From Burkholderia sp. HI2500 (GTDB lineage: Bacteria > Pseudomonadota > Gammaproteobacteria > Burkholderiales > Burkholderiaceae), in the NCBI RefSeq assembly GCF_002223055.1, contig NZ_NKFL01000004.1:1860001-1924000 (forward strand): DNA of 64,000 nt. Reading direction: 5' to 3'. The number at the start of each line of letters is the position of its first letter. Positions within the stretch are counted from its first letter, which is position 1. Below the pieces are notes generated by a model. That model searched no databases. It saw nothing but the letters and a program-made list of their open reading frames with translations, and had not been told where the DNA came from. A program made the position numbers and the translations under genes. Below are positions 1-64,000 of this stretch, in pieces.

Positions 1-60
1 GCATGCGCGCCGATCGGTCTCATTTGCCGCTCTGCTGCGCTGCAGCGGGCTGCGGACCAT

Positions 61-107
61 CTGGACACCGGCAAATGCGACCGGTGCCAGGCCCTGTTTT
101 TATTTGC
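61..107 (+). terminator. terminator-like hairpin at window edge
   Basis: Arms at 61-71 and 81-90 pair as a 10-bp stem with one bulged A (65) and a 9-nt loop. A T-rich run (96-101, then 103-105) follows five bases after the stem on the plus strand. It could end a plus-strand gene lying left of the window, converging on the MFS gene. The rest of 1-173 holds no convincing gene. Confidence 0.4.
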
Positions 108-173
108 GACGATGCGAACCGAACCGCGCCGCCCCAGAAAAACGGACACGGCCCTGCTTCCAATTTTCCTGGT

Positions 174-1394
174 TCAGGCAGCCGCCGCTTCCGGCCGCGC
201 ATTCGCGAAGGGGCGGAACATCATCGCGATCAGGAATGCGCCGAGACCGATCGCAAACGAGCCGAGATACAGCCAGCCGTAGCTGCCGAGCGTATCGACG
301 ATCAAGCCGCCGGCGACGGGCCCCGCTGCCATCCCCAGACTGCCGGCCATCGCGCAGCCGCCGATCACGGTGCCCATCATCCGCAGCGGGAAGTTCTCGC
401 GCGCCAGCACCGAATACAGCGGCATCACGCCCGCGTAGATGAAGCCGAACACGACCGCGACCGCGTAGAACCCGTCGAGCGTGCGCACGAAGTAGTACCC
501 GAGCGCACCCAGCGCCTGCGCAAGCAGCCCGGCTACCAGCATGCGCTTCGCGCCGATACGGTCGCCCAGGATCCCGAACGCGATCCGGCCGCCCATGCCG
601 GCGAGCCCTTCGACGCTGTAGATCGACACCGCGACGATCAGCGGGATCCCGCACGTCACCGCGTAGCTGACCGTATGGAAGATCGGGCCCGAATGTGTCG
701 CGCAGCAGAAGAAGTTGGTCAGCAGCAGCACGATGAACTGCGGCGAACGCAGCGCGTCCGCGACCGACATCGCCGCAGGCCCGCCGGCGGGCGCCGGCAC
801 CGCTGGAGCCGCCTGCGCGCCGTCGAGCGCGGGCGCCCGGCGCACCAGCAGCGACACCGGAATCATCACGACGGCCGCCAGCGTCGCCATCAGCAGCATC
901 GACGTGCGCCAGTCGCGCACCGACACGAGCCACGCGGCCAGCGGGGCCATCGTCATCGGCGCCATCCCCATGCCGGCCGACACGAGCGACACCGCGAGGC
1001 TGCGGTGCGTGTCGAACCAGCCGGTTACGCACGCCATCATCGGCGCGAATATCGCAGCCGTCGCGCCGCCGACGGCGAGGCCGAACGTGAGCTGGAACGC
1101 GAGCAGCGACGGCGCGCGGCTCGCCAGCGCCAGGCTTGCCGACAACAGGACGGCGCCCGTGATGACGACCGGGCGCGTGCCGATGCGGTCCGACAGGCTG
1201 CCCCATGCCATGCTCGCGAAGGCCATCGCGATGAAGCCGAGCGTCATCGCGCCGGAAATGCCGGTCATCGACCAGCCCGTGTCGCGCGCGATCGCGCGCA
1301 GGAACACCGGCAGCGAAAACATCGCGCCGATCGCGATGCAGCCCATCAGGCCGCCCGCGGCGACGATGACCCAGCGGTATCGGGAATCCGGCAT
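174..1394 (-). CDS. MFS transporter, monocarboxylate/oxalate-formate type
   Basis: This is a 406-aa inner-membrane carrier with about 12 hydrophobic segments split by a central Ala/Pro-rich loop (about residues 193-213). The loop between TM2 and TM3 carries the MFS motif A form GSLSDRIGTRP, and a weaker GILGDRIGAKR repeat follows in the second half. The start was placed at 1394 because GGAGG lies just upstream; a longer frame to 1511 has no such signal and adds a basic, non-membrane extension. It is divergent from the gntR operon at 1719, so it may move that pathway's substrate. The overall look is of the oxalate/formate or monocarboxylate families, but the substrate cannot be read from the sequence. 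Confidence 0.88.
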   Translation of the reverse strand: MPDSRYRWVIVAAGGLMGCIAIGAMFSLPVFLRAIARDTGWSMTGISGAMTLGFIAMAFASMAWGSLSDRIGTRPVVITGAVLLSASLALASRAPSLLAFQLTFGLAVGGATAAIFAPMMACVTGWFDTHRSLAVSLVSAGMGMAPMTMAPLAAWLVSVRDWRTSMLLMATLAAVVMIPVSLLVRRAPALDGAQAAPAVPAPAGGPAAMSVADALRSPQFIVLLLTNFFCCATHSGPIFHTVSYAVTCGIPLIVAVSIYSVEGLAGMGGRIAFGILGDRIGAKRMLVAGLLAQALGALGYYFVRTLDGFYAVAVVFGFIYAGVMPLYSVLARENFPLRMMGTVIGGCAMAGSLGMAAGPVAGGLIVDTLGSYGWLYLGSFAIGLGAFLIAMMFRPFANARPEAAAA

Positions 1395-1660
1395 GGGGTG
1401 CCTCCTTGTCGTGATGGCGATCCTCGGGAACCGGGTGCCACCTGCTTCGCGCAATGCCCGGTCGACATGGATACGACGGGCGACGCATCGGGAAATCGAC
1501 ATGTGCGGCACACACGCCGACGAATTTTTTCATTGTCGGCCGATCCGCTCGGCCCGCAACGGGCGGAGCGAGCCGACGCTACATGCCGAATGGTCCGTTC
1601 GGCCTGCCCCTTGCCGCCGCGCTTTTCCAGAATCGGAAAGTCGAAATCAGAAATAGTTGG

Positions 1661-1689
1661 TTGGGCCGCGCGACCCGGCTGACTACACT
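1661..1689 (+). promoter_or_regulatory. candidate sigma-70 promoter of gntR operon
   Basis: A -35-like TTGGGC (1661-1666) and a -10-like TACACT (1684-1689) are separated by exactly 17 bp. Transcription would begin near 1696, giving a short leader before the ATG at 1719. Both hexamers are imperfect, so this is a prediction from spacing and position. Confidence 0.45.
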
Positions 1690-1697
1690 CGAGCAAT

Positions 1698-1711
1698 CTT
1701 GTCATAACAAG
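1698..1711. promoter_or_regulatory. inverted repeat, likely GntR operator
   Basis: The sequence CTTGT-CATA-ACAAG is a perfect 5-bp inverted repeat with a 4-bp centre. It sits over the predicted transcription start and 7 bp upstream of the gntR ATG. HutC-type GntR proteins bind short palindromes with GT and AC separated by four bases, as here; the centre is AT instead of the usual TA. Binding would block the operon's own promoter, so autorepression is inferred. Confidence 0.55.
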
Positions 1712-1718
1712 TTGACCG

Positions 1719-2489
1719 ATGACCTCCCCCAACGTCGTGCCGCTGTCGGCGGCCCCGCTCTACGTGCAGATCAAGGACACGCTGCGCGCACGCATTCTCG
1801 ACGGCACCTATGCGCCGCACAGCCGGATGCCTTCCGAGCACGAACTCTGCGCGATGTTCGACGTCAGCCGCATCACGGTGCGCCAGGCGCTCGGCGATCT
1901 GCAAAAGGAAGGACTGCTGTTCAAGCTGCACGGCAAGGGCACCTTCGTGTCGAAGCCGAAGGCATTCCAGAACGTGACGTCGCTGCAGGGCTTCGCCGAG
2001 GCGATGTCGTCGATGGGCTACGAGATCGTCAACCAGGTGCGCAGCTTCCGCACCATCAAGGCCGACCGCCATCTCGCGACGAAGCTGAACGTGCCCGAGG
2101 GCGCGCCGCTCGTCGAGATCCATCGCGTGCGGCTGCTCAATCGCGAGCCCGTGTCGCTCGAACAGACCTGGGTGCCCGAAGCACTCGGCAAGCGCCTCGC
2201 GGGCGCCGATCTCGCGACCCGCGACATTTTCCTGGTCCTGGAAAACGACTGCGGCATCCCGCTCGGCCATGCCGACGTATCGATCGACGCGATCCTCGCC
2301 GACGACGAGATCGTCGATGCGCTGCACGTCGAGGAAAGCAGCCCCGTGCTGCGCATCGAGCGCCTCACGCATGACGCGTCGGGCGCACCGATCGACTTCG
2401 AATACCTCTACTTCCGCGGCGACGCCTTCCAGTACCGGCTGCGCATCGACCGGCAGAAACCGCGCCAACCTGCAAGGAAACAGCGATGA
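1719..2489 (+). CDS. GntR/HutC family transcriptional regulator with UTRA domain
   Basis: The 256-aa product has an N-terminal winged helix (about residues 10-78; PSEHELCAMFDVSRITVRQAL is the helix-turn-helix region, followed by the typical KGTFV wing). A UTRA ligand-binding domain follows (about 98-240). HutC-subfamily members sense a small metabolite of the pathway they control. It is the first gene of a series; its stop overlaps the next start (ATGA at 2486-2489), so it is co-transcribed with the flavoprotein and is the likely regulator of the operon. An inverted repeat just before its start suggests autoregulation. The effector is unknown. Confidence 0.93.
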   Translation: MTSPNVVPLSAAPLYVQIKDTLRARILDGTYAPHSRMPSEHELCAMFDVSRITVRQALGDLQKEGLLFKLHGKGTFVSKPKAFQNVTSLQGFAEAMSSMGYEIVNQVRSFRTIKADRHLATKLNVPEGAPLVEIHRVRLLNREPVSLEQTWVPEALGKRLAGADLATRDIFLVLENDCGIPLGHADVSIDAILADDEIVDALHVEESSPVLRIERLTHDASGAPIDFEYLYFRGDAFQYRLRIDRQKPRQPARKQR

Positions 2490-4225
2490 CTACCCATGTG
2501 CTCGAATACGACATCGTCGTGGTCGGCGGCGGCACGGCCGGCCCGATGGCGGCGATCAAGGCGAAGGAGCGCGACCCGTCCCTGCGCGTGCTGTTGCTCG
2601 AAAAGGCCAACGTGAAGCGCAGCGGCGCGATCTCGATGGGAATGGACGGCCTGAACAACGCGGTGATCCCCGGGCATGCGACGCCCGAGCAGTACACGCG
2701 CGAGATCACGATCGCCAACGACGGCATCGTCGACCAGGAAGCCGTGTATGCGTATGCGACGCACAGCTTCGAAACGATCGAGCAGCTCGACCGCTGGGGC
2801 GTGAAGTTCGAGAAGGACGGCACCGGCGACTACGCGGTGAAGAAGGTCCATCACATGGGCTCGTACGTGCTGCCGATGCCGGAAGGACATGACATCAAGA
2901 AGGTGCTGTACCGGCAACTGAAGCGCGCGCGCATTGCGATCACGAACCGGATCGTCGCAACGCGCGTGCTGACCGACGCGCAGGGCCGCGCGAGCGGCGT
3001 ACTCGGCTTCGACTGCCGCACCGCCGAGTTCCACGTGATCCGCGCGAAGGCCGTGATTCTCTGCTGCGGCGCGGCCGGTCGCCTCGGCCTGCCGGCCTCG
3101 GGCTACCTGATGGGCACCTACGAGAATCCGACCAACGCGGGCGACGGCTACGCGATGGCGTATCACGCCGGTGCCGCGCTCGCGAATCTCGAATGCTTCC
3201 AGATCAATCCGCTGATCAAGGACTACAACGGCCCCGCGTGCGCGTACGTCACCGGCCCGCTCGGCGGCTTCACCGCGAACGGCAAGGGCGAACGCTTCAT
3301 CGAATGCGATTACTGGAGCGGCCAGATGATGTGGGAGTTCTACCAGGAACTGCAAAGCGGCAACGGCCCCGTGTTCCTGAAGCTCGACCATCTCGCGGAA
3401 GAAACGATCCAGACCATCGAGCAGATCCTGCACACGAACGAGCGGCCGAGCCGCGGCCGCTTTCATGCCGGGCGCGGCACCGATTACCGCAGCCAGATGG
3501 TCGAGATGCACATCTCCGAGATCGGTTTCTGCAGCGGGCACAGCGCATCCGGCGTGTACGTGAACGCCCGCGCGGAGACGACCGTGCCCGGGCTCTACAC
3601 GGCCGGCGACATGGCGGCCGTCCCGCACAACTACATGCTCGGCGCATTCACGTACGGCTGGTTTGCCGGGCAGAACGCAGCCGACTACGTGGCCGGCCGC
3701 GAGCATGCGCCGGTGGACGACGAACAGGTCGCCGCCGAACGCACCCGTGTGCTTGCGCCGCTGCTGCGCGAGCGCGGCCTGGCGCCGGCGCAGGTCGAAT
3801 ACAAGCTGCGCCGCATGGTGAACGACTATCTGCAACCGCCGAAGGTGACACGCAAGATGGAAATCGGGCTGCAACGCTTTGATGAAATTGCTGAGGATAT
3901 CGAAGAGATAAAAGCGAACCATCCGCACGAACTGATGCGCGCCGCCGAGGTGCGCGCGATCCGCGACTGCGCGGAAATGGCCGCGCGCGCGTCGCTGTTC
4001 CGCACCGAGAGCCGCTGGGGGTTGTACCACCACCGCGTCGACTATCCGCATCGCAACGACGCCGAATGGTTCTGCCACACCTGGCTGCGCAAGGACGCCG
4101 CGGGCGCGATGCACAGCGAGAAGCGTCCGGTCGAACCATACGTCGTGCCGCTTGCCGACGACGAGCGCGGCGCCTACACGAATCTGCGCATCCGCGAGCC
4201 GGCCGCGCTCGCGGCCGCTCTTTGA
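2486..4225 (+). CDS. AprA/fumarate-reductase-like FAD flavoprotein subunit
   Basis: This 579-aa protein belongs to the fumarate reductase/succinate dehydrogenase/APS reductase flavoprotein superfamily. An N-terminal Rossmann motif (GGGTAG, residues 14-19) binds FAD, a second FAD-contact motif (GLYTAGDMA) lies near residue 370, and the C-terminal helical domain has the ESRWGLYHHRVDYPHR signature (about 508-523) seen in AprA and FrdA. There is no signal peptide or Tat motif, so it is cytoplasmic. It overlaps gntR by 4 nt and is followed 10 nt later by a two-cluster ferredoxin resembling AprB, an alpha/beta pairing like dissimilatory APS reductase. The substrate is not known; genuine APS reductase activity is doubtful in an aerobe with no sat or qmo genes in view. 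Confidence 0.88.
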   Translation: MTTHVLEYDIVVVGGGTAGPMAAIKAKERDPSLRVLLLEKANVKRSGAISMGMDGLNNAVIPGHATPEQYTREITIANDGIVDQEAVYAYATHSFETIEQLDRWGVKFEKDGTGDYAVKKVHHMGSYVLPMPEGHDIKKVLYRQLKRARIAITNRIVATRVLTDAQGRASGVLGFDCRTAEFHVIRAKAVILCCGAAGRLGLPASGYLMGTYENPTNAGDGYAMAYHAGAALANLECFQINPLIKDYNGPACAYVTGPLGGFTANGKGERFIECDYWSGQMMWEFYQELQSGNGPVFLKLDHLAEETIQTIEQILHTNERPSRGRFHAGRGTDYRSQMVEMHISEIGFCSGHSASGVYVNARAETTVPGLYTAGDMAAVPHNYMLGAFTYGWFAGQNAADYVAGREHAPVDDEQVAAERTRVLAPLLRERGLAPAQVEYKLRRMVNDYLQPPKVTRKMEIGLQRFDEIAEDIEEIKANHPHELMRAAEVRAIRDCAEMAARASLFRTESRWGLYHHRVDYPHRNDAEWFCHTWLRKDAAGAMHSEKRPVEPYVVPLADDERGAYTNLRIREPAALAAAL

Positions 4226-4235
4226 GGAACCTGCC

Positions 4236-4481
4236 ATGCCCCATACCCCGCACGACATCTTCCAGCGCAGCAGCGCACCCGTGACGATCGACGAGAACCT
4301 CTGCATCGCCGACAAGGGCTGCACCGTCTGCGTCGACGTATGCCCGCTCGACCTGCTCGCGATCGACGTGACCAAGGGCAAGGCCTATATGCAGTTCGAC
4401 GAATGCTGGTACTGCATGCCGTGCGAACGCGACTGCCCGACCGGCGCGGTCAAGGTCGACATCCCTTACCTGCTGCGCTGA
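4236..4481 (+). CDS. 2x[4Fe-4S] ferredoxin, AprB-like partner subunit
   Basis: The 81-aa protein carries two cluster motifs: Cys23, Cys29, Cys32, Cys36-Pro and Cys57, Cys60, Cys63, Cys67-Pro. The wider spacing in the first motif resembles the beta subunit of APS reductase more than a plain bacterial ferredoxin. It most likely passes electrons to or from the FAD of the preceding flavoprotein. The ATG at 4236 is preferred, with GAGGA about 8 bases upstream; a longer frame from 4152 would run back through the flavoprotein gene. The end has a PYLLR tail rather than the long AprB C-terminal extension that wraps AprA. Confidence 0.9.
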   Translation: MPHTPHDIFQRSSAPVTIDENLCIADKGCTVCVDVCPLDLLAIDVTKGKAYMQFDECWYCMPCERDCPTGAVKVDIPYLLR

Positions 4482-4512
4482 CCGTGTCCCTCAACGCTCA
4501 TTTGAGTCGCCG

Positions 4513-5508
4513 ATGACCACCCCCTCCTTCGCTCCCGTATTGCCGCGCGCAGACGCCCCCGACGAAGCCGCACTCGTCGCCCGCCTCGCCGCGCCCGATG
4601 CCGCCGTGCGTCGCGTCGCACTGTTCGAACTCGCCGACCTCGAGGACCCCGGGTTCGTGCCCGTGTTCATCGCCGCGCTGAGCGACGATCCGTCGGCCGA
4701 CGTGCGCGGCGAAGCCGCCCGCGTGCTCGGCGCGTGGGAGCAGCCCGACGTCGTCGACGCGCTGTGCGGCGCATTGCTCGATCCGGACGCCGACGTGCGC
4801 GACGCCGCCGCGCAGAGCCTGTCCGAACTGAAGGACGCTACATCCGGCGCCGTACTGTGCCGATGGGCCGACCGGCCCGAGCCGTTCGTGCGCCGTGCCG
4901 TGCTGCGCGGATTGCGCGAGTTGCGTGACCCCGGCGCGTTCGCGCCCGCGCTGCACGCGCTCGATGCCGAACACACCGAGGTGCGCGCCGAAGCCGTGGC
5001 GGTGCTCGGCTGGCTCAAGGATCCGCGTGCGCTGCCGCCGCTCGCGCGCACCGCGACAACCGATGCCGCAGCGGACGTGCGACGTATTGCCGTTGGCGCG
5101 CTCGGGTTCGCGACGCCCGACGATGCGACGGTCATCCACGCCCTGTTTGCCGCGTTGCGCGACCGCGAATGGCAGGTGCGCGAGGAAGCGGCCACGACGC
5201 TCGGCAAGCTGCGCATTGCGACCGCGCGCGAACCGCTCGTCGCCGCGCTCGACGACGACTACTGGCAGGTGCGCCTGCGTGCCGCGCGTGCGCTCGGGCA
5301 ACTGCGCGATGCGGCCGCGGCACCGGCCGTCGTCGCCCTGCTCTCGCACGCGATCAGCAACCTGCGCAAGGAAGCCGCGCTTGCGCTCGGTGAATTGCGG
5401 GACCGCGCGACGTTGCCCGCACTGACCCACGCACTGGAGGATCACGATCCGGAAGTCCGCAAGGCCGTGCGGATCGCGATCCGGCAGATCGACGAGGCGT
5501 CGCGATGA
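4513..5508 (+). CDS. HEAT-repeat protein (PBS-lyase type)
   Basis: The 331-aa protein is built almost entirely of about nine HEAT/PBS-lyase-like helical repeats of about 31 residues, each with a core like D-x-VR-x-EAA-x-x-LG-x-L. It lacks a signal peptide and membrane segments. It begins 31 nt after the ferredoxin and overlaps the next gene by 4 nt, so it belongs to the same operon. Related repeat proteins act as cofactor-attachment lyases or scaffolds. Here a role in assembling or holding the flavoprotein-ferredoxin complex is an inference from position. No catalytic residue is visible. Confidence 0.85.
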   Translation: MTTPSFAPVLPRADAPDEAALVARLAAPDAAVRRVALFELADLEDPGFVPVFIAALSDDPSADVRGEAARVLGAWEQPDVVDALCGALLDPDADVRDAAAQSLSELKDATSGAVLCRWADRPEPFVRRAVLRGLRELRDPGAFAPALHALDAEHTEVRAEAVAVLGWLKDPRALPPLARTATTDAAADVRRIAVGALGFATPDDATVIHALFAALRDREWQVREEAATTLGKLRIATAREPLVAALDDDYWQVRLRAARALGQLRDAAAAPAVVALLSHAISNLRKEAALALGELRDRATLPALTHALEDHDPEVRKAVRIAIRQIDEASR

Positions 5509-5792
5509 TCTCCCCAACCGAAATCGTGCTCGATCATCCGGCGCGCACGTTGACACTCCGCTGGCCGGACGGTCACACGCAACGCGTCAGCTACGCACGG
5601 TTGCGCGGCGATTGCCCGTGTGCGGAATGCCGAAGGATCCGGATCGACGGCGGTCGTGTCGATGCGCGGCCCGACCTGACGCTGGACAGCCTGGAAACGG
5701 CCGGCTACGGCATCCGCGTGGTGTTCGGCGACGGTCATGCGCGCGGCATCTATCCGTGGCCGTATCTGGCGGGCATGACCGCGCGGCCGTGA
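5505..5792 (+). CDS. DUF971 family small protein
   Basis: The 95-aa protein matches DUF971, the fold also found at the N terminus of gamma-butyrobetaine hydroxylase. The typical features are visible: RVSYARLRG, a CPCAECR metal-binding cluster (Cys37, Cys39, Cys42), a YGIRVVFGDGHARGIYPW stretch and a short tail. It overlaps the HEAT gene by 4 nt and closes the gntR operon. Stand-alone DUF971 proteins are often near iron-sulfur or quinone genes; a zinc- or iron-binding accessory role for the flavoprotein system is inferred. Confidence 0.85.
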   Translation: MISPTEIVLDHPARTLTLRWPDGHTQRVSYARLRGDCPCAECRRIRIDGGRVDARPDLTLDSLETAGYGIRVVFGDGHARGIYPWPYLAGMTARP

Positions 5793-5889
5793 CGTAGCGC
5801 CCGCGGCTGCGCGGACGAAATAGCAGGCGTGCGGAAACGCTGCGATACTGACGCCCACGATCGTCTCCACCCACCGTGGGAGCCAGAAC

Positions 5890-6774
5890 ATGCAAACCGC
5901 AGTCGGATTCATCGGCCTCGGCGTGATGGGCACGCCGATGGCGCTCAATCTTGCGCGGGCCGGCACGCCGCTCGTCGTATGGAGCCGGTCGCACGGCAGC
6001 GACGATGCGCTGCGCGACGCCGGAGCGCGCGTGGCCGAGCATGTAGACGACGTGTTCGCGACCTGCCGCACCGTGATCCTGATGCTCGCGAACGACGCGG
6101 CGATCGACGGTGTCCTCGCGCGCGGCACGCCCGGTTTCGGCGCCCGTGTCGGCGGCCACACCATCGTGAACATGGGCACGAACGCACCCGAATATTCGCG
6201 CGCACTGGCCGACGACATCGCCGCCGCGTCGGGCCGTTATGTCGAAGCGCCCGTGTCGGGGTCACGCAAGCCGGCCGAAGCCGGTCAACTCGTCGTGATG
6301 CTCGCCGGCGCACCGGACGACGTCGACGCCGTCCGTGCGCTCGTGAAGCCGCTGTGCCGCGACAGCTTCGTGTGCGGCGACGTGCCGTCGGCGCTGACGA
6401 TGAAGCTCGCCGTGAACCTGTTCCTGATCACGATGGTCACCGGCCTGACCGAAGCCACGCATTTCGCGCAACGCCACGGCATCGATCTCGCCCGCTTCGC
6501 CGACGTGCTGAACGCCGGCCCGATGGCGAGCGACGTGTCGCGCGTGAAGCTCGGCAAACTCGTCGCGGCCGATTTCTCGGTGCAGGCCGCGATCACCGAC
6601 GTGCTGAAGAATGCGCGCCTCGTCGCCGAATCCGCGCGCGGCATCGGCATCGCGTCGCCGCTGCTCGACATCTGCCATGCGCTCTACGGCGAGACCGAGC
6701 GAGCGGGACATGGTACGGACGACATGGTCGCCGTGATCCGCGCGATCGAGCAGCGCACCGACCACGCGCAATGA
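5890..6774 (+). CDS. NAD(P)-dependent oxidoreductase, 3-hydroxyisobutyrate dehydrogenase family
   Basis: The 294-aa enzyme has the N-terminal dinucleotide-binding motif GFIGLGVMG (residues 6-14), the substrate-loop motif VEAPVSGS (about 118-125) and the catalytic lysine at 172 in the MKLAVNLF helix. Members oxidise beta-hydroxy acids (3-hydroxyisobutyrate, tartronate semialdehyde, glyoxylate-type substrates) in the cytoplasm. The family G-SG-K pattern is intact. It starts about 100 bp after the DUF971 gene, with no overlap, so it may be a separate unit. The substrate is not determinable here. Confidence 0.88.
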   Translation: MQTAVGFIGLGVMGTPMALNLARAGTPLVVWSRSHGSDDALRDAGARVAEHVDDVFATCRTVILMLANDAAIDGVLARGTPGFGARVGGHTIVNMGTNAPEYSRALADDIAAASGRYVEAPVSGSRKPAEAGQLVVMLAGAPDDVDAVRALVKPLCRDSFVCGDVPSALTMKLAVNLFLITMVTGLTEATHFAQRHGIDLARFADVLNAGPMASDVSRVKLGKLVAADFSVQAAITDVLKNARLVAESARGIGIASPLLDICHALYGETERAGHGTDDMVAVIRAIEQRTDHAQ

Positions 6775-6824
6775 ATCTTCACCGGCCGCCCCATACACTC
6801 GAACGCACCTGCGCGTAGCACCCC

Positions 6825-7316
6825 ATGTCCGACTCACCCCGCTCCCCGACCAGCGTCCCCGCTTCCGTCCGCCCGGTTCCCGCCGTGATCGGCATCGTCC
6901 TGCGGGAGCGCGACGTGCTGCTGGTGCGTCGCGCCAATCCGCCCGATGCGGGCTGTTGGGGCTTTCCCGGCGGCAAGATCGAAGCGGGGGAATCGATAGC
7001 GAACGCGGTCGTGCGCGAGATCGCGGAAGAAACCACCGTCGACGTCGAAGCACTCGACGCCTTTACCGCGCTGGATGCGTTCGATTACGATGCCGGCGGC
7101 GACGTGCGTCAGCATTTCGTGATGGTCGCGGTGCTGTGCCGATGGTTGCGCGGCACGCCTGCCGCCGGCGACGACGCGCTCGACGCGCGCTGGTTCGATC
7201 TCGCCGAACTCGACCGCGATGACTTGCCGATGAGCGCGGGTGTTCGTGATGTCGCGCGACGCGCGATCGAGCGTGCGGCGGCACTTGGTCACGTGCAGCG
7301 TCCTGCCAATACTTGA
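6825..7316 (+). CDS. NUDIX hydrolase
   Basis: The 163-aa protein contains a NUDIX box at residues 50-72 (G-x5-E-x7-REIAEE), with threonine where the box normally has glycine near its end. The preceding WGFPGGKIE and the beta strand VIGIVLRERDVLLVRR fit the ADP-ribose/mutator-like families, which hydrolyse nucleoside diphosphates linked to another group, using Mg2+. It follows the dehydrogenase by about 50 bp on the same strand. The substrate cannot be assigned. Confidence 0.9.
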   Translation: MSDSPRSPTSVPASVRPVPAVIGIVLRERDVLLVRRANPPDAGCWGFPGGKIEAGESIANAVVREIAEETTVDVEALDAFTALDAFDYDAGGDVRQHFVMVAVLCRWLRGTPAAGDDALDARWFDLAELDRDDLPMSAGVRDVARRAIERAAALGHVQRPANT

Positions 7317-7432
7317 ATGCGTGAAGCACCGCTGTCTTTCTCGCAGCGCTTGCGAGCGACCCTAGCGGGACCATGACAGTGCCGGCTACGCGCCGACGAA
7401 CCTCCAATTACAAATCAAAGATGGGCCAAACC

Positions 7433-7897
7433 ATGCTCAGAATTCGCAAGTCCACCCCGGCCGACGGCACACGCGTGCTGGATATCTGGCGCAACGCGGT
7501 CGACGCCACGCACCATTTCCTCAGCAACGACGACCGACGCGCGATCGAATCCGAAGTCGTCGCGTTCCTGCCCGGTGCACCGCTCGATCTCGCCGTCGAC
7601 GATACCGACCGGGCGATCGGCTTCATGTTGCTCGACGGTAGTCACATGGAAGCACTGTTCGTCGATCCCGCTCACCACGGCGCGGGTGTCGGGCGCCTGC
7701 TGGTGGAAGACGCGCTCAAGCGTCACCCCGACCTGTCGACCGACGTCAACGAACAGAACGAAGCGGCGGCAGGCTTCTATGAACGGCTCGGCTTCGAGCG
7801 CACCGGGCGATCGGCGCTCGATGGGCAGGGGCGCGCCTATCCGCTGATTCACCTGCGCTATCGCGCGAAACCGTCGTCGTCGCCGCAGCCCGCATAA
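7433..7897 (+). CDS. GNAT N-acetyltransferase, YjaB-like
   Basis: The 154-aa product closely resembles E. coli YjaB: an N-terminal RIRKSTPAD strand, VDATHHFL, the GFMLLDGSHMEALFVDP core, the acetyl-CoA loop HGAGVGRLL, then NEQNEAAAGFYERLGF. It transfers an acetyl group from acetyl-CoA to an unknown amine. The ATG at 7433 matches the YjaB start; an in-frame ATG at 7421 is possible. It stands alone between short gaps. Confidence 0.9.
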   Translation: MLRIRKSTPADGTRVLDIWRNAVDATHHFLSNDDRRAIESEVVAFLPGAPLDLAVDDTDRAIGFMLLDGSHMEALFVDPAHHGAGVGRLLVEDALKRHPDLSTDVNEQNEAAAGFYERLGFERTGRSALDGQGRAYPLIHLRYRAKPSSSPQPA

Positions 7898-8152
7898 CCG
7901 TGACCGGCGCGGGATAGCGCGCCGCCCTCCGCGTCATGCGCTCCGAGCACGCGAACGCGGCGACCTGATACCAGGTCCGCTCCACGCATGCCGCATGCGG
8001 CCACGTGACGCGTCATGCACGACGCACCGGTACCACGCGCTCGACCCTTGCACGGATGATCGTTTCCCGGACTGAACGAGCCTGTCACGGGCCGGGAGAT
8101 GCTAACCTCTCGGCCACTCTAACGACACCGCGTGAAGCCACAGGATTCGACC

Positions 8153-8770
8153 ATGCAAACCGTTGCGGTACTGGACTTCGAAACAACCGGACTTTCGCCG
8201 AATATGGGCGATCGAGCGACCGAAATCGCCGTCATCCTGCTCCGGGACGGGGAAGTCGTCGACCGTTTCCAGAGCCTGATGAATGCAGGCAGACGCATAC
8301 CGTCCGATGTCGTCGCGCTGACCGGCATCACGAACGAGATGATCGCAGCGGCGCCGCCGGCGTCGACCGTCATGAAGGAAGCCGCGGCGTTCGTCGGCAA
8401 GCATGCTGTCGTCGCTCACAACGCCGGTTTCGACAAACGGTTCTGGCAGTCGGAACTCGGGCTGCTTGGCGTGTCGGCCGAGCATGCGTTTGCGTGCACG
8501 ATGCTCGTGGCGCGACGTATCTACCCGGATGCCCAGAGTCACCGCCTGTCGAGCCTGGTGGATATGCTGCGGTTGCCGAAATCGGGCCGTGCGCACCGGG
8601 CGATGGTCGATGCCGAGATGGCCGGGCACCTGTGGTGCCGGCTGCAACACGACATTGCGCGGACGTACGGACTGAATCGTATCGATCACGCGCTCATGAC
8701 ACGTGTGCAGGCCACGGCCAAGGCGAAAGTGCCGACGTACCTGCGTTCGCTCGTGGGCGCACACGTGTGA
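8153..8770 (+). CDS. 3'-5' exonuclease, DnaQ/DEDDh family
   Basis: The 205-aa protein shows the complete DEDDh active site: Asp8 and Glu10 in LDFETTG, Asp94 in HNAGFDKRFW, and His148 with Asp153 in AHRAMVDAEM. It resembles the epsilon proofreading subunit and RNase T-type exonucleases but lacks the clamp-binding tail typical of DnaQ. It probably trims DNA or RNA 3' ends in the cytoplasm. ATG 8153 was preferred over an in-frame GTG at 8132. It is followed by a strong hairpin shared with guaA. Confidence 0.9.
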   Translation: MQTVAVLDFETTGLSPNMGDRATEIAVILLRDGEVVDRFQSLMNAGRRIPSDVVALTGITNEMIAAAPPASTVMKEAAAFVGKHAVVAHNAGFDKRFWQSELGLLGVSAEHAFACTMLVARRIYPDAQSHRLSSLVDMLRLPKSGRAHRAMVDAEMAGHLWCRLQHDIARTYGLNRIDHALMTRVQATAKAKVPTYLRSLVGAHV

Positions 8771-8795
8771 TGCAGGCACGCAGCGCGTCAACGTA

Positions 8796-8823
8796 AAACG
8801 GCTTGGCAATCGCCAAGCCGTTT
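8796..8823. terminator. bidirectional intrinsic terminator, exonuclease/guaA
   Basis: A perfect 12-bp stem (8796-8807 with 8812-8823) closes a 4-nt AATC loop. An A-run on the left and a T-run on the right give a uridine tail in both directions. It lies between the convergent exonuclease gene and guaA. Confidence 0.8.
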
Positions 8824-8901
8824 CTAGTCCGGGCCTGAGCCCGGGCAGCATGCAAACCGAATCGGCCGTCCGCTTCCGAACGCCGATTCAGCAACCAGTA
8901 C

Positions 8902-10521
<1,620 letters not shown>

Positions 10522-10540
10522 GGCTGCGGACGGGATGAAG

Positions 10541-10580
10541 AGAATAAGAAAAGCAGCGCATCATTTTCATCATGCGCTGC
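10541..10580 (-). terminator. terminator-like hairpin upstream of guaA
   Basis: Reading the minus strand, a 9-bp stem (10580-10572 with 10561-10553) with a 10-nt A-rich loop is followed by a U-rich tail (CTTTTCTTATTC). It sits about 31 bp before the guaA ATG, after the preceding gene. It could partly terminate or attenuate transcription into guaA. Confidence 0.6.
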
Positions 10581-10637
10581 GTCAATAGCATGGACAGCGG
10601 CGTCGGGCGGAAGGCGGCACGCGCGACGCATGGCCGG

Positions 10638-11264
10638 TCAATCCTGCATCGGCGGGCGCTCGTCGAGTGCGACGGTGCCGGACGACGATGGGCCGGATGC
10701 GGCCGGTGACGACGAGACAGCGGACGCTGCGGGGCGGCTGACGACGGGCTCGACACGCTGCGGTGCAGGTGACGACGCGGGCGCCATCGCCGGCTCGGCC
10801 GGACGCTGCGCAGGCGCGCGCGCCTCGAGCGCCTGCTCCCGCGCCTCGAGCGCCTGCTCCTTTTCGCGCCGGCGTACGGCCGATGCGAGTCGCACGCCGC
10901 CGAGGCCGAGCACGATCAGCGCGACGCCGGCCACGGCCGACAGCACGCGGCCGGCGGCCGCAAGCGCGGGACCGCTGCCGGTACCGATCGACCAGACGAT
11001 CGTCAGCGCGCCGGTCAGCCAATACACATGGCCGACCGAACGCGCGACCGGCGCCGTGAGATCCCCGTTGAACGCTGCATGAAACGCGAGCCACGCGAGC
11101 CCGAGCAACGCGATGCCGAACGCCTGGCCGAGCATCGCCGGCTGGACGTTCGCCAGCTGCAGCGCGTTGAAGAGCGACTGCCAGGGCGTCAGCACGAACA
11201 GCACGCCGAACGCCAGCAGCAGGACGGCATCGATGATCAGCACGGCTCGCAGCAGCGGTTTCAT
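10638..11264 (-). CDS. small membrane protein with coiled-coil and low-complexity tail
   Basis: The 208-aa protein has four hydrophobic segments (about residues 5-27, 37-58, 70-90 and 98-120), then an EKEQALEAREQALEAR helix coded by a near-exact 21-bp duplication (about 10823-10866), and an Ala/Pro/Ser-rich disordered tail to the end. The membrane half resembles small uncharacterised four-helix membrane proteins. It begins 6 nt after the guaB stop (a TTG 6 nt earlier is also possible), so it is co-transcribed with guaB. I do not recognise a function; its place between guaB and guaA need not mean a role in purines. Confidence 0.75.
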   Translation of the reverse strand: MKPLLRAVLIIDAVLLLAFGVLFVLTPWQSLFNALQLANVQPAMLGQAFGIALLGLAWLAFHAAFNGDLTAPVARSVGHVYWLTGALTIVWSIGTGSGPALAAAGRVLSAVAGVALIVLGLGGVRLASAVRRREKEQALEAREQALEARAPAQRPAEPAMAPASSPAPQRVEPVVSRPAASAVSSSPAASGPSSSGTVALDERPPMQD

Positions 11265-11270
11265 CGGCAA

Positions 11271-12731
11271 TCAGTCCACGTGGTAGTTCGGCGCTTCCTT
11301 CGTGATCTGCACGTCGTGCACGTGCGACTCGCGCATGCCCGCCGCGGTGATCTGGACGAATTCAGCCTTGTCGTGCAGCTCGTCGATCGTCTTGCAGCCG
11401 CAGTAGCCCATGCTCGCGCGCACGCCGCCGACCAGCTGGAACAGGATCGCGTTGACCGAGCCCTTGTACGCGACACGGCCTTCGATGCCTTCCGGCACGA
11501 GCTTGTCGATGTTCGCCGAGTTGTCCTGGAAGTAGCGGTCTGCCGCGCCGTCCTTCATCGCACCGACCGAACCCATGCCGCGATACGACTTGTACTGGCG
11601 GCCCTGGTACAGGAACACGTCGCCCGGCGCCTCTTCGGTGCCCGCGAACATGCTGCCCATCATCACCGCGTTCGCGCCGGCCGCGAGGGCCTTCGACACG
11701 TCGCCCGAGAAGCGCACGCCGCCGTCGGCGATGCACGGCACGCCCGTGCCCTTCAGCGCTTCCGCGACGTTCGCGATCGCGCTGATCTGCGGCACGCCGA
11801 CACCGGCAACGATCCGCGTCGTGCAGATCGAGCCCGGGCCGATACCGACCTTGACCGCATCCGCGCCGTATTCGACGAGCGCCTTCGCGGCGGCGGCCGT
11901 CGCGATGTTGCCGCCGATCACTTCGACGTGCGGGAAGTTCTGCTTGACCCAGCGAACGCGCTCGAGCACGCCCTTGCTGTGGCCGTGCGCGGTATCGACG
12001 ACGATCACGTCGACGCCGGCCTGCACCAGCAGCTCGACACGCTCTTCGTTGTCGGGACCGACGCCGACCGCCGCGCCTGCGCGCAGCTTGCCGTGTTCGT
12101 CCTTGCACGCGTCCGGGTGCTCGGTCTGCTTCGTGATGTCCTTGACGGTCATCAGGCCGCGCAGTTCGAACGCGTCGTTGACGACCAGCACGCGCTCGAG
12201 GCGGTGGCTGTGCATCAGCGCCTTCGCTTCGGCGAGCGGCGTGCCTTCCTTGACCGTGACGAGGCGCTCGCGCGGCGTCATGATCGACTTGACCGGCTCG
12301 TCGAGGCGGGTTTCGAAGCGCAGGTCACGGTTCGTGACGATGCCGACGAGCTGCGGGCCTTCGACGACCGGGAAGCCGGAGATGCCATGCTGGCGCGACA
12401 GCGCGATCACGTCGCGCACCTTCATTTGCGGCGGCACCGTGATCGGATCGCGGACGACGCCCGATTCGAAACGCTTGACCTTCGCGACCTCGCGGGCCTG
12501 TTCGGCCGGCGTGAGGTTCTTGTGGACGATACCGACGCCACCCTGCTGAGCCATCGCGATCGCAAGGCGACCTTCGGTGACCGTGTCCATCGCGGCGGAC
12601 ACGAGCGGCATGTTCAGGGAGATGTTGCGGGTCAGCTTGGTCTTGAGGCTGGTGTCGCGCGGGAGAACGTCGGAGAAGGCGGGAACGAGGAGCACGTCAT
12701 CGAAAGTGAGTGCTTTTTGGATCAGACGCAT
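11271..12731 (-). CDS. guaB: IMP dehydrogenase
   Basis: The 486-aa enzyme oxidises IMP to XMP with NAD+, the committed step to guanine nucleotides. The (beta/alpha)8 barrel is interrupted by a pair of CBS domains (about residues 94-200), which bind regulatory purine nucleotides. The catalytic Cys303 sits in GPGSICTTR, and the flap region [18 protein letters not shown] is present. Length is standard. It has its own good promoter (12758-12786) and probably leads the unit that includes the small membrane protein and guaA. Confidence 0.98.
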
Positions 12732-12757
12732 GGCAAATCCTATGGGCGCAAAAGCGA

Positions 12758-12786
12758 ATTATACGCGAAGCGCCGTGAATTTTCAC
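12758..12786 (-). promoter_or_regulatory. guaB promoter
   Basis: On the minus strand a perfect -10 TATAAT (12763-12758) lies 17 bp downstream of a -35-like GTGAAA (12786-12781). The predicted start is about 20 nt upstream of the guaB ATG. The -35 overlaps the stop codon of the small orphan frame at 12783-12944. Confidence 0.65.
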
Positions 12787-12944
12787 AACACGAACAACGG
12801 CTTAGCCGGTTTCGGCCGTTCGGGGGCCGAATCGTTCGGATCGCCGTTCGGTTCGTTTTCGATCGCCTTTCGTTTCACCTCCGCATCGAGCCATTCGCGC
12901 AGCCGGCCGCGAAACGGCCCATCCGCCTGTTGCGGACGGGCCAC
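12783..12944 (-). CDS. orphan 53-codon ORF, possible gene remnant
   Basis: The minus-strand frame ending at 12783 reads as plausible protein (RLREWLDAEVKRKAIENEP, then a Pro/Lys-rich end KPAKPLFVL), unlike the Arg/Ala-rich shadow frames around it. The coding-like stretch begins abruptly near 12900-12944, where the only start is a GTG with no ribosome binding site. It may be a small gene, or the 3' end of an older gene cut by the arrival of the DUF2182/DUF899 block. It belongs to no family I recognise. Confidence 0.35.
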   Translation of the reverse strand: MARPQQADGPFRGRLREWLDAEVKRKAIENEPNGDPNDSAPERPKPAKPLFVL

Positions 12945-13009
12945 GCGGCGGCCGCGGCGGCGATGAAGCCCGGCCCGGCAACGGGCCGAACGGATCCCAT
13001 CGTCCGGCC

Positions 13010-13855
13010 TCACGGCAGCCCGGTCGCGCGGACGATCATCACCATGCCGCCGCCGACCACGACGCAGCCGACGATCCGCGCAACCCGCCCGCCGGCCGGC
13101 GCCAGGCGCTCGGCGGCGATCGCAACCGTCACGACCGCCATCACGCGCAGATCCATCATGCCGGCCGCCAGCGCGACCGCCATCAGGTTCCCGCAACACG
13201 CCCCGCATCGCGTGGCGGCTCGCACGCCGTGCCGCCATGCCGCACCGGCCTCCGCGTGCGGCGGATGCGCGCCGGTCGCCGCGTGCCGGCAGCACGTCAG
13301 CCGGCGCGCCTTCCATCCGGAGAATTGCAGGACGCCTGCGGCCAATACGACCGTGCCGGCCACGAACGGCATGGCGCGAGCGAGCGCCGGCAGCCGTGCA
13401 GCGGCGCTTGTCAGTGCAGCGCCGGCCGGAAACACGAGCGCGCCGACTGCCATCCACACGGCGAAATACCCGGCGCCCACCACGGCGACGAGCCAGGTCG
13501 AACGCACCGCCGCCAACGGACCAACGCTCTGCCGGTATCGCCACAGCACCGGAGCCAGCACGGGCAGCATCATCGTCACCGTCATCGCGCCCCACATGCC
13601 GGCGAACGCCGCGAACGTGCGGCCAGCGCCCCATCCGCACGGCCGCTGCCATGCCGCGCCGCCGGACACGGGTGCGCCGCCCATCGCGGCCATCGACGCG
13701 TGCTGCGTCACGATCGCAACAACGGCAACGGCGAACACGGCCGCGAGCGCCACCGCGAAGGCTCGCGGATCGGGGCCCGCAACGCCGGCCGCAGGCCGCG
13801 TCATCGCCCGCCCCCGCCCGTCGCCGGCGCGCTCAGCCGCGTGCGTACTCGTCAT
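13010..13855 (-). CDS. DUF2182 integral membrane protein
   Basis: This predicted metal-binding membrane protein has about seven hydrophobic segments. The family signature is visible: MWGAMTVTMMLP near the first third, a CCRHAATGAHPP loop, and the C-terminal GVRAATRCGACCGNLM region with its Cys-Cys pair, followed by AGMMDLRVMA. ATG 13855 gives 281 aa and overlaps the DUF899 stop by 23 bp; ATG 13804 gives 264 aa with no overlap, and neither has a strong ribosome binding site. It follows the DUF899 gene on the same strand, so the two are probably co-transcribed. The biochemical role of the family is unknown. Confidence 0.82.
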   Translation of the reverse strand: MTSTHAAERAGDGRGRAMTRPAAGVAGPDPRAFAVALAAVFAVAVVAIVTQHASMAAMGGAPVSGGAAWQRPCGWGAGRTFAAFAGMWGAMTVTMMLPVLAPVLWRYRQSVGPLAAVRSTWLVAVVGAGYFAVWMAVGALVFPAGAALTSAAARLPALARAMPFVAGTVVLAAGVLQFSGWKARRLTCCRHAATGAHPPHAEAGAAWRHGVRAATRCGACCGNLMAVALAAGMMDLRVMAVVTVAIAAERLAPAGGRVARIVGCVVVGGGMVMIVRATGLP

Positions 13856-14597
13856 GACGGCGCCACCACGGGCCGGTCTCGTTGCGCCCGCGCGGCGCGC
13901 GATCGAGCCACTGGTACATCCCCCACAGCCCGTCGAGGCCGCGCGCATAGGTGGAATACGTGTGATAAACCGCGCCGTCCTCGCGCACGAATGCGCTCAT
14001 CCCCGGCCGGTCGAGCGAATACGTGACCGCGTCGGTCCCGCAGGTCGCCGCGAACGCCACGACGGGTGGCGGCGGCGGATCCATGTCCATCGCGTGACCG
14101 GCCCGCGCGTAGTTGTACTCGACGTCGCCCGCGCGCTGCTGCGTTTCGGTGAACGACACGTTGAAGTCGAAGTTGAAATCGCTGCCGACCGACGACGCCC
14201 ACGGGAAGTGCCAACCCATCCGCTGGCGGTACGCGAGCAGCTTTGCGAGCGGCGCGCGCGACACGGCGGCGAGCGTCACGTCGTGGTTCGCCAGATGCAC
14301 GGCGAAGCCGTCGAAACCGTCGGCGATCGACGAACATGACGGGCAGCCGGCCTTGTAGTCGGGGCCGAACATGAAGTGATAGACGAGCAGTTGCGAACGG
14401 CCGCGAAACAGGTCGTCGAGCGTTGCCTGCCCGTCCTCGGTGTCGAACCGGTAGGTCTTGTCGACGCGCACCCAGGGCAGTGCCTGGCGCCGCCGCGCGA
14501 GTTCGTCGTTTTGCCGTGTCAGCGCCTTTTCCGCGTCGAGCAGCGCGCGGCGTTCGGCCAGCCATTCGTCGCGGGTTCCGGTGAGATGAGTCGTCAT
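13833..14597 (-). CDS. DUF899 family thioredoxin-fold protein
   Basis: The 254-aa protein matches DUF899, a thioredoxin-like family. The core shows WVRVDKTYRFD, the GRSQLLVYHFMFGPDY strand, and a GCPSCSSIADGF cysteine pair where peroxiredoxins and thioredoxins keep theirs, then LAAVSRAPLAKL and YSTYARGLDGLWGMYQWLD. The start at 14597 has a strong AAGGAGGA ribosome binding site. A thiol-dependent oxidoreductase role is plausible but unproven. It is divergent from the HTH protein at 14712, with a 114-bp gap that must hold both promoters. Confidence 0.88.
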   Translation of the reverse strand: MTTHLTGTRDEWLAERRALLDAEKALTRQNDELARRRQALPWVRVDKTYRFDTEDGQATLDDLFRGRSQLLVYHFMFGPDYKAGCPSCSSIADGFDGFAVHLANHDVTLAAVSRAPLAKLLAYRQRMGWHFPWASSVGSDFNFDFNVSFTETQQRAGDVEYNYARAGHAMDMDPPPPPVVAFAATCGTDAVTYSLDRPGMSAFVREDGAVYHTYSTYARGLDGLWGMYQWLDRAPRGRNETGPWWRRHDEYARG

Positions 14598-14711
14598 GGC
14601 GGGTTCCTCCTTCCGATGGGTATCCGGGCACGGCGTCCGGTGCCGTGTGCGTGGTGCTAGATTAGTGGCGGGCATCGGACCGGAGGGAGTGACAAGTGTG
14701 TCGGGATTCGG

Positions 14712-15932
14712 ATGGATTCGCTGATCACGGCGGCCGCGCGCGCGCTCGCGGCCGGTGACGCGCTCGGCGCGCTGAACCGCGTCGCGCTGCGCGACGATGC
14801 GCCGGCGCTCGCGCTGCGCGGAATCGCGATGGCGCAGCTCGGCGATTTCGAACGCGCTCGCGCACTCGTGCGCGGCGCCGCTCGTGCGTTCGGCGCGAAG
14901 GAGGCCGTGGCGCGTGCGCGCTGCGTCGTCGCGGAAGCAGAGATCGCGCTCGCGTCGCGCGACCTGCGCTGGCCGACGCGCGCGCTCGATGCCGCGTGCG
15001 CGACGCTCGACGCGCACGGCGACCGCGCGAACGCCGCGCATGCGCGCTATCTCGGCGTGCGCCGGCTGCTGCTGATCGGCCAGCTCGACGATGCCGAGCG
15101 GATGCTCGCGAATCTCGATCCCGCGCCGCTGCCGGCTGCATCGCGCGCCGCCCATGAGCTGATCGCGGCCGGCATCGCGATGCGCCGCATCCGCACGCAC
15201 GTGGCCCGCGCGGCGCTTGCCCGGGCGCGCGCAGCCGCCCGCGACGCCGGCATCGCCGCGCTGACGGCCGAGGTCGAGACCGCGGCGCGCGTGCTCGACG
15301 CCCCGGCCACGCGCCTTATCACACGCGGTACATCGCGGCTCGTGCAACTCGACGAAGTCGAGACGCTATTCGCGTCGAACGCGCTCGTCGTCGATGCGTG
15401 CCGCCACACGGTGCGCGACGCGCGCACGACCGTGTCGCTTGCGCGGCGGCCCGTGCTGTTCGTGCTTGCCCGCGCGCTCGGCGAGGCCTGGCCGGCCGAC
15501 GTGTCGCGCAACGCGCTCGTCGCCGTCGCGTTCCGCGCGAAACACGCGGACGAATCGCATCGCGCACGCCTGCGCGTCGAGATCGGCCGGCTGCGCGCGG
15601 TGCTGCGGCCGCTCGCGAACGTCGTCGCCACGCCGCGCGGCTTCGCGCTCGAACCGCTCGGCGTACGCGAGACCGTCGTGCTGGCGCGCCCGGTCGACGA
15701 TCGCCACGCAGCCGTGCTCGCGCTCCTCGCCGATGGCGAAGCGTGGTCGAGCTCCGCGCTGGCGCTGGCCCTCGGCGCGAGCCAGCGCACCGTGCAGCGT
15801 GCGCTCGACGCGCTCGCCGAAGCCGACAAGGTCCAGGCGCTGGGCCGTGGCCGCGCGCGCCGCTGGATGACGCCGCCATTGCCCGGTTTCGCGACGACCT
15901 TGTTACTCCCCGCCCCGCTCCCGGGCGATTAG
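14712..15932 (+). CDS. HTH protein with long helical N-terminal region
   Basis: The 406-aa protein has an alanine/arginine-rich, all-helical N-terminal region (about 1-180) that looks like degenerate TPR-type repeats. A middle domain (about 200-310) follows, then a winged helix near the C terminus (about 330-390) with SSSALALALGASQRTVQRAL as helix-turn-helix. There is no signal peptide, response-regulator receiver or ATP-binding site. It is divergent from DUF899-DUF2182 and probably regulates them. I do not recognise a named family for the full length; it may be a helical sensor fused to a DNA-binding domain. Confidence 0.75.
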   Translation: MDSLITAAARALAAGDALGALNRVALRDDAPALALRGIAMAQLGDFERARALVRGAARAFGAKEAVARARCVVAEAEIALASRDLRWPTRALDAACATLDAHGDRANAAHARYLGVRRLLLIGQLDDAERMLANLDPAPLPAASRAAHELIAAGIAMRRIRTHVARAALARARAAARDAGIAALTAEVETAARVLDAPATRLITRGTSRLVQLDEVETLFASNALVVDACRHTVRDARTTVSLARRPVLFVLARALGEAWPADVSRNALVAVAFRAKHADESHRARLRVEIGRLRAVLRPLANVVATPRGFALEPLGVRETVVLARPVDDRHAAVLALLADGEAWSSSALALALGASQRTVQRALDALAEADKVQALGRGRARRWMTPPLPGFATTLLLPAPLPGD

Positions 15933-15964
15933 GATGACCTCACCGAACGACCCAGGTGACGAAC

Positions 15965-16651
15965 ATGAAACGCTCCCGAGCAGACATCCTTCGCGAATAC
16001 GGCCCGTTTCCGGGCGTCGACGGCGTACACGGCGTCACGTACGACGGGCAGTACGTGTGGTACGCGTCCGGCGACAAGCTGAATGCGCTCGACCCGGAAC
16101 GCGGCACGACCGTCCGCTCGCTCGACGTCGCCGCGCATGCGGGCACGGCGTTCGACGGCCGCCACCTGTACCAGATCGTCGAGGACCGCATCGAGAAGAT
16201 CGATCCCGAATCGGGCCGCGTGCTCGCGACGATCCCCGCTCCCGGCAAAGGCGGCGATTCCGGGCTGGCCTGGGCGGAAGGCGCGCTGTGGGTCGGCCAG
16301 TACCGCGAACGCAAGATTCATCAGGTGGACCCGCAAACGGGCGCCGTGCTGCGCACGATCGAATCGAACCGCTTCGTCACCGGCGTGACGTGGGTCGACG
16401 GCGAGCTGTGGCACGGCACCTGGGAAGCCGACCAGGCCGACCTGCGGCACATCGATCCGCGCACCGGCCAGGTGCTCGAGCAGATCGACATGCCGGCCGG
16501 CGTCGGCGTATCGGGGCTCGAATCCGACGGCCACGACCGCTTCTACTGCGGCGGCGGCAACAGCGGCACGTTGCGCGCCGTACGTCGGCCCGCGCGGGCC
16601 GGGGCGTCGGGCCACAACGCGGGCGCACCGCCCGATTCGGCTGACGAATGA
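15965..16651 (+). CDS. short beta-propeller (YVTN/glutamine-cyclotransferase-like) protein
   Basis: The 228-aa protein has about four to five repeats of the LWV-type propeller blade (VHGVTYDGQYVWYASGDKL, LAWAEGALWVGQY, VTWVDGELWHGTW), each ending in an I-x-P-x-TG-x-V motif. It resembles the glutamine cyclotransferase/SMP-30-like fold but is short for a closed propeller and has no signal peptide. ATG 15965 has AGGTGA about 6 bases upstream; a GTG at 15956 is possible. The disordered tail (PARAGASGHNAGAPP) looks non-functional. Function unknown. Confidence 0.75.
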   Translation: MKRSRADILREYGPFPGVDGVHGVTYDGQYVWYASGDKLNALDPERGTTVRSLDVAAHAGTAFDGRHLYQIVEDRIEKIDPESGRVLATIPAPGKGGDSGLAWAEGALWVGQYRERKIHQVDPQTGAVLRTIESNRFVTGVTWVDGELWHGTWEADQADLRHIDPRTGQVLEQIDMPAGVGVSGLESDGHDRFYCGGGNSGTLRAVRRPARAGASGHNAGAPPDSADE

Positions 16652-16787
16652 TCCGCAGCCTGCCGTGATCGCTCCCGGGCGCTGCACGCCTGCGCGCCGC
16701 CCTGCGCCGAGTGCAGGAATGAACAAGACGACGTGGCAGCCGCGTCGCTACGATGCGCGCTCGTCAGTCATGTGTTCGGAGCGGTCG

Positions 16788-17771
16788 ATGCGACGCGGTG
16801 TGGTTTATGGTGTTTTGGCAGGTGCCCTGTGGGGCATGGTGTTTCTCGTTCCTCGGCTGCTGACCGACTTCTCGCCGCTGCTGCTGAGCGCCGGCCGCTA
16901 CGCGATGTACGGCCTCGTGTCGCTGGCGGCCGCACTGCCGGCCGCACGCTCGCTGCTCGCGCGGCTGACCCGCGAGGATCTCGTCGCGCTGGTCAGGCTC
17001 GCCGTCGTCGGCAACGTCGCGTACTACATGCTGCTGTCCGGCGCCGTGCACCTGATCGGCATCGCGCCCAGTTCGCTGATCGTCGGCGTGCTGCCCGTCA
17101 CGGTCACGCTCGCGGGCCTCGGCGACCACGGCGCCGTGCCGCTGCGGCGGCTCGCGGCCCCGCTCGCGCTGGTGATCGCGGGCATCGTCTGCATCAACGT
17201 CGACCTGTTCACCTCCGAGGCCGCGCATGCGACGACGCTCGGCCAGAAGCTCGCGGGCATCGCCTGCGCGGCCGGCGCGCTCGCGAGCTGGACCTGGTAT
17301 GCGGTCGCAAACGCACGCTATCTGCAGCGCCATCATCATTTCAGCGGCAACGAGTGGTCGGTGCTGTGGGGTGTCGTGACGGGCCTGATCGGCGGGCTCG
17401 TCTGGATCGCGATCGTCGCGCTGCCGGCCGGCACCGTGCAGGCAGCCGTCCCGGCGTCGCGCTGGCAGCTGTTCTGGCTGCTGAACCTCGTGCTCGCGAT
17501 CGGCGCATCGTGGCTCGGCAACGGGCTGTGGAATGCCGCGTCGAAGCGGCTGCCGCTCACGCTGTCGGGTCAGCTGATCGTGTTCGAAACCGTGTTCGCG
17601 ATGCTTTACGCGTTCGTCTACGACCAGCGGATGCCGCATGCACTCGAGATCGCCGCGCTGGTGCTGCTGCTCGCGGGCGTCTACGGATCGGTGCGGCAGC
17701 ACGGCGACACGCCCGCCGGCGGCGATACGTCGGGAAGCGCGCCGGCAAATGCAAACGCCGCGGCCCACTGA
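16788..17771 (+). CDS. EamA/DMT family transporter
   Basis: The 327-aa protein has ten hydrophobic segments arranged as two EamA halves. The first starts with GVLAGALWGMVFLVPRLL, and the second ends in AALVLLLAGVYGS. DMT exporters move small metabolites or amino acids across the inner membrane. ATG 16788 is preferred, with GGAG about 8 bases upstream; longer frames add a non-membrane basic leader. It converges on rnfH, with a short gap. Substrate unknown. Confidence 0.88.
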   Translation: MRRGVVYGVLAGALWGMVFLVPRLLTDFSPLLLSAGRYAMYGLVSLAAALPAARSLLARLTREDLVALVRLAVVGNVAYYMLLSGAVHLIGIAPSSLIVGVLPVTVTLAGLGDHGAVPLRRLAAPLALVIAGIVCINVDLFTSEAAHATTLGQKLAGIACAAGALASWTWYAVANARYLQRHHHFSGNEWSVLWGVVTGLIGGLVWIAIVALPAGTVQAAVPASRWQLFWLLNLVLAIGASWLGNGLWNAASKRLPLTLSGQLIVFETVFAMLYAFVYDQRMPHALEIAALVLLLAGVYGSVRQHGDTPAGGDTSGSAPANANAAAH

Positions 17772-17832
17772 GCGCTACACCGTTCGATCAGACGAAATCA
17801 GACGATCGGGACGAAAGCCGCAGAAAGGCGCG

Positions 17833-18156
17833 TCAGCGCGCGTCCTTGTGCATCCACTTGCGGCCCTCGATGGAGCCGGCGCGGCGCGACTTGTCGACGC
17901 GCCGCTGGCGCGCGAGCTTCGGATCGACGATCAACGGGCGGTAGATCTCGACGCGGTCGTGGTCGGCGAGCGGTGCGTCGAGCGGCGCAAGCTTGCCGTA
18001 CACGCCCGTCTTCGCGTTCGCGAGATCGATTTCCGGGTGCAGCGCGAGCACGCCGCTCGCATCGATCGCCGAACGAACGGTCGCCCCTTCGGGCAGTGAC
18101 AGCGGAATCAGCGTCTGGCGATCCGGCAGCGCGTAGCAGACTTCGATCGACAGCAT
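17833..18156 (-). CDS. rnfH: RnfH family ubiquitin-like protein
   Basis: The 107-aa protein has the RnfH beta-grasp pattern: IEVCYALPDRQTLIPLSLPEG, AIDASGVL, VGVYGK-like TGVYGKLAPLD, and the DRVEIYRPLIVDPK ending, followed by a basic tail. Despite the name it is not part of the Rnf complex here. It lies directly behind ratA (5-nt gap) in the conserved ratA-rnfH pair beside smpB. Its function is still unclear in the family. Confidence 0.92.
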   Translation of the reverse strand: MLSIEVCYALPDRQTLIPLSLPEGATVRSAIDASGVLALHPEIDLANAKTGVYGKLAPLDAPLADHDRVEIYRPLIVDPKLARQRRVDKSRRAGSIEGRKWMHKDAR

Positions 18157-18160
18157 CGCG

Positions 18161-18598
18161 TCACCCCTTCCCGTAGCGCTGGTCGGCGCGCTTCACGAAC
18201 GAATCGACGAACGTGTTCGCGATATGGCTGAACACGGGCCCGATGATCTTCTCGAGCAGGATGCTCGAGAACTCGTAGTGCAGCGCGAATTCGATCTTGC
18301 AGGCATCGGCACGCAGTGCCGTGAAGCGCCACGAGCCCGTGAACTTCTTGAACGGGCCGTCCGTGAACTCCATGTCGATCCGCGTCGGGCGCTGCTGCGT
18401 GTTGCGCGTCGCGAAATGCTGCTTGATGCCCTTGAAGTTGATGTCGATGCGCGCTTCCATCCCGCTCTCGTCCTGACGGCGAATCTCGACGCCGCCGCAC
18501 CAGGGCAGGAAATTGGGGTAGTCGGCCACGTCGGTGACGAGGTCGAACATCTGTTCCGCCGAGTGACGGATCAATACGGTTTTCTGGACATCTGCCAT
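18161..18598 (-). CDS. ratA: RatA/Coq10 family START-domain protein
   Basis: The 145-aa protein is a single polyketide-cyclase/START-like domain (VQKTVLIRHSAEQMFDLV at the start, WCGGVEIRRQDE, FTDGPFKKFTGSWRF, and the long C-terminal helix GPVFSHIANTFVDSFVKRA). In E. coli the homologue was reported to interfere with 70S assembly, and eukaryotic Coq10 binds ubiquinone; which role applies here is open. It is divergent from smpB across about 98 bp, the usual arrangement. Confidence 0.93.
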   Translation of the reverse strand: MADVQKTVLIRHSAEQMFDLVTDVADYPNFLPWCGGVEIRRQDESGMEARIDINFKGIKQHFATRNTQQRPTRIDMEFTDGPFKKFTGSWRFTALRADACKIEFALHYEFSSILLEKIIGPVFSHIANTFVDSFVKRADQRYGKG

Positions 18599-18658
18599 AA
18601 ATCGCGCGGCATCGCTTAAGGTGAGAACGCAAGCCGGGCGATTCCCGCCCCGCTTTGC

Positions 18659-18674
18659 TAAAATCGTGATTTTA
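18659..18674. promoter_or_regulatory. AT-rich palindrome between ratA and smpB
   Basis: TAAAATC-GT-GATTTTA is a perfect 7-bp inverted repeat, 22 bp upstream of the smpB ATG. Each arm contains a -10-like TAAAAT, so it may be overlapping divergent -10 elements, an operator, or both. No clear -35 was found. Confidence 0.4.
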
Positions 18675-18696
18675 AACGAGTTGGCCCGATCCTTTC

Positions 18697-19143
18697 ATGA
18701 GCATCATCGACAACAGGAAAGCGCACTTCGATTATCACATCGAGGAACGCTACGAGGCGGGGCTCGTGCTCGAGGGCTGGGAAGTCAAGGCGCTGCGCGC
18801 CGGGCGCGGCCAGATCCGGGAAGGTTACGTCGTGATCAAGCACGCCGAGATCTTCCTGATCGGCACCCATATCAGCCCGCTGCCCGAGGCTTCGACCCAC
18901 ATCACGCCCGACCCGGTTCGCACGCGCAAGCTGCTGCTGCACCGCGAGGAAATCAAGAAACTGATCGGCAAGGTCGAGCAGCGCGGCTACACGCTCGTGC
19001 CGCTGAACTTCCACTACAAGGGCGGTCGCGTGAAGTGCGACATCGCGCTCGCGAAGGGCAAGAAGCTGCACGACAAGCGCGAAACCGAGAAGAAGCGCGA
19101 CTGGGAACGCGAAAAGGCCCGCATCATGCGCGCCGGCACCTGA
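18697..19143 (+). CDS. smpB: SsrA-binding protein
   Basis: The 148-aa protein binds tmRNA and delivers it to stalled ribosomes. The SmpB oligonucleotide-binding fold is complete: [35 protein letters not shown], then the [18 protein letters not shown] segment, and a basic C-terminal tail with [11 protein letters not shown] that reaches the decoding centre. Length is typical. The tmRNA gene is not in this window. A terminator follows. Confidence 0.98.
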
Positions 19144-19170
19144 CCTGCGCGACAACACGCATCACACACG

Positions 19171-19202
19171 ACACGGCCCGCTCGAAGCGGGCCGTGTTGC
19201 TT
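19171..19202 (+). terminator. smpB terminator
   Basis: A perfect 12-bp stem (19171-19182 with 19186-19197) with a 3-nt loop follows smpB by 28 bp. The T-rich tail is short (TGCTTT), so it may be only moderately efficient. Confidence 0.65.
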
Positions 19203-19386
19203 TGGTGTCAGGTGAATCGGGCGCGGCGGCTACACGGACGATACTCGGCACGCCACGCCGCCGGTTTCGGCCGAAGAAAGGCACCGACGACGGCACCGCA
19301 CGGGCATCATCCGCCTCCGGCTGCGCGACGATTCGCCGCACGCCGATCACACGCGGCGGCCGCCGGCGCCCGGCGGAAATCCGGAC

Positions 19387-20322
19387 TCAGGCCTTCCCGC
19401 CCGAGGCGGCCCCCGCGCTCTTGACGATCGTCAGCGCCGACGAGATCGCCGAACCGAGATCCGACAGGTTCGACGGCACGATCAGCGTGTTGCCCTGCTT
19501 CGCGAGATTCGAGAACGCGCTGACATACTGCTCGGCCACCTTCAGGTTCACCGCATCCATCCCGCCCTGCGATTGCATCGCGTTCGCGATCTTCTGGATC
19601 GCCTGCGCGTTTGCCTCGGCCACCGCCAGAATCGCGGCGGCCTCGCCCTGCGCCTGGTTGATCGCAGCCTGCCGCTCGCCTTCGGATTTCTGGATCGCCG
19701 CTTCGCGCGCGCCCGACGCGAGGTTGATCTGCTCCTGCTTGCGGCCTTCGGATGCGGCGATCAGCGCACGCTTTTCACGCTCCGCGGTGATCTGCGCCTG
19801 CATCGCGTGCAGGATTTCCTTCGGCGGCGTCAGGTCCTTGATCTCGTAGCGCAGGACCTTCACCCCCCAGTTCGCCGCGGCCTGATCGAGCGCCGACACG
19901 ATGTTGTGGTTGATGAAGTCGCGCTCCTCGAACGTCTTGTCGAGTTCGAGCTTGCCGACCACCGAACGCAACGTCGTTTGCGCAAGCTGCGTGATCGCGA
20001 GCACGAAGTTGCTCGACCCGTACGACGCCTTCATCGGATCGGTCACCTGGAAATACAGCACGCCGTCGACCTGCAGCTGCGTGTTGTCGCGCGTGATACA
20101 GACCTGGCTCGGCACGTCGAGCGGGATTTCCTTCAGCACGTGCCGGTATGCAATGCGATCGACGAACGGCAGCACGATGTTCAGGCCGGGCGACAGCGTC
20201 GCGTGATAGCGCCCGAAGCGTTCAAGCACCCACGCATGCTGCTGCGGCACGATCTTCACCGTCTTCGACACGATCACGATCGCGATGACGAGCAGGACAA
20301 CCCAGATGATCAGCGAATCCAT
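19387..20322 (-). CDS. SPFH/Band 7 protein, paraslipin (QmcA-like)
   Basis: The 311-aa protein has one N-terminal membrane anchor (residues 2-20), then an SPFH domain (VPQQHAWVLERFGRY, LNIVLPFVDRIAYRH) and a long charged helix (about 170-260, EREKRALIAASEGRKQ) for oligomerisation. Paraslipins form ring-like assemblies at the inner membrane in functional microdomains, often with FtsH or an NfeD partner. The NfeD gene lies 33 bp upstream, so the two are an operon. Confidence 0.92.
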   Translation of the reverse strand: MDSLIIWVVLLVIAIVIVSKTVKIVPQQHAWVLERFGRYHATLSPGLNIVLPFVDRIAYRHVLKEIPLDVPSQVCITRDNTQLQVDGVLYFQVTDPMKASYGSSNFVLAITQLAQTTLRSVVGKLELDKTFEERDFINHNIVSALDQAAANWGVKVLRYEIKDLTPPKEILHAMQAQITAEREKRALIAASEGRKQEQINLASGAREAAIQKSEGERQAAINQAQGEAAAILAVAEANAQAIQKIANAMQSQGGMDAVNLKVAEQYVSAFSNLAKQGNTLIVPSNLSDLGSAISSALTIVKSAGAASGGKA

Positions 20323-20355
20323 GAAGTATTCCCTCCTTGTTGTATCGGCGGACGT

Positions 20356-20790
20356 TCAGCCCGCGGGTTTCGCCACGACCACGAGACAATTGCCGCGCAC
20401 GGCACTCACCTGATACACGTGCGCGTCGTCGCGCTCGCCGTTCTCGAGCTCGACGTCCCAGTCGGCGCCGCGATACTGCACGCGCGCGCGGCCGTCACGC
20501 CACGCGTCGACCGTGACGGTCGCGCCGATATCGAGATTGACGTCGGGATTGGTCGACGTGTCGCGCTTCTGCTTGCGGCCGAGCCCCGAGCGCCGCAACA
20601 CGACCATCGCGACGATCGCGACCACGGCCGCCGCACCGAACTGCACGTGCGGCGCGAAACCGGCCAGCTGCAGCAGCCCGCCCGCGAGAAAGCCGAGCGC
20701 GATCATCAGCAGGTAGAACGTGCCCGTCAGCAACTCGGCCACGACCAGCACGCCCACCGCGACCCACCAGAACAGATGCCCCGACATCAT
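20356..20790 (-). CDS. NfeD family membrane protein
   Basis: The 144-aa protein has three to four hydrophobic segments (about residues 5-75, WWVAVGVLVVAELLTGTFYLL) and a C-terminal OB-fold domain (about 85-140, GATVTVDAWRDGRARVQYRG), the short NfeD form. It partners with SPFH proteins. Starts at 20790 or 20787 are adjacent ATG codons; GGAGA lies just upstream. It is the first gene of the pair with the paraslipin. Confidence 0.88.
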   Translation of the reverse strand: MMSGHLFWWVAVGVLVVAELLTGTFYLLMIALGFLAGGLLQLAGFAPHVQFGAAAVVAIVAMVVLRRSGLGRKQKRDTSTNPDVNLDIGATVTVDAWRDGRARVQYRGADWDVELENGERDDAHVYQVSAVRGNCLVVVAKPAG

Positions 20791-20930
20791 TGTGGTCTCC
20801 AGAAAAACATCCCCCGCGCTCACTCGCGTTGCAGGAAACCAGAATACGCGTTGACGCGCGACTCCGGTTCAACATGCTCGCCGCCCCTGCGGAGACGGCC
20901 AGTGCGCACGGGCCGGCCCGGTACGTACCC

Positions 20931-20966
20931 ACAAACAAAAACACCCCGGTGCCTACCGGGGTGTTT
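20931..20966 (-). terminator. ppsA terminator
   Basis: A perfect 12-bp stem (20939-20950 with 20955-20966), loop GCCT, is followed on the minus strand by a T-rich run (TTTTTGTTTGT counting stem bases). It lies 78 bp past the ppsA stop. Confidence 0.8.
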
Positions 20967-21043
20967 ATAGCATGAACCTTGCATTTTGCCTTCAACGGAA
21001 GCACGGTGCCACCGCGCTTCCGTCAAGGATGCGTGACCGACCG

Positions 21044-23443
21044 TTACTTCCGGTTGGCGAGCGCCTGCCACGTATCGATGATCGTGTCGGGGTTCAGCGA
21101 GATCGACACGATGCCTTCGTCCGTCAGCCATTGCGCGAAGTCCGGGTGATCGGACGGGCCCTGGCCGCAGATGCCGACGTACTTGCCCATCTTGCGGCAG
21201 GTATCGATCGCGCGCTTCAGCAGGAACTTGACGGCCGGGTCGCGTTCGTCGAAGTCGACAGCCAGCAGTTCCATGCCCGAGTCGCGGTCGAGGCCGAGCG
21301 TGAGCTGCGTGAGGTCGTTCGAGCCGATCGAGAAACCGTCGAAGAACTGCAGGAAGTCTTCGGCGAGGATCGCGTTGGTCGGGACTTCGCACATCATCAC
21401 GAGGCGCAGGCCGTTTTCGCCGCGCTTCAGGCCGAACTTCTCGAGCAGGCCGACGACGCGCTCCGCCTGCTTCACGGTACGCACGAACGGCACCATGATC
21501 TCGACGTTGGTCAGGCCCATCTCGTCACGCACGCGCTTCAGTGCACGGCATTCCATCTCGAACGCCTGCGCGAAGTCTTCAGCGATGTAACGCGACGCGC
21601 CGCGGAAGCCCAGCATCGGGTTTTCCTCGTCCGGCTCGTAACGCGAACCGCCGATCAGCTTCTTGTACTCGTTCGACTTGAAGTCGGACAGACGCACGAT
21701 CACGGGCTTCGGATAGAACGCCGCCGCGATCGTCGCGACACCTTCCGTCAGCTTGTCGACGTAGAACTGACGCGGCGATGCGTGACCGCGCGCGACGCTC
21801 TCGACGGCCTTCTTCAGATCCTGGTCGATGTTCGGGTACTCGAGGATCGCCTTCGGGTGAACGCCGATGTTGTTGTTGATGATGAACTCGAGACGCGCGA
21901 GACCCACGCCGCCGTTCGGCAGTTGCGAGAAGTCGAACGCGAGCTGCGGGTTGCCGACGTTCATCATGATCTTGACCGGGATTTCCGGCAGTTCGCCGCG
22001 CTGCACTTCCGTGACTTCCGTCTCGAGCAGGCCGTCGTAGATCTTGCCTTCGTCGCCTTCCGCGCACGACACGGTGACGAGCGCGCCGTCCTTCAGGATG
22101 TCGGTCGCGTCGCCGCAGCCGACGACTGCCGGCACGCCGAGTTCACGCGCGATGATCGCCGCGTGGCAGGTCCGGCCGCCACGGTTCGTGACGATCGCGG
22201 CTGCACGCTTCATCACCGGCTCCCAGTTCGGGTCGGTCATGTCGGCCACCAGCACGTCGCCCGGCTGCACGCGTTCCATTTCCGACGGATCCTGGATCAC
22301 GCGCACGGGGCCCGCGCCGATCTTCTGGCCGATCGCGCGGCCCGTTGCCAGCACCTGCGACTGGCCCTTCAGCTTGAAGCGCTGCTCGGCCTTGCCGGTC
22401 GCCTGGCTCTTCACGGTTTCCGGGCGTGCCTGCAGGATGAAGATCTTGCCGTCGCGGCCGTCCTTGCCCCACTCGATGTCCATCGGACGCTGGTAGTGCT
22501 TCTCGATGATGACCGCGTACTTCGCCAGCTCGATCACGTCTTCGTCGGTGATCGAGTAGCGGTTGCGCTGCTCGTGCGGCACGTCGACCGTCTTCACGCG
22601 GCCCGGCTCGCCCGGCTGCGTGAATTCCATCTTGATCAGCTTCGAGCCGATCGAGCGGCGGATGATCGGGTACTTGTCCTGTGCGAGCGTCGTCTTGAAC
22701 ACATAGAACTCGTCCGGGTTCACTGCGCCCTGCACGACGGTTTCGCCCAGGCCGTAGCTCGACGTGATGAACACGGCGTCCTTGAAGCCCGATTCGGTGT
22801 CGATCGTGAACATCACGCCGGCCGCGCCGACGTCCGAGCGGACCATGCGCTGCACGCCTGCCGACAGGGCGACTTCCGCGTGCGTGAAGCCCTTGTGCAC
22901 GCGGTACGAGATCGCGCGGTCGTTGTACAGCGACGCGAACACGTGCTTCATGCGGTCGAGCACGTCCTCGATGCCGACGACGTTCAGGTACGACTCCTGC
23001 TGGCCGGCGAACGATGCGTCGGGCAGGTCTTCCGCGGTAGCGGACGAACGCACGGCGAACGACAGCTCGCCCGGCGAGCTGTTCTTCAGGGTTTCGAACT
23101 GCTCACGGATTTCCTGCTCGAGACGTGCCTGCAGCGGCGCATCGACGATCCACTTGCGGATTTCGGCGCCGGCTTCGGCGAGCGCCTTCACGTCGTCGAT
23201 GTCGAGCGACTCGAGACGCTTGGCGATGCGGTCGGTAAGGTCGTTGTGCTTGAGGAAATCGCGGAACGCGAGCGCGGTCGTGGCGAAACCGGTGGGTACG
23301 CGAACGCCTGCTTCGGAAAGCTGGCTGATCATTTCGCCCAGCGACGCATTCTTGCCGCCGACGATCTCCACATCGGTCATCCGCAACTGCTCGAACGGAA
23401 TTACATACGCCTGGTCCTTTGCGACGTTTGCTGCGTTAGTCAT
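21044..23443 (-). CDS. ppsA: phosphoenolpyruvate synthase
   Basis: The 799-aa enzyme makes PEP from pyruvate and ATP (giving AMP and phosphate) for gluconeogenesis. The N-terminal ATP-grasp domain ([15 protein letters not shown] near residue 25) is followed by the phosphohistidine domain with the catalytic histidine at about 427 ([14 protein letters not shown]), and a C-terminal PEP/pyruvate barrel ending in [13 protein letters not shown] (catalytic Cys) and the usual IDTWQALA end. The ATG at 23443 has AGGGG upstream; a longer frame has no support. It is divergent from ppsR, whose product controls this enzyme by phosphorylating a threonine near the active histidine (RTCHA). Confidence 0.97.
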
Positions 23444-23819
23444 ACAAGCCCCTAAGTGTGAAAAAAATGCTCGATTGCGCAAGTGGGCTTGGACGCGGGC
23501 GCTTGCAAAAAGGCGCGGCGCGTCTTGCGCAACCTGTTGGAGAAACAATCGCAGCGGCGGATAACCTTCCGACCCGATTTACAAAAATCCCGGCAGAAGG
23601 GCGATATTTGCAGACAAATCGCCAAACTTGCCGGGAATTTTGGAATCGAGCGGCGAAGCCTGGAGCGCTGTTCGCGCCCTGCCCCCGCAATTGCTTATCC
23701 AACAGGTTGCCGCTATTCTACCGTGCCGGCTGCCGGATGTGGCGCGACCTTGTCACTGCGTCTGGAGGCGAACCTCCAGCCGCCCGCGCAACCGCCCTTC
23801 ACGTTCGACGCCCAGATTC
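23444..23819. other. ppsA-ppsR divergent intergenic region
   Basis: This 376-bp gap has no gene; open frames crossing it are shadows or start extensions. It holds both promoters and one large nested inverted repeat (23589-23635), which may be an operator or a leader structure. I could not fix confident -35/-10 pairs for either gene. Confidence 0.55.
23589..23635. repeat. nested inverted repeat upstream of ppsR
   Basis: Outer arms CCCGGCA (23589-23595) and TGCCGGG (23629-23635) flank inner arms GGCGA (23600-23604) and TCGCC (23619-23623), and TTTG/CAAA around a CAGA loop. A and T runs lie just outside the outer arms. It could form an RNA stem-loop of about 47 nt or bind a protein dimer. Confidence 0.5.
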
Positions 23820-24635
23820 ATGCTGCCTACCGTATTCATCGTCTCCGACGGCACCGGGATCACTGCCGAAACCTTCGCGCATTCGATCCTCTCCCAGTTC
23901 GACCAGAAATTCCGTCTCGTGCGCGTGCCGTTCGTCGACTCGCTCGACAAGGCCTATGCGACCGTCGAGAAGATCAACGAGGCCGCCGTGCACGACGGCC
24001 GCCGCGCGATCGTGTTCACGACGCTCGTCGACAGCGAGTCGAACGACATCGTCAAGCGCTCGAACGCACTCGTGCTCGACATGTTCCAGCGCTTCGTCGA
24101 ACCGCTCGAGCAGGAACTGGAGCTCAAGTCGAGCCACGCGATGGGCCGCGGCCACCAGAACGCGGACACCGAGGAATACAAGACCCGGATCGAGGCGATC
24201 AACTTCTCGCTCGCGCACGACGACGGCCAGTCGAACCGCAACCTGTCGGAAGCCGACGTGATCCTCGTCGGCGTGTCGCGCAGCGGCAAGACGCCGACGA
24301 GCCTGTATCTCGCGATGCAGTACGGCGTGAAGGCGGCCAACTATCCGCTGATTCCGGAAGATTTCGAGCGCGGCAAGCTGCCGTCGGCGCTCGCCGCGTA
24401 CAGCGAGAAGCTGTTCGGGCTGTCGATCGACCCGCAGCGCCTGTCCGAGATCCGCAACGAACGCCGGCCGGGCAGCAAATACGCGGCGCCCGAGAACTGC
24501 CGCTACGAGATCAACGAAGCCGAAGCGATGATGCGCCGCGAGGGGATCAAGTGGCTGTCGTCGACGCACAAGTCGATCGAGGAAATCGCGACGACGATCC
24601 TGCAGGAAATCCGTCTCGACCGGCAGTCGTACTAA
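23820..24635 (+). CDS. ppsR: PEP synthase regulatory kinase/phosphorylase
   Basis: The 271-aa protein (DUF299 family) switches PEP synthase off by ADP-dependent phosphorylation and on by phosphate-dependent removal. The start TVFIVSDGTGITAET and the P-loop GVSRSGKTPTSLYLA (about 151-165), then ANYPLIPED, are diagnostic. ATG 23820 matches the family N terminus. It faces its target gene ppsA, as usual in betaproteobacteria. A strong terminator follows. Confidence 0.96.
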   Translation: MLPTVFIVSDGTGITAETFAHSILSQFDQKFRLVRVPFVDSLDKAYATVEKINEAAVHDGRRAIVFTTLVDSESNDIVKRSNALVLDMFQRFVEPLEQELELKSSHAMGRGHQNADTEEYKTRIEAINFSLAHDDGQSNRNLSEADVILVGVSRSGKTPTSLYLAMQYGVKAANYPLIPEDFERGKLPSALAAYSEKLFGLSIDPQRLSEIRNERRPGSKYAAPENCRYEINEAEAMMRREGIKWLSSTHKSIEEIATTILQEIRLDRQSY

Positions 24636-24674
24636 GCCTGAGCGCTGGCGGCCGCGTGGCCGCCGCCAGAAACG

Positions 24675-24702
24675 AAAAGGCCGCGTCGAACGCGGCCTTT
24701 TT
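24675..24702. terminator. bidirectional terminator, ppsR/rRNA methyltransferase
   Basis: A perfect 12-bp stem (24675-24686 with 24690-24701), loop CGA, has AAAA at the left and TTTTT at the right. It serves the convergent ppsR and methyltransferase genes. Confidence 0.85.
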
Positions 24703-24731
24703 CTTGGTGCGGAACGAGCGCGCGTGTGGCG

Positions 24732-25514
24732 TCACGCACGCCGCTGCTGGCGCACCTGCTCGAACAGGCAGACCGCAGCCGCGGCCGCGACGTTCAGCGA
24801 CTCCATCCCGCCCGGTTGCGGGATCGTCACGCGATGCGTGGCCGCGTCGCGCCAGAACGCCGACACGCCCGCACCCTCGTTGCCGAACACCCAGGCAACC
24901 GGCCCCGACAGGTCGCAGTCGTAAACCGCCTGCGCGCCGTGCGAGTCGGTCAGCGCGACCGGCACAGCGAGGCGCTCGACGAGCGCGCCGGCGTCGACGT
25001 CCTCGTGGATCGACAGCAGGAAATGCGCGCCCATGCCCGAGCGCAGCACCTTCGACGACCATGCGTATGCGGTGCCCGGCGCACAGAACACGTGACGCAC
25101 GCCTGCGGCCGCCGCGCTGCGCAGGATCGAGCCGACGTTGCCGGCGTCCTGCACGCCGTCGAGTACGACCGACGACTGCGTGACGCGCGCCGGCAGCGGC
25201 TGCGCCGGCCGGTCGACGAGCAGCAGGAAGCCGACGCCGTTGACGACGTTCGACAACTGCCCGAACAGCGCGTCGGGCAGCGTGACGATCCGCTGCGCAT
25301 CGATGCGCGCGACGATCGCCTGCGCTTCGGCATGGCCGAGTGCGCCTTCGGTCGTGACGCACAGCTCGGGCGTCGCGCCCGTGTCGAGGTACGCGCTCGC
25401 GAGATGGAATCCTTCGAGCAGTGCCTGGCCGCCGCGGCGCTGATGGGACGTCGAACCCGCGAGCGCCTTCAGGCGCTTGTACAGCGGGTTGTCGCGGGAA
25501 GTAATGCTTTTCAT
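24732..25514 (-). CDS. TrmH/SpoU family RNA methyltransferase
   Basis: The 260-aa protein has an N-terminal substrate-binding domain ([14 protein letters not shown]) and a SPOUT knot domain with its three motifs: [27 protein letters not shown] and [14 protein letters not shown]. It methylates a 2'-hydroxyl in rRNA or tRNA using S-adenosylmethionine. ATG 25514 overlaps the rnhB stop by 4 nt, so it is the last gene of the lpx-rnhB series. The exact RNA target is unknown; RlmB- or TsnR-like are options. Confidence 0.92.
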
Positions 25515-26155
25515 CGAATCAGGTCGAGTGCCGCACGGACCGGCGCGAACGAGCGCCGATGGGCTTCGCACGGACCGTGCTCGCGCAGTGCGGCAAGGTG
25601 TTTCACGGTGCCGTAGCCCGCATGCACGTTGAAGCCGTACACCGGGAAGCGTTCGTGCAGGTCGACGAGCATGCGGTCACGGGTGACCTTCGCGAGGATC
25701 GACGCGGCCGAGATGCTCGGCACGAGCGCGTCGCCGCTGACGATCGCCTCGGCGCGCACGGTCAGCGTCGGGCAGCGGTTGCCGTCGATCTGCGCGAGCG
25801 TCGGCAGGACCGACAGCCCTTCGACCGCCCGCTTCATCGCGAGCATCGTCGCGTGCAGGATGTTCAGCGTGTCGATCTCGTCGACACTCGCCGACGCGAC
25901 GCAATACGACAGCGAGCGCGCGACGATCAGCTCGTACAGCGCGTCGCGCTTCTTCGCGGACAACGCCTTCGAATCGTCGAGCCCGTCGATCGGCTGCGCC
26001 GGATCGAGGATCACCGCGGCGGCCACCACCGGCCCCGCGAGCGGGCCGCGGCCCGCTTCGTCGACGCCGCAGACGATCTCGTCGGGACGGCTGAAATCGA
26101 AACCGCCCTGCACGTCGCTCGACGCGCGGCGGCGTGGTGCACGGACTGCGGTCAT
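25511..26155 (-). CDS. rnhB: ribonuclease HII
   Basis: The 214-aa enzyme cuts RNA in RNA-DNA hybrids and removes single ribonucleotides from DNA. The DEDD site starts with Asp32-Glu33 in [15 protein letters not shown], and [10 protein letters not shown] and [15 protein letters not shown] follow. The ATG at 26155 overlaps the lpxB stop by 4 nt, giving a coupled lpxB-rnhB-methyltransferase series as in many proteobacteria. Confidence 0.97.
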
Positions 26156-27321
26156 GCGCGCCCCTTGCGTTGTTCGAGCACGCGCACGACCGCTTCGGCC
26201 GCCTTCACGGCCGTGTTCTGCCGCAGCGAAAGATGCATTTCGGTAAAGACTTCGGTCAGCGTGCGGCGGTTCGCATCGTCGCGCAGCTGCGTGAGCGTCG
26301 CATCGGCGAGCGCCTCGGGCGTCGCGAAATGCTGCAGCAGCTCGGGCACGACGAAACGCCCCGCCAGGATGTTCGGCAAGCCGACGTACGGCAGGTAGCC
26401 CTGCCGGCGCATGATCTGCCCGGTCAGCCAGGGCACCTTGTATGAGATCACCATCGGCTTCTTCAGCAGCGCGGCTTCCAGCGTAACCGTGCCGCTCTTC
26501 ACGAGGATCGCGTCGGCAGCCGTCATCGCGACCTGCGAGCGGCCGTCGGTGATCGTCAGCGCGAGCTTCGGATGCGCATCGACGAGCGGCTGCAGCAGCG
26601 CGCGCAGCGCGGGCGTCGCCGCCGGCATCACGAACCGTACGCCAGGCTCGCGCTGCTGCATCAGCGCCATCGCCGCGAAGAACGTCGGGCCGATCAGTGC
26701 GATTTCCGAGCGCCGGCTGCCCGGCAACACGGCGATCACCGGGCCGTCGGCCGGCAGTCCGAGCGCGATGCGCGCGCCGTGCGTGTCGGGTTCGAGCGGA
26801 ATCTCGTCGGCGAGCGGATGGCCGACGTAGGTCGAGGCAACGCCTGCCTTGTCGAGAATCGCCGGTTCGAACGGGAACAGGCACAGCATGTGATCGACGG
26901 ACTTGGCGATCTTCTTGATCCGGCCGCCGCGCCATGCCCAGATCGACGGGCACACGAAGTGGATCGACGGGATGCCCGCGTCGCGCGCCGCCTGTTCGAC
27001 GTTGAAGTTGAAATCGGGCGCATCGACGCCGATGAACGCGTCCGGCCGCTCGGCGAGCAACTGGCGCTTCAGCTCGCCGCGAATCCGCAGGATCTCGGGA
27101 ATCTGGCCCAGCGCCTCGACATAGCCGCGCACGGTCAGCTTGTCCATCTGCCAGTGCGAGTCGAAGCCCTGCGCGATCATTCGCGGCCCGCCGATCCCGT
27201 AGTACTGGGCCGATTCGGGCAGCCGCTCGCGCAGCCCGCCGAGCAGCGACGCGCCGAGCAGGTCGCCCGACGGTTCGCCGGCCACCATCGCGAGCCGGAG
27301 CTGAGAGGTCGGAAGCGGCAT
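26152..27321 (-). CDS. lpxB: lipid-A-disaccharide synthase
   Basis: The 389-aa glycosyltransferase (GT19) joins UDP-2,3-diacylglucosamine and lipid X to form the lipid A disaccharide at the inner membrane. [16 protein letters not shown] at the start, [18 protein letters not shown], and the PGSRRSEI and [12 protein letters not shown] motifs are conserved. It begins 3 nt after lpxA ends, and overlaps rnhB. Confidence 0.97.
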
Positions 27322-27324
27322 CGC

Positions 27325-28113
27325 TTAGCGGATGATGCCGCGTTGCGACGCGTCGATGAACTCGACGAGCGCCTTCACGGGTGCGTCGCCCTCACCGCCC
27401 GCCGCCGCCAGCTCGCGCAACTGCACTTTCGCTTCCTCGAGCGACAGGCCGTTCTTGTACAGCAGGCGGTATGCGCTGCGCAGCGCGGAGATCGCGTCGG
27501 GCGAGAAACCGCGCCGGCGCAGCCCTTCGACGTTGATCCCGTGCGGCTCGGCCTTGTTGCCGGCCGCGATCACGAACGGCGGAATGTCCTGCACGAGCGC
27601 CGACGCGCCGCCCAGCATCGAGTGCGCGCCGATGCGCACGAACTGGTGGACGCCCGACATCCCGCCGACGATCGCCCAGTCGCCGATCTCGACGTGGCCG
27701 GCCATCTGTGCGTTGCTCGACAGGATCACGTGGTTGCCGACGGTGCAGTCATGACCGATGTGCACATAGGCCATGATCCAGTTGTCGTCACCGAGCGTCG
27801 TCACGCCGACGTCCTGCACGGTGCCCGTGTGGATCGTCGTGAATTCGCGGATCGTGTTGCGGCTGCCGATCACGAGCTTCGTCGGCTCGTCCTTGTACTT
27901 CATGTCCTGCGGACGACCACCGACCGACGCGTAATGGCCGATGCGGTTGTCCTCGCCGAGCGTCGTATGGCCTTCGATCACGCTGTGCGAGCCGATCGTC
28001 GTACGCGCGCCGATCGTGACGTGCGGACCGACGATCGCGTACGGGCCGATCTCGACCGATTCGTCGATCTGCGCGCCCGGCTCGACAATCGCGGTGGGAT
28101 GAATCCTGGTCAT
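27325..28113 (-). CDS. lpxA: UDP-N-acetylglucosamine acyltransferase
   Basis: The 262-aa enzyme adds the first (3-O) hydroxyacyl chain in lipid A synthesis. The left-handed beta helix of hexapeptide repeats fills about residues 1-190 ([21 protein letters not shown]), with the catalytic His in the [14 protein letters not shown] region, followed by a C-terminal helical domain. It lies 58 bp after fabZ in the lpxD-fabZ-lpxA-lpxB order. Confidence 0.97.
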
Positions 28114-28171
28114 GCGCCGTTGCCTCTCGATGTGATGTGTCGCGTTGCGTTGCCTGTCCGTGCCGCGTCGC

Positions 28172-28639
28172 TCAGGGCGCCACGTCGGTCGTCTTGACCG
28201 TGCACATCAGTTCGGCTTCCGCCGCCACCTTGCCGTCCACTTCCGCCACCGCCTTGAACTTCCAGATGCCGCGGATGTAGCGTTCGAACGTCACGTTCAG
28301 AATCAGTTGGTCGCCCGGCTCGACCGGACGCTTGAAGCGCGCGCCGTCGATCCCGACGAAGTAGTACAGCGTGTTCTCCGGATCCTTCGGCTGCTCTTCC
28401 GAGAAGGTCAGCAGCGCCGCGGCCTGCGCGAGCGCTTCGAGGATCAGCACGCCCGGCATCACCGGCCGCTTCGGGAAATGCCCCTGGAAGTACGGCTCGT
28501 TGATCGACACGTTCTTCAGCGCTTTGATGCCCTTGTGCGGTTCGAGTTCGAGCACGCGATCGACGAGCAGAATCGGGTAGCGATGCGGCAGCAGCGTGAG
28601 GATCTTGTGGATGTCGAGATTGATTTTTTCAGTGCTCAT
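28172..28639 (-). CDS. fabZ: 3-hydroxyacyl-ACP dehydratase FabZ
   Basis: The 155-aa hot-dog-fold enzyme dehydrates 3-hydroxyacyl-ACP in fatty acid synthesis, competing with LpxA/LpxD for the same substrate. The active site is His54 ([12 protein letters not shown]) and Glu68 ([10 protein letters not shown]). The ATG at 28639 is standard; the longer frame to 28717 has no family match. It lies between lpxD and lpxA, with a 129-bp gap to lpxD. Confidence 0.97.
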
Positions 28640-28768
28640 GATGGTTCGTCTCACGCAGAGGCTGCGCGGTGGTGATGCAAAGGCTGAAGCGGGCCGGCGT
28701 GCGGCCCAGTCTGGCAAACCGGGCCGGTTGCGCTGGCCGTACCCGGTTCGAGGTCTCGCATGATGCGC

Positions 28769-29848
28769 TCAGGCGTCCGTGCCGCCCTGGGCGGCGAGCG
28801 CGGCTTCGAGCGCCTTGATGCGCTCGCGCAGCTTGTCGAGGTTGCGCACGAGCGCGGCGCTCTTGTTCCACTCGCCGTGGTCGACGGCCGGGAACGCGCT
28901 GGTATAGATGCCGGCCTTCGGCAGCGACTTCGATACGCCCGACTTCGCGGTGATGATGACATAGTCGCCGAGCGTCACGTGACCGGCGATCCCGGCCGCG
29001 CCGCCGATCATGCAGTGGCGGCCGATCGTCGTGCTGCCCGCGATCCCGGCGCTGCCGGCGATCACCGTGTAGGCGCCGATCCGGCAGTTGTGGCCGATCT
29101 GCACCTGGTTGTCGATCTTCACGCATTCCTCGATGACGGTATCCGCCATCGCGCCGCGATCGATCGTCGTGTTCGCGCCGATCTCGACGTCCGGGCCGAT
29201 CGTGACGCCGCCGACCTGCGGGATCTTGACCCAGCTACCGGTGCGCGCATCGCCGTCGCCGACGAAATCCGGCGCGAAGCCGAAGCCGTCGGAGCCGATC
29301 ACGGCACCCGCATGGATGATCGCGCGTGGGCCCACCTTGCAGCCGTGGTACACCGATGCGTTCGGATACAGGTGCGAGCCCGCGCCGATCGTCGTGCCGC
29401 GGCCGATGAAGACGTTCGCGTCGAGCTGCACGCCGTCCTCGATCACCGCACCGGCCTCGACCGTCACGTGCGGGCCGATCACCGCGCTCGCGGCGACCTG
29501 CGCGGCCGGATCGATCGTCGCGCTCGGATGCACGCCGGCGGCGCGCTGCGGCGTGGCGAGATCGATGAACATCTGCGCGACGCGCGCGAAGTACGCGTAC
29601 GGATTCGGCGTCACGATGAAGTTGCGACCGCTTGCGGCCGCGCCCAGCTTTTCCAGATCCTTCGGCGCGATCAGCACCGCGCCGGCGCGGGTCGACTCGA
29701 CCTGCGACAGGTACTTCGGATTCGCGAGGAACGCGAGTTGCTGCGGGCCTGCCTGGTCGAGCGGTGCGAGCCCGCCCACCTTGCACTGTGCGTCGCCGGC
29801 GATCTCGCCGCCGAACCGCTTTACGAGTTCCTCAAGCGTCAATGCCAT
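28769..29848 (-). CDS. lpxD: UDP-3-O-acyl-glucosamine N-acyltransferase
   Basis: The 359-aa enzyme adds the N-linked hydroxyacyl chain in lipid A synthesis. It has the N-terminal uridine-binding domain ([15 protein letters not shown]), a hexapeptide beta helix (about 100-290, with [10 protein letters not shown] and the His region [15 protein letters not shown]), and a C-terminal coiled helix with [15 protein letters not shown]. It is 16 bp after ompH. Confidence 0.97.
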
Positions 29849-29864
29849 TCGTCGTCTGCTCCGT

Positions 29865-30392
29865 TCAGTTCGTCGAGCCGGACGCGAGCGCCTTGAGCAC
29901 CTTGTCGGTGATGTCGATGCGCGGGCTGACGTACACGGCTTCCTGCACGATCAGGTCGTAATTCTGCTGCTCGGCGATCTGCTTGATGACCTTGTTCGCC
30001 CGCTCGAGCACGGCCGCCAGCTCCTCGTTGCGGCGCTGGTTCAGGTCTTCGCGGAACTCGCGCTGCTTGCGCTGGAAGTCGGTATCGAGCTGGGCGAGAT
30101 CGCGCTGCTTCTGCGCGCGGTCGCCCGCCGACAGCGACGCGCCGTTCTTGTCCAGCGAATCGGACATCGACTTCAGGCGCGCCGCCAGATCCTGCAGATC
30201 CTTGTCGCGCTTCGCGAACTCGGCTTCGAGCTTCGTCTGCGCCGCCTTCGCGGGCACCGACTCGCGCAGGATCCGATCCGAATTGACCGCCGCGATGCGG
30301 GCGACGTCCTGTGCGTGCACCGTTGCCGCGCCCAAGGCCAGCGCAACGGTCAGCGCGCACATCACTCGTTTCGAAAACTTACCGGTTAGCAA
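29865..30392 (-). CDS. OmpH/Skp family periplasmic chaperone
   Basis: The chaperone holds unfolded outer-membrane proteins in the periplasm. The start is a TTG at 30392 with AGAGGG 5 nt upstream; it gives a signal peptide with a Lys/Arg region (KFSKR), a hydrophobic core ([13 protein letters not shown]) and cleavage after VHA. The next ATG (30362) would lose the charged part. The mature chain (about 148 aa) begins [15 protein letters not shown] and has the long charged helices of Skp (about 40-130). It sits between bamA and lpxD, the conserved position. Confidence 0.92.
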
Positions 30393-30426
30393 AATTACCC
30401 TCTCGTTGCTGTTGTCATGCGTTCGG

Positions 30427-32736
30427 TCAGAACGCCGTCCCGATCTGGAACTGGAATTTCTGGTACTGGTCGCCTTCATGCTTCTGCAGCGGGAACCCGA
30501 GGCTCAGCTTCAGCGGGCCGATCGGCGAGATCCACGCGAGACCCACACCGTAGCCGTAACGCAGGCCGTTGGCGCCCGTACTCGTGCCGCCCGGCGCGTT
30601 GCCCCACACGTTACCGCCGTCGAGGAACGTGAACACGCGCAGCGTGCGGTCGTAGCCCGTGCCCGGCAGCGGGAACGTCAGCTCGATGTTGCCGACGACC
30701 ATCTTCGAACCGCCGATCGGGTCGTTCGTCTTCGTGTCGCGCGGGCCCAGCGAGCTCGGCTCGTAGCCACGCACGGAGCCGATACCGCCCGCGTAGTAGT
30801 TCTTGAAGATCGGGTACGGGTTGCCGATACCGTTACCGTAGCCGCCCTGCAGGTTCAGGCCCAGGATGAAGCCGCGCGAGAACGAATAGTAGTACTGGGC
30901 CTGCAGGTCGGCCTTGTAGTACTGGATCTTGCCGACCGGCACGCCGTACTCCATGTTCGCCTGCGTGAAGTAGCCGCGGCTCGGAATCAGCGCGCTGTCA
31001 CGCGCGTCGCGCGACCACGCGACCGTCAGCGGCACCGTGTTCGACACGCGGCCGAACTCGTTCACGTAAGCCTGGTAGCTCTGCGGCGTGTTCGAATCGA
31101 CGGAGAGACGGTTCTGCTCGAAGCCCGCGCCGAAGTAGACCGTGTCGACTTCCGAGAACGGGATGCCGAACTTCAGGTTGCCGCCCGCACTGATGATCCG
31201 GAAGCTCGAGCTCGTCGAATAGTAGAGCGGCTGGTACGTGCGGTAGTAGACGTCCGTGATCCGCTTGATGCCGTCGACCGTGAAGTACGGGTCGACCTGC
31301 GTGACGGTCAGCGTACGGTAGCTCTTCGCGGTGTTGACGTTCACCGACAGGCTGGTACCCGAACCGAACACGTTGTCCTGCGACACGCCCGCCGACAGCA
31401 CGACCTTGTCCGTCGACGAGAAGCCGGCGCCCAGCGTGATCGCGCCGGTCGGCTTTTCGTCGACCTTCACGTTCACGTCGACCTGGTCGTTCGTGCCTTC
31501 GACCGGCAGCGTCGTCACGTCGACGTTGGTGAAGTAGCCGAGACGGTTCACGCGATCCTTCGACAGCGCGAGGCGGTTCGAATCGAACCACGAGCTTTCG
31601 AGCTGGCGCATTTCGCGGCGCACCACTTCGTCGCGCGTGCGCGTGTTGCCGACGACGTTGATGCGGCGCACGTACACGCGGCGGCTCGGATCGACGACGA
31701 GGTTCAGGTTCACCTTGTGGTTCGCCTGGTCGATGTCCGGCTGCGCGTTGACGGTCGCGAATGCGTAGCCGTACTCACCGAGCTTGTCGACGATCGACTT
31801 GGTGGTCTGTTGCAGCTTTTCGGCCGAGAAGCGATCGCCCGGCTTGATCTTGATCAGCTTGTTGAGTTCGGCTTCGCGATCGAGCAGGTTGCCCGACAGC
31901 TTGATGCCCGACACCGTGTACGGCTCGCCTTCGTGCAGCGTGACCGTCAGGTACATGTCCTTCTTGTCGGGCGAGATCGACACCTGGGTCGAATCGATGT
32001 TGAACTCGAGATAGCCGCGGTTCAGGTAGTACGAGCGCACCGCCTCGAGGTCGCCGGTGAGCTTTTCCTTCGAGTACAGGTCGTTCTTCGTGTACCAGGA
32101 GAACCAGTTCGGCGTCGACAGCTGCATTTCGTCGCGCAGCGTGCTGGTGCTGAATGCCTTGTTGCCGATGAAGTTGATCTGGCGGATCTTCGCACTCGGA
32201 CCTTCGGCCACCGCGAACAGGATCGACACGCGGTTCGCGTCGACCGGCGTGACCGTCGTCTTGACCTCGGCCGCGTAGAAGCCGCGCGTGAGGTACTGGC
32301 GCTTGAGTTCCTGCTCCGCCTTGTCGACGAGCGCCTTGTCGTAGTAGCGGCCGTCGGCGAGGCCGACTGCGCGCAGCGCCTTCGTCAGGTTGTCCTTGTC
32401 GAACTCCTTCGTGCCGGTGAAGTCGATCGACGCGATGGCCGGACGCTCCTGCACCTGCACGATCACGACGTTGCCCTGCGTGGCGATGCGTACGTCGTTG
32501 AAGAAGCCCGTCGCGTACAGCGCGCGGATTGCTTCGGATGCCTTGTCGTCCGTGAAGGTATCGCCCTGCTTGATCGGCAGGTAGGCGAACACCGAACCCG
32601 CTTCGACGCGCTGCAGCCCCTCGATCTTGATGTCTTGCACCACGAACGGTGCCGCTGCATGGGCCGCGAGGCCGTGCGCGGCGAGCGCGGCCGCTGCAAC
32701 TGTCTTAGGTACAAAGCGATGAGGTTTGAACAACAT
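30427..32736 (-). CDS. bamA: outer membrane assembly factor BamA
   Basis: The 769-aa outer-membrane protein inserts beta-barrel proteins. A signal peptide ends near residue 28 (AHAAAPFVV), followed by five POTRA domains (about 29-430) and a 16-strand barrel with the conserved VRGYEPSSLGPRD motif (about 660) and the C-terminal phenylalanine signal (QFQIGTAF). It is 61 bp after rseP and 34 bp ahead of ompH. Confidence 0.97.
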   Translation of the reverse strand: MLFKPHRFVPKTVAAAALAAHGLAAHAAAPFVVQDIKIEGLQRVEAGSVFAYLPIKQGDTFTDDKASEAIRALYATGFFNDVRIATQGNVVIVQVQERPAIASIDFTGTKEFDKDNLTKALRAVGLADGRYYDKALVDKAEQELKRQYLTRGFYAAEVKTTVTPVDANRVSILFAVAEGPSAKIRQINFIGNKAFSTSTLRDEMQLSTPNWFSWYTKNDLYSKEKLTGDLEAVRSYYLNRGYLEFNIDSTQVSISPDKKDMYLTVTLHEGEPYTVSGIKLSGNLLDREAELNKLIKIKPGDRFSAEKLQQTTKSIVDKLGEYGYAFATVNAQPDIDQANHKVNLNLVVDPSRRVYVRRINVVGNTRTRDEVVRREMRQLESSWFDSNRLALSKDRVNRLGYFTNVDVTTLPVEGTNDQVDVNVKVDEKPTGAITLGAGFSSTDKVVLSAGVSQDNVFGSGTSLSVNVNTAKSYRTLTVTQVDPYFTVDGIKRITDVYYRTYQPLYYSTSSSFRIISAGGNLKFGIPFSEVDTVYFGAGFEQNRLSVDSNTPQSYQAYVNEFGRVSNTVPLTVAWSRDARDSALIPSRGYFTQANMEYGVPVGKIQYYKADLQAQYYYSFSRGFILGLNLQGGYGNGIGNPYPIFKNYYAGGIGSVRGYEPSSLGPRDTKTNDPIGGSKMVVGNIELTFPLPGTGYDRTLRVFTFLDGGNVWGNAPGGTSTGANGLRYGYGVGLAWISPIGPLKLSLGFPLQKHEGDQYQKFQFQIGTAF

Positions 32737-32797
32737 GCATCCCCAATATTTAGCTGCATCAAATCAGGCGGCTACCCAGCGGCGGCCGCCTGACGCT

Positions 32798-34174
32798 TCA
32801 GAAATGGATTAACCGAGCCAGATCGTTGAACAGCGCGATCGCCGACAATGCGACGATGCAGATCAACCCGGCTCTTTGCAGAATCAGCTGCCAGCGCTCC
32901 GAGACGGCTTTCCCGGTCGCGGCTTCAACCGCATAATATAACAGATGCCCCCCGTCCAAAACGGGAATCGGCAACAAGTTCAGGACGCCAAGGCTAATGC
33001 TGACAAGGGCGAGGAACGACAGGAACGCCGACGGACCGAGCCGCGCACTCTTGCCCGCGTAGTCGGCGATCGTCACCGGGCCGGACAGGTTCTTCAGCGA
33101 CGCGTTGCCCGTGATCATGCGCCCGAACATCTTCAGCGAATACACGGAGATGTCCCACGTACGGTGCGCGCCGAGCTGCAGGCTTTCGATCGGCCCATAT
33201 CGCACGTCGACGGACGGCGCATGCATCGACAGCGCCGCGCCGATCCGGCCGACCTGCTGCCCCGACTCGTCGTCGCGCTGCATCTGCGGCACGATCGACA
33301 CCGTCTGCGCGGCGCCGTCGCGCTCGATCTGCAGCTCGAGCGGCTTGCCCGCATGGTGTTTCACGAAATCGATGAAGCGTGACGCGCCGCCGATCGGCTT
33401 GCCGTCGAGCGCGACCAGCTTGTCGCCGGACTTCAGGCCGGCCTGCTCCGCCGCGCTGCCGGGCTGCACCGACGCGACCGACAGCGTGCCGCCGCCGGTC
33501 TCGAAGCCCAGATGGGCCATGAAATCGTCGTCGAGCTGACTTTCGGGAACATGGCGGAGGTCGACGCGGAAATCGAACGTCGTGTTGCCGTCGCGTGCGC
33601 CGAGCACGATCTCGCGGTGATCGAATGCAGCGGCCAGCAGCTTCCAGCGCAGGTCCGACCACGACCGCACCGGCTCGGCCTCGCCGCCCTGCGCGTTGCG
33701 GATCGACACGATCTTCTCGCTGCCGTCGAAGCCCGCGCGCGCCGCCACCGTGCCGGCGGCCGGCGGTGCGACGATCGCGGCCGGCTCGGTTACGCCGGTG
33801 GCGAATACGACGGAAAACAGCACGATTGCCAACAGGAAGTTGGCAATCGGCCCGGCTGCAACGATCGCGATGCGCTTGTAGACGGACTGCCGGTTGAACG
33901 CCTGGCCGAGCTCCTCGGGCGCGATGCCGGGGCCGGGATCACGCTCGTCGAGCATCTTCACGTAGCCGCCGAGCGGCAGTGCCGACAGCGTCCACTCGGT
34001 GCCCGTCCTGCGGCTGACCCAGCGCGCGACGGGCTGGCCGAAGCCGATCGAGAAACGCAGCACCTTCACGCCGCACCAGCGCGCGACGCGATAGTGTCCG
34101 TACTCATGCACGACGACCAGCACCCCGATCGCCACCGCAAACGCGATCAGTTCGACCAGCACGTTCATGAGCAC
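32798..34174 (-). CDS. rseP: RIP metalloprotease RseP (site-2 protease)
   Basis: The 458-aa inner-membrane zinc protease cuts anti-sigma factor RseA and leftover signal peptides. The active site is His23-Glu24-x2-His27 in VVHEYGHY, with the partner NLLPIPVLDGG motif near residue 395. Four membrane segments and two PDZ domains (about 130-310) lie between. It begins 5 nt after the dxr stop, giving the usual dxr-rseP-bamA order. Confidence 0.96.
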   Translation of the reverse strand: MLMNVLVELIAFAVAIGVLVVVHEYGHYRVARWCGVKVLRFSIGFGQPVARWVSRRTGTEWTLSALPLGGYVKMLDERDPGPGIAPEELGQAFNRQSVYKRIAIVAAGPIANFLLAIVLFSVVFATGVTEPAAIVAPPAAGTVAARAGFDGSEKIVSIRNAQGGEAEPVRSWSDLRWKLLAAAFDHREIVLGARDGNTTFDFRVDLRHVPESQLDDDFMAHLGFETGGGTLSVASVQPGSAAEQAGLKSGDKLVALDGKPIGGASRFIDFVKHHAGKPLELQIERDGAAQTVSIVPQMQRDDESGQQVGRIGAALSMHAPSVDVRYGPIESLQLGAHRTWDISVYSLKMFGRMITGNASLKNLSGPVTIADYAGKSARLGPSAFLSFLALVSISLGVLNLLPIPVLDGGHLLYYAVEAATGKAVSERWQLILQRAGLICIVALSAIALFNDLARLIHF

Positions 34175-34179
34175 CCCAT

Positions 34180-35376
34180 TCAGACAGTACGCTCCACGCG
34201 TGGCGCAGGCGCTTTCGCAATGATCTCGGCGGCGAGGCGGCGTGCCTCGGCATCCGCCGCCAGGACGTCCTCGAGCCCGTCGGGCGTACGGTTCGGCAGC
34301 GTGTTGAGCACGGCGTCGACCGTCGCCGCAATCGCCATGAAGCCGATGCGGCGCTCGAGAAACGCTTCGACCGCGACTTCGTTCGCCGCGTTCAATGCGG
34401 CGCTCGCGATGCCGCCTTCCTCAAGCGCCTTCAGCGCGAGCGCGAGGCACGGGAAGCGCGCGTAATCGGGCTTCTCGAACGACAGCTGGGCAATTTGCGC
34501 GAGATCGAGTTGTTCGACGCCCGCATCGACACGCTCGGGGAACGCGAGCGCGTGCGCGATCGGCGTGCGCATGTCGGGGTTGCCGAGCTGCGCGAGCACC
34601 GAGCCGTCGCGATACGACACGAGCGAATGGATCACGCTCTGCGGGTGGATCAGCACGTCGATGCGCTCGCCCGGCAGCCCGAAGATCCAGTGCGCCTCGA
34701 TCACCTCGAGGCCCTTGTTCATCATCGTCGCGGAATCGACCGAGATCTTGCGGCCCATCACCCAGTTCGGGTGCTTGCACGCCTCGTCCGGCGTCACATC
34801 GACGAGCGTGGCCGGTTCGCGCGTGCGGAACGGGCCGCCCGACGCGGTCAGGATGATCTTCGAGATCCCGCCATGCTCGGCCGCGTCGCGCGGCATGCAC
34901 TGGAAGATCGCGTTGTGTTCGCTGTCGACCGGCAGCAGGATCGCGCCATGGTCGCGCACGGCGTCCATGAAGATCGCGCCCGACATCACCAGCGCTTCCT
35001 TGTTCGCGAGCAGGATGCGCTTGCCGGCGCGCGCGGCCGCGAGGCTCGGCGCCATGCCGGCCGCACCGACGATCGCCGCGACCACCGTGTCGCAGCCATC
35101 GCTCTTCGACACGTCGACGAGCGCCTGCGGCCCGTGCAGCACGGTCGTCTTGCTGCCCGCCGCGCGCAGTTTCGCGTCGACGTGCGCGGCCGTCTCGGCA
35201 TCGCCGACCACCGCCACTTCGGGCGCGAAGCGCAGGCATTGCTCGACCAGCTTGTCGCCGTTGCGGTGTGCGGTCAGCGCATAGACCGAGAAGCGCTCGG
35301 GATGGCGCGCGACCACGTCGAGCGTGCTGTCTCCGATCGAGCCCGTGGAACCGAGCAATGTCAGACGTTTTTGCAT
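34180..35376 (-). CDS. dxr: 1-deoxy-D-xylulose 5-phosphate reductoisomerase
   Basis: The 398-aa NADPH enzyme commits deoxyxylulose phosphate to the MEP isoprenoid pathway. [15 protein letters not shown] at the N terminus binds [16 protein letters not shown] and [11 protein letters not shown] contact substrate and metal, and the C-terminal [12 protein letters not shown] is conserved. It supplies the isoprenoid precursors used by the neighbouring UppS. It starts 15 nt after cdsA. Confidence 0.97.
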
Positions 35377-35391
35377 AAAAGAATGAGTGGT

Positions 35392-36213
35392 TTAACCAAG
35401 CAGCAGCATCGCGAGCGGCAGCACCGGCAGCAGCGCGTCGACACGGTCGAGCACGCCGCCATGGCCTGGCAGCAGTCCGCTCGAATCCTTCACGCCCGCC
35501 TGCCGCTTCAGCAACGACTCGAACAGGTCGCCGATCACGCTGTACGCGACCAGCAGCGTCAGTGCGGCCCACGCGCCGGGCATCCCGTAGCGCACGGCGA
35601 ACGCGGAAAACAGGGTCGGCTCGAACGCATGCACGGCCATCGCGACACCGGCGACGACCATCACGGCGAGCCAGCCGCCGATCGCGCCCTCCCAGCTCTT
35701 GCCGGGGCTGATCGTGATGGCCAGTTTACGCTTTCCGAAGGCCTTGCCCGCGAAGTATGCGCCGATATCGGCGAGCCAGACGACCAGAAGCAGCGACAGC
35801 ACGAACGGCACGCCCTGCGCACGCGCCGCGACGAGCGCATGCCAGCAGGCCGCAAAGACCACGAGGCCGGCTGCCAGCAGGAACGGCCGCCAAACGCCGC
35901 CCGCGAGCTGGGGCTTGCGCCGCAGCGTGAACGGGCCGACCAGCAGCCAGAACACGCCGGCTGCCATGAAAAGGGGACGGGACGAAGCCGCATCGACGCC
36001 GAGCGGCGCCGTTGCCGCGAGCGCCAGGGCCGCGACGACTGCATAGACGACCGGGCCGGCGCCGCCGAGCTTGAGCAGGCGCGCCCATTCCCACGCGGCA
36101 AACACGAGCACGACGCCGATCAGCGCGCCGAACGCGGTGAGCGGCGCGAACAGCGTCACCGGCAGCAGGACCGCCAGCATCACGATCGCCGTGATCACAC
36201 GGGTTTTCAGCAT
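35392..36213 (-). CDS. cdsA: phosphatidate cytidylyltransferase
   Basis: The 273-aa membrane enzyme makes CDP-diacylglycerol from phosphatidate and CTP, the branch point of phospholipid synthesis. It has about seven hydrophobic segments and the CDS signature near the C terminus ([20 protein letters not shown], then DRVDALLP). It overlaps uppS by 7 nt. Confidence 0.95.
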
Positions 36214-36989
36214 GAAAGGGAGTCGGCGTTCTGCGATTGCGGTTCGAGCTGTGCGCTCGTGCGGCCGAAACGGCGTTCGCGCTCCGTATACGACGCGATG
36301 GCGTCGGCCAGCGCCGCGCCGTCGAAATCCGGCCAGTATTTGTCGGTGAAATAGAATTCGGCGTACGCGAGTTGCCACAGCAGGAAGTTGCTGACGCGCT
36401 GCTCGCCACCGGTACGGATGAAGAGATCGGGCTCCGGCGCATAGGCCATCGCCAGGTGCGGCGCGAACGCGTCCTCGGTCACTTCGACCTCGCGACCCTC
36501 GCGCACGGCCTGCTCGACGAGCTTCTTCGTCGCCTGCAGGATGTCCCACCGGCCGCCGTAGTTGGCCGCGATGGTGAGCGTAAGACGGGTATTGCGCGCC
36601 GTCTTGGTTTCGGCGCGGCGAATCAGCTCGCGGATGCGCGGCTCGAAGCGGTCGAGATCGCCGACGACACGCAGGCGGATCCCGTTCGCGTGAAGCTTGC
36701 CGACCTCGCGCTCGAGCGCGGTGATGAAGAGGCGCATCAGGAACGACACTTCGTCGTTCGGACGGCGCCAGTTCTCCGAACTGAACGCGAACAGCGTCAG
36801 ATATTCGACGCCGGCGCGCGCGCAGCCTTCGACCACCGCCCGCACGGCATCGACGCCGCGGGTGTGCCCCGCGACGCGCGGCAAGCGGCGTTCGGTCGCC
36901 CAACGGCCGTTGCCGTCCATGATGATCGCGATGTGACGCGGCACGACGCCGACGTCAGGCACGCGAACGGTAGAGCTGGTATAGGTCAT
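36207..36989 (-). CDS. uppS: undecaprenyl diphosphate synthase
   Basis: The 260-aa cis-prenyltransferase builds the C55 carrier for peptidoglycan and LPS. Asp25 in [10 protein letters not shown] binds Mg2+, and the [11 protein letters not shown] and [24 protein letters not shown] motifs (about 200-220) are conserved. It is 49 bp after frr in the frr-uppS-cdsA order. Confidence 0.97.
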
Positions 36990-37038
36990 GGCCGTTGAGA
37001 CAGTAATGCGGGAAGAAGGCGGCGCGCGAGGACGGTCG

Positions 37039-37599
37039 TCAGACCGTCATGATCTCGGCTTCCTTGCTCTGCACGAGCTTGTCGATTTCGGCAACGTGCT
37101 TGTCGGTCAGCTTCTGCACGTCGTCGCTCGCGCGGCGCTCGTCGTCTTCCGAGATTTCCTTGTCCTTCACGAGCTTCTTGAGCGCTTCGTTCGCGTCGCG
37201 GCGCAGGTTGCGGATCGCGACCTTGGCCGTTTCGCCTTCGCTCTTGACGACCTTGGTCAGCTCGCGGCGGCGCTCTTCCGTCAGCGCGGGCATCGGCACG
37301 CGGATCAGGTCGCCGGCGGTGGCCGGGTTCAGGCCCAGGTCGGCTTCGCGAATGGCCTTCTCGACCTTAGCGACCATGTTCTTTTCCCACGGCTGCACGC
37401 CGATCGTGCGTGCATCGACGAGCGTCAGGTTGGCGACCTGCGAGATCGGCACCATCGAGCCGTAGTAGTCGACCTGCACGTGATCGAGCAGACCGGTGTG
37501 TGCACGGCCCGTACGGATCTTTGCCAGATCGTTCTTGAACGCTTCGATCGAGCGCTGCATCTTTTGCTCGACGCCCTTCTTGGTATCAGCGACACTCAT
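37039..37599 (-). CDS. frr: ribosome recycling factor
   Basis: The 186-aa factor splits post-termination ribosomes with EF-G. The three-helix bundle shows [35 protein letters not shown] and [13 protein letters not shown]. Length is typical. It lies 91 bp after pyrH. Confidence 0.98.
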
Positions 37600-37690
37600 T
37601 TCAACCTCCGAACCTTCTAACCTTCAAAGAACACGGGCCCTGCCCGGCGCATCGGGTGCGCCGCGGCCGATGACCCGCATCCGCGGGAGT

Positions 37691-38560
<870 letters not shown>

Positions 38561-38567
38561 TTACGGC

Positions 38568-39449
38568 TTACTGCTGCTTTGCTGCTGCGACTTGCGCGGC
38601 CACTTCGGCGGCGAAGTCGTCCTGGCGCTTCTCGATGCCTTCGCCGACGACGAACAGTGCGAACTTCTGCACTGCGGCATCCGCTGCCTTCAGCATCTGC
38701 TCGATCGTCTGCTTATCGTTCTTCACGAACGTCTGGTTCAGCAGCGACACTTCCTTCAGGTACTTCTGGACGCTACCGTCGACCATCTTCGCGACGATTT
38801 CAGCCGGCTTGCCCGATTCCGCAGCCTTCTGCTCGGCCACGCGGCGTTCCGTCTCGATCAGTTCCGCCGGCACGTCAGCCGACGACAGCGCGACCGGCTT
38901 CATTGCCGCGATGTGCATCGCGACGTCCTTGCCGACCTGCTCGTCCGCGCCCGTGTACTCGACGATCACGCCGATACGCGCGCCGTGCAGGTACGTTGCG
39001 ATCTTGTTTGCGGTTTCGAAACGGACGAAACGGCGGATCGAGACGTTCTCGCCGATCTTGCCGACCAGCGCCAGACGCACTGCGTCGACCGTCGAGCCTT
39101 CGAGCGGCAGCGCCGACAGCGCAGCCACGTCAGCCGGGTTTTGCGTCGCGACGAGTTCTGCAACCGTCTTCGAGAATGCGAGGAAGTCGTCGTTCTTCGC
39201 GACGAAGTCGGTTTCGCAGTTCAGTTCGACCAGCGAGCCCGCGTTGCCGCCGACGAACGAGGCGACGACGCCTTCTGCCGTCACGCGCGATGCCGCCTTG
39301 CTCGCCTTGTTGCCGAGCTTGACGCGCAGCAGCTCTTCAGCCTTGGCCAGATCGCCGTCGGCTTCCGTCAGCGCCTTCTTGCACTCCATCATCGGTGCGT
39401 CGGTCTTTGCGCGCAGTTCTGCCACCATGCTTGCGGTAATTGCCGCCAT
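38568..39449 (-). CDS. tsf: elongation factor Ts
   Basis: The 293-aa factor exchanges nucleotide on EF-Tu. The N-terminal [18 protein letters not shown] region and the core ([17 protein letters not shown]) are conserved. Two adjacent ATG codons lie at 39452 and 39449; the second has the better distance to AAGGAG. A terminator-like hairpin lies between rpsB and this gene. Confidence 0.97.
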
Positions 39450-39560
39450 CATTCGCTCCTTGAGTCTGTATTCACAACGCCGCCCGCTTGGACGCGAACG
39501 GCCGAGATTCGTTTCCGGACCCGCGCCGATTCGGCGCGATCAGGTCCGGCGCACAAGCTT

Positions 39561-39593
39561 AAAAAAAGGGGGCCTGTTGAGAGCCCCCTTTTT
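39561..39593 (-). terminator. intrinsic terminator between rpsB and tsf
   Basis: On the minus strand an 11-bp stem (39593-39583 with 39573-39563) ends in a run of seven T. It lies just after rpsB and 112 bp before tsf. It would cap some transcripts after rpsB and let others reach tsf. Confidence 0.8.
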
Positions 39594-39611
39594 GCGCCGG
39601 CTCGGGGCCAG

Positions 39612-40352
39612 TTACGCGTTTTCCTCGACGTACTCGTCGTCGCCGCGTGCGGCCTGGACCACTTCGTTGACCGCGTTCGCACGGCCTTCGAGGATCGCAT
39701 CGGCCACGCCTTCAGCGTACAGCGCGACTGCCTTGCTCGAGTCGTCGTTACCCGGGATCACGTAATCCACACCTTCCGGCGAGTGGTTCGTATCGACCAC
39801 GGCGATGACCGGCACGCCCAGCTTGTTCGCTTCGGTGACAGCAATCTTGTGGTAGCCGACGTCGACGACGAAGATCGCGTCCGGAATGCCGCCCATGTCC
39901 TTCACGCCGCCGATCGACTTTTGCAGCTTGGCGATTTCGCGTTCGAACAGCAGCGCTTCCTTCTTGCTCATCTTCTCGGTTTCGCCCGATTCGACGGCCG
40001 CTTCCATGTCCTTCAGGCGCTTGATCGATACCTTCAGCGTCTTGAAGTTGGTCATCATGCCGCCGAGCCAGCGTGCATTGACGTACGGCATGCCTGCGCG
40101 CTGCGCTTCCTGGGCGATCGTGTCACGCGATTGACGCTTCGTGCCGACGAACAGGATCGTGCCGCGGTTCGCTGCCAGCTGGCGCACGTACTTCTGCGCG
40201 TCCGTGAACATCGGCAGCGTCTTTTCGAGGTTGATGATGTGAATCTTGTTGCGGTGACCGAAAATGAACGGAGCCATCTTCGGGTTCCAGAAGCGCGTCT
40301 GGTGACCGAAGTGGACACCCGCTTCCAGCATTTGGCGCATCGTAACTGCCAT
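39612..40352 (-). CDS. rpsB: 30S ribosomal protein S2
   Basis: The 246-aa ribosomal protein begins [20 protein letters not shown] and shows [23 protein letters not shown] and [10 protein letters not shown]. The acidic tail (DDEYVEENA) is typical of betaproteobacteria. It is first of the rpsB-tsf series, with a long leader and a good promoter. Confidence 0.98.
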
Positions 40353-40730
40353 GTAAATTCTCCACGAGGGTTGGGTCTTAAGCCGGCCGCCGTACCGCCG
40401 CGCGATCCCACCCCGAAGGGCGCGAATTCCGCGCGGCCGGCACCCTGGTTGCGCCGGCTTGCGATTCGACACGTGCAAACGCCCGTGCCGCAAGCCTTCC
40501 ATCCGCGATGCCGCCCCAACATGGGGCAAGCTCGGCAATTGGATATCGACTTAGCCAAAGAGTATAGCACGCCGATTTGTCCGCCCTCAAGTCGCTCACC
40601 ACTTTCGCCTGCCGCGCGGCAGCCGGCCGGACAATCCGCGAAAACCCGGATCCGCACCGCCGGCAGGGGCTGCGAGGCCTGCCAGAAGGTGCGATAATCC
40701 GTCAATTCACCGCATTCCAGGCATACCTCG
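40353..40730. other. rpsB leader and rpsB-map divergent region
   Basis: This 378-bp gap has no gene. It holds the rpsB promoter (40561-40590), a leader of about 200 nt with at least one clear hairpin (stem 40513-40518 with 40522-40527), and a GATAAT -10-like box for map (40693-40698) without a good -35. Confidence 0.6.
40561..40590 (-). promoter_or_regulatory. rpsB promoter
   Basis: On the minus strand, -35 TTGAGG (40590-40585) and -10 TATACT (40566-40561) are 18 bp apart. The start would be near 40553, giving a leader of about 200 nt before the rpsB ATG. Confidence 0.6.
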
Positions 40731-41546
40731 ATGGCTATTACGCTCAAAAACGAACACGATATCGCCGAGATGCGCGTCGCCTGCCGTCTCGCGAGCGAAG
40801 TGCTCGACTTCATCACGCCGCACGTCGTCGCGGGCGTGACGACCGCCGAACTCGACCGCCTCTGCCACGAGTTCATGCTCAACGAACAGGGCACGATCCC
40901 GGCGCCGCTGAACTACCAGCCGCCCGGCTACCCGCCGTACCCGAAGGCCACCTGCATTTCGGTCAACGACGTGATCTGCCACGGCATTCCCGGCGAGAAG
41001 GTGATCAAGAACGGCGATGCGCTGAACATCGACATCACCGTGATCAAGAACGGCTACTTCGGCGACACGAGCCGCATGTTCATCGTCGGCGAGGGTTCGA
41101 TCCTCGCGAAGCGCCTCGTGCAGACCACCTACGAATGCATGTGGCTCGGCATCGACCAGGTCAAGCCGGGCGCGCACCTCGGCGACATCGGCTACGCGAT
41201 CCAGAAGCACGCGGAAGCGCAGGGCTACAGCGTCGTGCGCGAATACTGCGGCCACGGCATCGGCACGGTGTTCCACGAAGATCCGCAGGTCGTCCACTAT
41301 GGCCGCCCGGGCACCGGCATCGAACTGAAGGCCGGGATGATCTTCACGATCGAGCCGATGATCAACGCCGGCAAGCGTGACATCCGCACGATGCCCGACC
41401 AGTGGACGGTCAAGACGCGCGACCGCAGCCTGTCGGCGCAGTGGGAGCACACGGTGCTCGTCACCGAAACCGGCTACGAAGTGCTGACCGTATCGGCCGG
41501 CACGCCGGCGCGCCCGGTATTCTCACAACCAGCCGCCGCCGTCTGA
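40731..41546 (+). CDS. map: methionine aminopeptidase, type I
   Basis: The 271-aa metalloprotease removes N-terminal methionine from new proteins. The metal ligands are in DALNIDITVIKNGYFGDTSR (two Asp), EYCGHGIGTVFHEDP (His), MIFTIEPMI (Glu) and WEHTVLVTE (Glu). It is divergent from rpsB and followed by glnD after 45 bp, as usual in Burkholderiales. Confidence 0.97.
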   Translation: MAITLKNEHDIAEMRVACRLASEVLDFITPHVVAGVTTAELDRLCHEFMLNEQGTIPAPLNYQPPGYPPYPKATCISVNDVICHGIPGEKVIKNGDALNIDITVIKNGYFGDTSRMFIVGEGSILAKRLVQTTYECMWLGIDQVKPGAHLGDIGYAIQKHAEAQGYSVVREYCGHGIGTVFHEDPQVVHYGRPGTGIELKAGMIFTIEPMINAGKRDIRTMPDQWTVKTRDRSLSAQWEHTVLVTETGYEVLTVSAGTPARPVFSQPAAAV

Positions 41547-41591
41547 GCGCCGTCGCGCCAGCCCGCCCCACCCGCACCTGAACGGCCGCCC

Positions 41592-44168
41592 ATGAGCGCT
41601 CACGCTGCCCCCTCGCCCGAAGCGCTGTCGCGGCGCGCCGAATTCAAGGCCGCCAAGGCGGAGATGCTCGAGCGCTTTCGCCGCGCGGCGAACGTCGCTT
41701 CGCTGATGCACGCGCTGTCGAAACTCACCGACGAAGCGCTGAAGCGCGTGTGGGACGACTGCGGGCTGCCCGCGACGCTCGCGCTCGTCGCCGTCGGCGG
41801 CTACGGGCGCGGCGAGCTCGCGCCCTATTCCGACGTCGACATCCTCGTGCTGCTGCCCGATGCGCACGATCCGGCACTCGACGCGCGCATCGAGCGCTTC
41901 ATCGGCATGGCGTGGGATCTCGGCCTCGAGATCGGCAGCAGCGTGCGCACGGTCGCGCAGTGCATCGAGGAGGCGTCGCAGGACGTCACGGTGCAGACCT
42001 CGCTGCTGGAAGCGCGCCGCATCGTCGGCAGCACCGCGCTGTTCGAACGCTTCACGGTGCGCTACCACGAGGCGCTCGACGCCCGCGCGTTCTTCACCGC
42101 GAAGGTGCTCGAGATGCGCCAGCGCCACGCGAAGTTCCAGGACACGCCGTACAGCCTCGAGCCGAACGTGAAGGAAAGCCCCGGCGGCTTGCGCGACCTG
42201 CAGACGATCCTGTGGATCGCGCGCGCGGCCGGTTTCGGCAGCAGCTGGCGCGAGCTCGACACGCGTGGTCTCATCTCCGATCGCGAGGCGCGCGAGCTGC
42301 GCCGCAACGAAGGTTTCCTGAAGACGCTGCGCGCGCGGCTGCACGTGATCGCCGGCCGCCGCCAGGACATGCTCGTGTTCGACCTGCAGACGCAGGCCGC
42401 CGAGAGCTTCGGCTATCAGGCGACGCAGGCCAAGCGCGCGAGCGAACAGCTGATGCGCCGCTATTACTGGGCCGCGAAAGCCGTCACGCAGCTCGCGACG
42501 ATCCTGATCCAGAACATCGAGGCGCAGCTGTTCCCCGCGACGAGCGGCATCACGCGCGTGCTGTCGCCCGACCGCTTCGTCGAGAAGCAGGGCATGCTCG
42601 AGATCGTCGACGACGGCGTGTTCGAACGCCACCCCGACGCGATCCTCGAAGCGTTCCTGCTGTACGAGACGACCCGTGGCGTGAAGGGCCTGTCCGCCCG
42701 CACGTTGCGCGCGCTGTACAACTCGCGCGAGATCATGAACAACACGTGGCGCCGCGATCCGCAGAACCGCGACACATTCATGCGGATCCTTCAGCAACCC
42801 GAAGGGATCACGCACGCGTTCCGGTTGATGAACCAGACGAGCGTGCTCGGCCGCTACCTGCTGAACTTCCGCCGCATCGTCGGCCAGATGCAGCACGACC
42901 TGTACCACGTGTACACGGTCGACCAGCACATCCTGATGGTGTTGCGCAACATCCGCCGCTTCGCGGTGGCCGAGCACGCGCACGAATATCCGTTCTGCAG
43001 CCAGCTGATCGGCAACTTCGAGCGCCCGTGGGTGCTGTATGTCGCGGCGCTGTTCCACGACATCGCGAAGGGCCGCGGCGGCGATCACTCGACGCTCGGG
43101 ATGGCCGATGCGCGGCGCTTCTGCCGCGAGCACGGCATCGCCGGCGACGATGCGGCGCTGATCGTGTGGCTCGTCCAGCATCACCTGACGATGAGCCAGG
43201 TCGCGCAGAAGCAGGACACGAGCGACCCCGAAGTCATCAAGCGCTTCGCCGAAGTCGTCGGCAACGAGCGGTACCTCACCGCGCTGTACCTGCTGACCGT
43301 CGCCGATATCCGCGGCACGAGCCCGAAGGTGTGGAACACGTGGAAGGGCAAGCTGCTCGAGGACCTGTACCGCATCACGCTCGCGGTGCTCGGCGGGGCC
43401 AATCCCGACGCGCATTCGGAGCTGAAGTCGCGGCAGGAGCAGGCGCTCGCGCTACTGCGTCTTGAGACCGTGCCCGACGACGCGCATCGCGCGCTGTGGG
43501 ACCAGCTCGATGTCGGCTTCTTCCTGCGTCACGACGCGGCCGACATCGCGTGGCAGACACGCGTGCTGTACCGGCACGTGAATGCCGAAACCGCGATCGT
43601 CCGCGCGCGGCCGTCGCCGATCGGCGACGCGCTGCAGGTGCTCGTGTACGTGAAGGATCGTCCGGACCTGTTCGCGGGCATCTGCGCGTATTTCGACCGC
43701 AACGGGCTGTCGGTGCTCGACGCACGGGTCAGCACGACGCGGCACGGCTATGCGCTCGACAACTTCATCGTCACGCAGACCGAAAGTGACGTGCGGTATC
43801 GCGACATCGCGAATCTCGTCGAGCAGCAACTCGCGTCGCGGCTCACCGAAACCGCCCCGCTGCCGGAGCCGTCCAAGGGCCGCCTGTCGAGGCTGTCCCG
43901 GACGTTTCCGATCACGCCGCGCGTCGACCTGCGGGCCGACGAGCGCGGCCAGTACTACATCCTGTCCGTGTCGGCCAACGACCGGCCGGGCCTTCTCTAT
44001 TCGATCGCGCGCGTACTCGCCGAGCATCGGATCGGCGTCCACGCGGCGCGGATCAATACGCTCGGCGAACGCGTCGAGGACATTTTCCTGCTCGCGGGTG
44101 CCGGCCTGTCCGACAACCGCCTGCAGATCCAGCTCGAAACCGAATTGCTGCGTGCGATCGCAGTCTGA
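41592..44168 (+). CDS. glnD: bifunctional PII uridylyltransferase/uridylyl-removing enzyme
   Basis: The 858-aa nitrogen sensor adds UMP to PII proteins when glutamine is low and removes it when glutamine is high. It has the nucleotidyltransferase motif [19 protein letters not shown] (69-87), the HD hydrolase domain ([15 protein letters not shown], about 490), and two C-terminal ACT domains (about 680 and 795) that bind glutamine. All parts are intact. It follows map. Confidence 0.97.
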
Positions 44169-44184
44169 ATGAATTCCAGCGTTT

Positions 44185-46185
44185 ATGCGCACCAAATTAA
44201 CCGTCAAGAATCCGAAGCCGGCGTCGCCGACCCGCGCCCCTGTCCGCTCCGGCAGCCTCGTCGCCCGCAAGGCGGTGCGTCCCGCCACGCCTCCCGCCGG
44301 GGACAAGCCGGCCCGCCCGAAGAAGGCGCCCCCGGCCGGCGCCGGCGAACGCACGTTCAAGCCGCGCGCTGCCGCGGGCGCCGAGCGCCCCGGCGCCGAT
44401 CGCGCACCGGCCAAGCGTGCACCGCGTGACGGCGGTGCGGAACGCGGCACGCGCGCCCCTTATCGCGACAACGCGGCCGGGGAAGGCGCGAAGCGCAGCT
44501 TCGGCGACCGCCGTACGTCGTCGGACCGTCCGCCGCGGCGTGATGACGACGCGCGGCCGAGTCGTGCAGGTGGCGAAGGCGGTGCACGCGCGCCGTATCG
44601 CGACAACGCGGGCGGTGAAGGCGCGAAGCGCAGCTTCGGCGACCGCCGCACGTCGTCGGATCGTCCGCCGCGCCGCGACGACGATGCGCGGCCGCGTCGT
44701 GCAGGTGGCGAAGGCGGCGCACGCGCTCCGTATCGCGACAACGCAGGCGGTGAGGGTGTAAAACGCAGCTTCGGTGACCGTCGTACGCCGTCGGATCGTC
44801 CGCCCCGCCGCGATGACGACGCACGGCCGCGTCGTGCAGGGGGCGAAGGCGGCGCACGCACGCCTTATCGCGACAACGCAGGCGGTGAAGGCGCGAAGCG
44901 CAGCTTCGGCGACCGTCGCACGTCGTCGGATCGCCCGCCCCGCCGCGATGACGACGCCCGCCCGCGCCGCGCAGGCGCTGAAGACGGCAAGCGCCCGTCG
45001 TATCGCGACAACGCATCCGGCGAAGGTGCGAAGCGCAGCTTCGGCGACCGCCGCACGTCGTCCGATCGCCCGCCGCGCCGTGATGACGATGCACGTCCGC
45101 GTCGCGCAGGTTCCAGTGAAGGCAACGCACGCGCACCGTATCGCGACAAGGCAGCCGGCGAAGGCGCGAAGCGCAGCTTTGGCGACCGCCGCACGTCGTC
45201 CGATCGCCCGCCGCGCCGTGATGACGATGCCCGCCCGCGCCGCGCAGGCGCTGACGACGGCAAGCGCCCGTCGTATCGCGACAAGCCTGCCGGCGAAGGT
45301 GCGAAGCGCAGCTTCGGCGACCGCCCGGCCCGCCCCGCACGCGACGGCGAGCGCCGCTCGTTCGGTGCGGTCAAGACCGCGCAACCGGTCAAGCGCGCCG
45401 CCGCCGACGTTGACTACGGCGACGAATCGGGCCTGATGCGCCTGTCGAAACGGATGTCCGAGCTCGGCATGTGCTCGCGCCGCGAAGCCGACGAATGGAT
45501 CGAAAAGGGCTGGGTGCTCGTCGACGGCGAACGCATCGACACGCTCGGCACCAAGGTCCGCGCGGACCAGAAGATCGAGATCGACGAACGCGCGAGCGCC
45601 GCGCAGGCCGCGCAAGTGACGATCCTGCTGCACAAGCCGGTCGGCTACGTGTCCGGCCAGGCGGAAGACGGCTACGAGCCCGCGGCCGTGCTGATCACGC
45701 GCGCGAACCGCTGGAGCGGCGACCATTCGCCGGTGCGCTTCTCGCCGCAGCATCTGCACGCCCTCGCACCGGCCGGCCGCCTGGACATCGATTCGACCGG
45801 CCTGCTCGTGCTGACGCAAAACGGCGTGATCGCGAAGCAGCTGATCGGCGAGCAGTCGGACATCGACAAGGAGTACCTGGTGCGCGTGCGCTTCGGCGAA
45901 CGGCTCATCGACATCGACCAGCACTTCCCCGCGGAATCGCTCGCGAAGCTGCGCCACGGCCTCGAGCTCGACGGCGTCGCGCTGAAGCCCGCGATGGTGA
46001 GCTGGCAGAACGGCGAGCAGTTGCGCTTCGTGTTGCGCGAAGGCAAGAAGCGCCAGATCCGTCGCATGTGCGAGCTGGTGGGCCTCGACGTGATCGGCCT
46101 GAAGCGCGTCCGGATGGGCCGCGTGATGCTCGGCGCCCTGCCGCAGGGTCAATGGCGCTATCTGTCGGCCGACGAGACGTTCTGA
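44185..46185 (+). CDS. RluB-type rRNA pseudouridine synthase with repetitive N-terminal extension
   Basis: The C-terminal half (about residues 400-640 of 666) is an S4 RNA-binding domain (MRLSKRMSELGMCSRREAD) plus a RsuA/RluB catalytic domain with Asp at about 534 in GRLDIDSTGLL. It modifies U2605 of 23S rRNA or a similar site. The first 390 residues are a basic, disordered region, of which 94-364 are six tandem copies of a 45-46-residue unit with the core GEGAKRSFGDRRTSSDRPPR and a partial seventh. It starts 16 bp after glnD. The extension may bind RNA; its copy number probably varies between strains. Confidence 0.9.
   Translation: MRTKLTVKNPKPASPTRAPVRSGSLVARKAVRPATPPAGDKPARPKKAPPAGAGERTFKPRAAAGAERPGADRAPAKRAPRDGGAERGTRAPYRDNAAGEGAKRSFGDRRTSSDRPPRRDDDARPSRAGGEGGARAPYRDNAGGEGAKRSFGDRRTSSDRPPRRDDDARPRRAGGEGGARAPYRDNAGGEGVKRSFGDRRTPSDRPPRRDDDARPRRAGGEGGARTPYRDNAGGEGAKRSFGDRRTSSDRPPRRDDDARPRRAGAEDGKRPSYRDNASGEGAKRSFGDRRTSSDRPPRRDDDARPRRAGSSEGNARAPYRDKAAGEGAKRSFGDRRTSSDRPPRRDDDARPRRAGADDGKRPSYRDKPAGEGAKRSFGDRPARPARDGERRSFGAVKTAQPVKRAAADVDYGDESGLMRLSKRMSELGMCSRREADEWIEKGWVLVDGERIDTLGTKVRADQKIEIDERASAAQAAQVTILLHKPVGYVSGQAEDGYEPAAVLITRANRWSGDHSPVRFSPQHLHALAPAGRLDIDSTGLLVLTQNGVIAKQLIGEQSDIDKEYLVRVRFGERLIDIDQHFPAESLAKLRHGLELDGVALKPAMVSWQNGEQLRFVLREGKKRQIRRMCELVGLDVIGLKRVRMGRVMLGALPQGQWRYLSADETF
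44464..45276 (+). repeat. 135-bp tandem repeat within pseudouridine synthase gene
   Basis: Six consecutive units (five of 135 bp, one of 138 bp) keep the reading frame, and a degenerate seventh begins at 45277. Each encodes RDNAxGEGAKRSFGDRR and a D-D-D-A-R-P-x-R-A-G segment. The DNA copies differ mainly at third positions, so the array is not very recent, yet the protein is held nearly constant. Confidence 0.9.
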
Positions 46186-46216
46186 TCGCGGGCGCATACA
46201 CGTGCGCGACGCAACG

Positions 46217-46242
46217 AAAAATCCCGCGCAAGCGGGCTTTTT
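46217..46242. terminator. bidirectional terminator, pseudouridine synthase/def
   Basis: The stem CCCGC-GCAA-GCGGG (46223-46236) is extended by an A-run (46217-46221) opposite a T-run (46238-46242), giving a uridine tail each way between convergent genes. Confidence 0.75.
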
Positions 46243-46274
46243 CTTGTCTGCGAGAAGCCGGCAAAGCCGGCCAA

Positions 46275-50330
<4,056 letters not shown>

Positions 50331-50415
50331 GCACGCTCCATCAGCAATTCTTGTTCGTCGGAACCGCGAACGGGCGCCCATGCGCCGCGCGAACGCGGTC
50401 CGGTTTCGTCAAACG

Positions 50416-53400
50416 TCAATTCTGGGCAAAACCCGCGGCGGTTTCCATGTCCACCGCAACGATCCGCGACACGCCCTGCTCCTGCATCGTCACGCCGATC
50501 AGCTGCTGCGCCATTTCCATCGCGATCTTGTTGTGCGAGATGAACAGGAACTGCGTCTTGTCGGACATCGCGCGCACGAGATTCGCGAAACGCTCGGTGT
50601 TCGCGTCGTCGAGCGGCGCGTCGACCTCGTCGAGCAGACAGAACGGCGCCGGGTTCAGCTGGAACATCGCGAACACCAGTGCAGTCGCGGTCAGCGCCTT
50701 CTCGCCGCCCGACAGCAGGTGGATCGTCGCGTTCTTCTTGCCCGGCGGCTGCGCCATCACCTGCACGCCGGCGTCGAGGATTTCGTCGCCCGTCATGATC
50801 AGCTTCGCCTGGCCGCCGCCGAACAGGCGCGGGAACAGGTCGCTGAAGTGACGGTTAACCTCGTCGAAGGTGCCCTGCAGCAGCGTGCGGGTTTCCTGGT
50901 CGATCTTGTGGATCGCGTCCTCGAGCGTCGTGATCGCGTCGATCAGGTCGGCCGACTGCGCATCGAGGAACACCTTGCGCTCGCTCGCGGCCTTCAGCTC
51001 GTCGAGCGCGGCCATGTTCACCGGGCCGAGCGCGTTGATCGCGTTGTTCAGGCGCGTGACCTCGCCCTGCAGGTACGACGGCTTCAGATCCGGCGTGAGC
51101 TTCTCGCGCAGCGCTTCCTCGTCGACCTCGGCCGTCGTCAGTTGCTCGGCGAACTGCTCGACCGACAGGCGCGCGGCCTGCTCCTTCAACTGCAATTCGG
51201 TGATGCGGTCGCGCAACGGTTGCAGCGAGCGCTCGGCGACGAGTCGCTGCTCGTCCGACGCGCGCAGCTTCGCGGTCAGGTCATCGAGTTCGATCCGCGC
51301 GGCCTGCAGCGCCTCTTCCTTCACCGCGCGAATCTCGAGCGCGTCCTGCAGGCCCGTGTGCGCGGTCTGCTCGTTGATCGTCTCGAGCTCGGCGCGTGCG
51401 TCTTCGAGCGACGCGGCGACACGCTCGCTCTGCTCGTGTGCAACCTGGATGCTGCGCTTGAGCTCGTCGATCCGCGTCACGGCATTGCGTGCGGCGAAGC
51501 GCGCGTCGTTCGCGCCGCGCTCCAGGTCACGCGCTTCCTGACGCGCCTGCGTCAGCGATTCGTCGAGCGCTTCGAATGCGAGCTGGTTGTCCTCGAAGCG
51601 CGCCTGCAGTTCGGCCAGTTCGCCGTCGAAACGCTCGAAATTCGCTTCCGACTCCGCGCGCATCGCGCGCTGCTCTTCGATCTGCGCGCCGATTTCCTCG
51701 AGTTCCTCGCGGATCTGCGTGCTGCGCTGCGTGTAACGTTCGTGCGCCTGCGCAAGCTTCAGCACGTCCATCTGCAACGCATGCACGCGCTGCGTCGCAC
51801 GCTCTGCCTGTGCGCGCACGTCGCCGAGTGCCTGCGTGGCCTGCGTGTGCGTGGCTTCCGCGCGGACAGCGGCCGTGCGCGCCTCGTCGGCGAGCAGCGC
51901 CTGTGCACGCACCTGGCGCGTCAGGTTTTCGATTTCCTGCTGGCGGGCCAGCATCCCGGCCTGCTCCGAATCGGCCGCATACAGCTGCACGCCGACGCGC
52001 GTGACGATATGGCCGGCCTTGACGACGAACGCGCCGCCTGCCGGCAGCTGCGTGCGCGTCGCAAGCGCCTGCGCGACGTCGTCGGCAACGTACACGTTGC
52101 CGAGCCAGTCGTTCAGCACCGCGCGGATGCCCGCATCGTCGATGCGCACGAGCGACAGCACCGGACGCAGGCCGGCCACGGCCGCCGGCGGTTCGCCGGC
52201 CGCGGGCGGCGCATAGAACGCGAGCTTCGCGGGCGGTGCGTCGGTCGCAAAAGCCTTCACCCAGTCGAGATTCGACACTTCGAGCGCGGCGAGGCGCTCG
52301 CGCAGCACCGCTTCGAGCGCCGCTTCCCAGCCGGCTTCGACGTGCAGCTTCTTCCACAGACGCGGCAGCGCGCCGAGCTCGTGCTTGTCGAGCCACGGCT
52401 GCACCTTGCCTTCGGTCTGAACATTTTCCTGCAGCTGCTTCAGCGCGGCGAGACGCGCCTCGAGCTGGTGGATCTGCGCGGCTTCGGCCTGCACGCGCTC
52501 CTGCGCGGCACGGCGTTCGCCATCGAGGCGCGGCACCGTTTCCTGCGCGTCGGCGAGGCGCGCCTGCGCTTCGGCCAGGATCTCTTCCTGCTCGGCGAGC
52601 TGCATGCGCAGCTCCTCGAGCTGAGCCTCGTCCGGCGCGTCGAGCCCGCCCGCTTCGCTCTTCAGGCGCTCATGGCGCTGCTGCAGCTGCTGGAGCTGCT
52701 GGTCGGCGTTGCGCTGGTGCGCGGCTTCGAGCTTCAGCGACTGTTCGGTCTGCGCGATCCGCGCGCGCTCGTCGTTGAGCTGCGCCTGCGCATCGCGGAA
52801 CTTCGCTTCGAGCGCCGGCAGCGCGTCGTGCTTCGCGGCGGCGTTGTCTTCGGCGAGCGCGGCCTTCTCGTCGGCCATCGCGCGCGCTTCCTCGGCTTCC
52901 TCGAGCTCGTCCTGCGCCTTCTCGGCCTGCGCGCGCCATTGCTCGCGCTGCGCATTCAGTGCGGCGATCTGCGCCTGCACGCGGTTGCGCGATTCGACGA
53001 TGAACTTGATCTCGGCTTCGAGGCGACTCACCTCGGCGTTCGCTTCGTAGAGCGAGCCCTGCGCGCCCTGCATCGCGTCGCTTGCGGAGTAATGCGCAAC
53101 GCGCAGCGTCTCGAGCTGCGCCTCGACCTCGCGCAGCTTCGCCGTTTGCGCCTCGAGGTCGATCTGCGCCTGTTCGATCGCGCGCTGCTGCTTCTGCTGC
53201 TCGCCGGCGGCCTCGTTCTTGCGCAGCAGCCACAACAGGCGCTGCTTCTCCTCGCCGTCGGCGACGAGTTCCTTGTACTTGGTGGCAACGACGGCCTGCG
53301 CCTCGAGCTTCTCGAGGTTCGCGCCGAGCTCGCGGACGATGTCCTCGACGCGGGTCAGGTTCTCGCGCGTGTCGTGCAGGCGGTTCTCGGTCTCGCGGCG

Positions 53401-53928
53401 GCGTTCCTTGTACTTCGACACGCCCGCGGCTTCCTCGAGGAACACGCGCAGCTCTTCCGGCTTCGCCTCGATGATCCGGGCGATCATGCCCTGCCCGATG
53501 ATCGCGTACGCACGCGGCCCGAGGCCGGTGCCGAGGAAGATGTCCTGGATGTCGCGGCGGCGCGCCGGCAGGTTGTTGATGTAGTAACTCGACGTGCCGT
53601 CGCGCGTCAGCACGCGCTTCACGGCGATCTCGCCGTACTGGCCCCACTGGCCGGCCGCGCGGCCGTCGGAGTTGTCGAAGATCAGTTCGACGCTGGCCCG
53701 GCTGCCGGGCTTGCGGGCGGTCGAGCCGTTGAAGATCACGTCCTGCATCGATTCGCCGCGCAGCTCGGAAGCGCGCGACTCGCCGAGCACCCAGCGCACG
53801 GCATCGATGATGTTGGACTTGCCGCACCCGTTCGGGCCCACCACGCCGACAAGCTGGCCCGGAACCTGGAAATGCGTGGGATCGACAAAGGATTTGAAGC
53901 CAGCGAGTTTGATCGAGCTCAGACGCAC
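50416..53928 (-). CDS. smc: chromosome segregation protein SMC
   Basis: The 1170-aa ATPase organises and segregates chromosomes. Walker A (GPNGCGKSN, about 32-40) is near the N terminus, two long coiled coils flank the hinge (about 510-660), and the ABC signature LLSGGEKALTATALVFA and Walker B CLLDEVDAPLDDAN are at the C terminus. The start is a GTG at 53928, which gives VRLSSIKLAGFKSF; the long upstream frame is not coding. It leads smc-zipA-ligA-def. Confidence 0.97.
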   Translation of the reverse strand: MRLSSIKLAGFKSFVDPTHFQVPGQLVGVVGPNGCGKSNIIDAVRWVLGESRASELRGESMQDVIFNGSTARKPGSRASVELIFDNSDGRAAGQWGQYGEIAVKRVLTRDGTSSYYINNLPARRRDIQDIFLGTGLGPRAYAIIGQGMIARIIEAKPEELRVFLEEAAGVSKYKERRRETENRLHDTRENLTRVEDIVRELGANLEKLEAQAVVATKYKELVADGEEKQRLLWLLRKNEAAGEQQKQQRAIEQAQIDLEAQTAKLREVEAQLETLRVAHYSASDAMQGAQGSLYEANAEVSRLEAEIKFIVESRNRVQAQIAALNAQREQWRAQAEKAQDELEEAEEARAMADEKAALAEDNAAAKHDALPALEAKFRDAQAQLNDERARIAQTEQSLKLEAAHQRNADQQLQQLQQRHERLKSEAGGLDAPDEAQLEELRMQLAEQEEILAEAQARLADAQETVPRLDGERRAAQERVQAEAAQIHQLEARLAALKQLQENVQTEGKVQPWLDKHELGALPRLWKKLHVEAGWEAALEAVLRERLAALEVSNLDWVKAFATDAPPAKLAFYAPPAAGEPPAAVAGLRPVLSLVRIDDAGIRAVLNDWLGNVYVADDVAQALATRTQLPAGGAFVVKAGHIVTRVGVQLYAADSEQAGMLARQQEIENLTRQVRAQALLADEARTAAVRAEATHTQATQALGDVRAQAERATQRVHALQMDVLKLAQAHERYTQRSTQIREELEEIGAQIEEQRAMRAESEANFERFDGELAELQARFEDNQLAFEALDESLTQARQEARDLERGANDARFAARNAVTRIDELKRSIQVAHEQSERVAASLEDARAELETINEQTAHTGLQDALEIRAVKEEALQAARIELDDLTAKLRASDEQRLVAERSLQPLRDRITELQLKEQAARLSVEQFAEQLTTAEVDEEALREKLTPDLKPSYLQGEVTRLNNAINALGPVNMAALDELKAASERKVFLDAQSADLIDAITTLEDAIHKIDQETRTLLQGTFDEVNRHFSDLFPRLFGGGQAKLIMTGDEILDAGVQVMAQPPGKKNATIHLLSGGEKALTATALVFAMFQLNPAPFCLLDEVDAPLDDANTERFANLVRAMSDKTQFLFISHNKIAMEMAQQLIGVTMQEQGVSRIVAVDMETAAGFAQN

Positions 53929-54067
53929 GGCGGTATCGGATGTGAAGAAGGTGTGAAACGGACGGAGCCGCACTGCGCGAGGCCGGACGGCCCATGCGCG
54001 CGATGCGCTCCGGAATTCAAAAGCGGGGCCGCGCGCATACAGCGTTGGGCCCCGCAAACGGCTTCCA

Positions 54068-55009
54068 TCATACCATCGCGCGTGCGCCGTCCCGACCGTC
54101 GCCGGGTTTGTCCGGTGCCGGCGCGGCACGATGGACCCGGCTCGACAGCAGCGTCGCCAGCACGATGCACGCGCCGCCCGCCCACTCGCGCGCGCTCGGC
54201 AGCTCGTTCGCGAACACCCAGGCCGACAACGCGGTGATCACGATCTCGAACAGCATGATGATCGACGCACGGTTCGCCGGCACGCGCGCCAGCCCGTATT
54301 GCACGAGCAGGTTGTTCGACGCCATCGTCACGCCGATCGCGACGATGATCAGCGCGGCCGTGCCGAGGTGGCCGCCCGCCGGCGCAGCCGGTATCCCCTC
54401 GAACAGCGACGCGATCGCGCCGAACACCGCCGCGCCGCCGAACAGCGTCGCGGTACGCATCTCGGCGCGCATCTCCGGCAGCTCACGGCTCGCCTTGATC
54501 ACGAGCACGTTGCTCATCGCGAAGCTCAACCCGGCCGCGAGACCGGCCCATTCGGCCGGGGTGGCCGGCAACGGCAGGCCGAGCGTCGGCGACCACAGCA
54601 TCAGCATCGCGCCGCCGATCGACAGCGCCGCGAGCCCCGCGCCGGCCCAGGTCAGCCGCTCGCGCAGCAGGAAGTGCGCATAGATCGCGGTCCACGCGGG
54701 GGTCAGGTAGAACAGCAGCATCACGCGCAGCACCTCGCCGTGGATCGTGCCCCACACGAACCCGAGGTTCGTCACGCCGGCCGTCACCGCGATGCCGGGC
54801 AGCACCCAGTGCCAGCGCAGCGTCGCGATCGTGCGGTGGCGCGCGACGATCACGAACAGGAAGGCGACGAGGCTCGTCAGCGCGCTCGCCAGCGTGCCCG
54901 TCACGCCGAGCGACGCCAGGATCCGCAGCGGATACCAGATCAGGCCCCATACCGATGCGCCGATCAGGATGGCCAGCGTCGGCAGGCTGCCGCGTACCGC
55001 GTTATTCAT
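54068..55009 (-). CDS. EamA/DMT family transporter
   Basis: The 313-aa protein has ten hydrophobic segments in two EamA halves (LAILIGASVWGLIWYPLR, then GLAAGLSFAMSNVLVIKA). The ATG at 55009 was chosen because AAAGGG lies about 11 nt upstream; a TTG at 55018 is too close to that site. It is divergent from dapC, so it may or may not export a related amino acid. Substrate unknown. Confidence 0.88.
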   Translation of the reverse strand: MNNAVRGSLPTLAILIGASVWGLIWYPLRILASLGVTGTLASALTSLVAFLFVIVARHRTIATLRWHWVLPGIAVTAGVTNLGFVWGTIHGEVLRVMLLFYLTPAWTAIYAHFLLRERLTWAGAGLAALSIGGAMLMLWSPTLGLPLPATPAEWAGLAAGLSFAMSNVLVIKASRELPEMRAEMRTATLFGGAAVFGAIASLFEGIPAAPAGGHLGTAALIIVAIGVTMASNNLLVQYGLARVPANRASIIMLFEIVITALSAWVFANELPSAREWAGGACIVLATLLSSRVHRAAPAPDKPGDGRDGARAMV

Positions 55010-55079
55010 TTGGTTCAATACCCTTTATTCGACCGGCCCGGCCGCCGTTCCGGCAGGCCGTGACCGCATTCCGTCACGC

Positions 55080-55085
55080 TATAAT
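55080..55085 (+). promoter_or_regulatory. -10 element for dapC
   Basis: A perfect TATAAT lies 83 bp before the dapC ATG. No convincing -35 is seen at 16-18 bp (GCCGTG at 17 bp), so the promoter may need an activator or an extended element. Confidence 0.4.
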
Positions 55086-55168
55086 CGTCCGTTGCGACCC
55101 GCGCGCCATCGGCGCCCGTTCGCAGCCGCGCGGCGCGCCCGCCGCTTCTTTCGCTCCAACCGGCCGCG

Positions 55169-56401
55169 ATGGCCGCTTCGCCCGTGAACCCTCGACTCGA
55201 CTCGCTCCAGCCCTATCCCTTCGAAAAGCTGCGCGCCCTGTTCAAGGACGTGACGCCCTCCGGCGCCCTCAAACCGATCAGCTTCGGCATCGGCGAGCCC
55301 AAACATGCGACCCCGGCGCTGATCCGCGACGCCGTGGTGGCCGCGCTCGACGGTCTCGCGTCGTACCCGGCCACCGCCGGCTCGGACGCGCTGCGCACGT
55401 CGATCGCGCACTGGCTCGAGCGCCGCTACGGGCTGCCGGCCATCGATCCGGCCACGCAGGTGCTGCCCGTGTCGGGGTCGCGCGAGGCGCTGTTCTCGCT
55501 CGCGCAGACGGTGATCGACGCCCGCCCGGCCGAACAGGGCGAGAAGGCGATCGTACTCTGTCCGAATCCTTTCTATCAAATTTACGAGGGCGCGGCGCTG
55601 CTGGCCGGTGCCGAACCCTATTTCGCGAACAGCGACCCGGCCCGCAACTTCGCGTGCGACTACGCGTCCGTGCCGGACGCAGTCTGGGCGCGCACGCAAC
55701 TGCTGTACGTGTGCTCGCCGGGCAACCCGACGGGCGCCGTGCTGACGCTCGACGACTGGCGCGAGCTGTTCGCGCTGTCCGACCGCCACGGTTTCGTGAT
55801 CGCGTCCGACGAGTGCTATTCGGAAATCTATTTCGACGAAGCGGCGCCGCCGCTCGGCGGCCTCGAGGCCGCGCACCGCCTCGGCCGCGGCTTCGAGCGG
55901 CTCGTGATGCTGTCGAGCCTGTCGAAGCGCTCGAACGTGCCGGGCATGCGCTCGGGCTTCGTCGCCGGCGACGCTGCGCTGCTGAAGAAATTCCTGCTGT
56001 ACCGCACGTACCACGGCGCGGCGCTGTCGCCGGTCTGGCAGCACGCGAGCATCGCCGCGTGGAACGACGAGGCGCACGTGCGCGAGAACCGCGCGCTGTA
56101 CCTGCAGAAGTTCAATACCGTCACGCCGATGCTTGCCGACGTGATCGACGTAAAGCTGCCCGACGCGGCGTTCTACCTGTGGGCCAACGTGTCGCGCACC
56201 GGGCTGTCGGACACCGAGTTCGCCCGCCGCCTGTACGCCGACTATAATGTGACGGTTCTGCCCGGCTCGTACCTGGCGCGTGATGCGCACGGCACGAATC
56301 CGGGCCGCGATTTCATCCGGATCGCGCTCGTCGCGGGCACCCCCGAATGCGTCGAGGGCGCGCAACGCATCGTCGATTTCTGCCGCTCTCTCGCGCGGTA
56401 A
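55169..56401 (+). CDS. dapC: succinyldiaminopimelate transaminase
   Basis: The 410-aa PLP enzyme of class I aminotransferases makes N-succinyl-diaminopimelate in lysine and cell-wall synthesis. It shows [13 protein letters not shown] at the N terminus, [22 protein letters not shown] and the PLP lysine in [15 protein letters not shown]. It begins the dapC-dapD-(ArsC-like)-dapE group, which supports the substrate. Confidence 0.95.
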
Positions 56402-56444
56402 TCGTCCATCCGATCAATTCCATCCATCTCCTGCGAAAACGAAC

Positions 56445-57271
<827 letters not shown>

Positions 57272-57272
<1 letters not shown>

Positions 57273-57640
57273 TGGCGAAGCCGCACACCGTGGTCGTCTA
57301 CGGCATTCCGAACTGCGACACCGTGAAGAAGGCCCGCGTGTGGCTCGACGATCACGGCGTCGAATTCGAGTTTCACGACTTCAAGAAGCTCGGTGTCAGC
57401 GCACCGCTCGTCGAGGACTGGCTGAAGGACGTGTCGCTCGACGCGCTCGTCAACAAGCGCGGCACGACGTGGCGCGGCCTGGACGACGCGATGAAGGCGG
57501 CCGCCGAAACGAAGGCCGGCGCGGTCGCGCTGATGATCCACAAGCCGTCGGTCATCAAGCGCCCCGTGCTGGTGATCAACGGCCGCGTGAAATCGCTCGG
57601 CTTCGTGGCCGATCAATACGCGGCGCTGTTTGCCGCATAG
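57272..57640 (+). CDS. ArsC/Spx-like thioredoxin-fold protein (YffB type)
   Basis: The 122-aa protein has the YGIPNCDTVKKARVWL start with a single cysteine, and the RPVLVINGRVKSLGF end of the ArsC/Spx/YffB group. It is coupled to dapD by overlap and precedes dapE, as YffB does in E. coli, so the placement is old. Arsenate reduction is unlikely; a glutathione-linked thiol role is possible but unproven. Confidence 0.9.
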
Positions 57641-58870
<1,230 letters not shown>

Positions 58871-58881
58871 TGGAGCCTCGC

Positions 58882-59790
58882 ATGACGACACCTTTTGCCA
58901 CTGTTCGCGACCTGCTGCGCTACGCGGTCACGCGCTTCTCGAAGGCGAAGCTCGCGTTCGGCCACGGCTCCGACAACGCGTACGACGAAGCGGCCTACCT
59001 CGTGCTGCGCACGCTCGACCTGCCGCTCGACACGCTCGAGCCGTTCCTCGACGCGCGGCTGCTGCCCGACGAAATCGCGGCCGTGCTCGCGGTGATCGAA
59101 CGGCGCGCGACCGACCGCGTACCGGCCGCGTACCTCACGCATGAAGCGTGGATGCACGGTCACCGCTTCTACGTCGACGAACGCGTGATCGTGCCGCGCT
59201 CGTTCATCGGCGAACTGCTCGACGACGGGCTGCAACCGTACGTCGCCGACCCCGAGCAGGTCGGCGCGGTGCTCGAGCTGTGCACGGGCTCCGGCTGCCT
59301 CGCGATCCTCGCGGCGAGCGCGTTCCCGAACGCCGAGATCGACGCGGTCGACCTGTCCGACAAGGCGCTCGAAGTCGCCGAGATCAACGTGCGTGACTAC
59401 GGCCTCGAAGACCGCGTCACGCTGCACCACGGTGACCTCTACGCGCCGCTGCCCACGTTCCGCACCGACCCGGGCTCGCGCTACGACGTGATCCTGACGA
59501 ACCCGCCGTACGTGAACGCGTCGTCGATGGCCGCGCTGCCGCCCGAGTACCGGCACGAGCCGGAGATGGCGCTCGCGGGCGGCGATGACGGCATGGACAT
59601 CGTGCGACGCATCGTCGCCGAGGCCCATCGCTGGCTGCACGACGACGGCGTGCTCGTCGTCGAGATCGGCAACGAGCGCGAGCACGTCGAAGCCGCGTTC
59701 GGCGGCCTCGAGCTCACGTGGCTGCCCACCAGCGCGGGCGACGACGCCGTGTTCCTGATCCAGGCGTCGGACCTGCCCCGCAAGGCCTGA
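58882..59790 (+). CDS. prmB: 50S ribosomal protein L3 glutamine methyltransferase
   Basis: The 302-aa SAM-dependent enzyme methylates a glutamine of ribosomal protein L3. It has an N-terminal helical substrate domain, the SAM motif ELCTGSGCLAI and the catalytic NPPYVNASSM. ATG 58882 has GGAG 6 nt upstream; an in-frame ATG at 58870 would overlap the dapE stop. PrmC is the alternative, but the N-terminal domain fits PrmB. Confidence 0.94.
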   Translation: MTTPFATVRDLLRYAVTRFSKAKLAFGHGSDNAYDEAAYLVLRTLDLPLDTLEPFLDARLLPDEIAAVLAVIERRATDRVPAAYLTHEAWMHGHRFYVDERVIVPRSFIGELLDDGLQPYVADPEQVGAVLELCTGSGCLAILAASAFPNAEIDAVDLSDKALEVAEINVRDYGLEDRVTLHHGDLYAPLPTFRTDPGSRYDVILTNPPYVNASSMAALPPEYRHEPEMALAGGDDGMDIVRRIVAEAHRWLHDDGVLVVEIGNEREHVEAAFGGLELTWLPTSAGDDAVFLIQASDLPRKA

Positions 59791-59807
59791 GCCTTCCCGG
59801 CTCGCCC

Positions 59808-59837
59808 ACCGTGCGGTGCACCGTTGCGCCGCACGGT
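59808..59837 (+). terminator. weak hairpin after prmB
   Basis: A 9-bp stem (59808-59816 with 59829-59837) with a 12-nt loop follows prmB by 17 bp. It has no strong T-run, so termination is uncertain. Confidence 0.4.
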
Positions 59838-59898
59838 TGGGTAAGATGCGCGTAGGCGGCCGCCCGGCCGCGCGACCTCAGGAGTCCGACACGCGCCC

Positions 59899-61338
59899 AT
59901 GACCCTCGACTGGCTACATCTCGGCACCCTGATCCTGACCATCCACGTGCTCGGGATCGTCGCGGCGTTCCACGCGATCATGAATACACGCACGTCGCAA
60001 GGCGCGATCGCGTGGGCCGTCTCGCTCGCGGCCATGCCGTACCTGACGCTCATTCCGTACCTGTTCCTCGGCCGCAGCAAGTTTTCCGGCTACGTCGACG
60101 CCCGGCGCCACGAGCTGGAAATGTTGCGCATGCACACACCGCGCTCGCCCTGGCTCACCACCGACGCGACCGACGGGCCGGCCGCCGACGCAATCGGCCA
60201 GGCCGCGGTGCTCGCGCTCACGCGGCTCGGCGGCATGCCGTTCCTCGGCGGCAATTCGGTGCGCACGCTCGTGAACGGCGACGCGACGTTCTCGGCGATC
60301 CTGGCGGCCATCGACGCCGCGCGCGACTACGTGGTGGTCCAGTTCTTCATCGTGCGCGACGATGCGCTCGGCCGGATGCTGCGCGACTCGCTGCTCGCGC
60401 GCGCGGCGGCCGGCGTGCGCTGCTGCCTGCTGTACGACAGCATCGGCAGCTTCGACCTGCCGCACAGCTACGTCGACACGCTGCGCCGGGGCGGCGTCGA
60501 GGTTCATCCGTTCGCGACCAACCGGAAGTTCGTCAACCGTTTCCAGCTCAACTTCCGCAACCACCGCAAGATCGTCGTCGTCGACGGCAATCGGGCGTTC
60601 GTCGGCGGCCACAACGTCGGCGTCGAGTATCTCGGCGCGAAGCCGCGCCTGTCGCCGTGGCGCGACACGCACATCGAGATTCGCGGCCCGGTGGTCGCGA
60701 GCATCCAGTACGTGTTCGCCGAAGACTGGCACTGGGCAACGCAGAAGCTGCCGCCGCTCGCGTTGCCGCCGCCCGCGCAGCCCGGCGACAACATGCATTG
60801 CCTCGCGGTGCCGATGGGGCCGGCCGACAAGCAGGAGACGGGCTCGCTGTTCTTCGTCGAGGCGATCAACGCCGCGCGCGAACGGGTCTGGATCACCACG
60901 CCGTACCTCGTCCCCGACGAAGCCGTGATTTCCGCACTGAAGCTCGCCGTGATGCGCGGCGTCGACGTGCGCATCCTGATCCCGAGCCGGCGCGACCACT
61001 ATGTGGTATTCGAAGCGTCAAAGCTGTACGCGCGCGACCTGGTCGATGCGGGCGTCAAGGTGTTCCGCTACCGGCCCGGCTTCCTGCACCAGAAGGTCGT
61101 GCTGATCGACCGCATCGCGGCGGCGATCGGCAGCGCGAATCTCGACAACCGCTCGTTCCGCCTCAATTTCGAGATCATGGTGCTGACCGTCGACCGCACA
61201 TTCGCCGACGAAGTCGAGACGATGCTCGATGCCGATTTCGCGCAGGCGTACGAGGTCGATGCGAGCGAATACCGCCAATCGCCCGCCTGGCGACGCATCG
61301 CGATGCACGTCGCGCGGCTGTTCGCACCGATCCTCTAA
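59899..61338 (+). CDS. cardiolipin synthase
   Basis: The 479-aa membrane enzyme joins two phosphatidylglycerols into cardiolipin. Two N-terminal membrane segments (about 7-28 and 36-58) precede two phospholipase-D (HKD) motifs: NHRKIVVVDGNRAFVGG (about 216-232) and LHQKVVLIDRIAAAIGSANL (about 396-415). It resembles the ClsA type. Confidence 0.93.
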   Translation: MTLDWLHLGTLILTIHVLGIVAAFHAIMNTRTSQGAIAWAVSLAAMPYLTLIPYLFLGRSKFSGYVDARRHELEMLRMHTPRSPWLTTDATDGPAADAIGQAAVLALTRLGGMPFLGGNSVRTLVNGDATFSAILAAIDAARDYVVVQFFIVRDDALGRMLRDSLLARAAAGVRCCLLYDSIGSFDLPHSYVDTLRRGGVEVHPFATNRKFVNRFQLNFRNHRKIVVVDGNRAFVGGHNVGVEYLGAKPRLSPWRDTHIEIRGPVVASIQYVFAEDWHWATQKLPPLALPPPAQPGDNMHCLAVPMGPADKQETGSLFFVEAINAARERVWITTPYLVPDEAVISALKLAVMRGVDVRILIPSRRDHYVVFEASKLYARDLVDAGVKVFRYRPGFLHQKVVLIDRIAAAIGSANLDNRSFRLNFEIMVLTVDRTFADEVETMLDADFAQAYEVDASEYRQSPAWRRIAMHVARLFAPIL

Positions 61339-61357
61339 CGGCCTAGACGACGGCGGC

Positions 61358-61384
61358 GGCGCCCGTGCGATCCGCACCGGCGCC
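61358..61384. terminator. hairpin between cls and glutathione peroxidase
   Basis: A 12-bp stem with one mismatch (61358-61369 with 61373-61384) and a 3-nt loop lies between convergent genes. There is no T-run on either side, so it may end transcription only weakly or by Rho. Confidence 0.4.
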
Positions 61385-61404
61385 GCGAACGCCGCCGGCA
61401 GCCG

Positions 61405-61884
61405 TCACAGCAGCTTGTCGATATCCGCGGCGATTTCGTCCGGCTTGGTCGACGGCGCGTAGCGCTTGACGATGCGCCCTTCACGATCGACCAGGAACTT
61501 CGTGAAATTCCACTTGATCGCCTTGAGGCCGAGAATGCCGGGCGCCTCGTCGGTCAGGTAGCGGTACAGCGGATGCGCATGGTCGCCCTTCACGTCGATC
61601 TTCGCGAACATCGGGAACGTGACGCCGTAATTGCGCTCGCAGAACGCACCGATCTGCGTGGCGTCGCCGGGCTCCTGCTTGCCGAACTGGTTGCACGGGA
61701 AGCCGAGCACATAGAAGCCGCGCGCCGCGTACTGGTCGTACAGCTTCTGCAGGCCCGCGTACTGCGGCGTGAAACCGCACTCGCTCGCGGTGTTGACGAT
61801 CAGCAGCACCTTGCCGCGATATGCGTCGAGCGAGGCCGGCGCGCCGGCAAGCGTCTCTGCGCTGAACGAATACAGGGTGGACAT
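61405..61884 (-). CDS. glutathione peroxidase family protein
   Basis: The 159-aa thiol peroxidase has the catalytic Cys in [13 protein letters not shown], the [13 protein letters not shown] loop and the [12 protein letters not shown] motif with the Trp and Asn of the active site. The cysteine form (not selenocysteine) usually uses thioredoxin. It is cytoplasmic and reduces peroxides. Confidence 0.94.
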
Positions 61885-62020
61885 CGGGCACTCCTTTTAC
61901 GAAACCGGATCGACGTGGAGTCTAGGCGAAATTGCCCCGTTGCGGCATCCGCCGAACGGCCAATGCCCGGCGCGAGCGGCGCGCAGTCTAGAATAGCGGT
62001 TTTGGCCAGTCATTTCCGCC

Positions 62021-63958
62021 GTGATCCGTTTCAATCAGTTCAGCCTTGCGCGCGGCACCAAGCCGCTGTTCGAGTCGACCTCCTTCGTGCTCAATCCCGG
62101 CGAGAAAGCCGGCCTGATCGGCGCGAACGGCGCCGGCAAGTCGACCCTGTTCTCGGTCCTGCGCGGCGAGCTGCACTCGGACGGCGGCGATTTCTCGATG
62201 CCGCCGTCGTGGCGGATCGCCCATGTGTCGCAGGAAACGCCCGCGGTCGACCGCTCGGCGCTCGACTACACGCTCGACGGCGACGCCGCGCTGCGCGAGA
62301 TCGAGGCCCGTATCGCCGCCGCCTCCGCCGCGCATGACGGCGCCGCCGAAGCCGACGCGCACGCGGCGTTCGCCGACGCCGACGGCTACACCGCGCCTGC
62401 CCGCGCCGAGGCGCTGCTGCTCGGCCTCGGCTTCACGCTCGCGCAGACGCGCGAATCCGTCGCCAGCTTCTCCGGCGGCTGGCGCATGCGCCTGAACCTC
62501 GCGCAGGCGCTGATGTGCCGTTCCGACCTGCTGCTGCTCGACGAACCGACGAACCACCTCGACCTCGACGCGATCGTCTGGCTCGAAGACTGGCTGCACC
62601 GCTACCCCGGCACGCTCGTCGTGATCTCGCACGACCGCGAATTCCTCGATTCGATCTGCAACGTTACGCTGCATCTGGAAAACCGCCAGGTGAAGCGCTA
62701 CGGCGGCAACTACTCGCAGTTCGAAGTGCTGCGCGCGCAGCAACTGGCGCTGCAGCAAAGCGCCTACGAAAAGCAGCAGAAGACGATCGAGCACCTGCAG
62801 AGCTTCGTCGACCGCTTCAAGGCCAAGGCGACCAAGGCCAAGCAGGCGCAGAGCCGGATGAAGGCGCTCGAGAAGATGGAGCTGATCGCGCCCGCGCACA
62901 TCGCGTCGCCGTTCACGTTCGAATTCCGCACGCCCGATGCCGCGCCGAACCCGATGATGGTGATGGAAGACGTCCGCTGCGGCTACCACGCCGACGGCGG
63001 AGCGGAAATCCCGATCGTCGAGCGTGTCGCGCTGTCGATCCAGAACGGCCAGCGCATCGGCCTGCTCGGCGCGAACGGCCAGGGCAAGTCGACGCTGATC
63101 AAGACGCTGGCCGGCACGCTCGCGCCGCTGTCGGGGCACGTCCGCGACGGCAAGGGGCTGACGATCGGCTATTTCGCGCAGCACCAGCTCGAAACGCTGC
63201 GCGAAGATGATTCCCCGCTCGCGCATCTGGCGCGGCTCGCGCCCGACACGCGCGAGCAGGAACTGCGCGACTTCCTCGGCGGCTTCAACTTCTCGGGCGA
63301 CATGGCGACCACCCCGGTCGGGCCGTTTTCGGGCGGCGAAAAGGCACGCCTCGCGCTCGCGCTGATCATCTGGCAGAAGCCGAACCTGCTGCTGCTCGAC
63401 GAACCGACCAACCACCTCGACCTCGAAACGCGCCATGCGCTGACGATGGCGCTCGCGCAGTTCGAAGGCACGCTGATCCTCGTCTCGCACGACCGTCACC
63501 TGCTGCGCGCGACGACCGACCAGTTCATGCTGGTCGCGAAGCACCGGCTGCAGCCGTTCGACGGCGACCTCGACGACTACCGCGACTGGCTGCTGCAGCA
63601 CGCGGCCGAGCAGCGCGCGGCCGCGAAGGCCGATAGCGCGGCGTCTTCGGGCGCGGGTACGGGTGCCGCAGCCAACCGCAAGGACCAGAAGCGTCAAGCA
63701 GCCGAGGAGCGGCAGCGCCTGTCGGTGCTGAAGAAGCCGCTGCAGACGCGCATCACGAAGCTCGAAAAGGAAATGGAGACGCTGCACGCGGAGAAGGCCC
63801 GCCTCGACGCATTCGTCGCCGATCCGGCGAGCTACGAGGCTGAGCGCAAGACGGAACTGACCGAGGCGATCCGCAAGCTCGGGGACGTCAACACGCGTCT
63901 CGAAACGGTCGAGGCCGACTGGCTCGCCGCGCAGGAAGAGCTCGAGCAGATCGGCTGA
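62021..63958 (+). CDS. yheS: ABC-F family ATPase, YheS-like
   Basis: The 645-aa protein has two ABC domains without membrane segments. Walker A motifs are GANGAGKST and GANGQGKST, signatures are FSGGWRMRL and FSGGEKARL, and both Walker B motifs read LLLLDEPTNHLDL. The inter-domain linker (AKATKAKQAQSRMKALEKME) and C-terminal coiled coil match E. coli YheS closely. ABC-F proteins bind the ribosomal E site and rescue stalled translation. The start is a GTG at 62021. The last 42 bp hold nothing I can name. Confidence 0.95.
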   Translation: MIRFNQFSLARGTKPLFESTSFVLNPGEKAGLIGANGAGKSTLFSVLRGELHSDGGDFSMPPSWRIAHVSQETPAVDRSALDYTLDGDAALREIEARIAAASAAHDGAAEADAHAAFADADGYTAPARAEALLLGLGFTLAQTRESVASFSGGWRMRLNLAQALMCRSDLLLLDEPTNHLDLDAIVWLEDWLHRYPGTLVVISHDREFLDSICNVTLHLENRQVKRYGGNYSQFEVLRAQQLALQQSAYEKQQKTIEHLQSFVDRFKAKATKAKQAQSRMKALEKMELIAPAHIASPFTFEFRTPDAAPNPMMVMEDVRCGYHADGGAEIPIVERVALSIQNGQRIGLLGANGQGKSTLIKTLAGTLAPLSGHVRDGKGLTIGYFAQHQLETLREDDSPLAHLARLAPDTREQELRDFLGGFNFSGDMATTPVGPFSGGEKARLALALIIWQKPNLLLLDEPTNHLDLETRHALTMALAQFEGTLILVSHDRHLLRATTDQFMLVAKHRLQPFDGDLDDYRDWLLQHAAEQRAAAKADSAASSGAGTGAAANRKDQKRQAAEERQRLSVLKKPLQTRITKLEKEMETLHAEKARLDAFVADPASYEAERKTELTEAIRKLGDVNTRLETVEADWLAAQEELEQIG

Positions 63959-64000
63959 CCGCCGTCGCGGCGCGCAGCCGACCGATGCGCCCACCAGCCC

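Follow-up and report, generated by a model that had tools for sequence, protein, structure and literature searches.

The window, the 64,000-nucleotide stretch of Burkholderia sp. HI2500 DNA analysed here, contains five co-directional genes encoding a GntR-type regulator, a flavoprotein (FP), a small ferredoxin, a HEAT-repeat protein and a DUF971 protein (Table 1). GntR and FP overlap by 4 nt, FP and the ferredoxin are separated by 10 nt and the ferredoxin and HEAT by 31 nt, and HEAT and DUF971 again overlap by 4 nt. Each of the five genes was found in its place, and the coordinates, overlaps and family matches agree with the tightly packed operon described in the earlier note. The operon genes and the operator in front of them are all intact in this strain.

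Table 1 Features of the FP locus, in window coordinates.
Feature	Positions	Strand	Evidence
MFS transporter, divergent neighbour	174-1394	-	PF07690
GntR operator CTTGTCATAACAAG, palindromic	1698-1711	.	7 bases before GntR start codon
GntR/UTRA (HutC-type) regulator	1719-2489	+	PF00392 76 bits, PF07702 (UTRA) 132 bits
FP (FAD subunit, AprA/FrdA superfamily)	2486-4225	+	NF006131/PRK08275; FAD_binding_2 112 bits, Succ_DH_flav_C 59 bits
Small AprB-like ferredoxin with two predicted [4Fe-4S] sites	4236-4481	+	Fer4_7 35 bits, 8 Cys
Ferredoxin/HEAT junction, site of the ABC importer cassette in relatives, empty here	4482-4512	+	
HEAT-repeat subunit	4513-5508	+	PF13646 (HEAT_2) 215 bits
DUF971 (GBBH-like_N) protein with CxCxxC (CPCAEC)	5505-5792	+	PF06155 73 bits

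The gene set is widely shared. Among the loci of the 80 closest relatives retrieved, we counted the 74 with at least 7 kb of downstream sequence and excluded the 6 shorter ones. FP, ferredoxin and HEAT genes occur together in 74/74 of these loci, so their order is not due to chance; GntR is present in 71/74 and DUF971 in 64/74 (and thus missing in 10/74). The set is found on contigs and plasmids of Burkholderia, Pseudomonas, Ralstonia, Acinetobacter, rhizobia, methylotrophs, cyanobacteria and actinobacteria, with plasmid-borne copies extending to rhizobia, Cyanobacteria and Actinobacteria. The order is therefore not peculiar to this strain, a possibility that the earlier note had raised. A larger set comprises 109 loci including the window's own, which the corresponding 110-row alignment holds twice; homologue scoring covered 7998 candidates, among them relatives with another function. 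A 3-hydroxyisobutyrate-dehydrogenase-like gene at 5890-6774 was considered as a pathway member and rejected, as it is labelled in 4/80 loci, all from Burkholderia. An Rfam search for riboswitches in positions 1-9000 of the window returned mir-455 as the sole match at E ≤ 1, with a chance-like 22.8 of 70 bits. Searches of the titles and the beginnings of abstracts of open-access journal papers returned no paper on the gene set, including on the A. caldus plasmid, and the part of PMC8557817 available mentions neither fumarate reductase nor HEAT repeat.

With ≤1 mismatch allowed, the operator sequence CTTGTCATAACAAG occurs nowhere else in the genome (8.26 Mb). Sites with ≤2 mismatches lie upstream of GntR or FP in 85 of the 90 GntR-bearing loci, the window's own included, and in 0/19 loci without this GntR. 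As a control, random segments of 480 nt were drawn from these loci; a site was present in 51 of the 2180. The GntR/UTRA regulator is probably autoregulatory and dedicated to the FP operon.

FP is a full member of the NCBIfam family NF006131 (PRK08275; 1153.1 bits, cut-off 587), which carries the name “fumarate reductase/succinate dehydrogenase flavoprotein subunit”. It is highly conserved, with 188 residues invariant across the 110 rows. The dicarboxylate ligands of E. coli SdhA, His242, Thr254, Glu255 and Arg286, find no equivalent in FP: the first three correspond to Asn241, Ala253 and Tyr254, invariant in the 110 rows, and Arg286 aligns to a gap ahead of Asp275. AprA Arg265, an active-site residue, is replaced by Leu243, and AprA Gln145 by Val128, both in 110/110 rows. 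Gln145 of AprA is named in the part of PMC10322725 available. In the comparison with AprA residues that the earlier note had proposed, Asn74 is kept, while Arg265, Gln145 and Trp234 are not. As judged from the alignment, FP carries neither the AprA nor the SdhA active site, and its residues do not support the fumarate/succinate name of NF006131. FP therefore does lie within a named family, but one whose name finds no support in the active-site residues, and the earlier note's concern that a family with a defined substrate might claim it is not borne out.

Among solved structures, FP is nearest to sulfonucleotide reductases. Its best PDB match is the α subunit of a PAPS reductase (8a8o; 209 bits, or 278 with a profile), followed by AprA, in keeping with the AprA/AprB likeness that the earlier note had pointed out. 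Like the Methanothermococcus PAPS reductase (8a8o, PMC10322725), which pairs an FAD-containing α subunit of 571 aa with a small 2x[4Fe-4S] β subunit, and like dissimilatory AprAB, the system described here has an α/β pairing; it further shares the eight-Cys ferredoxin and Asn74 with AprAB. However, the PAPS reductase keeps the Arg at the AprA-265 position that is Leu in FP, and the HEAT, DUF971, GntR and importer genes of the present set go unmentioned for it in the part of PMC10322725 available. Neither the AprA model TIGR02061 (179.3 bits for FP, cut-off 641.75) nor the AprB model TIGR02060 (38.1 bits for the ferredoxin, cut-off 135.65) is matched above cut-off, and the genome returned no AprA or DsrA above curated cut-off. 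FP also scores below cut-off against the SdhA/FrdA models (TIGR01812, 167/567; TIGR01816, 134/727; TIGR01176, 124/933 bits) and the NadB model TIGR00551 (115 bits, cut-off 452.75). The tree suggested in the earlier note separates FP from the SdhA, FrdA and NadB rows with 100/100 support, with long-branch warnings, and leaves the point at which AprA joins relative to FP unresolved. A structure model of FP was too poor to be used (mean pLDDT 54.8).

The 8-Cys two-cluster pattern of the ferredoxin is present in 109/109 loci. Against NF010374 (PRK13800), which models an FP-HEAT fusion, the HEAT protein scores 83 bits, matching the HEAT half, and in two Actinobacteria, Tsukamurella and Nonomuraea, FP and HEAT form one fused protein. 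These fusions make HEAT more likely a subunit of the enzyme than the assembly factor assumed in the earlier note. The names of NF006131 and NF010374 point to a fumarate/succinate enzyme, for which the residues offer no support. DUF971 retains CxCxxC in 80 of the 87 loci which have the gene and has lost it in 7/87, and three cyanobacterial plasmids carry Mrp/NBP35 after HEAT in its place; the DUF971 protein is a candidate Fe-S maturation factor.

The usual transporter of the relatives is an ABC cassette of an SsuA-like binding protein, a permease and an ATPase, located between ferredoxin and HEAT in 49/74 loci, including those of B. ambifaria and B. cenocepacia; in 25/74 loci, from several genera, the cassette is absent at this junction. 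Among Pseudomonadota, the importer occurs in 14/15 genomes with FP, as opposed to 0/284 without FP. The one exception is the window strain, so the importer was invisible to the earlier note. A search for an orthologous binding protein in this genome returned none (no match at 1e-60; the best has 29% identity over residues 67-291 of 476), and B. territorii retains remains of both ends of a deleted cassette. HI2500 thus harbours an importer-less form of the system. The MFS gene facing the operon, to which the earlier note had drawn attention, is indeed present, but the usual transporter is the ABC importer: the MFS gene is labelled in 6/80 loci, all from Burkholderia sensu stricto, so it is probably a local neighbour outside the conserved unit. 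B. ambifaria and B. cenocepacia each have the MFS gene as well as the ABC cassette, so MFS does not generally stand in for the importer.

The cassette shares its ABC layout, and perhaps its binding-protein fold, with the sulfonate importers SsuABC and TauABC, but its binding protein is longer (447-517 aa versus about 320; rows covering <70% of the query were dropped from this set). Four binding proteins score 112, 121, 115 and 150 bits against the SsuA model TIGR01728, below its cut-off of 163.5, and in a fold comparison of residues 19-346 SsuA (24.1, 23.2) scores only marginally higher than bicarbonate/nitrate regulatory domains (23.1, 23.0). The imported ligand therefore need not be a sulfonate. 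The binding protein also weakly resembles SaoX of the selenocysteine-assisted organometallic (SAO) system, at 40.4 bits at best for a cut-off of 300. Its extra C-terminal part matches NosL above Pfam's cut-off in 3/9 proteins tested; a link to organometals (SAO/MerB) through this domain was dropped, as the domain is borderline and its sequence degenerate in 18 rows. In the plasmid neighbourhoods inspected, the annotations include neither a MerB-like lyase nor a selenoprotein.

Sulfur-related genes accompany a minority of the loci. YeiH, TauE, TauD, a sulfate-binding protein and a DmoA-type monooxygenase, five types chosen after inspection of many neighbours, are all absent nearby in 81/109 loci. 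YeiH is not near FP in 11/15 genomes (in the window genome it is 268 kb away), and three of the four genomes with YeiH near FP belong to one genus; YeiH, TauE and sulfate-binding neighbours nonetheless recur in separate lineages. FNR is near FP in 7/109 loci and FdxA in 6/109.

Gene content and order, the fusion, the importer co-occurrence, the operator and the missing known active sites are what the computation shows directly. We infer, as the earlier note did from the window, a cytosolic redox enzyme. FP, the 2x[4Fe-4S] ferredoxin and HEAT would form a ferredoxin-linked flavoenzyme, with DUF971 (or Mrp) aiding cluster loading and the dedicated GntR/UTRA regulator probably acting as a repressor of the operon. 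The enzyme most likely acts as a reductase. Because an SsuA-like importer, ferredoxin reductases and sulfite-resistance or exporter genes lie beside some copies, we favour, at a probability of about 45%, the reductive cleavage of an imported small organosulfur anion with release of sulfite. The substrate would enter through the importer in most relatives, and electrons would pass from NADPH via ferredoxin-NADP reductase/ferredoxin and the two [4Fe-4S] clusters to FAD. Reduced FAD could then attack a sulfonate, S-sulfonate or similar anion, as APS/PAPS reductases do their sulfonucleotide, and the sulfite would be assimilated or exported (YeiH, TauE). All 110 FP rows have Leu in place of AprA Arg265, which the methanogen PAPS reductase retains, so sulfonucleotide chemistry is not simply transferable. 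A more specific version, in which flavin N5 of an oxygen-tolerant, ferredoxin-driven FP-ferredoxin-HEAT reductase would attack an imported organosulfonate or S-sulfonate and cleave it directly to sulfite, we regard as unlikely.

Other substrates and directions can be envisaged. It is somewhat unlikely that the three-subunit enzyme and its importer serve a non-sulfur compound (a carboxylate, N-oxyanion, pyrimidine or aromatic) and that the sulfur neighbours are incidental: judging by the titles of fold matches, nitrate, bicarbonate, pyrimidines and PQQ are among the ligands of the NMT1/SsuA-type fold, and both the loss of AprA Arg265 and the 81 loci devoid of the five sulfur-gene types are in line with this, but the recurrence of sulfur neighbours in separate lineages and the S(VI) substrates of the nearest solved enzymes argue against it. 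A catabolic dehydrogenase passing electrons from the imported substrate to ferredoxin is improbable. GntR/UTRA repressors are frequent on catabolic operons and the superfamily includes dehydrogenases such as SdhA, whose substrate ligands are nevertheless absent from FP; FNR and FdxA, where they adjoin FP, better fit electron supply.

The database names would make FP a fumarate reductase/succinate dehydrogenase or APS reductase, an identity suggested by the NF006131 label and the superfamily matches and rendered extremely improbable by the substituted SdhA and AprA residues, by scores below cut-off for all AprA, SdhA, FrdA and NadB models and, for the fumarate/succinate enzymes, by the tree. 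As for the window strain, its operon might be on its way out, the enzyme perhaps having no substrate once the importer and its binding protein are gone; the intact genes and operator and the 25 relatives without a cassette at the junction make such decay rather unlikely.

A compact, highly conserved enzyme system thus passes under a name unsupported by its residues, and the importer, operator and residue results provide direct handles for finding its substrate. Aerobic bacteria usually obtain sulfur from sulfonates by oxygenase and lyase routes. If the sulfur reading holds, the system would represent a new way of sulfur acquisition for these organisms, and the label of a whole family could be corrected; direct cleavage to sulfite, if true, would constitute a reductive route to sulfonate sulfur in aerobic bacteria and add a branch to APS-reductase-type flavin chemistry.

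Tight packing of the operon, as described in the earlier note, is borne out in the window: two gene pairs overlap by 4 bases, and the other neighbours are separated by 10 and 31 bases. One side is flanked by an MFS gene on the opposite strand, in agreement with the carrier said to face the operon, and a 3-hydroxyisobutyrate-dehydrogenase-like gene lies downstream. The latter carries this label in 4 of the 6 loci from Burkholderia sensu stricto and is unlikely to be a pathway member. The host genome is 8.26 Mb, with the window on contig C4, and the nearest named protein (98% identity) comes from Burkholderia lata.

Features of the flavoprotein operon and its surroundings in the window
Feature	Position	Strand	Description
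Putative operator	1698-1711		CTTGTCATAACAAG, before GntR
Five-gene operon	1719-5792	+	GntR/UTRA, FP, ferredoxin, HEAT, DUF971
GntR/UTRA regulator	within 1719-5792	+	first gene
FP (flavoprotein)	within 1719-5792	+	FAD protein, 579 aa
Ferredoxin	within 1719-5792	+	81 aa, eight Cys
HEAT (HEAT-repeat protein)	within 1719-5792	+	331 aa
DUF971 protein	within 1719-5792	+	95 aa
3-hydroxyisobutyrate-dehydrogenase-like gene	5890-6774		97 bases past the operon

A nine-row FP alignment was scanned against genome_contigs, and the best 80 of at least 587 confirmed matches were used; these are the closest ones, hence skewed to Burkholderiales and Pseudomonas. Among the 74 of these 80 loci whose sequence continues for 7 kb or more past FP (the six shorter ones were left out), ferredoxin and HEAT are present in 74/74, GntR in 71 and DUF971 in 64, while an ABC binding-protein gene occupies the ferredoxin-HEAT place in 49; the gene order is thus not peculiar to this strain. 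FP exceeds the family cut-off in 15 of 299 Pseudomonadota genomes drawn. Plasmid copies occur in Acinetobacter, Cupriavidus, Aquabacterium, Acidithiobacillus, Mesorhizobium, Rhizobium, Sinorhizobium, Bradyrhizobium, Methylobacterium, Methylocystis, Leptolyngbya, Pseudanabaena, Nostoc, Tsukamurella and Nonomuraea. On Nostoc pNe_5 (L113:10707-13888), FP and ferredoxin are separated by a group of genes of the HAD, methyltransferase, GNAT and VOC (FosA-like) types.

HEAT would be a functional component of the enzyme; the best evidence is that FP and HEAT form one protein in Tsukamurella and Nonomuraea, as in family model NF010374. The earlier suggestion that the operon brings its own assembly factors would suit DUF971 better than HEAT. 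DUF971 likely acts in Fe-S maturation, with CxCxxC in 80 of the 87 loci having the gene; the other seven are five rhizobial plasmids and two genomes. Three cyanobacterial plasmids have Mrp after HEAT in its place. In HCF101, a passage of PMC7980591 describes a DUF971 domain fused to an Fe-S carrier, mostly with CxCxxC, and terms the domain's function elusive.

The FP alignment holds 188 invariant positions across 110 rows (109 loci plus the window, whose own locus is repeated as L001, and many rows closely related). Profile alignment to solved structures places FP Leu243, Val128 and Tyr212 at AprA Arg265, Gln145 and Trp234, with AprA Asn74 retained as Asn57; SdhA His242, Thr254 and Glu255 correspond to Asn241, Ala253 and Tyr254, and SdhA Arg286 lies opposite a gap. 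These AprA and SdhA residues belong to the active sites of their enzymes. Gln145 is named as an active-site residue in PMC10322725. Methanogen PAPS reductase, in contrast to FP with its Leu243, retains Arg at the AprA-265 position. The window proteins also fall under the cut-off of the curated models for AprA, AprB, SdhA/FrdA and NadB. In the tree proposed earlier, of 48 rows (32 FP and 16 others, with the family verified for 10 of the 16), a 100/100 branch parts FP and AprA from SdhA, FrdA and NadB, with the AprA joining point unresolved and a long-branch warning from the program. Membership among APS reductases or fumarate reductases was rejected on residues and curated models, and the name "fumarate reductase/succinate dehydrogenase flavoprotein subunit", carried by NF010374 and by NF006131, the model that FP matches, has no support from active-site residues. 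FP may still work in the manner of APS reductase.

The enzyme likely runs in the reductive direction. Genes for ferredoxin-NADP reductase and FdxA lie near FP in 7/109 and 6/109 loci, in Methylobacterium, A. caldus and Pseudomonadota genomes outside the window's class. On A. caldus pTcM1 (L008:10574-14035), a 1153-aa GltD-like flavoprotein, possibly a dedicated NAD(P)H electron source, adjoins FdxA behind the operon.

As to the substrate, we favour a sulfur compound, tentatively and with a probability of about 0.45. YeiH, which drives resistance to sulfite in Salmonella according to PMC12880088, is encoded near FP in 6/109 loci: two cyanobacterial plasmids, where FP-ferredoxin-HEAT-Mrp is followed on the same strand by YeiH and TauE/SafE, and L106-L109, from Pseudomonadota outside the window's class (three of one genus). 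In 4/15 FP genomes its distance from FP is no more than 10 kb, versus 0.07 expected from copies per genome, in a comparison chosen after the neighbour was seen, with rounded genome sizes and related genomes counted singly; in the other 11 it is absent or distant (268 kb away in the window's own). Other neighbours among the 109 loci are sulfate-binding protein (8), TauD-like (9), DmoA-type monooxygenase (6) and TauE (4), with references drawn from the same loci and each TauE match its own reference. At least one of these five types occurs in 28/109 loci and none in 81/109. Seven Caballeronia and Sinorhizobium loci (L049, L054, L055, L057, L058, L119, L121) have the operon near both sulfate-binding-protein and alpha/beta-hydrolase genes.

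A site within two mismatches of CTTGTYATRACAAG precedes GntR or FP in 85 of the 90 loci having this GntR type (47 exact, 33 with one mismatch, 5 with two; absent from L008, L011, L028, L109 and L114), in 0/19 loci without it, and in 51/2180 random 480-nt segments from the same loci. The window genome has no second site at up to one mismatch. Sixteen further genomes, picked for an exact (15) or near-exact (that of L040) site at the operon, hold one exact site in 14 cases, two in one and none in L040's genome; a backward-read control pattern occurs once in 3/16. From this near-uniqueness, the regulator looks dedicated to the operon, and its family suggests that it would act by repression. In G310, a Paucimonas MAG also holding L086, a second site precedes another GntR gene of the same type (L151), possibly a second operon copy, FP downstream being hinted at solely by an antisense frame. 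Cyanobacterial LysR regulators beside the operon (L010:6403-8439, L112:6676-8676) carry a C-terminal NMT1-type ligand-binding domain, an unusual fusion.

In most relatives, genes for the binding protein, permease and ATPase of an ABC importer sit at the ferredoxin-HEAT junction or nearby. A 37-row binding-protein alignment (E <= 1e-60), with rows supplied in part by seven of the matching genomes, found 14 of the same 299 genomes, all within the 15 bearing FP (Fisher 3.9e-23, related genomes counted singly, 9 FP genera); the match in G012 is interrupted by one stop codon, and in G028, where both are on one contig of 4.8 Mb, the importer is 2.9 Mb from FP, or 1.9 Mb should the contig be circular. 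The window's own is the only FP-bearing genome of the 15 without a match, and it has just ordinary SsuA-like proteins, reaching at best 29% over residues 67-291 of 476. The window thus holds an importer-less copy of the operon. B. ambifaria (L016) and B. cenocepacia (L018), with FP 97% identical to the window's, have the cassette. In B. territorii (L017), both cassette ends adjoin between ferredoxin and HEAT (L017:12001-12280): the start of the binding-protein gene with its leader and opening codons (74% versus L018 over 99 bases) and the ATPase-gene end running into HEAT (76% over 194 bases versus L016). The cassette was thus lost there by deletion. The short ferredoxin-HEAT junction of the window shows no remnants in comparison with relatives; here too we infer loss and not later gain by the relatives. 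At its core the operon is a conserved ferredoxin-flavin enzyme set of three genes, which in most cases comes with a dedicated importer and regulator.
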